DNA of 35,741 bases from Gallionella sp. Its GTDB lineage: Bacteria > Pseudomonadota > Gammaproteobacteria > Burkholderiales > Gallionellaceae. The DNA is taken from the NCBI GenBank assembly GCA_013043965.1, contig JABEVF010000119.1, positions 1 to 35,741 on the forward strand, in the 5' to 3' direction. Below, piece after piece: positions 1 through 35,741 of the stretch. The first letter of the stretch is position 1, and each line of letters begins with the position of its first letter. Below the pieces are notes generated by a model, which worked only from the letters and a program-made list of their open reading frames with translations, was not told the DNA's origin and did not search any database. Made by a program: the position numbers and the translations under genes.

Positions 1-96
1 AACAAAGCGAGCCGATGAAAACAACGAAAAAATGACCTGCGTAGCGTCAATGCTTCACGTTGACTTCACTGCACGGGGAGTTTTGCAAGAGGCTCT

Positions 97-3000
97 ATTA
101 AAAATATTTTTCGGATCGGTTTATATGCGGGATTATTAAGCCTGTCGATGTCGATTCATGCGCAGGATATCGACATTTACAGTGGACTGAACAGCACGAC
201 CACCATCCCCAATATCATGGTTGTCGTAGATAACCCCTCCAGCCAGAATAACGCCGTGGCAGCCTGCACCTATTGGGATGGTACTGTCCCTAGCAACGGC
301 AGCACGGCATTAGGGGCGGATCAATGTGCCCTCGCTAATCTCGTGCACAGCATGGCTACGCAGCCTGGCGGCGTAGCCTTGCTCAACTTGGGTTTTACTA
401 CCATGAGCGGGGTTAACTTCCGGCTTACACCGGTAGACGACAACCCCTACACCGGGATTAACCCGGTAATAGTGTCAGGAGTTTCTGTCACCATACCTGC
501 CGCAACCACTAACCGGCAGGCGATCATTCTCGCTATCAAGGCAATAGCCCAAACGGCTGGTAAGTCTGGGCAGGGTACAGAGCTACAAGAAACGTGGGCA
601 TACTACACGGGTGGCAATGGCACTTATGGAAGCATCAATACGGCGCAGGGATCACTTTCGGGAACCGTTTATCCGGGTGTTGCGGCAAGTTGTATCAAAA
701 ATTACACCATTTTCCTGAGCAACGTGAAAGCCAACGCTGGCCATGCACAAGACAATGGAGAATTACCCTACCTTGATGCCTCGGCACAAAATGCATTGCA
801 TCTGGGTAAGATTACGGCCACGCAACTGCAGGCACTAGACCCCAGTGCAACGGGTTATACCGGCACCATCCCAAACAAACCTGAAGCAGGCTACGGGATT
901 GAGTGGTCCAGATTCATGTATAACTACGATCTGACCAGTTCAATCGGCACTCAGAATATCGTCACTTATGCGGTCGCGACGGGCGATACCGGCGCGGGCT
1001 GGACCATGGAGACGTACATACAGGATGTTGCCCTGTATGGCGGCGGTAAATATTTTGCGGCCGGAACGAATCCTTCTGTCCTCCAGAATGACATCCTGAA
1101 AATATTCAACGAAGTTAACTCGGTGAATAGCGTGTTCGCCTCATCCAGCTTGCCGGTCAGCGTGAACGCAAAGGGCACTTTCTTGAACCAGGTATTCATG
1201 GGTATGTTCCGCCCCGATCCCAACGGCAATCCAAGGTGGTTGGGTAACTTGAAGCAATACCAGTACATCTACAACGCCACCACCGGCAGTGTGGAGCTGG
1301 GCGATAGTATAGGCAATGGGGCAATCAGTTCGGCCGGCACCGGGTTTATCTCGGCCAACGCGATCAGCTTCTGGACTTGCGCCAATCTGGCCAGCAACCC
1401 TTATCTGACCGCCACCCCGGCAAACCTGACATCAGCGCAGATAGCCCTGCTGACGGCAGACAAACAAGGATGTCCCGACACGCAGCCCAATGGTTTCTGG
1501 GCAAACAATCCGGGCAGTACCCTTGCCTTGGCGCGGGGATATGATTTCCCGGATGGTGATCGCGTGGAAAGAGGAGGAATTGCACAGCAGATGCGCCAGA
1601 GCAACTTGACAGATAGCTACACTACGTCCGCTGGATCAACGAGCAACCCGCGCAATCTTTATACCTGGTGTCCGACAGGTACCGGCTGCACAACGAATCA
1701 ACTCCTGTCCGCCAATCCATTCTCTACGAGCAATACCAATCTCACCAGCAGCTTGTTTGGCACGCTCACCACTATCATGCCTAGCGGGAAAGCCGCCACG
1801 TCAACTGACTTAATCAACTGGGTGCGTGGTGACGATAACGTCGGGGATGAATCTAGTCTCTGTCCACCCAATTCGTCGGGCGTAAATTCAACCGCAGGAT
1901 CAGGTAATTGCCCGAACCCCGCTGTAACTGTCCGCCCCTCGCTGCATGGGGATGTCTTGCATTCGCGCCCGACGGTAATCAACTATGGAGCATACCCAAT
2001 CACTATCACGGCAACCGCAGATTCTGGCACCACGCGTACCGCAACCGCGTCGGCAGCCGATGTAACGACTATTGCAACCTCGGTTGTAACGCCCGTGGTC
2101 ACGTTTGCCAACGGACAGGGCTGTTTGGTGACGATTACATCAACTACCACGTTTACTTATCCAAATACGAACTGCGGTGCGGCAGGTGGGCAAACCGCCT
2201 CGGTCGGTTCCAAAGTGGTGGTTTTCTACGGGGACAACGGTGGCGTATTCCATGCTGTCAATGGCAACCAAATGAACGCATTTGGCGGCGTCCCTCCAGG
2301 CAACGAAATATGGGGATTTATCCCGAAGGAGTTCTTCCCTAAACTTAACCGCTTGATGTCCGATAGTCCGCAGGTACTTTATCCATCCACACCATCCGGT
2401 ATTACGCCTACACCACAATACAAGGATTATTTTGTCGATGGTACAACCGGGTTCTATCAGGTAGTAGACGGCGGCGGAAATACCGTCAAGGCTGTGATTT
2501 ATCTGTCCATGCGCCGTGGTGGAAACTTCATCTATGCTATAGACGTTACCAACCCGACGAATCCGATCATGCTATGGAGAGTGGACAACACCTCGACGGG
2601 GATGTCCGAGCTTGGTCAAACCTGGTCACAGCCTAAGGTGACTGCAGTCCAGGGTTATTGCGGAGGCAGCGCATGCAGCAGCACCAATCGACCCTCTCCG
2701 GTGTTGATCTTCGGTGCGGGCTATGATGTCAACGAAGATACCGACCCACCCGCCAATGCAGATGCGAGTGGGCGCGGGATATTTGTTTTGGATGCCTTGA
2801 CGGGCGCCAAAGTGTGGAGTGCAACATATTCGTCTGGCGGAACCACCGCATATACAGGTAATACGTCAGCGGCTAGCGCGCTGGTAGCAGGGATGAATTA
2901 CAGCATCCCTGCCGATATCACCTTGGTGGATCGCGATTCTGACGGCTACACCGATCGGCTGTACGCGGCGGACACGGGAGGCAATATCTGGCGTGTTGAT

Positions 3001-3735
3001 CTTGAGCCCAGTGGTAATGCCACGCCGAACTACTGGCGCATATACCAATTGGCTGCATTGGGTTGTTCCAGTGGCGCGTGTGCATTTCCTGTTTCTCCTG
3101 CACAACGCAAGTTCTTCTACCCACCAGAAGTCATTACCGCGACCAACACCGCCCCTTATGATTCGGTTATCGCCGGTAGCGGTGACCGGGAACATCCGCT
3201 CTACAATTCAAACGAGCGTTACAACGACTTGTTTCTGATTAAGGATATCTACATCGGTAGCGATGCTACTGGGATGGCGACCACTACGATGGGCAGTTTG
3301 TTCAATGCCACAGTCAATCCATGGGATGGCACATTGAATGGCTATTTTATTACCCTTGGCATTAATGAGAAGGTGGTCAATGCGCCACTGGCAACTGCGG
3401 GTTTTGTGTATGTGGGTACCAACCAGCCGAGCGTGCCCAGTGCCGATGCATGTAATGGAAATTTAGGAACCGCTAGAGGGTACCAACTCTCCCCTTTTGC
3501 TGGCACCTACAAATCTGTTGTGTTCAACGGGGGCGGACTTCCCCCCTCACCGGTCTCCGGGATCGTCAATATTGATATCGGTGGCGTAATGACACCGGTT
3601 CCGTTCATGACCGGAGGCGGGAACCCGAACTGCACCGGAGGGGCGGATTGTGCCTCAGCACTGGGTGTGCAAAAAACACCCATCATCGTTCCAACAAACC
3701 GCAGCAGAACTTACAGGTATATCGACGGTAAATAA
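97..3735 (+). CDS. pilY1: PilY1-like type IV pilus tip/biogenesis protein
   Basis: PilY1-family proteins sit at the type IV pilus tip, promote pilus extension and act in adhesion and surface sensing. The C-terminal half is the conserved PilY1 beta-propeller, with VVFYGDNGGVFHAVNG, a YFVDGT strand, and a calcium-type loop VDRDSDGYTD followed by GGNIWRVDL near residues 940-960. The N-terminal part has a degenerate von Willebrand A-like start (VVVDNPSS) where a MIDAS motif DxSxS would sit. The first in-frame ATG is at 148, but a start there would lose the signal peptide. Reading upstream from 148 gives KNIFR, a hydrophobic core and IHA^QD, with no in-frame ATG, GTG or TTG back to the stop at 61-63. 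I therefore place the start at ATT 97, preceded by AAGAGG at a spacing of 4. About 1212 residues, within the family range. Residues around 630-700 form a Thr/Ala-rich insertion between two propeller strands. Family call is firm; the start is inferred. Confidence 0.88.
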   Translation: MKNIFRIGLYAGLLSLSMSIHAQDIDIYSGLNSTTTIPNIMVVVDNPSSQNNAVAACTYWDGTVPSNGSTALGADQCALANLVHSMATQPGGVALLNLGFTTMSGVNFRLTPVDDNPYTGINPVIVSGVSVTIPAATTNRQAIILAIKAIAQTAGKSGQGTELQETWAYYTGGNGTYGSINTAQGSLSGTVYPGVAASCIKNYTIFLSNVKANAGHAQDNGELPYLDASAQNALHLGKITATQLQALDPSATGYTGTIPNKPEAGYGIEWSRFMYNYDLTSSIGTQNIVTYAVATGDTGAGWTMETYIQDVALYGGGKYFAAGTNPSVLQNDILKIFNEVNSVNSVFASSSLPVSVNAKGTFLNQVFMGMFRPDPNGNPRWLGNLKQYQYIYNATTGSVELGDSIGNGAISSAGTGFISANAISFWTCANLASNPYLTATPANLTSAQIALLTADKQGCPDTQPNGFWANNPGSTLALARGYDFPDGDRVERGGIAQQMRQSNLTDSYTTSAGSTSNPRNLYTWCPTGTGCTTNQLLSANPFSTSNTNLTSSLFGTLTTIMPSGKAATSTDLINWVRGDDNVGDESSLCPPNSSGVNSTAGSGNCPNPAVTVRPSLHGDVLHSRPTVINYGAYPITITATADSGTTRTATASAADVTTIATSVVTPVVTFANGQGCLVTITSTTTFTYPNTNCGAAGGQTASVGSKVVVFYGDNGGVFHAVNGNQMNAFGGVPPGNEIWGFIPKEFFPKLNRLMSDSPQVLYPSTPSGITPTPQYKDYFVDGTTGFYQVVDGGGNTVKAVIYLSMRRGGNFIYAIDVTNPTNPIMLWRVDNTSTGMSELGQTWSQPKVTAVQGYCGGSACSSTNRPSPVLIFGAGYDVNEDTDPPANADASGRGIFVLDALTGAKVWSATYSSGGTTAYTGNTSAASALVAGMNYSIPADITLVDRDSDGYTDRLYAADTGGNIWRVDLEPSGNATPNYWRIYQLAALGCSSGACAFPVSPAQRKFFYPPEVITATNTAPYDSVIAGSGDREHPLYNSNERYNDLFLIKDIYIGSDATGMATTTMGSLFNATVNPWDGTLNGYFITLGINEKVVNAPLATAGFVYVGTNQPSVPSADACNGNLGTARGYQLSPFAGTYKSVVFNGGGLPPSPVSGIVNIDIGGVMTPVPFMTGGGNPNCTGGADCASALGVQKTPIIVPTNRSRTYRYIDGK

Positions 3736-3843
3736 ACATTTCCTGTGCCACAGTTTTAAAGCCTGAAGGCATGCCTATAGCGGGAAATTCACGTTCAGAA
3801 CACCCGGCGGCATGCCCAGGGAAACAATGGGCCGGTTATTGGG

Positions 3844-4293
3844 CTAACGGCAATAAAGGCTGACGTCTTTGCGTGCTTGCTCGCTGTCCTGTTTGCGTGT
3901 GGCATCATCCATATAGCCGCGTTCTCCGTTGGCATCGTAAACGGTGATGCGCGGGCTGTCCTCCAGTACTTTCAGGTTGTTGCGCGCAGTATCGCAGTTC
4001 CGCTGTTTGGCACGAGCTTCCTCCTGTTGCTGAGCGGCTTTTTGTGCCGCAGCTTCCTTGGCTTTCCGCTCTTTTCTAAATTGCTCTTCAATTTCGGCAA
4101 TTGATTTGACTGCCGATGCGGCGGATGCAGAAACAGCATCATCTTTGGGGATGTCCAGTGGCTCCACTTTGGCGTTAGCGGGGGGCGGTTCATCGGAATA
4201 ATGCACTTTGCCCTTGGCATCCACCCATTTGTTAAGTTCGGCATGCACACCGAGGCTAATAAACAAGAGAGCAATGGTTAGATAATGTTTCAT
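3844..4293 (-). CDS. DUF4124 domain periplasmic protein
   Basis: Secreted protein of about 149 residues. From the chosen ATG at 4293 it has a signal peptide (MKHYLTIALLFISLGVHA) followed by a DUF4124 module (LNKWVDAKGKVHYSDEPPP), then a lysine/alanine/glutamine-rich predicted coiled coil (about residues 70-100) and a C-terminal part with two cysteines that could pair. DUF4124 proteins are common in beta- and gammaproteobacteria; the function is unknown. A longer reading frame starts at 4362, but its extra residues precede the signal peptide and would bury it, so I prefer the internal start (ATG 4296 or 4293); neither has a strong ribosome binding site. It converges on pilY1 with a 108-nt gap. 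The gap contains two copies of GGCATGCC but no clear terminator. Confidence 0.75.
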   Translation of the reverse strand: MKHYLTIALLFISLGVHAELNKWVDAKGKVHYSDEPPPANAKVEPLDIPKDDAVSASAASAVKSIAEIEEQFRKERKAKEAAAQKAAQQQEEARAKQRNCDTARNNLKVLEDSPRITVYDANGERGYMDDATRKQDSEQARKDVSLYCR

Positions 4294-4600
4294 CATGGAT
4301 ATGGAATAGTGAGCGAACTTCAAATCATCTCCTCGGAAGGAGCCATTTTGATTATCTGACATAATCCAGACTTAGTAAAACAAGCGCCGTGAAATCAAGC
4401 GCGCGATCAATTGCGCATCGAGTCTCAACGAGGCCAGCTGCCGGAAAAAACGATTTTATTCATACCCGCGATCGCACGAGGATGGCTGGGCACTTCCGGA
4501 ATTCGCAGCATTTGTTTCTTCAGTTATAGAATCAGGGAAATCTCAGAACGGGCTCTTTCTATCAAATCTGCCGGGCGTGAGGTATTCCGGCATGCTGGTT

Positions 4601-5542
4601 CTACATCAAACAATAATTTACCGGCTCAAGCGGTACCAACTCGTGCTTATCCCCTATTGAGTCACGCAGGTTGATTTCAATCGAGCGGCAGATAGCATCC
4701 AGTGCCAAATCGTTGGGCGAGCTGCCGAAAGGTTCTTCGATTTCATCACCCAGCGCATCCAGTCCGAAGAAAGTATAAGCAACTATGCCTACGACAAACG
4801 GTGTCATAAAGCCTATCGTATCTACGAGACCGAAAGGCAACAAAAAGCAGTACAGGTAAGCCGTCCGGTGCAGCAGCAAGGTGTAGGAGAACGGGATGGG
4901 TGTGCTTTGGATTCGTTCACAGGATGTAGCGGCTGCCGTCATCGCGGACATGCTGGCATCGATGGCAGCCGCAAGACAGCCATCGAGCCGTTCCTCATCC
5001 AGACACAGGCGCAAATCATTACCCATCTGGCGCATCAGATAGTCGGGAATGTTGGAGGTATGGGCGATTCTTTGCCATTCGTGTTGTACGAGGAGTGGTT
5101 TTAGTTCGGCGCGGGCATCCGTATTGCGCAACAGGTGGCGCAGTGCATGTGAGAAGGCAATGGTGCGGTATATCATCCTGACGCGTACATCGTTCAATCC
5201 CAGATCGGCCTTGAGTGGCGCGGTGTGCTCAATGAAGGTCAGGCATTGGCGCGCAAAATTCCGACTCTGTAACACGATTTCTCCCCACAGCTTGCGGCCT
5301 TCGCAGTAACGATCATAAGCTGCACTATTGCGAAAGCCGAGAAAGATGGCTAACGGCAAGCCGATCAGCGTAAATGGAATGGAGGTCAGCGTGATTTTTA
5401 ACCTAAAAAGGTCTCCGTGATTCAACGTAACCACAGTGGCAATCGCGATGTTGACTAACAGTACGCCCCAGATTCGATGCAGCACCGAACCGCGAAAAAC
5501 TAAAAACAATCTGAACCCGGAAGGTCTGCCACGAACTATCAT
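4601..5542 (-). CDS. Bestrophin-like (YneE/UPF0187) membrane protein, putative anion channel
   Basis: About 313 residues, close to the roughly 300 of E. coli YneE. The N-terminus has the family pattern: a first membrane segment (VLLVNIAIATVVTL), a second one with the PFTLIGLPLAIFLGFRNSAAYDRYCEGRKLWG block, which is the bestrophin signature, and later membrane segments around LYCFLLPFGLVDTIGF and PFVVGIVAYTFFGLDALG, ending in the conserved DEIEEPFG. Bacterial bestrophins form pentameric ion channels in the inner membrane; which ion this one passes cannot be read from sequence. It lies alone on the minus strand, with a 43-nt perfect palindrome about 40 nt upstream of its start. The 240-nt gap between it and the DUF4124 gene shows no convincing gene. 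Confidence 0.88.
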   Translation of the reverse strand: MIVRGRPSGFRLFLVFRGSVLHRIWGVLLVNIAIATVVTLNHGDLFRLKITLTSIPFTLIGLPLAIFLGFRNSAAYDRYCEGRKLWGEIVLQSRNFARQCLTFIEHTAPLKADLGLNDVRVRMIYRTIAFSHALRHLLRNTDARAELKPLLVQHEWQRIAHTSNIPDYLMRQMGNDLRLCLDEERLDGCLAAAIDASMSAMTAAATSCERIQSTPIPFSYTLLLHRTAYLYCFLLPFGLVDTIGFMTPFVVGIVAYTFFGLDALGDEIEEPFGSSPNDLALDAICRSIEINLRDSIGDKHELVPLEPVNYCLM

Positions 5543-5580
5543 AAAATCCTCTTTTGCTTGAGCAATGAAACTGCTTGAGT

Positions 5581-5623
5581 AATCACAGACAGATTATCTC
5601 ATTGAGATAATCTGTCTGTGATT
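5581..5623. repeat. Perfect 43-nt palindrome (21-nt arms, 1-nt spacer)
   Basis: Left arm 5581-5601 and right arm 5603-5623 are exact reverse complements around a single T; the two adjoining pairs outside can also form G-U and G-C pairs. There is no adjacent U-tract on either strand, so it does not look like an intrinsic terminator. It lies about 40 nt upstream of the bestrophin start, where it could be an operator or a cruciform/hairpin in the 5' leader; it may equally be a fused pair of mobile-element ends. Confidence 0.9.
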
Positions 5624-5805
5624 GCGGCATGAGCTGGCGCTTTATTTCGCTATCTTCATGGCAGCTCAATTTTTTCATCAGGGCGCGCGAGTGACCCTGC
5701 AATCTCCCGCGCGTGGCTTTAGTGCCAGGTTATTGGAAGCTAAATGGCAGGCTTATGCCATCTGAGCATTCTACCCGCCAACGACCGTTTTCACTGCCTA
5801 TGGAG

Positions 5806-5850
5806 TTGAAAACCCCGCTGATATTTTAGTCGCGTTGCTTAATGGAAATT
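5806..5850. repeat. Diverged intergenic repeat, copy 1
   Basis: About 45 nt including TTGAAAA, CGCTGAT, TTTTAGTCG and a GCTT...TGGAA block. The same blocks in the same order and nearly the same spacing occur at 6697-6743. The two copies flank the beta-barrel gene at 6058-6660 in direct orientation. Confidence 0.55.
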
Positions 5851-6057
5851 GCCGGTTTGTTATTGCCGAGGATAATGTTCTAATATGCAGCCGCCCAGAC
5901 TTGATCTGACAGAGTCCGTCAGCATGCTGCAATCGTTTTTGCAGCATGGTCTTCACGATTTGATATTGAACTGCCTGAAGGCGGATAATGGCAACTGGCA
6001 AGAATTAACTGCAACGCGATGGAATAGGCTCAACCTTACTTTCATGCTGGAGTGGAT

Positions 6058-6660
6058 ATGAAAAATTCTTTCGAGCAATGCCTTGTCTTTATCAGTGTCG
6101 GGATGTTTTCCTCGGGGGCATCGAGTGCCGAATTCATTAACCTCGGATTCGGGGGGTTAAATCCTATGGCACATTGCAGTGCCCAGGTTCTGATGCTCGA
6201 ATACGAACATCAACTGACCACGACAACGGCATTCTTGGCGCGTGGCAGCGGGGTCAGTTATAGGTACGATAATGGGCGGTATTTGGAGGATGGGAGACTG
6301 CGGGGTATGGACGTCGGGGCCAGGTACTATCCGGCCGGCAGCATGCAGGGTTTGTTTGTCGGTGGGACCATCGGATACTGGAACCAGGATCAGACGTTCA
6401 CCCAATACGAAAGTACACCGGGCCAATGGCAGGGGAAGGCAAGCCATACTTCACCGAGACTGAACATCGATATTGGCGATCGGATCACAATCGAAGGCAG
6501 CAAATTTTCGATCATGCCCGAGGTCAATATCGGGAAATTCTTCATGTCCAGCTCGTGTGATGTAACCGCTCCTAGCGCTATGATCGGAACACCCTGCAAC
6601 CAGAAGTCAGAAGTCAATTATTACATTTTCGTCGGACTGCTTGTCGGCCTCGAATTTTGA
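6058..6660 (+). CDS. Small outer-membrane beta-barrel-like protein
   Basis: About 200 residues with an N-terminal signal peptide (MKNSFEQCLVFISVGM..., cleavage probably after SSA). The mature part is rich in alternating hydrophobic/polar strands with glycine and aromatic residues (LFVGGTIGYWNQDQ, VNYYIFVGLLVGLEF) and ends in phenylalanine, the classic signature for BamA-dependent outer membrane insertion. Two cysteines near the C-terminus (SSCDV and TPCNQ) may form a loop disulphide. The start is ATG 6058, because GGAG at 6049-6052 is well spaced from it; an upstream in-frame GTG at 6052 overlaps that site. I do not recognise a specific family; it resembles general opacity/OmpW-sized barrels. 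It stands alone between two copies of a diverged repeat. Confidence 0.7.
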   Translation: MKNSFEQCLVFISVGMFSSGASSAEFINLGFGGLNPMAHCSAQVLMLEYEHQLTTTTAFLARGSGVSYRYDNGRYLEDGRLRGMDVGARYYPAGSMQGLFVGGTIGYWNQDQTFTQYESTPGQWQGKASHTSPRLNIDIGDRITIEGSKFSIMPEVNIGKFFMSSSCDVTAPSAMIGTPCNQKSEVNYYIFVGLLVGLEF

Positions 6661-6696
6661 CCGGCGGTATTCAGCTGTCTCCGCTATCGGCCTATC

Positions 6697-6743
6697 GTGT
6701 TGAAAAAACATCGCTGATGTTTTAGTCGAGTGGCTTCATTGGA
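6697..6743. repeat. Diverged intergenic repeat, copy 2
   Basis: Direct-repeat partner of 5806-5850: GTTGAAAA, CGCTGAT, TTTTAGTCG and GGCTTCATTGGAA blocks occur in the same order with scattered substitutions. It lies in the 260-nt gap between the beta-barrel gene and the Cache-GGDEF gene, in which nothing else is convincing. Confidence 0.55.
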
Positions 6744-6920
6744 ATTCTGTTTCGGTCTGGGATTTTTGATGCGCCGATTTCCTGTAGAAATTGGCAGGCC
6801 CGATGCCGCTATGTAGAATCAAAAAGTGTTCCGGCGGGCTTGATTGTTTGTGACCGCCGAAGCATAAAAAGCAGCCCGGACTTTAACGTGCTTCAAATTA
6901 TTTTAAGCTAGGCATCCCCT

Positions 6921-8531
6921 ATGATTTTTCACCCCAAGCTGAACAGTCTCACCACTCGCCTGATCCTGTTCGGCATGACGCTCTTTATTGCCGGTGCGCT
7001 CGGGCGTATTTTCATCCTGGGCGATTACCTGCGCCAAGACTTGACCGAGTTGATTTCAGCCCATCTTCTGACCATGGCGAACTATGTTGCGCAGGATATC
7101 GATCACGACATCCTCGAGCGACGGGAATTTCTGGAACGTGTTGCGGCGAGGCTCCCTTCGGCCGTGCTGCACAAGCAAAAGCAGTTGCAGGCGTGGTTAG
7201 ACGAAGACCACGACATGGACCGGCGATTCGCGCTGGGCATGTTCGTGCTTGATCGCACCGGAATCGTGCTGGCCGACTATCCCTCGGTGCCTCATCGGGT
7301 CGGTCGGTCTTACGCGGATCGCGATTATTTTCAGCAAGCGATGAAGGGCGAGCCCGCGATTGGTCGCCCCGTCATCGGCCGGGCCGCCAATGTGCCGGTC
7401 TTGCCGATGGCCATACCCTTGCGCGACGGTGCGGGAAAAGTGCTGGCCGTTCTGGTAGGCGTAGCGGCACTCAATTCCCCGAGTTTTATGGAGAACTTGT
7501 ACGACACCCACATCGGTACCACGGGCGGCTTGTTGTTGGTTTCCCCGCGCGATAAATTATTCATCGGTTCATCCGATGCAAGCATTACGCTTAAGCCCAC
7601 GCCGGATGAAGGTGTCGATAAACTGCACGATCAGGCCATGAGTGGATTTCGCGGTGCGGGGATCACGGTCGATGCGCGAGGCGTCGAAGAGTTGGCGGCG
7701 TTCGCTTCAGTGCCCAGCTGCGGTTGGTTTGTCATGGCGAGTCTGCCAACCAGCGAAGCATTCAGCACGGTCACCCGCTTGCGCCATTTCGTTATCGGCA
7801 ATACGCTGGTTATCGTTCCCATTTTCCTGCTCATCATGGTGCTTTTTATGCGCCGCGTCATGCAGCCGCTTATGAGTGCCGCGCAACACGCCGACCGGAT
7901 GACGCTGGGTGAGACTCCTCTCGAACTGCTACCGGTGGTGCGTAATGACGAGGTGGGACATCTGACCGCGGCGTTCAATCGCGTCCTGTCGAAGCTGCTG
8001 GAAAGTCGCGCCGAGTTAACTCACATCGCCCACCACGACACCTTGACCGGGTTACCCAATAGCCAATTATTGGCTGATCGCATGCGGCAGGCGCTGGCGC
8101 GTGCGCAACGCAGACACGGGAAAGTCGCCGTGCTGTTTCTGGATCTGGATGGCTTCAAGCTGATCAATGATGGATTGGGCCATGAGGCCGGAAATGATGC
8201 CTTGCGCGAAGTGGCAGAACGCCTGCGTGGCACAATACGCGGCGAAGATACATTGGCGCGAATAGGCGGTGACGAGTTCGTCATTCTGCTGTCCGACTTG
8301 AATGGAGATGCCAGAAAATCGGCGGAGGTGGTCGCGATCAAATGCCAGACAGTTTTTCAGGAGCCGTTCCTCATTCGCGGTCGATCGTGCAGATTGGGGA
8401 CGTCAATCGGTATCGCCGAGGGTGACGGGGGTTGCGTGCCAGAGAATTTGTTGCTTGCCGCCGATCAGGCGATGTACCGGGCCAAGGAGGCGGGGCGCGG
8501 GCAGTTCTTTTGGGCGGATGGTGGCAAATAA
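6921..8531 (+). CDS. Membrane-bound diguanylate cyclase (Cache-HAMP-GGDEF)
   Basis: Makes cyclic di-GMP from two GTP in response to a periplasmic signal. The 536 residues start with a membrane anchor (LILFGMTLFIAGALGRIFIL, about 13-32), followed by a periplasmic double Cache-like sensor (about 35-285; DRDYFQQAMKGEPAIGRPVIG is the typical dCache block), a second membrane segment (about 290-312), a HAMP linker, and a C-terminal GGDEF domain. The catalytic GGDEF is intact at residues 449-453. The inhibitory product-binding I-site RxxD (RGED) lies at 440-443, five residues before it, so feedback inhibition is expected. The ligand of the Cache domain is unknown. It converges on the other c-di-GMP gene (22-nt gap), suggesting a local c-di-GMP module. 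Confidence 0.93.
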   Translation: MIFHPKLNSLTTRLILFGMTLFIAGALGRIFILGDYLRQDLTELISAHLLTMANYVAQDIDHDILERREFLERVAARLPSAVLHKQKQLQAWLDEDHDMDRRFALGMFVLDRTGIVLADYPSVPHRVGRSYADRDYFQQAMKGEPAIGRPVIGRAANVPVLPMAIPLRDGAGKVLAVLVGVAALNSPSFMENLYDTHIGTTGGLLLVSPRDKLFIGSSDASITLKPTPDEGVDKLHDQAMSGFRGAGITVDARGVEELAAFASVPSCGWFVMASLPTSEAFSTVTRLRHFVIGNTLVIVPIFLLIMVLFMRRVMQPLMSAAQHADRMTLGETPLELLPVVRNDEVGHLTAAFNRVLSKLLESRAELTHIAHHDTLTGLPNSQLLADRMRQALARAQRRHGKVAVLFLDLDGFKLINDGLGHEAGNDALREVAERLRGTIRGEDTLARIGGDEFVILLSDLNGDARKSAEVVAIKCQTVFQEPFLIRGRSCRLGTSIGIAEGDGGCVPENLLLAADQAMYRAKEAGRGQFFWADGGK

Positions 8532-8553
8532 GCGGGCCACCTGACTGTCATCG

Positions 8554-10848
8554 CTATGTAATGGCGGGATCCATAAGTAATGCCTCGAACTGTTCAATCG
8601 GTATCGGTTCGCCAAAGAGATTGCCCTGAAAATGGGAACAGCCCTTGTTCAATAGCAGTTGCCGTTGTTCTTCGGTCTCAACCCCTTCGGCGATGACATC
8701 CAGTTTCAGGCTTCGTGCCATCGCGATAATGGTGCGCACAATCGCCCTGTCATTGCTGTCGATGGTAAGGTCGCGCACGAACGACTGATCGATTTTTATT
8801 TGATCGAGCGGTAGCCGCTTGAGGTATTGCAACGATGAAAAGCCGGTACCGAAGTCATCCAGCGAGAACCTGATGCCGATAGCCTTGAGTGCATTCATCG
8901 TGGTAACGACACCATCGATATTCTCCAACAACATACTCTCGGTGATTTCCAGCTTGAGCCGGGTCGCGTCGATGGCATGCTGCCACACGGCGGTTTGTAT
9001 CTGGGCCACGAAATCAGCCTGGCGAAATTGCTTGGAGCTGATGTTCACAGACAGGATGAGGTCACGAGTCAGCGTATCGAGCTGCCACGCTTTGAGCTGG
9101 GCGCAGGCCGTGTCCAGCACCCACTTGCCGATGGGCAATATCAGTCCGGTTTCTTCGGCCAGGGGAATGAACTGGAGGGGAGGTATCATGCCGCGTTCTG
9201 GATGTATCCAGCGTATCAATGCCTCCGCCCCATACGGCCGATTCGAGTCATCCACCTGGGTTTGATAATGCAGCTGGAACTGCCGGTCTCTCAAGGCTTT
9301 GCGCAAATCGCTTTCGATGGAGGCGAGGGAATTGATGATGTCCTGCATTTTGGGAGCAAAGAAATGCAGCGCATTGCGGCCGCCCTTCTTGGCCTGATAC
9401 ATGGCGATGTCAGCTTGTTTCATCAACTCTTCTATGCCCAGTTCGTGGTCGTGGAACAGCGTGGCACCGATGCTAGATGTGGTGTGGTACTCGTGCGCGA
9501 CAAGCTGGTATGGCTGGTTGAGCACGGCGAGTATTTTTTTGCCGATGGCTTCGGTTTGTTCGGCCGATTGCACGGGATGCTTGCTCAGGTCTTCCAGAAT
9601 CACCACGAACTCATCGCCGCCGATCCGGGCGACGGTATCACCTTCGCGCACCGAGGAAGTCAGGCGTTGCGCGACCTGTTTCAAGAGCAGGTCTCCTATG
9701 TCATGCCCGAGATTGTCGTTTAGGCTCTTAAAGTTATCCAGGTCGATGAACAGTAGTGCGCCCGCCCTGTCGTTACGCAAACTAGACGCTAATGCTTGCT
9801 GGAGCCGGTCCGTCAGCAGGCGGCGATTGGGGAGTAGGGTAAGCGGGTCGTAGAATGCCAGATTCTGGATCGCATCGGCGGCGACCTTGCGTTCGGTGAT
9901 GTCCTGGACAATGGCGATGCCGCCAACGATCCTTCCTTTTTCATCGCGGGAAGGCGCGCAGGTCATATCTATCCAGGCATTTGAGTCGCTGTGGGTGGCC
10001 CAATACCGGCCTTCGTAGGAGCCTATTCTGTCTGCTATGGCATTGTTCAACGCATGGTGTATAGACTGGTCTTTGAGCGTTTTCATATCGAGGCCGGTGA
10101 TATGCTCAATCGAGTTGCGCAAGATAGCGGCAAGGCGGTCATTGCAATAAGTAATAACCAGGTCGGTGTCGTAATGGAAAATCCCGACGGGCGAATGGGT
10201 CAGCAGTAAACGGTAGCGCTCCTCGCTTGCCCTGACTGTCTCCTCGCGCGCAACGGCTTCAAGACGCAACCTGACGTTCTCGGTCAGGTTTTTGTTGAGG
10301 TAGCGCAGGATGATGATCATGAAGCCCAGGTACAACATCACCGATATGCCCATCGCCACCGACAGATCGTCTTTTGCAATAAACAAACTGATCGCGACAG
10401 GTATGAGCGTGGCTAGGGCATAACCGGCCGCGCTGACAAAATCGGCTGAGAATGAGACTACCCCGCCAGCCGTTAATCCGGCCAGCATAAAGACAAAGAA
10501 AAGCTGATGCTGCGGATCGTGGGCCGGGATCATGGCAAAGCTGGCGGAACCCCATACGGCACCCGCAACCAGAACGCCAATACGAAACTTCAACAGGCGG
10601 GCGCGAATGACAGAATAGTCATCCGCCGGGGAGAGTTTGTAAGCAACAAGCAGAGAGGCCCGAGAAAGCGCGATCAACACAGTCAGGGTAAGCCAGGCAA
10701 TAATTACCGCCGAAGGAACCACCACGCGCTGCATATAGGCGAGAATCATCGCGAGCAGCACACCGATAATCAGTGACGTGTGACTGGCAGAAAGCATTTG
10801 CTGTATCTGCAGGGGATGCATCTCTATTTTCTGGTTCGATCTGTTCAT
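8554..10848 (-). CDS. Hybrid c-di-GMP enzyme (membrane sensor-PAS-GGDEF-EAL)
   Basis: 764 residues. Residues about 20-190 form several membrane helices (a MASE-like integral sensor); a PAS domain follows (about 210-320, ending DITERK), then GGDEF (410-414, with I-site REGD five residues before it) and EAL (542-544). The EAL phosphodiesterase motifs are all present: EALIRW, NISSKQF, EITESML, DDFGTGFSSL, IKIDQSFV and EGVET. The usual QGYLF block near the end reads QGNLF. So both the cyclase and the phosphodiesterase look competent, and the net activity cannot be told from sequence. In such proteins the PAS and membrane parts tune one activity against the other. The start at 10848 has no strong ribosome binding site; an internal ATG about ten codons later is possible. 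Confidence 0.93.
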   Translation of the reverse strand: MNRSNQKIEMHPLQIQQMLSASHTSLIIGVLLAMILAYMQRVVVPSAVIIAWLTLTVLIALSRASLLVAYKLSPADDYSVIRARLLKFRIGVLVAGAVWGSASFAMIPAHDPQHQLFFVFMLAGLTAGGVVSFSADFVSAAGYALATLIPVAISLFIAKDDLSVAMGISVMLYLGFMIIILRYLNKNLTENVRLRLEAVAREETVRASEERYRLLLTHSPVGIFHYDTDLVITYCNDRLAAILRNSIEHITGLDMKTLKDQSIHHALNNAIADRIGSYEGRYWATHSDSNAWIDMTCAPSRDEKGRIVGGIAIVQDITERKVAADAIQNLAFYDPLTLLPNRRLLTDRLQQALASSLRNDRAGALLFIDLDNFKSLNDNLGHDIGDLLLKQVAQRLTSSVREGDTVARIGGDEFVVILEDLSKHPVQSAEQTEAIGKKILAVLNQPYQLVAHEYHTTSSIGATLFHDHELGIEELMKQADIAMYQAKKGGRNALHFFAPKMQDIINSLASIESDLRKALRDRQFQLHYQTQVDDSNRPYGAEALIRWIHPERGMIPPLQFIPLAEETGLILPIGKWVLDTACAQLKAWQLDTLTRDLILSVNISSKQFRQADFVAQIQTAVWQHAIDATRLKLEITESMLLENIDGVVTTMNALKAIGIRFSLDDFGTGFSSLQYLKRLPLDQIKIDQSFVRDLTIDSNDRAIVRTIIAMARSLKLDVIAEGVETEEQRQLLLNKGCSHFQGNLFGEPIPIEQFEALLMDPAIT

Positions 10849-11070
10849 CGAGCGCGATCATCTATCGTCCGGGCTTTAAATGCAAGCTGGCATTGGTTGT
10901 CTGGTGTCGGCTCACGCACATTTTCCGAGGCTGGCGGGGCATCCAGGGTTCGACAGAGCGGACGTGCCAAGGCATGCCGACACAGGGAGCCGCACCAGGT
11001 TTTTGCAGATGGCAGTTGGCGTGAATATGAAGTACACTCGGCAGACAAAATAATTTTCTTAGGAGCTGCC

Positions 11071-11409
11071 ATGCGATTTTTCAAAGGAATGTGGGTCGTC
11101 ACCGCCGTAGTGCCGCTGATTGTTGGGTTGAGCGGATGCGCCAGCAACATGATTGACGTGCGTAAGGGATCTGACCGGGTGTCTCTGGCGGATGAAAAGC
11201 AGGTCGGCAGCTGTCAGTCCAAGGGGAAAATCACCGTCAGCGTACTTGCCAAAGTCGGATTTATTACCCGTAGCGCCGAGGATGTGGAGGCCAATTTGTA
11301 TCAACTGGCAGTCAATGATGCTGTGGATGCCGGTGCCGATACGGTCGTGAAGGGTGAGTCGTCGGAGTTCGGCAAACGGACTTTTGAAATCTACAAGTGT
11401 CGGCCCTGA
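11071..11409 (+). CDS. DUF4156 lipoprotein
   Basis: 112-residue predicted outer-membrane or periplasmic lipoprotein. The start ATG 11071 is chosen because AGGAG (11061-11065) precedes it by five nucleotides and because it opens directly onto a lipoprotein signal peptide (MRFFKGMWVVTAVVPLIVG) with the lipobox LSGC. The mature part has the DUF4156 pattern: a cysteine in QVGSCQSKGK, TVSVLAKVGFITR, repeated short helices, GADTVV and the terminal FEIYKC, so two mature cysteines probably form a disulphide. The reading frame runs open upstream to 10780 but that part lacks family resemblance. Function unknown. A candidate promoter upstream (TTGCAG 11003, TATGAA 11026, spacer 17) is weak. It ends before a bidirectional terminator shared with the TonB-like gene. 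Confidence 0.83.
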   Translation: MRFFKGMWVVTAVVPLIVGLSGCASNMIDVRKGSDRVSLADEKQVGSCQSKGKITVSVLAKVGFITRSAEDVEANLYQLAVNDAVDAGADTVVKGESSEFGKRTFEIYKCRP

Positions 11410-11490
11410 AGCGGGGCGATGAGCGTCAGAAAACGCCAGACCGCCCATCTCGTTATTGATAGCCCCAGGCCTTTATGGCCACGAAAACGA

Positions 11491-11533
11491 AGCGAATAAA
11501 AAAGCAGCCACGGGGGCTGCTTTTTTATTCGCT
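11491..11533. terminator. Bidirectional Rho-independent terminator
   Basis: Perfect 19-nt arms (11491-11509 and 11515-11533) around a 5-nt loop. The GC stem GCAGCC/GGCTGC is flanked by A6 on the left and T6 on the right, so it can terminate transcription from both directions. It serves the DUF4156 gene on the plus strand and the TonB-like gene on the minus strand, overlapping the latter's stop codon. Confidence 0.93.
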
Positions 11534-12376
11534 TTCCAGTTTGTCGGACGGGGTGAAAGACCAAGTGCGGGTGATGGTGAGGATGTCGGTGTCACGCCGG
11601 ATATCGGCGGGCAGCGGCGGGTAGGGCGCGGCCAGCCTGACGATACGCATCGCGGCCGCATCCAGGACGCGTTGCCCGGATGAACGGCTGACTTCGACGC
11701 TTTCGATGCTGCCATCGGCTTTGATGGACACGCTGAGTTGCAGCTTGCCGTAGATCTGCTCGCGGCGAGCTTGCTCGGGATAATTCATATTGCCGACCCG
11801 CTCGACCTTCACCCGCCAGTCTTCGATATATTGCGCGAAGCGGTATTCCTGGGTGCGTGCCCCGATGAATGTGCGCCTGGGCATGTGTTGATACGCTTCT
11901 TGGTTCTTGTTGATCTGCGCTTCCAGACGAATGATCTCCAGGCTCTTTTGCACCAAGTCTTCACCGGTCATGGGGGCTGTGCTGGTTTGTTTGGCAAGCT
12001 CGGGTTGCGCCACGCTGCGATCGTTTTTGGGCTGTGTCAGCAGTCTTTTCGATTCTTCTTCCAAGGTGGAAAGGTTTTTTGTGTTCTGCTCGGGCGTGAA
12101 GCGCGGATCGTCTTGCATCGCGGGTAACGGCGTTGTGGCCTGGCGATCCTCTGGGGTGTTACCGCCCCCGTCGAGATTGGCTTGCGCCAGCGCGTCGGCG
12201 TGCTGCGGTTTGGATAATGATCGGCTATTCACCAGCACCACTTGCAGCGGTTGCATGACGTTCACGGCCGGATGCGGGCGGGGTAACACCAGTACGACAC
12301 CCCACAGCACGAACGCATGGAGCACGATGGAACCCAGCATAGCCGCCGACAAGTTCATGTGCAGTCTGGTTAGCAA
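11525..12376 (-). CDS. TonB-family energy transducer-like protein
   Basis: 283 residues: an N-terminal membrane anchor (LSAAMLGSIVLHAFVLWGVVLVL), a polar periplasmic linker with a predicted helical segment (LEIIRLEAQINKNQEAYQHM), and a C-terminal TonB domain from about residue 190 (YPEQARREQIYGKLQLSVSI, then VLDAAAMRIVRLAAPYPPLP). TonB proteins couple the proton-motive force through ExbB/ExbD to outer-membrane receptors; no exbBD or receptor is nearby. The linker lacks the usual Pro-Glu/Pro-Lys repeats, so it may be a TonB paralogue with a different partner. The frame starts at TTG 12376, which has GAGGAAG four bases upstream and overlaps the end of the RNase gene by 7 nt (translational coupling); ATG 12358 is the alternative but lacks a well-placed site. 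Confidence 0.85.
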   Translation of the reverse strand: MLTRLHMNLSAAMLGSIVLHAFVLWGVVLVLPRPHPAVNVMQPLQVVLVNSRSLSKPQHADALAQANLDGGGNTPEDRQATTPLPAMQDDPRFTPEQNTKNLSTLEEESKRLLTQPKNDRSVAQPELAKQTSTAPMTGEDLVQKSLEIIRLEAQINKNQEAYQHMPRRTFIGARTQEYRFAQYIEDWRVKVERVGNMNYPEQARREQIYGKLQLSVSIKADGSIESVEVSRSSGQRVLDAAAMRIVRLAAPYPPLPADIRRDTDILTITRTWSFTPSDKLESE

Positions 12377-14301
12377 ATTGCTTCCTCGGTCGGGAGTTCC
12401 GCCGGTGTTTCTGCCCTGACAAAGCGCGTGTGTATATTCAAATCGAGCAAGTCGATCTCCCCCACCGCCAGCGTGACTTTGCTGTTGGCCGCCAGTTCCG
12501 GCAGCGAGTGGGCCTTGAAGACGAGCGGGATGCTGGTGAGTTTCACCAGGTTTTCACGCAGTACGATACCAGTAACAACAAGCTCGCTGAGCGATGCGTC
12601 TGCACCCTCGCCGATAGGGTGGCTAAGGGCAACCGCAGCCTTTTCCTGTTGCAACCAGCGCAAGCACCAGTAGCGCTCCATCTGGCGTTGGAAGTCGTTG
12701 TAGATGCCGTACATAGTCTCGAAGTCGCGCACCACGGCGTACAGCGCGGGATCGTTCTTGGGGTACACCGGCTCGTTGCCGTTCAGCATGGCGATGATCT
12801 GGCGCTGGTTCACCATGTCCACATAGCGGCGCAGCGGCGAGCTCGACCACATGTATTGCGCCACGCCCAGGCCCTGGTGGGGTGCTGCGACCGTGCTCAT
12901 CTTGACTTTGCCGTTGTTCTGCGTGCGGTAGATGCCGGGGAAGCCGTGTTCGTCCAACTGCTTGCCCCAAGTGCTGTTGACCAGGATCATCAGCTCGGAC
13001 ACGACTTTGTCTATCGGTGATCCGCGCCGGCGCGTGGTGATGCTGACGCGATCCTCCACGATGCTGAAGTTGTAATCCACCTGCGCGGTGCTGTTGTCGG
13101 AAGCCTTGCCGCGCAAGGCTTCCAGCTTGTTCGCGAAGTCCCACAGCAGTCTCAATTCGGGCGCGTAAACGTAGTCCAGCCTGCCCGCCGCCAGCGTCTC
13201 CTCATTGAACAGCGGCTCCAGCGTGTCATGGCGCAAGTTGGCCGCGATGTGCACGCGCTCGACGCGACTCTCGCTGGAGGTGATGAGCAGGGTGCCGCTA
13301 TCCACTTCCAGATACATGCTGAGTGCGGGGCAGACGTGGTCGGCATTGAGCGTGAAGGCCTGAACCACGGAATCGGGCAGCATCGTGATCTTCTGCCCCG
13401 GCATATACACGGTAGAGAGCCGACTGCCGGCGATGGCATCGCCCGCCGAATCACGCGGCAGACCGAGCGCGGGCGCGGCGATATGCACGCCGATGCGCCA
13501 ATGTCCATTGGCTAATTTCTCGACCGAGAACGCGTCGTCGATTTCGGTGGTGCTCGCGTCATCGATGCTGAATGCCTGCGCGGTCGCCAGCGGCAACTCT
13601 GCCCAGGTGCTCAATTCCACCGCCGGAAATCCCGTGCCCTTGGGGAAGTTTTCGAACAAAAATTTATTGAAATGAAAGTCGTGGGTGGAAGGCAACGCGC
13701 CGCAGCGATGGAGTAGATGTGCGGCGGACAGGTGCGTCGCCACACAGGCGGCTTCCAGGGCCTTGACTTCCAGGGTATTGCGGTCGGGCTGGTAGAGCAG
13801 ATGCTGGATGTGTTCGGCGAACTCGGCGGGCAATTCGAACTTGCTCAGTTGCTCCGTGTAACGTGCTTGCGTCGCCAGTTGCTGGCGCTTCTTTTCGGCA
13901 CCCGCGAGTGCCGCCTTGAGCACATCTGCGGGTGCTGCGCGATAGCGGCCTTTGCCTTTTCGGTGGAAATAGATGGGCGCGCCATGCAAGCGTATCAATA
14001 CCGCTGCGGCCTCCAGCGAAGACGGTGTGTTGTGACCGAAGTATTCCGCCGCGATCTGCTCGAAGCCAAACTCTTCTGGCGGGCAGCATTCCCATAAAAA
14101 CTCGACTTCGATCTGCTCGGCGATGCGCTCGGCTTGCGCGATGAATTCGCCCAGCACGGGCTGGGTAAAACGCAACATCACATTCGCCGCCTTGATCTTG
14201 CTGCGCTTGCCGGACAGGCTTTCGATCTGTAGCGAACTGGTGTTGTCGGTCATGATGCTGCCGACCTTGAAATTGCCGTCTTCTTCGTAAAGGATATTCA
14301 T
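12370..14301 (-). CDS. RNase II-family 3'-5' exoribonuclease (RNB domain)
   Basis: 643 residues, the size of RNase II. Processively degrades single-stranded RNA from the 3' end. The RNB catalytic block is SIDDASTTEIDDAFSVE (about residues 244-260): three of the four metal-binding acidic residues are aspartate and the second is glutamate, as in the RNase II-like subgroup distinct from E. coli Rnb. Downstream motifs STVYMPGQKITMLP and YMWSSSPLRRYVDMVNQRQI match RNB signatures, including the arginine-rich active-site turn. The C-terminus looks like an S1-type beta-barrel. The N-terminus is not the standard cold-shock pair but a shorter region with a winged-helix-like part. It is the first gene of a pair with the TonB-like gene. 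The start codon at 14301 has no clear ribosome binding site. Confidence 0.9.
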   Translation of the reverse strand: MNILYEEDGNFKVGSIMTDNTSSLQIESLSGKRSKIKAANVMLRFTQPVLGEFIAQAERIAEQIEVEFLWECCPPEEFGFEQIAAEYFGHNTPSSLEAAAVLIRLHGAPIYFHRKGKGRYRAAPADVLKAALAGAEKKRQQLATQARYTEQLSKFELPAEFAEHIQHLLYQPDRNTLEVKALEAACVATHLSAAHLLHRCGALPSTHDFHFNKFLFENFPKGTGFPAVELSTWAELPLATAQAFSIDDASTTEIDDAFSVEKLANGHWRIGVHIAAPALGLPRDSAGDAIAGSRLSTVYMPGQKITMLPDSVVQAFTLNADHVCPALSMYLEVDSGTLLITSSESRVERVHIAANLRHDTLEPLFNEETLAAGRLDYVYAPELRLLWDFANKLEALRGKASDNSTAQVDYNFSIVEDRVSITTRRRGSPIDKVVSELMILVNSTWGKQLDEHGFPGIYRTQNNGKVKMSTVAAPHQGLGVAQYMWSSSPLRRYVDMVNQRQIIAMLNGNEPVYPKNDPALYAVVRDFETMYGIYNDFQRQMERYWCLRWLQQEKAAVALSHPIGEGADASLSELVVTGIVLRENLVKLTSIPLVFKAHSLPELAANSKVTLAVGEIDLLDLNIHTRFVRAETPAELPTEEAIC

Positions 14302-14373
14302 GGCGCGCGCGGCAAAAAAATTAGCGGCGGATTATAACAGTTCGGCTCTGGCCGGACACGGGGCTGGGGGCAA

Positions 14374-14399
14374 CAAAAAAGCCGGCACAAGCCGGCTTT
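14374..14399 (-). terminator. Rho-independent terminator of the cytochrome c gene
   Basis: Stem AAAGCCGGC/GCCGGCTTT (14378-14399) with loop ACAA; read on the minus strand it is followed by an uninterrupted T run (14380 down to 14374). It lies 18 nt past the stop of the cytochrome gene. Confidence 0.9.
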
Positions 14400-14416
14400 G
14401 TAGGTAGTTGCTACGC

Positions 14417-14734
14417 TTACTTCTGCGTTAAGATCCACGCCACAAGGGTCTTGATGCTGTCGTCGCTCACCGCTGCGGGTGCGGGCGGCATGGGCATCGA
14501 ACCAAAAGAACCGGCACCGCCACTACGCACTTTCTTTTCCAGTCGGGCTTGCGCCGTGCTGTCGCCCGCGTACTTGGCGGCGACTTCAGTGAATGCCGGT
14601 CCCACATTTTTCTTGTTCAGCGCGTGGCAAGCGCTGCAACCGCTCTTTTTATAGAGTGCCTGGCCATCTTCGGCCAACGCGCCTGCAGAAACCGTTAAGG
14701 CCAATGTCATTGCGGCAAGATAACGAACTTTCAT
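14417..14734 (-). CDS. Class I c-type cytochrome, periplasmic
   Basis: About 105 residues with signal peptide (MKVRYLAAMTLALTVSAGALA) and one haem-binding CSACH motif shortly after the mature N-terminus; the downstream SMPMPP methionine is the likely axial ligand, as in the cytochrome c-551/c8 family. It would shuttle electrons in the periplasm to a terminal oxidase or reductase. The start ATG 14734 is preceded by GGGGAG; the frame extends to 14770 but that would bury the signal peptide. It has its own terminator and lies behind a perfect FNR-type box with a matching -10, so oxygen-responsive control is likely. No cytochrome oxidase or nitrite reductase genes lie in this window to name its partner. 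Confidence 0.9.
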   Translation of the reverse strand: MKVRYLAAMTLALTVSAGALAEDGQALYKKSGCSACHALNKKNVGPAFTEVAAKYAGDSTAQARLEKKVRSGGAGSFGSMPMPPAPAAVSDDSIKTLVAWILTQK

Positions 14735-14768
14735 GATCCGACTCCCCGTGGTTAACAAACACGGCCCC

Positions 14769-14810
14769 ACTATAAGACGTTTGATTTGGCGCTGTTTGAT
14801 TTAAATCAAA
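14769..14810 (-). promoter_or_regulatory. FNR/ANR-type promoter of the cytochrome c gene
   Basis: TTGATTTAAATCAA at 14796-14809 is a perfect TTGAT-N4-ATCAA FNR-family box, extended by one more matching base on each side. On the minus strand a -10 hexamer TATAGT lies at 14774-14769, giving a predicted start near 14762, with the box centre about 40-41 nt upstream. That is the class II activation geometry for FNR/ANR. Inferred: low-oxygen induction of the cytochrome. Confidence 0.8.
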
Positions 14811-14871
14811 TGGCACTTGTCAGGCTGACCCGGTGCCAAGTCACTGCCCGCGCGCGGATCGACCAGGCTCA

Positions 14872-15813
14872 TTAGATCACGCCTGCCAGATGCGCCTGTT
14901 CATCCGCAAAGTAGCTGCTGCGCACCATAGGCCCGCAGGCGGCGTGGCTGAACCCCATCGCTTGCGCGGCTTGCTCGAACATCGTGAAAGCTTCCAATGG
15001 CGCATAACGCAGCACCGGCAAGTGCCCGTCGGAAGGCTGCAGGTATTGGCCGATGGTCAGCATGTTCACATCGTGCGCGCGCAGGTCGCGCATCACTTCC
15101 AGCACTTCCTCGTCGGTCTCGCCCAAGCCCAGCATCACGCCGGATTTGGTGGGGATATGCGGGAAGCGCGCCTTGAAATCCTTGAGCAGCTTGAGCGAAT
15201 GCGCGTAGTCCGCGCCGGGTCGCGCCAGTTTGTACAAGCGCGGCACGGTCTCCAGATTGTGGTTCAGCACATCGGGCAAACTGATTGCCAGCGCGTCCAA
15301 GGCCTCATCCAATCGACCGCGAAAATCGGGAACCAGAATCTCCAAGCGCGTGTTGGGCGAGCTCGCGCGTATCGCGCTCAGGCAATCGGTGAAATGCCGC
15401 GCGCCGCCGTCGCGCAAGTCGTCCCGGTCCACGCTGGTGATGACCACGTATTTCAGGTTCAGCAGGCCGATGGAGCGCGCCAGATTGGCGGGTTCATCCA
15501 CGTCGGGCGGCAGCGGTTTGCCGTGCGCGACATCGCAGAACGGGCAGCGGCGCGTGCACACATCGCCCAGGATCATGAAGGTCGCCGTGCCTTTGCTGAA
15601 ACACTCGCCGATGTTCGGGCAGGAGGCTTCTTCACAAACTGTGTGCAGATTGTGTTCGCGCAGCAATCTTTTTACATCGCTGTATCCGGTACCGCTGCCC
15701 GACTTCACGCGTATCCATTCGGGTTTGCGCAAGCGTTCTTGCAGCGGAACGATCTTGATCGGGTTGCGCGCCGTCTTGGCCGCGCCGGTTTGTTTGTTTG
15801 CGGCATCACTCAT
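14872..15813 (-). CDS. lipA: Lipoyl synthase
   Basis: Radical-SAM enzyme inserting two sulphur atoms into octanoyl groups on lipoyl domains. 313 residues. It has the auxiliary 4Fe-4S cysteines ([12 protein letters not shown]), the radical-SAM CX3CX2C (CTRRCPFC), GLGET, and the C-terminal RSSY serine that ligates the auxiliary cluster. The start ATG 15813 has AGAGGA upstream and gives the usual family length; the frame stays open to 15984 by chance. Last gene of dat-ybeD-lipB-lipA; it begins 26 nt after lipB, its substrate-supplying partner. Confidence 0.97.
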
Positions 15814-15839
15814 GTGATTCCTCTTCGTAGTAAATAATC

Positions 15840-16649
15840 TTATTGATGCGCAGTGCCCGCAGAAGCCAGATGCCGCTGCAAACCGTGTATCAGGTTTTGC
15901 GCGAGCTGGGCTTGTAGTTCGTTGAGGTTGGCGGTGATGCCGAGGGCGCAGGCTTGGGTGACTTGCAGGCCCTGATAGCCGCACGGGTTAATGTTGTTGA
16001 ACGGCGACAAGTCCATGTCCACATTAAACGACAGGCCGTGATAGCAGTAGCCGTGTTTGATCTTCAGCCCCAGCGCGGCGATCTTCGCGCCGCTCACATA
16101 CACGCCGGGTGCATCGACGCGATGTACGGCATGGACTCCGAATTCGGCGAGCAGATCGATGACGGAATTCTCCATCACGTTGACCAGTTCGCGCACGCCG
16201 ATCTTCCAGCGGCGCATGTCGAGCAACAGGTAGGCGACGATCTGGCCGGGGCCGTGATAAGTGATCTGTCCGCCACGATCGATTTTGACGACAGGTATGT
16301 CGGTCGGATTAAGCAAATGTTCCGGCTTGCCCGCCAAGCCTTGGGTATAGGTGGGCGGATGTTGCAGCAGCCATATTTCGTCGCGGGTTCCCGGTATCTT
16401 TCCATCCGGGGTACGCTCGGCAGTGAAACGCTTCATCGCGTCCCAGGTGGGCTGGTATTCAACAAGCCCAAGACTGTGAAGAGCAGGATTGGGGATTGAG
16501 GATTGGAGATTGAGGATTGAAGTGCGCGAAGCTAATGGTGAAGAGCTAGGCTCGGCGAGCCAGGAGAGAGGATCGGAGTGCGAAGATTCTGGCGCGAGCG
16601 CAGCCCCCGCTTTTCCCTCAATCCTCGATCCCCGATCCTCGATCCTCAT
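15840..16649 (-). CDS. lipB: Octanoyltransferase LipB with repeat-encoded N-terminal extension
   Basis: Transfers octanoate from acyl carrier protein to lipoyl domains. Core from [17 protein letters not shown] onward is typical, with the [16 protein letters not shown] block, KIAALGLKI (catalytic lysine) and NPCGYQG (catalytic cysteine). The core is about 213 residues, the normal length, but the frame needs an N-terminal extension of about 55 residues to reach a start codon: between the core and ATG 16649 there is no ATG, GTG or TTG. The extension lies in an inverted-repeat element (16484-16647). ATG 16649 overlaps the ybeD stop as ATGA, so coupled translation is likely; an in-frame GTG at 16679 is less likely. 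Whether the extra segment is kept in the mature protein is unknown. Confidence 0.93.
16484..16647. repeat. Inverted-repeat element inserted at the ybeD/lipB junction
   Basis: Two 32-nt arms (16484-16515 and 16616-16647) match as inverted repeats at about 24 of 32 positions; each is built from GGATTGA/GGATCGA-type units. The 100-nt centre includes a small hairpin GGCTCG-GCG-AGCC. The element is in frame with lipB and supplies its start codon. It looks like a MITE-like or palindromic repeat; no transposase is seen. Confidence 0.8.
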
Positions 16650-16945
16650 AGCACCATCACCACCATAGGGTGGTCGCACAGATCCTGATAGACGGCATCG
16701 AGTTGCGCGCGCGAGGTGGCGCGTATGGTGCAGGTCAGGCTGACGTAGCGCGCGGTTTTGCTGGCGCGCATTTCCATGCTGGCGGCGATGAAGCCGGGGT
16801 CGTGTTTGGTCACCACTTCGAGTACGGCCTGGGCAAAGCCCGCCTGTTGCTGGCCGAATATCTTGAGCGGAAAGTCGCAGGGATATTCGATCAGGCTGTC
16901 GCTAATTTCCCTGACTGTCGCGGTTCTTTCGGGCGGATTTTTCAT
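16646..16945 (-). CDS. ybeD: YbeD/DUF493 family protein
   Basis: 99-residue UPF0250 protein with a ferredoxin-like/ACT-like fold in its E. coli homologue YbeD, and encoded next to lipB in many proteobacteria. Motifs: LIEYPCDFPLKIFG near the N-terminus and a conserved SLTCTI...SRAQLDAVYQDL stretch. The molecular role is unknown; a link to lipoate metabolism is inferred from gene neighbourhood only. It overlaps dat by 4 nt (16942-16945) and its stop overlaps the lipB start, so the three are very likely one transcript. Confidence 0.9.
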   Translation of the reverse strand: MKNPPERTATVREISDSLIEYPCDFPLKIFGQQQAGFAQAVLEVVTKHDPGFIAASMEMRASKTARYVSLTCTIRATSRAQLDAVYQDLCDHPMVVMVL

Positions 16946-17796
16946 GGGGCACGCATCACGTCACGTTTGAAATCTTGATAGAGGCGATGCAGCCGGGTGT
17001 ACATCGCGCCCGGCCTGCCCGCGCCGACGAGTTGGCCATCGAGCCGGGTGATGGCGAGGACTTCTTTAGTGCTGGAAGTGAGCAGTAGCTCGTCAGCAGC
17101 GCACACTTCCGCTTTGCTGATGCGCCGCACTTCAAGCGGAATATCATTCGCGGCGGCGATTTCCAGGATCACATCGTAGGTGATGCCGGGCAGCATGAGA
17201 GTGTCCTTGGGTGGGGCGAGCAGCGTGCCATCTTTCACCACGAAGATGTTGCTGGCCGCACCTTCGGTCAGCCACTGGTCGTCGCGCAGCAAGATGGTTT
17301 CCGCGCAGCCCGCGTCTATCGCCATCTGGCGTAGCAACACATTGGGCAGCAGCGAGATGGCTTTGATGTCGCAGCGCAGCCAGCGGTTGTCGGTCGCGGT
17401 GATACAGGCGATGCCGTTCTCCAACAAAGCCGCGCTCGGCGTTTTTAAGGGCTTGCTCATCACGAACACCGTCGGCGCAACGGGTGGATTGGGGAAAGCA
17501 TGGTCGCGTTCCGCCACCCCACGGGTGATGTGCAGGTAAAGATATTGGTCTTCGCCAGTGTGCAGTGCGACGAGTTGTTCGATGATGCGCGTCCATTCCG
17601 CATCGCTGTGCGGGTTGGCCATCTGTATGCCGTCCAGGCTGTGTCGCAAGCGGTTCAAATGTCCGGGCAGGCGGAATGCTTTGCGGCCATAGACAGGGAT
17701 CACCTCATACACGCCATCGCCAAAGATGAAGCCCCTGTCCAGCACCGAGATTTGGGCTTTCTCGACCGGCATGAACTGTCCGTTCAGATAAATCAT
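16942..17796 (-). CDS. dat: D-amino-acid transaminase-like PLP enzyme
   Basis: 284-residue fold-type IV aminotransferase. MIYLNGQFMPVEKAQISVLDRGFIFGDGVYE is the D-alanine aminotransferase start, and CDIKAISLLPNVLL carries the Schiff-base lysine; GAASNIF and LPGIT bind the cofactor phosphate. Such enzymes interconvert D-alanine and D-glutamate for peptidoglycan; a branched-chain or aminodeoxychorismate lyase function is less likely given the motifs. Its place between dacA (which releases D-alanine) and the lipoate genes is a common betaproteobacterial order. First gene of the dat-ybeD-lipB-lipA cluster, overlapping ybeD by 4 nt. Between it and dacA lie 211 nt with no recognisable gene. Confidence 0.9.
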   Translation of the reverse strand: MIYLNGQFMPVEKAQISVLDRGFIFGDGVYEVIPVYGRKAFRLPGHLNRLRHSLDGIQMANPHSDAEWTRIIEQLVALHTGEDQYLYLHITRGVAERDHAFPNPPVAPTVFVMSKPLKTPSAALLENGIACITATDNRWLRCDIKAISLLPNVLLRQMAIDAGCAETILLRDDQWLTEGAASNIFVVKDGTLLAPPKDTLMLPGITYDVILEIAAANDIPLEVRRISKAEVCAADELLLTSSTKEVLAITRLDGQLVGAGRPGAMYTRLHRLYQDFKRDVMRAP

Positions 17797-18007
17797 TATT
17801 GATGAGGGAATCTATAGAAATTCAGAATTTTTGGATGAAGCGCAAGGAGCCGCGCATAACCAGCGACTTGCCAGCTTGCTGGCTTAGTCGAATGGCTAGT
17901 TGCTTTACCAGCGAATGACGCAGGCATATCAGATGGATAGACTCGGAATGAGCGAGCACGCGACACCGCGATTCGCCAAAAAAATGAATTTATAAAGATT
18001 CCCATTT

Positions 18008-19156
18008 TTATGGCCAGTATTTTCGGATGAGCAAACGGATGCTGTCCCAGCCGCGCGAAAATACGTTGGCTTCCGCGACGTTCTCTAGCGGATAGACGGG
18101 GAACTCCGCATACGGTTTGCCGCCCAGCGACAATTTCAAGACGCCGATCGCGACACCGGTATCGAGTGGAGCGAGGATGGGCTGATGGGTCTCCAGCGTG
18201 GCCTTGAGTCGGGCGTATTGCCCTTTCGGGATGCTCAGGAACAGGTCGTGTTTGAAGCCGACACCCACATTGCGCTGCGTGCCTTTCCACAGGCGCACCG
18301 GACTGACCGGCTGGTCTTTCTCATACAAGCGCACCGCGTCGAAATTCTGGAAGCCGAAGTTGAGCAATTGCTGGCTCTCGTTCGAGCGCAAGCTGTCGCT
18401 GTTGGCCCCCAACACGACGGAAATCAGCCGGTGTTGGTCGCGTTTGGCCGAGCCCACCAGACAAAATCCCGCGCTGTCGGTATGCCCCGTTTTCATGCCG
18501 TCCGCGTTGGGATCCAGCCATAGCAGGCGGTTGCGATTGGCTTGCGTGACATTGTTGAAAGTGAATTCGCGCAAGGAGAACAGCGGATAGAACTGCGGAT
18601 AGTCGCGCACGATGGCGGTGGCCAGCAAGGCCAGATCGTAGGCCGTGCTGTAATGCTGCTGGTCGGGCAAGCCGACCGGGTTGGTGAAATGCGTGTTGAC
18701 CATGCCCAGCCGCCGCGCCTCTTGGTTCATCATGTCGACGAAACCCGCCTCGCTGCCGGCGATGTTCACGGCCAGTGTGATCGCGGCATCGTTGCCGGAT
18801 TGCACGATCAAGCCGTGCAGCAGATCGTCCACGCTCACCGATTGGCCGGCCTTAAGCAGCATCAGCGATTCGCCGCTGAGATTGCGCGCCGCGTGTTCGG
18901 GGACGTTGACGCTTTGTTGCAGATCCAGCGTGCCGTGCTTCAGCGCGTCAAACGAAAGATAGGCGGTCATCAGCTTGGTCAACGAGGCGGGCTCCATGCG
19001 CGCGTCACCGTTCTGGTTGAGCAATACCTGGTTGCTGTTGTAGTCATACAGCACATAGGCTTTGGAAGTGAGGCCCGGCGCCGCCAGCAAAGGTGCGGGC
19101 AGAGCAAAGCTGGACTGGGATAGCAGCAGGACAAAAATAATTGCGATGAATTTCAT
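18008..19156 (-). CDS. dacA: D-alanyl-D-alanine carboxypeptidase (PBP5/6 type)
   Basis: 382 residues, typical for PBP5/6. It trims the terminal D-alanine from peptidoglycan pentapeptides in the periplasm. Signal peptide (MKFIAIIFVLLLSQSSFA), then SLTK (active-site serine 58, lysine 61), SGN near 120-122 and KTGHT further on, the three penicillin-binding motifs. The C-terminal beta domain ends in SIRLLIRKYWP, an amphipathic membrane-anchoring tail. A perfect -10 TATAAT lies on the minus strand at 19188-19183, 27 nt upstream of the start; I see no good -35 at the standard distance. The 211-nt gap to dat suggests the two may be separately controlled. Confidence 0.95.
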   Translation of the reverse strand: MKFIAIIFVLLLSQSSFALPAPLLAAPGLTSKAYVLYDYNSNQVLLNQNGDARMEPASLTKLMTAYLSFDALKHGTLDLQQSVNVPEHAARNLSGESLMLLKAGQSVSVDDLLHGLIVQSGNDAAITLAVNIAGSEAGFVDMMNQEARRLGMVNTHFTNPVGLPDQQHYSTAYDLALLATAIVRDYPQFYPLFSLREFTFNNVTQANRNRLLWLDPNADGMKTGHTDSAGFCLVGSAKRDQHRLISVVLGANSDSLRSNESQQLLNFGFQNFDAVRLYEKDQPVSPVRLWKGTQRNVGVGFKHDLFLSIPKGQYARLKATLETHQPILAPLDTGVAIGVLKLSLGGKPYAEFPVYPLENVAEANVFSRGWDSIRLLIRKYWP

Positions 19157-19260
19157 GTTGGGCAGACCTTAAACGAGGCGCGATTATAGTCCGTGCATCG
19201 TGTCGCGTGGTGACAATCCCCCAGTCGGGCGGCTCTGCCCGCAAGAGACGACCGGAGTCG

Positions 19261-19282
19261 GCCTAGGCCGAAATGCCTAGGC
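19261..19282. promoter_or_regulatory. Paired GCCTAGGC palindromes upstream of the CZB gene
   Basis: Two identical 8-nt palindromes (19261-19268 and 19275-19282) separated by CGAAAT; together they also form a hairpin. They lie about 72 nt before the CZB start. Could be an operator or a leader hairpin; function not known. Confidence 0.45.
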
Positions 19283-19353
19283 TGTTATGCATATGGTTAT
19301 TTCATTCCGGACTGGTTATAAAGCCGCATCGGGAAATCGTTAATGGTGCAGTA

Positions 19354-19797
19354 ATGAGAAAATCTTCAGGTGGAATGGGATGGAATAAACAAGCGATTTT
19401 CCCGGTGGGTGTGTTGCGCAAAAGCGAGATGCGCGAACAGCTCAATCTGGTGGGTGCGGCCGAACAGCATCTACTGTGGAAGAATCGTTTGGGGCATCAC
19501 ATACAGGGGGATTTGAATGAGGCTTTGGACCCCGGACTGGTGGGGCAGAGCGGGATATGCCAGCTGGGGGCCTGGATCAAAGGATCGGAGTTGCACGCGT
19601 TGCGCGAGACTCGGGCGTATTGCGAACTGGACTCCGCCCATGCTCTATTCCATGAATTCGGTGCGGAGATCATTAGAAGGCTCAAGCAAGGCGATCGAGC
19701 CGAGGCGGGCTCGATATTCAAAAACGAATACAGCCTGGCGATGCAGCACATCGTCCAGGCGCTGACCAAAATCAATCATCTGCTTCAAGAGCCATAG
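19354..19797 (+). CDS. Stand-alone CZB (chemoreceptor zinc-binding) domain protein
   Basis: About 147 residues, almost wholly one CZB domain with the 3-His/1-Cys zinc site: H39 in HLLWK, C69 in CQLGAW, and H96 and H100 in HALFH. In chemoreceptors and in diguanylate cyclases such as DgcZ this domain senses zinc, or oxidants through the zinc thiolate. Here no output domain is attached, so it may act by protein contact, perhaps with the nearby c-di-GMP or two-component proteins; that is speculation. The start is uncertain: ATG 19354 is preferred, with ATG 19375 and an upstream ATG 19273 possible; none has a strong ribosome binding site. It converges on the regA-like gene with a 41-nt gap. Confidence 0.8.
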   Translation: MRKSSGGMGWNKQAIFPVGVLRKSEMREQLNLVGAAEQHLLWKNRLGHHIQGDLNEALDPGLVGQSGICQLGAWIKGSELHALRETRAYCELDSAHALFHEFGAEIIRRLKQGDRAEAGSIFKNEYSLAMQHIVQALTKINHLLQEP

Positions 19798-19838
19798 GCA
19801 CTAAAGACCGGCGATGTCTTGACGCGGCCGGGCATGCT

Positions 19839-20384
19839 TCAGCGGGTAATGGGTGGTTTGGATAGCTTGCGTTGCAGCGTGCGCCGGTGCATGTTGAGCG
19901 CGCGCGCGGTGGCCGAGATATTGTCGCCGTTTTCGTGCAGCACGCGTTGTATGTGATCCCATTCCAGATTCCCTATCAGGGTAGGCCGCACGCTGATAGC
20001 CGTGTTGCTGTTCGCCGCGTGGGCGAAAGCCGCGACGATCTCATCGGCATTGGCGGGTTTGGTCAGATACTGGGTCGCGCCCAGTTTGATGGCTTCGACT
20101 GCGGTGGCGATGCTGGCGTAGCCGGTCAAGACCACGATGCGGGTGTTCGGGTCCAGATCGTGCAACACCCGCACCAGAACCAGCCCCGGCGCGCCGCCCA
20201 TTTTTAGATCCACCACCGCGAACTCGGGCGGATTGTTTCGCGCGAGCGGGACGGCCTCTTCCACGCTGTGTGCTGCGGTGACATCGTAGCCGCGCTTTCC
20301 CAAGGCTGAACCCAGAACCTTGCAGAACGTCGCATCGTCATCGACCAATAATAGCGACGCGCGTCCTTCGCAATTGCAGTTCAT
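19839..20384 (-). CDS. regA: RegA/ActR/PrrA-type redox response regulator
   Basis: 181 residues: a receiver domain (LLLVDDDATF, phosphorylated aspartate D59 in VVDLKM, and the lysine of YLTKP) linked to a Fis-like helix-turn-helix at the C-terminus (ISATARALNMHRRTLQRKL). This is the RegA layout, a global regulator of photosynthesis, carbon and nitrogen fixation and respiratory genes in other proteobacteria. It overlaps the histidine kinase gene by 4 nt and is therefore translated with it. RoxR/ActR are equivalent names. The targets here are unknown; a candidate operator lies upstream of the kinase gene. Confidence 0.92.
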   Translation of the reverse strand: MNCNCEGRASLLLVDDDATFCKVLGSALGKRGYDVTAAHSVEEAVPLARNNPPEFAVVDLKMGGAPGLVLVRVLHDLDPNTRIVVLTGYASIATAVEAIKLGATQYLTKPANADEIVAAFAHAANSNTAISVRPTLIGNLEWDHIQRVLHENGDNISATARALNMHRRTLQRKLSKPPITR

Positions 20385-21694
20385 GCGCGCGCTCCCGCCA
20401 GTGGCAGGGCCAGTTCCGTGCTTGCGCCGCCGTGCGGGTTGTTCGATAACCGCACCGTGCCGCCCAGGCGTTCTATGGTGGCATTGGCGAGGAATAAGCC
20501 CAGGCCGCGCCCCGCGCTTTTAGTGGTGAAGAATGCCGAGCCGGCTTGGCGCGCGACTTCCTCGCTCAGCCCCGCGCCGTGGTCGACGATGGTCAGGGTG
20601 AAGTGCGTGGCATCGCAACGGCTGACGATCTCGATGCCTTGCGGGCTGGCATCCGCCGCGTTGTTGAGCAGATTCATCAGCGCGGCGCGCAAGGTGGTGT
20701 CCACGTTGAGCTGCGCCGACCAGACCTCGTCCGGTTTCCCTGTGTGCGAGCTGCTGCACAGCCTGCCTGCTCGACCTGTTTCAACCGAGGAATATTGGTA
20801 TTTAGCAGTGGGGCGCAGCAATTGCCACTCGTCCAATACCTCGGTCATCAGGCTGTCCACGGCTTGCAAGGTGATATCGCCGCTGTCCTGCGCATGGCTG
20901 AGAATCTTGTCCAAGATGCGTTTACAGCCGCGCACCTGTTCGTCGAGGATAGCCAGGCTGTCGCGCAATCCGGTCTGGTTTTCTGCCAGGTCGTGTTGCA
21001 ACTCGCCGATGACCACCGCCATCGTGGACAGCGGCGTGCCCATCTCGTGTGCGGCTCCCGCCGCCTGTATACCGAGTGCGACGATACGTTCGTTGCGCAA
21101 GATATTCTCGCGCACCCGCGCCAGCATCTTGTCCCGGCTGCGCACCGCCTGAGCCATCTGCGTCACGAAATAGGCGACCACCACCGCGCTGATAAAGAAA
21201 CCCAGCCACATGCCCATGACGTGCGTGCTGAACGCGCTGTTGTGGTCGTGATGGTTGTGCGGCAGCGGACGATAATAGAACATCAGCGCGCTGTAGCACG
21301 CGGCGGTGAGCGATGCCATGCCCCAGGTGTAGCGTTGCGGCAGGGTCGCGGCGGCGATCACCAGAGGTAGCAGGAACAGCGAGATGAAGGGATTGGTCGA
21401 GCCGCCGCCGTAATACAGCAGCACGCTCAGTGCCAGCACATCCACGCACAATTGCGCAAACAACTCGGGATTGGTTACCGGCCTATCGCTGCGCAAGCGC
21501 AGCCAGGTGAGCAGGTTGATCACCGCGAGTGCGGCGACGGTCAGCAACATGGTCGGCCAGTCCAGCTCCATTTTCAGAAACTTCCACACGCAGGCCAGCG
21601 TGAGCAGTTGCGCGCCCACAGCCATGCTGCGCAAGACGGCCAGGCGACGCAATTGAGCGTGACCGGGCAGAGAAGAAAGCAGGGTGTTATTCAT
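20381..21694 (-). CDS. regB: RegB/ActS/PrrB-type redox sensor histidine kinase
   Basis: 437 residues with about six membrane segments in the first 185 residues. The RegB quinone-binding motif GGxxNPF is intact (GGSTNPF, residues 97-103). H-box AAGAAHEMGTPLS has phospho-accepting H216, and C257 (GCKRIL) lies 41 residues later, matching the redox-active cysteine that follows the histidine by 40 in Rhodobacter RegB. ATP-binding motifs: NLLNNAADASP, DHGAGL, GRGLGLFL. So membrane quinone state and thiol redox are both likely inputs. Residues about 302-322 (ETGRAGRLCSSSHTGKPDEV) are an unusual serine/cysteine-rich stretch, likely an insertion, between the H-box helices and the ATPase domain. Overlaps regA by 4 nt. 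Confidence 0.93.
   Translation of the reverse strand: MNNTLLSSLPGHAQLRRLAVLRSMAVGAQLLTLACVWKFLKMELDWPTMLLTVAALAVINLLTWLRLRSDRPVTNPELFAQLCVDVLALSVLLYYGGGSTNPFISLFLLPLVIAAATLPQRYTWGMASLTAACYSALMFYYRPLPHNHHDHNSAFSTHVMGMWLGFFISAVVVAYFVTQMAQAVRSRDKMLARVRENILRNERIVALGIQAAGAAHEMGTPLSTMAVVIGELQHDLAENQTGLRDSLAILDEQVRGCKRILDKILSHAQDSGDITLQAVDSLMTEVLDEWQLLRPTAKYQYSSVETGRAGRLCSSSHTGKPDEVWSAQLNVDTTLRAALMNLLNNAADASPQGIEIVSRCDATHFTLTIVDHGAGLSEEVARQAGSAFFTTKSAGRGLGLFLANATIERLGGTVRLSNNPHGGASTELALPLAGARA
20727..20790 (-). repeat. Probable in-frame insertion in the regB-like kinase
   Basis: Segment coding for SVETGRAGRLCSSSHTGKPD. It contains an imperfect inverted repeat (CTGTG...CACAG) and interrupts the spot where RegB proteins normally have only a short link before the ATPase domain. 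Its composition differs from the flanking helical sequence. Called from comparison with the remembered family pattern only. Confidence 0.45.
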
Positions 21695-21724
21695 GGCGCG
21701 ATTGTAAACGCGACACCCCTATTA

Positions 21725-21749
21725 CAGGTGCGTCAAATTGACGCACCTG
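21725..21749. promoter_or_regulatory. 25-nt palindrome between regB and the copper chaperone gene, candidate RegA operator
   Basis: CAGGTGCGTCAA and TTGACGCACCTG are perfect 12-nt arms around one A. The core GCGTC-N5-GACGC resembles published RegA/RegR sites (GCGNC-N5-GNCGC form). A perfect TATAAT for the copper chaperone gene lies at 21768-21773, putting the palindrome centre near -43 of the predicted start; on the other strand TACAAT (21706-21701) serves regB. Autoregulation and co-regulation are inferred. Confidence 0.65.
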
Positions 21750-21808
21750 ATGGTAAAGATGAACACGTATAATCGAGCTCCCGAAACTTATCTAATAGGA
21801 ACAGCGTC

Positions 21809-22282
21809 ATGCAAAAACTCGGTCTGTGGTTAGCCGCAACAGCGGCGATTTTGTTGAGTGCCAGCGTCTATGCGGAGGATATTAGGATTGAGGCCGCATC
21901 GGTGCGTGCGACGGCTCCGGGCCAGCAGACCGCGATGGGCGATCTGAGCATCACCAGCAAAAAAATCGCGCTCCTGGTGGGTGTGACGACCCCGGTCGCG
22001 CAAAGTGTCGAGCTGCACCTGATGTCGCATGATAACGGCATGATGAAAATGCGCGAGGTGAAAGAGGTTCCGTTGCCGGCCGGCCGGGTGGTGAATCTGG
22101 GCCAGGAAGGCTACCATCTGATGCTGATGAATTTGAAAGAGCCGATCAAAGAGGGTGTCGCCGTGCCATTGACGCTGATGATACAACTGGCCGACAAAAG
22201 AACGATCAAGCTCGAAACGGCCGCGACAGTGAAACCTCAGATCGTGATCGACGCCAACGAACCCATGCATCACCATCACTAG
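21809..22282 (+). CDS. Periplasmic copper chaperone, PCu(A)C family
   Basis: 157 residues with signal peptide (about 1-22, cleavage after VYA). The copper-binding motif HX10MX21HXM is complete: H70, M81, H103 and M105. This family delivers Cu(I) to the CuA and CuB centres of haem-copper oxidases, alone or with Sco/SenC. The protein ends in MHHHH, a natural histidine tail that may add a metal site. Divergent from regB across a shared palindrome; in Rhodobacter a different copper chaperone (SenC) lies in the reg cluster, so a functional link between redox signalling and oxidase assembly is plausible but not shown. Confidence 0.92.
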   Translation: MQKLGLWLAATAAILLSASVYAEDIRIEAASVRATAPGQQTAMGDLSITSKKIALLVGVTTPVAQSVELHLMSHDNGMMKMREVKEVPLPAGRVVNLGQEGYHLMLMNLKEPIKEGVAVPLTLMIQLADKRTIKLETAATVKPQIVIDANEPMHHHH

Positions 22283-22368
22283 GGTTCGGCAACGCCACTG
22301 CACGGGTTTGACTAAATCCCGAATCCTCGATTCTGCCTTGGTGTAGAATTCGCGGCACATTTTTGCGA

Positions 22369-23304
<936 letters not shown>

Positions 23305-23305
<1 letters not shown>

Positions 23306-23943
23306 TGGAACGTGTCTGGATTTTTGATCTGGACAATACCCTGCACAATGCTTCTGCCCATGTGTTTCCGCACATCAACTGCAGTATGACGGCTTACTTG
23401 CAGCAGCATCTGCAACTCGACGCGGCGGCGGCGAATGAGTTGCGCATCGCTTACTGGCAACGCTACGGTGCGACCTTGAGCGGCATGATGCGGCACCATG
23501 ATACCGACCCCGATCATTTTTTGTGGCATACCCATCAATTCCCCGATCTGGGAAACATGGTGTTGCGCGAACCGCGTTTGCGCCACGCGCTAAAGAATTT
23601 GCCGGGCAAGAAGGTGTTGTTCTCGAATGCGCCGCAGCACTACGCGCATGCCGTGTTGAAGTTGTTGCGCATAGACGATCTGTTCGACGATGTGATGGCG
23701 GTGGAGCACACCGGATACCGCCCCAAGCCGCATGCATTCGGTTTTTTGTGTTTGATGAGAAAGCACAAGGTAAGGGCCGCGCAATGCGTGATGGTGGAAG
23801 ACAGTTTGGAAAATTTGCGCGCCGCAAAAAAGTTGGGGATGCGCACTGTGTGGATCAGTGTCGGCCTACAAGACACGGCGTGTGTCGATGTGAAGATTCG
23901 TGATGTGATGCGGCTGCCAAGCGTCTTAAGCCGCTTGGTTTAA
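23305..23943 (+). CDS. HAD-family pyrimidine 5'-nucleotidase
   Basis: 212 residues of the SDT1/pyrimidine 5'-nucleotidase subfamily of HAD hydrolases. Motif I is FDLDNTLH, motif II is in VLFSNAP, and motifs III/IV are RPKPHAF and MVEDSLENL. Dephosphorylates nucleoside monophosphates in characterised relatives; the substrate here is inferred. It begins in the argB stop codon (TAATG), and an argB-HAD-slmA order recurs in betaproteobacteria, so co-transcription is likely. Confidence 0.9.
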
Positions 23944-23951
23944 TTACAAAT

Positions 23952-24009
23952 CCTCTCCCCCAACCCCTTTCCCTTTTGAGGGAGAAGGTGGCCGAAGGTC
24001 GGGAGAGGG
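23952..24009. repeat. CCTCTCCC/GGGAGAGG intergenic inverted repeat
   Basis: Outer arms CCTCTCCC (23952) and GGGAGAGG (24001) enclose a smaller CCCTTTTGAGGG hairpin. This is a type of dispersed intergenic repeat found in many proteobacterial genomes. It lies between the HAD gene and slmA and could attenuate read-through. Confidence 0.6.
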
Positions 24010-24030
24010 CATTGAGAAAGAGGTACGAAA

Positions 24031-24702
24031 ATGGCCGCTAAACCGGGCGAAAGAAAACTACAGATACTGCAAACCGTGGCGCACATGCTGGAGCAGCCCA
24101 AGGGTGAGAAGATCACCACCGCCGCGCTCGCCGCCAGGCTGGAGCTGTCGGAAGCGGCGTTGTATCGCCACTTCGCCAGCAAGGCGCAGATGTTCGAGGG
24201 GCTGATCGAGTTCATCGAGCAGACCGTGTTCGGCCTGATCAACAAGATCACCCAGGACGAGAAGAGCGGGCTCAAGCAAGTCGACGCCATCGTGTCCATG
24301 CTGTTGGGTTTCGCGCAAAAGAATCGCGGTATGACGCGGGTGCTGATCGGCGACGCGCTGGTGAACGAGGACGAGCGGCTGCAATTGCGCATCAACCAGT
24401 TGCTGGACCGCATCGAAGCCACGCTCAAACAGTCATTGCGCATGGCGGTGACCCAGGGCGAGATGGGCGAGGCGGTGGGCGGCCAAGTTCAGGACGTGTC
24501 GGTATCAGGAACGGGGGTGCCGCCTGTTTCCCCTTCCCGCACCGCCGTTGCGCGCACCGTGTCCGGGGAAGATATCTCCGCGCACGCCAATGTGTTGCTG
24601 TGTTTCGTGATCGGCCGCTGGCTGCAATTCGGCAAGAGCGGATTCACCCGCGAACCGTTGGCGCAATGGCCCGCGCAATCAGCGGTTTTACTCAATAAAT
24701 AA
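24031..24702 (+). CDS. slmA: Nucleoid occlusion factor SlmA, with probable repeat-derived insertion
   Basis: TetR-fold DNA-binding protein that blocks FtsZ ring assembly over the chromosome. Start MAAKPGERKLQILQTVA and helix-turn-helix ITTAALAARLELSEAALYRHF match SlmA, as do FIEQTVFGLINKI and GMTRVLIGDALVNE. E. coli SlmA has 198 residues; this one has 223. The excess lies at about 158-182 (VSGTGVPPVSPSRT...), a proline-rich stretch read from a repeat-like DNA segment, just before the C-terminal helix HANVLLCFVIGRW. Functionality of the altered protein is not proven, but the frame is intact. It lies between the HAD gene and aroG. Confidence 0.93.
   Translation: MAAKPGERKLQILQTVAHMLEQPKGEKITTAALAARLELSEAALYRHFASKAQMFEGLIEFIEQTVFGLINKITQDEKSGLKQVDAIVSMLLGFAQKNRGMTRVLIGDALVNEDERLQLRINQLLDRIEATLKQSLRMAVTQGEMGEAVGGQVQDVSVSGTGVPPVSPSRTAVARTVSGEDISAHANVLLCFVIGRWLQFGKSGFTREPLAQWPAQSAVLLNK
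24505..24578 (+). repeat. REP-like in-frame segment inside slmA
   Basis: Contains an imperfect inverted repeat around GGGGGTGCCGCC with GGAAC and GTTTCC at its edges. The GTGVPPV peptide it encodes is of the kind seen when dispersed palindromic repeats are translated. Insertion is inferred from the family length. Confidence 0.55.
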
Positions 24703-24717
24703 ACCCAAGGAATAAGC

Positions 24718-25833
24718 ATGATTCTGATCCTCAACCCCAACGTCGATGAGCAGTCCGCCGAGTACCGGCAACTGCTCGCGCAACTCGCGGCACTGCCCGG
24801 TATACAGACACGTGTGCATGTCGAGCATGGCAATGAACAGAAGCTCACCGAGATGTATTTGATCGGCAACACCAAGGCTCTCGAGATCGCCGATATGCAG
24901 AATCTGCCCTGTGTGGAGCGCGTGGTGCGGGTGTCCGAGGAATACCGGATTCTGGGGCGGCACAAGGATGATAGGCGCGACACGCATTTCGATTACAACG
25001 GCGTGCGTTTCGGCCAGGACACGCTGAATGTGTTTGCCGGGTTATGCGCGGTGGACAATCGCGAGCATGTCGAGATCATGATGAGGGCGGTGCGCGACAA
25101 CGGTCAGGTATGCACGCGCATGGGCGCGTACAAGCCGCGCACCAGCCCTTACGCATTCCAGGGGCACGGCAAATATTGTCTGAACTATGTGTTCGAACTC
25201 GCCGGCAAGTACGGCATCAAGGTGATCGCGATGGAGATCACCCACGAATCCCATTTGCACGAGATAAAAGAGGCCTTGCACCAGACCGGCAACCCGACCG
25301 GGGTGATGCTGCAGATTGGCACGCGCAACACGCAGAATTTCGAGTTGCTCAAGATCGTGGGTCGGCAAACCGAGTTGCCGGTGTTGCTCAAACGCGGCTT
25401 CGGCATCACGCTGGACGAGTCGCTGAACGCCGCGGAATACCTCGCTTCGGAAGGCAACCGCAACGTGGTGTTCGGCTTGCGCGGCATGAAGACCAACATG
25501 GGCGACCCGCACCGCAACTTCGTGGATTTCTCGCATGTGCCGGTGGTCAAACGGCTGACGCGCATGCCGGTGTGCATCGATCCGTCGCATTCGGTTGGCT
25601 CGCGTGCCGCTTCGCCGGACGGCATCCTCGACATGATGCACGTCACTGCCCAGGGCGTGATGGCGGGAGCCAATATGGTGCTGGTGGATTTTCATCCCGC
25701 GCCGCCCAAGGCGCTGGTGGACGGCCCGCAAGCCATGCTGCTGAAAGAGTTGCCGTACTTCCTGGAAGACGTGCGGATTGCCCGCGAGGCCTATCTCAAG
25801 CGGGTCGAGCTGCGGCAACGGCAGGACTGGTAA
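24718..25833 (+). CDS. aroG: 3-deoxy-7-phosphoheptulonate (DAHP) synthase, type I beta
   Basis: First step of the shikimate pathway: phosphoenolpyruvate plus erythrose 4-phosphate to DAHP. 371 residues, with an N-terminal region (about 1-95) resembling a regulatory ACT/ferredoxin-like domain, then a catalytic barrel: VCTRMGAYKPRTSPYAFQG, KVIAMEITHESH, MLQIGTRNTQNF, PVLLKRGFG and VCIDPSHSVG. This is the pattern of the KDPG-aldolase-like I-beta group rather than E. coli AroG proper, so the symbol marks function. AAGGAA precedes the ATG. It follows slmA by 15 nt and converges on the DUF1841 gene. Confidence 0.92.
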   Translation: MILILNPNVDEQSAEYRQLLAQLAALPGIQTRVHVEHGNEQKLTEMYLIGNTKALEIADMQNLPCVERVVRVSEEYRILGRHKDDRRDTHFDYNGVRFGQDTLNVFAGLCAVDNREHVEIMMRAVRDNGQVCTRMGAYKPRTSPYAFQGHGKYCLNYVFELAGKYGIKVIAMEITHESHLHEIKEALHQTGNPTGVMLQIGTRNTQNFELLKIVGRQTELPVLLKRGFGITLDESLNAAEYLASEGNRNVVFGLRGMKTNMGDPHRNFVDFSHVPVVKRLTRMPVCIDPSHSVGSRAASPDGILDMMHVTAQGVMAGANMVLVDFHPAPPKALVDGPQAMLLKELPYFLEDVRIAREAYLKRVELRQRQDW

Positions 25834-25849
25834 GGGCAGCGATACGCGG

Positions 25850-26275
25850 TTAATGGGCCGCCAGACAGCCCAGATAGACCGTTGCATCCGGTTCTGTGTG
25901 TTGGCGTTGCGCCTGCCAGATCATCTCGCTCAGGCATTCCATCATCTGGTGCTGCGCGTCATGCTCGGATTCGAGTTTGCGCGTGAGGCGCACGAAATGC
26001 GCGCGTATGCCCGGCGGTTGATCGATGGATATCTGTTCTTCTATGGTCAGGTGCATCATCAGGTGCAGGAAGGGATTGGTCGCTCCGTGCTCGGGCGCGT
26101 AGTCTTGTGCGAGATGGCGTTCCGGTTGCGCCAACAAGCCGTGATATTCGGGATGTTTCTCGATGAGCTGCGCGGTCAGGTCTTCCAGCGGCGTGAGCAG
26201 TTCGCCATCTGTGCGCTTGCGCCAGGTCTCGAATAAAAATTGCCGCGCCTCGTCGCGGGTGGGGTTGAATAGCAT
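25850..26275 (-). CDS. DUF1841 family protein
   Basis: About 141 residues, cytoplasmic, mostly helical and rich in histidine (HLTIEEQIS, HFVRLTRKLESEHDAQHQM). It matches the DUF1841 pattern, starting MLFNPTRDEARQFLFETW, common in beta- and gammaproteobacteria, of unknown function. The start is ATG 26275, with GGAG five bases upstream; an in-frame TTG at 26278 is too close to that site. It follows nth by 57 nt on the minus strand, separated by an inverted repeat. Confidence 0.85.
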   Translation of the reverse strand: MLFNPTRDEARQFLFETWRKRTDGELLTPLEDLTAQLIEKHPEYHGLLAQPERHLAQDYAPEHGATNPFLHLMMHLTIEEQISIDQPPGIRAHFVRLTRKLESEHDAQHQMMECLSEMIWQAQRQHTEPDATVYLGCLAAH

Positions 26276-26302
26276 CAATGCTCCAAATCGTTAAGTTTAG
26301 TT

Positions 26303-26340
26303 GCGGGTAGCAAAATCTGTGCACTGCCTTTGCTACCCGC
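26303..26340. repeat. Inverted repeat with tandem AGCGGGTAGC units at the 3' end of nth
   Basis: Exact 12-nt arms GCGGGTAGCAAA (26303-26314) and TTTGCTACCCGC (26329-26340) around a 14-nt loop; a further AGCGGGTAGC unit lies within nth (to 26352), so the last residues of Nth (RVARSG) are encoded by the repeat. No T run follows, so termination would be weak. Confidence 0.75.
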
Positions 26341-26980
26341 TACGAGCTACCCGCTCTTTGGATTTGTATTCGCACAAGTCCGCAATGATGCACTCGCCGC
26401 ATTTCGGTTTGCGCGCCTGGCAGACGTAGCGCCCGTGCAGAATGAGCCAGTGGTGCGCGTCACGCATGAACTCCGCCGGTATGACCTTGAGCAATTTCTG
26501 CTCGACAGCCAGCACGGTCTTGCCGGGTGCGAGATTGATGCGATTGGCGAGGCGGAAGATATGCGTGTCGACCGCGATGGTGGGCTGGCCGAAGGCGGTG
26601 TTGAGTATCACGTTCGCCGTCTTGCGACCCACGCCGGGCAAGGCTTCCAGCTCTTCTCGGGTTTGTGGCACCGACCCGCCATGGTGTTGCAGAAGTAGGC
26701 GGCAGGTCTGGATGACATGGCGGGCTTTGGTCTTGTACAGGCCGATGCGCTGGATGTGCTCGCGCAGTTTCTCTTCGCCCAGGTCGACCAGAGCCTGCGG
26801 CGTGTTCGCCACCGGGAAAAGTTGCCGCGTGGCGAGATTGACGCTGATGTCGGTGGCTTGGGCGGAGAGCATCACCGCGACCAGCAATTCAAAAGGCGTG
26901 TGGTATTCCAGTTCGGTGGTGGGATGCGGATTGGCGGTTCGCAGGCGTTCAAAGATCACGCGTCGCTTGGCCGCATTCAT
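26333..26980 (-). CDS. nth: Endonuclease III (DNA glycosylase/AP lyase)
   Basis: Removes oxidised pyrimidines from DNA and nicks the abasic site. 215 residues. Helix-hairpin-helix LPGVGRKTAN with catalytic K120 and D138 in VDTHIFR, and the 4Fe-4S cysteines C187, C194, C197 and C203, all at E. coli Nth positions. The start is 1 nt after the rnfE stop, so it is the last gene of the rnf transcript, as in E. coli rsx-nth. The C-terminal tail overlaps a repeat. Confidence 0.97.
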   Translation of the reverse strand: MNAAKRRVIFERLRTANPHPTTELEYHTPFELLVAVMLSAQATDISVNLATRQLFPVANTPQALVDLGEEKLREHIQRIGLYKTKARHVIQTCRLLLQHHGGSVPQTREELEALPGVGRKTANVILNTAFGQPTIAVDTHIFRLANRINLAPGKTVLAVEQKLLKVIPAEFMRDAHHWLILHGRYVCQARKPKCGECIIADLCEYKSKERVARSG

Positions 26981-26981
26981 G

Positions 26982-27668
26982 CTAGGCGGCTGCAGCGATC
27001 GGGGTGGCCTTATTGCCTTCGTTCGCGGCCGCGCGCAGGCTCATGTGATTCTTCAGCGCGATCAGCAAGCCCAGCGTGATGAACGCGCCGGGAGGCAGGA
27101 TCGCCAGCAGGAAGCCGTGGTAATCGGGCACGACGGTGATCACCATAGACTTGGTTGCGCCGAACATCTCGAACATGTCTATGCCGGACAGCAGTGTGCC
27201 GTGACCGAACAGTTCGCGCAGCCCGCCCAATACCGCCAGCACCGCGGTCAGCCCCAGCCCCATCGCCAAGCCGTCCACGGCCGATTGCAACGGCGGCTGT
27301 TTGGAGGCGAAGGCTTCGATACGCGCAAGCACGATACAGTTGGTCACGATCAGCGGGATGAAAATGCCCAGCACCAGATACAGCGCGTGGATATAGGCGT
27401 TCATGGCGAACTGGATCACCGTGACCAGCACCGCGATGATCAGGATGAACACCGGGATGCGCGCCTCGTTCGGCACGGCCTGGCGTATCGGTGATATCGC
27501 CGCGCCCGACAGCGACATCACGACGGCGGTGGCTAGCCCCAGGCTGACCCCGTTCACCACCGAGCTGCTCACCGCGAGTATCGGGCACATGCCCAGCAGT
27601 TGCACCACGCCGGTGTTCTGTTTCCACAGGCCGTTATAAAAAATGTCTTTCATTTCTTGCGAGGTCAT
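26982..27668 (-). CDS. rnfE: Rnf complex membrane subunit E
   Basis: About 228 residues with six membrane helices, homologous to RnfA; together they form the core ion channel of the Rnf complex. Motifs: NGLWKQNTGVVQLLGMCPILAVS and LGIFIPLIVTNCIVLARIEAFA, the cysteines in GMCP and TNC being the 2Fe-2S ligands shared with RnfA. The start ATG 27668 has GGAAG upstream; the long open extension to 27857 lies in rnfG and is not used. Ends one base before nth. Confidence 0.94.
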   Translation of the reverse strand: MTSQEMKDIFYNGLWKQNTGVVQLLGMCPILAVSSSVVNGVSLGLATAVVMSLSGAAISPIRQAVPNEARIPVFILIIAVLVTVIQFAMNAYIHALYLVLGIFIPLIVTNCIVLARIEAFASKQPPLQSAVDGLAMGLGLTAVLAVLGGLRELFGHGTLLSGIDMFEMFGATKSMVITVVPDYHGFLLAILPPGAFITLGLLIALKNHMSLRAAANEGNKATPIAAAA

Positions 27669-27681
27669 TTTGTGTCTTCCT

Positions 27682-28362
27682 TCACTTTTTCCGGTCCCCC
27701 GACCCATTCCCCGGCAAGGAGAGGTCGGGAGGGTTTGGGTTTTGCGCGAACAAGGTGTCGCGATGCAGCGCGAAATATTGCAGTGCTTTGTGCACCGCCT
27801 TGACCACGGCACGCGGGGTGATGGTCGCACCCGCCATGTAGTCGAATTGTCCGCCATCTTTTTTCACTTGCCAATCGGCATCGCGCTGCGGGACCAGCGA
27901 TTTTCCGTCAAAGCCGGTGATCCACGCGCTTTTGGCGATGTCGATATAGTCGCCCAGACCCGGCGTTTCCTTGTGTTCGACCACTCGCACACCGCCCAGG
28001 CTGCCGTCCGCCCGGATGGCGATGATGAGGCTGATGCGGCCGCTGTAACCATCGGGTGCGACGGCTTCCAGCACCACGCCCACCGGTTGGCCGTGCAAGC
28101 GCGCCCGATATGCCGTGCTGCTGAGGGTCGTGCCCAGCAGCACATCCGGCGCGAGGCGTTGTGTGTCTGCCACGATGTCGTTGTCGAAGCTGTTCGATGG
28201 GATCAGCTGCGAGATGAGCTTGAGTTTCTCTGCCTGTTCGCTTTGCGCGATCCTGTCGTGCGTCTGAAAATAGGTGACCGCCAGCAGGAACGTGCCGATC
28301 ACCGTGAAGAACAGCACGTTCATCGCGGTGTGCAGGGAAGCCTGGAACAGCGTGCGCCTCAC
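27682..28362 (-). CDS. rnfG: Rnf complex FMN-binding subunit G
   Basis: 226 residues, one N-terminal membrane helix (VLFFTVIGTFLLAVTYF) and a periplasmic FMN-binding domain with the covalent flavin motif GATIT (178-182). Passes electrons between RnfD and the periplasmic side of the complex. The start is GTG 28362, overlapping the rnfD stop as GTGA, with AAGGAG about eight bases upstream. The longer open frame to 28605 is a shadow in rnfD. The tail ends in a glycine/lysine stretch just before rnfE. Confidence 0.92.
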   Translation of the reverse strand: MRRTLFQASLHTAMNVLFFTVIGTFLLAVTYFQTHDRIAQSEQAEKLKLISQLIPSNSFDNDIVADTQRLAPDVLLGTTLSSTAYRARLHGQPVGVVLEAVAPDGYSGRISLIIAIRADGSLGGVRVVEHKETPGLGDYIDIAKSAWITGFDGKSLVPQRDADWQVKKDGGQFDYMAGATITPRAVVKAVHKALQYFALHRDTLFAQNPNPPDLSLPGNGSGDRKK

Positions 28363-29390
28363 GACTGTTTCTCCTTCTTGCCGAATACCTTGGGTTGCGT
28401 GTAGGCATCGATGAGCGGCACGCAGATGTTCATCAGCAGGGTGGCGAACGCGATGCCGTCGGGGAACGCGCCGTACACGCGGATCAAATAAGTGAGCAGA
28501 CCCGCACCCGCCGCGAAGATGAGTTTGCCTTTGCGCGTGGTGGGACTGGTGATCGGGTCGGTCAGAATGAAGAACGCGCCCAGCATCGCCGCGCCGGAGA
28601 ACCAATGGAATACAGGCGCGACGTAATGCGTCGGATCGACCATATGGAAGATGCCCGCGATCAGAAACAGCGTGCCCAGGAACGCGACCGGCAAATGCCA
28701 GGAAATGATGCGCGCCGCCAGCAGATACAGCCCGCCGATGAGGAAACCCAGCGCGATCATTTCGCTGCCGTGCCCAGCCAGGTGGCCAAAGATCGGCTGG
28801 GTGAGGATTTCATTCGCCGGAAGCGCCAGATGCAACTGCGTCTTGAGCGTGTCCAGCGGCGTGGCCATCGTGACGGCATCGAGCGTGAGACCGTCGGGCA
28901 ACATGCCGGAGAAGATGTATTGCCATTGCTGGCCGAAACCCAGCTCCGCCCCCATGCCCTGCGGCGTGATCCAGTGCGTCATCTGCACCGGAAAAGAAAC
29001 GATCAGCACGGCATAACCGACCATCGCCGGATTGAACGGGTTGTTGCCGAACCCTCCGTACAGATGTTTGGCGATGGCGATACAGAACGCCGTGCCCACG
29101 ACGATCAGCCACCACGGTGCCAGCGGTGGGATGGACAGCGCGAGCAGCCAGGCGGTGAGCAGCGCGCTGTTGTCTTTGAGGAAAGGCGCGATGGGGCGCT
29201 TGCGCAATTTCAGCATCGCCGCTTCGGTGGCGAGCGCGGTGAGGCTGGCGAGCGTGATGGACACCAGTATCGCCGGGCCGAAATACCACACGTACAAGGC
29301 GATGCCGGGTATCAGGGCGAGTATCACCTTGAGCATGATGGCCGACACGCTGTCCGGCTTGCTTATAAAGGGCGAAAAAAATGCGGACAT
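28359..29390 (-). CDS. rnfD: Rnf complex membrane subunit D
   Basis: 343 residues, about ten membrane helices. It carries the covalent FMN site TMAT (174-177) in DGLTLDAVTMATPLD, and the conserved YGGFGNNPFNPAMVGYA block of RnfD/NqrB. It acts with RnfG in moving electrons coupled to ion pumping. Starts 6 nt after the rnfC stop; rnfG starts in its stop codon. Confidence 0.95.
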   Translation of the reverse strand: MSAFFSPFISKPDSVSAIMLKVILALIPGIALYVWYFGPAILVSITLASLTALATEAAMLKLRKRPIAPFLKDNSALLTAWLLALSIPPLAPWWLIVVGTAFCIAIAKHLYGGFGNNPFNPAMVGYAVLIVSFPVQMTHWITPQGMGAELGFGQQWQYIFSGMLPDGLTLDAVTMATPLDTLKTQLHLALPANEILTQPIFGHLAGHGSEMIALGFLIGGLYLLAARIISWHLPVAFLGTLFLIAGIFHMVDPTHYVAPVFHWFSGAAMLGAFFILTDPITSPTTRKGKLIFAAGAGLLTYLIRVYGAFPDGIAFATLLMNICVPLIDAYTQPKVFGKKEKQS

Positions 29391-29396
29391 ATAGTG

Positions 29397-31073
29397 TTAT
29401 TCCCTGGGAGGTTCGGCTTCGGATTTGGCCAGCTCGTGGATGCGCGCCCGGCGCGCCTCGATGTCGGCGATCTCTGCCATCTGCTGTGGCGTGAGTTGTT
29501 CGGTGTTCTTCGGTTTGATGGCCGCGGCCTGCTGTTTGGCGTGTTCTATGGCCGCCTGTATTTTGGCCTGTTTCTCGTCTATCGGCGCGCTGGCCGGTGT
29601 TTCGGTTGGCGCCGCGCTGATTTTGGCAGCCTCCTGCTTGGCGGCGAGAGCGGCTTGTTCCTTGGCGGCAAGCTTTTCGGCTTTTTCCCGCTTCTCACGC
29701 TCGATGCGATGTTCGCGGAATTCGAAGCGCTCGCGCGCCGCATCGGAGGCGTTCTTTTCGCTTTCTCGCGCCCATATCTCGCTCTTGGCGAATCGGTAAT
29801 ACTGGACCAGCGGAATGTGGCTGGGGCAGACATAGCTGCACGCGCCGCATTCGATGCAGTCGAACAGGCTGAACTCCTGCGCCTTGCCGAACTCGCGCGC
29901 CTTGGCGAACCAATACAGATCCTGCGGTTGCAGTTCGGCGGGGCACACTTCCGCGCAGCGGGTGCAACGTATGCACGGCATCGCGGGCGGCGCGGGCGGA
30001 AACAGCTTGGGCGAAGACGCGATGATGCAGTTGGCCGCTTTGACGATGGATACGCTGGCGGCAGGCAAGGGCAAGCCCATCATCGGTCCGCCCATGATGT
30101 AGCTGTCGGTGTCCGGCAACACGCCGGCATACGCGACGACATCGCTCACCGGTGTGCCGATCAGCACTTCAAGATTCTGTGCGTCGGACACATTGCCGGT
30201 GACGGTGACGATGCGCGACACCAGCGGTTCACCGAATTGCACGGCGCGATAGATGCTCTGCGCGGTCGCCACATTGAAGCATTGCACGCCTTTTTCGGTG
30301 GAGCGCACTCCCGCCGCGACTTCGATGCCGGTCAGCACGCGTATCAATTGTTTCGCGCCGCCGCCGGGGTATAGCGTGGGTACGGCGATGACCTGGATGT
30401 TGTCGCTGCTGGTTTGCGCGGCGACCTGCATCGCGGCGATGGCTTCGGGTTTGTTGTCTTCGATGCCGACCAGTATCGTATCGGCCCCCAGTACCCAGCG
30501 CATAATCTCCGCGCCTCTGATGATCTCATCGGCGCGTTCGCGCATCAGCATGTCGTCGCAGGTGATGTAGGGTTCGCATTCCGCTCCGTTGAGGATCAGC
30601 GTGTCGATCTTGTGTGTGCCGGGACGCAGTTTCAGATCGCTGGGGAACACCGCGCCACCCAGGCCCACCACCCCCGCGAGTCGCAACATCTGGCGCACAT
30701 CGGCATGCGTGGCTACGCGAAAATCTATGCCGGAGTGGGCTATCCACTCGTCCTTGCCGTCGGGTACCAGCGTGGCGCACAAGTCGGGCAGTCCGGAGGC
30801 ATGCGCCACGACCTGCATGCCGATCTCCGTGATCGTGCCAGAAGTGCTGGCGTGTACTGCACTGGATATGCCGTCTTCGGGCAGGCCGATGATTTGGCCC
30901 TTCAATACATGGTCGCCCGCTCGCACCTGCGGTTTGGCGATGTTGCCGACGTGTTGGTGAAAAGGGATCACCAGTTTTTTGGGCAGCGGCATCTGCGCGA
31001 TGGGCGTGCGCGTGGACTCGGCCTTGTGAGTGGGCGGATGTACTCCGCCGTGAAATTTGAAGAGCGTAGTCAT
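29397..31073 (-). CDS. rnfC: Rnf complex subunit C (Fe-S, NADH/FMN-binding)
   Basis: 558 residues. Cytoplasmic subunit receiving electrons from NADH or reduced ferredoxin. [13 protein letters not shown] is the nucleotide-binding region, [13 protein letters not shown] follows, and two 4Fe-4S motifs [12 protein letters not shown] and [12 protein letters not shown] lie near residues 370-420. The C-terminal 130 residues are a lysine/alanine/glutamate-rich helical tail, as in gammaproteobacterial RsxC. The start ATG 31073 overlaps the rnfB stop as ATGA; the frame extends to 31115 within rnfB. Confidence 0.95.
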
Positions 31074-31621
31074 TGCGCGGGAGTCAGGGCGTAGATCGGG
31101 TATTTCCATTTCCAATTAGTGATTTTTTCCTGGATGACGATCATGCTGATGCAATCCACCGGGCAGGGTGCGACGCACAGCTCGCAACCCGTGCATTCGC
31201 CGGTGACGACGGTGTGCATCTGCTTGGCCGCACCGACGATGGCATCCACCGGGCAGGCCTGGATGCACAGTGTGCAGCCTATGCAGGTGTTCTCGTCGAT
31301 GAGCGCGACCGATTTGGGTTTGGGCGCGTTGGTGTCACCGCCAAAGGGGATGAATTCCTTGTTGAGCAGCTCGGCGAGTTTGCGTATGCCTTCCTCGCCG
31401 CCGGGCGGACAGCGGTTGATGTCCGCTTCATCTGCGGCAAGCGCGGTCGCATAAGGCTTGCAACCCGGATAGCCGCATTGCCCGCATTGCGTCTGGGGCA
31501 GGATCGCGTCGATTTTATCGACCAGCGGATTGCCCTCGACGCGGAATTTTATCGCGGCATAACCCAACACCGCGCCCAGCAAGACGGCGATGCCGGACAT
31601 GACCAACAAGGCGTTCAGCAT
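31070..31621 (-). CDS. rnfB: Rnf complex ferredoxin subunit B
   Basis: 183 residues. An N-terminal membrane helix ([18 protein letters not shown]), a 4Fe-4S domain (CGQCGYPGC with a fourth cysteine at INRCPPGG), and two ferredoxin clusters ([12 protein letters not shown] and [12 protein letters not shown]). This is the compact proteobacterial form. It transfers electrons within the Rnf complex and in E. coli helps to keep SoxR reduced. The stop overlaps the rnfC start. Confidence 0.96.
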
Positions 31622-31631
31622 GGATAAGTCT

Positions 31632-32219
31632 TCATGGCTTGACCAGCCCCGCGAAGCCCATGAAAGCCAGGCTCATCAAGCCTGCGGTGACCATCGCGAT
31701 GGCCGAGCCTTTGAATATGCCAGGTACATCAGCGCCTTCCAGACGTTCGCGTATGCCTGCAAACAACACCATCACCAGCGTAAAGCCCAGCGCGTTGCCG
31801 AAGCCGAACCACAGGGCCTTTAGCAGGTTGTAATGCAGCTCGTTCTGCACGATCAGCAGCGGCACACCCAGCACCGCGCAGTTGGTGGTGATCAGCGGCA
31901 GATAGATACCCAGCACCTGATACAGGGCGGGGCTGGCTTTCTTGATATACATCTCGGTGAATTGCACGATGCCCGCGATGACCACGATAAAGGACAGAGT
32001 GGACAAATAAGTCAGGTCGTAAGGCGCGAGCAGATAATGGTCGATCAGATAACTCGCGCCCGAGGCCAGTGTCAGCACGAATGCCGTCGCCGCGCCCATA
32101 CCGATGGCGGCTTCGAGTTTCTTCGACACGCCCATGAACGGGCATAGGCCGAGAATTTTGACCAGTACGATGTTGTTCACCAACACCGCGCCGATCAGGA
32201 TCATGAGATATTCGGACAT
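31632..32219 (-). CDS. rnfA: Rnf complex membrane subunit A
   Basis: 195 residues, six membrane helices, RnfE paralogue. [33 protein letters not shown] is the standard start, and [15 protein letters not shown] the second half-site; the LCP and TNC cysteines ligate the 2Fe-2S cluster with RnfE. ATG 32219 or the adjacent ATG 32222 is the start (GAGG upstream); the open frame to 32609 is in the oxyR region. First gene of rnfABCDGE-nth; promoter called separately. Confidence 0.95.
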
Positions 32220-32246
32220 CATAACGCCTCGGCAAAATAGGCGCGG

Positions 32247-32275
32247 ATTATCTCCTGATTCATATTCCACTTCAA
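32247..32275 (-). promoter_or_regulatory. Sigma-70-type promoter of the rnf operon
   Basis: TTGAAG (32275-32270), spacer of 17, GATAAT (32252-32247) on the minus strand, giving a predicted start near 32240 and a leader of about 20 nt before rnfA. No operator palindrome is evident beside it. Confidence 0.65.
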
Positions 32276-32326
32276 TGATTGCATAGTCATATTGATATAA
32301 CCAAAAGTTGGCATTAGCAAACAGGG

Positions 32327-33229
32327 TTAAGGCGCGATCCGCTCGACCCCTTTGGGTAAATGGTCGCGCAACGCGTCGCCCAGCCGTGTGAAGGTCTCCG
32401 GCAGCGGCGCGCGTTTGCGCCACACCAGCGCGATCCGTCGGTGTGGCGCATGGGATTTGAAAGGCACGATCTTGACGTTTGCCTGTTTGCTTCCGGTTTG
32501 TGTGGCCAATGACGGCAACAGGGTAATGCCTATTCCCATGCCCACCATCTGGCGCAAGGTCTCCAAGCTGGTGGCGCGCACTTCCTCCAGTTGCCGTTGT
32601 GCGCCGCATACCACCAAAGCCTGATCCCGCAAGCAGTGGCCCTCCTCCAGCAGCAGTAAGGTGTCGTGTTGCAGTTCTGACAGCTTGAGATGGGCGCGTG
32701 GCGCTAGGGCATGCTGCGCCGGGAGCGCGGCCAGGAACGGCTCATCGAACAGCGGCAAAGTATCGAGCTGATCGTCTGCCACAGGCAGTGCCAGCAGCGC
32801 GGCATCGAGTTGCCCGTTGGCGAGATCGCTGAGGATCTGCGAGGTCATTTGTTCGCGCAGCAACAAACGCAACTGCGGGAAGCTTTTGTGCGCCACCGCA
32901 AGCGCGTGCGGCAAATAGTAAGGCCCCAGCGTGGGGATGATGCCCAGGCGCACGGTGCGCGCCATCGGTTCATGGGCATGGCGCGCCATATCCTGGATGT
33001 GCGCGGTTTCCGCCATGATGAGCCGCGCCGAGGCGATGACCGCAGCGCCCATCGCGGTCGGCGCGACCGGGTTGAGGCTGCGGTCGAACAGGCTCGCGCC
33101 CAAAGAATCTTCCAGTTTTTTTAACTGGGTCGAGAGTGTCGATTGGCTGATGAAACACGCCGTTGCCGCTTTGCCGAAGTGACCGTGATCGGCGAGTGCA
33201 ACCAGATAACGCAATTCCTGCAATGTCAT
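32327..33229 (-). CDS. oxyR: OxyR, peroxide-sensing LysR-type regulator
   Basis: 300 residues. N-terminal LysR helix-turn-helix ([22 protein letters not shown]) and a regulatory domain whose redox cysteines sit at C199 (EEGHCLRDQ) and C208 (VVCG), identical in number and context to E. coli OxyR. Peroxide forms the C199-C208 disulphide and switches on catalase and other genes. The start ATG 33229 has AAGGAA upstream. It is divergent from a catalase remnant and katG, its expected targets, and lies upstream of the rnf operon on the same strand (107-nt gap). Confidence 0.95.
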
Positions 33230-33256
33230 CGCTATTCCTTTCTTTTGATTGACTGC

Positions 33257-33311
33257 ATAGATCGAATCATACCAAACAATCAATTGGATAAATCACAAGG
33301 TTGCGTCTAAA
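33257..33311 (+). promoter_or_regulatory. Candidate OxyR site and promoter of the catalase remnant
   Basis: ATAG-N7 phased tetranucleotides (33257-33293) partly follow the OxyR pattern, roughly 9 of 16 positions by my alignment. TTGGAT (33284-33289), spacer 16, and TCTAAA (33306-33311) form a plausible promoter overlapping the last quarter of the site, where OxyR activation sites usually lie. Degenerate; moderate to low certainty. Confidence 0.4.
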
Positions 33312-33358
33312 TTGCGTCCGTGGATAAGGAACCACGCAACCCAACACAGGAGAACATC

Positions 33359-33550
33359 ATGAGCAAATGCCCCGTAATGACCGCCGCTGCAGGAGATGTA
33401 ACAGGTGGCAGCCAGAGCCGTCTGACCGCCGACCCGCGCGGCCCGTTGCTGATGGCCGATTATCAGTTGATGGGAAAGATGGCGCTCTTCAACTACGAGC
33501 GCGTGGTACACGCCAAGGGCGTGGGCACTTAACACATATTCACGGTGTCC
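33359..33550 (+). pseudogene. Truncated monofunctional haem catalase (KatA-type) remnant
   Basis: ATG 33359 with AGGAG six bases upstream opens a 57-residue frame that matches the N-terminus of clade III catalases: MSKCPVMTAAAG, LTADPRGPLLM, a LFN...ERVVHAKG block and then VGT before TAA (33530). After the stop, in the same frame, HIFTVS looks like the next catalase strand (usually FTVT). The normal NRERIPERVVH is shortened to NYERVVH, about four codons lost. The remaining 400-plus catalase residues are absent; katG starts 93 nt later. So expression signals survive but no active catalase can be made. It could persist as a small leader peptide. Confidence 0.8.
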
Positions 33551-33571
33551 CGCGTATCATAAGGCCGGTAA

Positions 33572-35741
<2,170 letters not shown>

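Follow-up and report, generated by a model that had tools for sequence, protein, structure and literature searches.

The locus considered here lies in the window, a 35,741-nt stretch of DNA analysed at its full length, from a Gallionella-type MAG. This draft genome comprises 157 contigs and 2.48 Mb, and LipB places it nearest, among named relatives, to MAGs of Gallionella, Gallionellaceae and Gallionellales. On the minus strand, lipB directly follows a small gene presumed to be ybeD (the name is taken over from an earlier note on this DNA), and a palindromic element built from 7-nt units lies between the start codon of lipB and its conserved core. The features are as follows.

16646-16945, minus strand: ybeD-like gene, 99 aa, directly upstream of lipB
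15840-16649, minus strand: lipB open reading frame, 269 aa; the confidence of the predicted structure is low over residues 1-50, and the alignment of the core to a solved LipB begins at residue 55
16647-16649, minus strand: ATG start codon of lipB, which shares the tetramer ATGA with the stop of ybeD; also present in element-free relatives
16485-16648, minus strand: heptamer-array palindromic element, in frame at the lipB 5' end; similar arrays occur elsewhere in the genome
16618-16648, minus strand: 5' arm (lipB sense), units GGATCGA/GGATCGG/GGATTGA
16521-16617, minus strand: inter-arm loop, 97 nt, open in the lipB frame
16490-16520, minus strand: 3' arm (lipB sense), units of the TCAATCC type
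15840-16484, minus strand: conserved LipB core (LplA-B_cat, PF21948), the sole such match found in the genome

The two arms (16490-16520 and 16618-16648) are complementary at 26 of 31 positions (84%). When the 166-nt element was dinucleotide-shuffled 300 times, no shuffle reached this value, the maximum being 21. The earlier note had described inverted arms matching at about 24 of 32 positions; its observation of an inverted-repeat element in lipB is confirmed, with somewhat better pairing, and its interpretation of that element is partly supported, as detailed below. RNA folding of 16470-16660 gave a z of -3.16, with none of 200 shuffles as stable, and the ybeD-lipB junction of the window alone gave a z of -4.8 against 60 shuffles. 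By scanning the window in 237 tiles, it was found that three reach 24/31 pairing: one is the lipB element, and two fall on a perfect palindrome at 5581-5623 that is free of 7-nt words. The latter is a 21-nt inverted repeat with a 1-nt spacer, placed just outside a minus-strand ORF (4601-5542). Elsewhere in the window, a short stretch at 6589-6630 shows 7-nt periodicity (AGAAGTCAGAAGTCA). No family was matched by an Rfam search of 15500-17500 at E values up to 1, and no promoter or terminator was found in a scan of 16300-17900.

Upstream of the core, the lipB frame contains only two NTG codons, GTG 16679 and ATG 16649, and the stretch from the element to the core is free of ATG, GTG and TTG codons. 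The frame scan thereby upholds the statement of the earlier note that no NTG start lies between core and repeat. Two further points of that note also stood: ATG 16649 overlaps the ybeD stop as ATGA, so that the element keeps the coupling, and about 55 residues are added at the LipB N-terminus, as 55 codons precede position 16484. If begun at an NTG codon, lipB must thus be read through the element, either from the ATG of the ATGA or from the GTG before it. The element is considered to be read as protein in lipB because an alternative NTG start is lacking and because of the comparative frame data given below. The note had further proposed that the element created the start codon, and this part is rejected: the same ATGA is found in the array-free relatives L048, L070 and L104, where the LGL motif follows after 45, 21 and 21 nt, and the window start codon is therefore independent of the element. 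The number of codons ahead of the LGL motif is 59 in the window versus seven in the element-free L070 and L104; L108 likewise has only seven. Among the junctions compared, no relative combined an identical N-terminus with the absence of the repeat, and the N-termini of some array-free relatives differ in sequence and reach up to 66 codons. A different arrangement is seen in L045, L053, L062 and L103, whose arrays do not share the frame of the overlap codon; an ATG is available in a GGAATGA unit, and here the array itself seems to supply the start codon.

The enzymatic part of LipB appears intact. Its core scores over the PF21948 cut-off and aligns to the solved LipB 1w66 from residue 55 onward. 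K189 and C223, which we take to be the catalytic Lys and Cys, are invariant in 44 LipB sequences. AlphaFold2 assigned the window LipB pLDDT values of 34-50 in the first five ten-residue blocks and 93 in the sixth. Because of the low pLDDT in residues 1-50, the part added by the element is predicted to form a disordered tail ahead of the intact core. The peptide probably has a passive role. Two irregularities of lipB were noted in other genomes: in L056/L093 (G033) the frame runs for at least 523 residues, well past the usual end, which suggests a fusion to the next gene or a lost stop, and two lipB matches from genus members (G030:C6:75677-76288 and G004:C49:59441-60055) contain one in-frame TGA each.

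Comparison across relatives was based on 85 distinct ybeD-lipB junctions of 45-260 nt, from which shorter and longer junctions, exact duplicates and L063 (no ybeD in reach) had been removed. A 7-nt array, called at 16 or more of 21 matches at lag 7, was detected in 39 of them, and in none of these did any of 60 shuffles reach the observed value. A fold z below -2 was obtained for 27 of the 39 array junctions versus 7 of the 46 other junctions, 12 array junctions falling short of that threshold. The arrays comprise at least seven words, of the GGATTGA, GGACTGA, GGGAGAA, GGGGCAA, GGGGAGT, CAGGATG and GTGAAAG types. Judged from these sequences, the ybeD-lipB junction is a hot site at which species carry different words.

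With a looser cut of 15/21 at lag 7, 42 junctions carry an array and 43 do not. The frame is open and in frame to the core from an NTG codon overlapping the ybeD stop in 34 of the 42 array junctions, versus 18 of the 43 array-free ones. In 17 of these 34, the window included, no other NTG precedes the core; the other 17 have a further NTG between the overlap codon and the core, and a start at that codon could leave part of the element untranslated. The loops of several LipB inserts are alike by eye, and this likeness fits both rewriting in place and repeated insertion. Additional types of insert were observed at the same junction. In L082, L089 and L090, the lipB element itself hosts another insert, about 60 nt long (AACCAGCGACTTGG...CTAGTCGAATGGCTAG...), in either orientation and with the frame open, and L049/L088, L086 and L125 carry other palindromes lacking 7-nt words, such as GTAGGTCGGGATTTATCCCGAC in L125 (fold z -9.9).

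The relationship between arms, words and genomes was examined by permutation tests that ignore relatedness. In the 42 array junctions, own 5' and 3' arms match better (mean score 26.2) than arms re-dealt among the junctions (16.3), the observed sum being reached in 0 of 20,000 permutations. Taken singly, the cases are less clear: the own pair scored highest of all pairings in only 2 of the 42 junctions, and in six at least 23 of the 41 foreign arms equalled or exceeded it. Both arms of an element thus tend toward a shared word. Furthermore, the lipB word leans toward the one common elsewhere in its genome: the word class of the lipB array has a mean share of 0.67 in the rest of the genome over 14 genomes, a value reached by 2 of 50,000 permutations, where the class in G005, G012, G027 and G028 depends on a loose 3-mismatch match alone and the reversed-pattern controls behind the counts are not zero (28 control versus 14 pattern matches in G027). 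These 14 genomes were drawn from 29; for the other 15, none of the three words counted gave a lipB class. In five of the 14 (G001 and the four just named) the lipB class is not the commonest of its genome, and four of the genomes left out (G003, G008, G011 and G024) have a lipB array of another word though GGAT/GGACT words prevail among those counted.

Inheritance was assessed on a quick LipB-core tree of 69 rows, in which 6 of 66 inner branches are starred. Word classes, assigned from patterns drawn by eye, change at least 35 times on this tree; the shuffled mean is 35.8, and 75 of 200 shuffles were as low. For the presence or absence of an array, the starred branches alone force at least five changes. 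Descent of a single lipB element, word and all, is rejected, as the LipB tree does not explain the words.

The arm word is not confined to lipB. The genome search for further copies suggested by the earlier note, carried out herein with a 20-nt pattern of the arm word (GGATCGA/GGATCGG/GGATTGA) and up to two mismatches, yielded 44 matches at 16 sites and none for the reversed-pattern control. An 18-nt form of the pattern with one mismatch gave 1156 matches in 39 of 61 genus genomes, versus 25 control matches in 6 genomes. The note had described a single lipB case; the element belongs to a dispersed family of 7-nt-word arrays that also occurs inside other core genes.

The sites of this family were inspected in three genomes (16 in G000, 19 in G079 and at least 27 in G013). 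In 17 of the 62 sites checked, the insert lies in frame inside one protein, with domains or an alignment of that same protein flanking it on both sides; the G079 sites come from a full list of 35 pattern matches, and one of them, L249, which has no cluster under a stricter pattern, was kept in the denominator. Internal inserts were assigned to MurF, MurB, MetRS and Lpd in G000, to MurF, DnaE, AroA, MutL, LeuRS and BioH in G079, and to a dipeptide-type ABC protein, MutL, CarA, PurL, BioH, MurF and MurB in G013. These names are presumed, chiefly from Pfam domains, and MurB, BioH and MetRS are also named by PDB matches. Against the solved structures, the inserts appear as gaps of 18 residues in MurB, 12 in BioH and 10 in MetRS, and the BioH insert occupies nearly the same place in G013 and G079. 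Some internal inserts consist of a lone short array with no second arm, for example those in MurF and AroA of G079. The family thus recurs in frame inside many core enzymes. In addition, N-terminal elements were found in DHFR, Sdh5, heptaprenyl-diphosphate-synthase-I, IPP transferase, GMP synthase, PRAI, RuvC and others (by Pfam); apart from LipB, such extensions were left out of the coding count because a start downstream of the insert is possible.

MurB offers a second view of one site across species. Its loop measures 14-37 aa in 15 of 16 genus genomes and 6 aa in G009, and four or more words were seen. The lag-7 periodicity was equalled by no more than 1 of 100 shuffles in 11 of the 15; the remaining values are 2 (G000), 3 (G015), 13 (G006) and 25 (G002) per 100. 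The MurB loop is accordingly a second shared site that bears different words in different species.

Translation may also place limits on the word itself. An array of GGATTGA in the sense direction brings a TGA into frame at every third unit. In coding copies, T at the fifth base was found in 0 of 8 units able to give this in-frame TGA, against 10 of 24 units in other phases (Fisher P 0.035) and 59 of 76 units in 15 hand-picked loci taken as intergenic (P 2.5e-5), with 3 of the 32 coding units lying outside the element. The zero is partly built in, because intact genes were chosen. T is likewise less frequent in units of the other phases than in the intergenic copies (P 0.002).

In-frame coding palindromes are best known from Rickettsia, as the Rickettsia palindromic elements (RPE), and the earlier note had drawn this parallel for lipB. 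RPE are described as hairpin-forming repeats of 105-146 bp found in spacers and in frame in conserved genes, with 19 reading frames listed, and the effect of the RPE in Gmk is given as neutral or slightly harmful; the same review reports other small repeats fused in frame (Delihas, PMC2229807). Like RPE, the window element is a short palindrome (about 164 nt, arms paired at 26/31), and members of its family lie in frame inside conserved protein genes, 17 of 62 sites here. Unlike RPE, the arms here are arrays of 7-nt words, a single site bears different words in different species, and the bacteria concerned are Gallionella-type. The parallel drawn is one of behaviour, the element being said to work like an RPE.

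The build of the element is closer to other repeats. Dispersed, G-rich heptamer repeats of the form GGGNATC/GGGANTN have been described in Xanthomonas and Nostoc, with GGG tracts that form G-quadruplexes in vitro; 70 and 75 facing inverted pairs are reported for two Xanthomonas genomes, in which 89-93% of the repeats are intergenic (Rehm et al., 2015, PMC4692102). The present arrays resemble them in their tandem G-rich 7-nt units, dispersed occurrence and some inverted pairs. They differ from the GGGNATC form in that the window units mostly have GG only, with one GGGGATC in the 5' arm, and from the intergenic Xanthomonas repeats in that 17 of 62 Gallionella-type sites are protein-internal and further ones N-terminal. 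Correia/NEMIS, ERIC and RU are MITE-like repeats whose frames are fused to host genes (see also PMC2759123); the description consulted gives terminal inverted repeats and mentions no tandem 7-nt words (PMC2229807). The TAACTGA heptamers of Beggiatoaceae form dispersed 7-nt arrays, some overlapping ORFs, and are one-word direct repeats lying mostly upstream of start codons; the string 'palindrom' is absent from the main text of that source (PMC4679880). Coding heptamer palindromes in Gallionella were not reported among the matches listed from the open PMC literature, which is no proof of absence. From the known RPE, the known heptamer arrays and this null result, the lipB element is therefore described as RPE-like in behaviour and as a heptamer array in build. 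The unusual feature of the Gallionella-type family is the occurrence of different words at shared sites.

Altogether, the lipB element is best understood as one copy of a dispersed, translated family of heptamer-array palindromes that behaves like RPE, a reading to which we give a probability of about 0.8. Facing short arrays of one 7-nt word form the arms, and the family occurs in spacers and genes, in the latter where the frame stays open, thereby adding an open segment to tolerant protein parts such as a terminus, linker or loop. Copies probably spread or were rewritten from other genomic copies, by mobility in the form of non-autonomous transposition or by gene conversion, and slippage in steps of 7 nt together with arm-to-arm template switching may keep the arms complementary. 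A more far-reaching version may tentatively be proposed, with chances well short of even: 'word-switching' coding palindromes, in which sites are shared across species and the word of both arms is rewritten toward the prevailing words of the genome by copying or conversion, so that core proteins keep gaining lineage-specific peptides.

The main rival, which we consider unlikely, is a hairpin kept as a regulator, its stem between the ATGA and the core tuning the translational coupling of ybeD and lipB with any word. The recurrence of stems with different words, the tendency of arms to share a word, and a window fold more stable than its shuffles all agree with this explanation; however, it leaves the same elements inside other genes and in spacers unexplained, and 46 of 85 junctions do without a 7-nt array. 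The start codon, moreover, lies at the edge of the element or inside it and not downstream. In L045, L053, L062 and L103 the arrays are out of frame and contain the start. A different role is assumed if the element is a mere spacer, so that LipB is initiated from a rare codon at the core while the frame ahead of it is open by chance. No NTG lies near the window core, and some element-free relatives do start close to it, yet chance openness fits poorly with 34 of 42 array junctions being open in frame from the overlapping NTG versus 18 of 43 array-free ones, and the internal inserts in other genes show such arrays to be translatable; we regard this explanation as highly improbable.

The repeat could also owe nothing to insertion, the long N-terminus being ancestral LipB sequence that drifted to low complexity. 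Most of the relatives compared, some of them array-free, have more than seven codons before the LGL motif, and the loops of some LipB inserts are alike. However, the extra residues are encoded by 7-nt arrays whose word recurs at unrelated loci of the same genome, and L070, L104 and L108 have seven codons only, which makes drift decidedly improbable. Finally, the window derives from a 157-contig draft, and an assembly artefact of the metagenome bin may be suspected; its probability is practically negligible, as elements of this kind occupy the same sites in different assemblies, and in G079 the family lies inside genes on a contig of 3.16 Mb.

The translated heptamer-array family favoured here would bring 7-nt arrays into DNA polymerase, tRNA synthetases and cell-wall enzymes outside Rickettsia, where their spread and the usefulness of the resulting peptides can be tested by comparison, with the shared sites bearing different words serving as many natural replicates. 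It also calls for caution in annotation, since repeats may be the source of N-terminal and loop sequences in Gallionella proteins.

The word is also encountered beyond the genus. Of 200 genomes of the order, 9 contain the exact 18-nt form; three of these belong to the genus, a further two to the family and four to other families. One genome of another family, G130, contains 174 exact matches to the GGATYGR pattern and 18 control matches. Four others from other families (G059, G177, G216 and G127) are rich in the reversed control pattern, perhaps a sign of additional families of 7-nt words.
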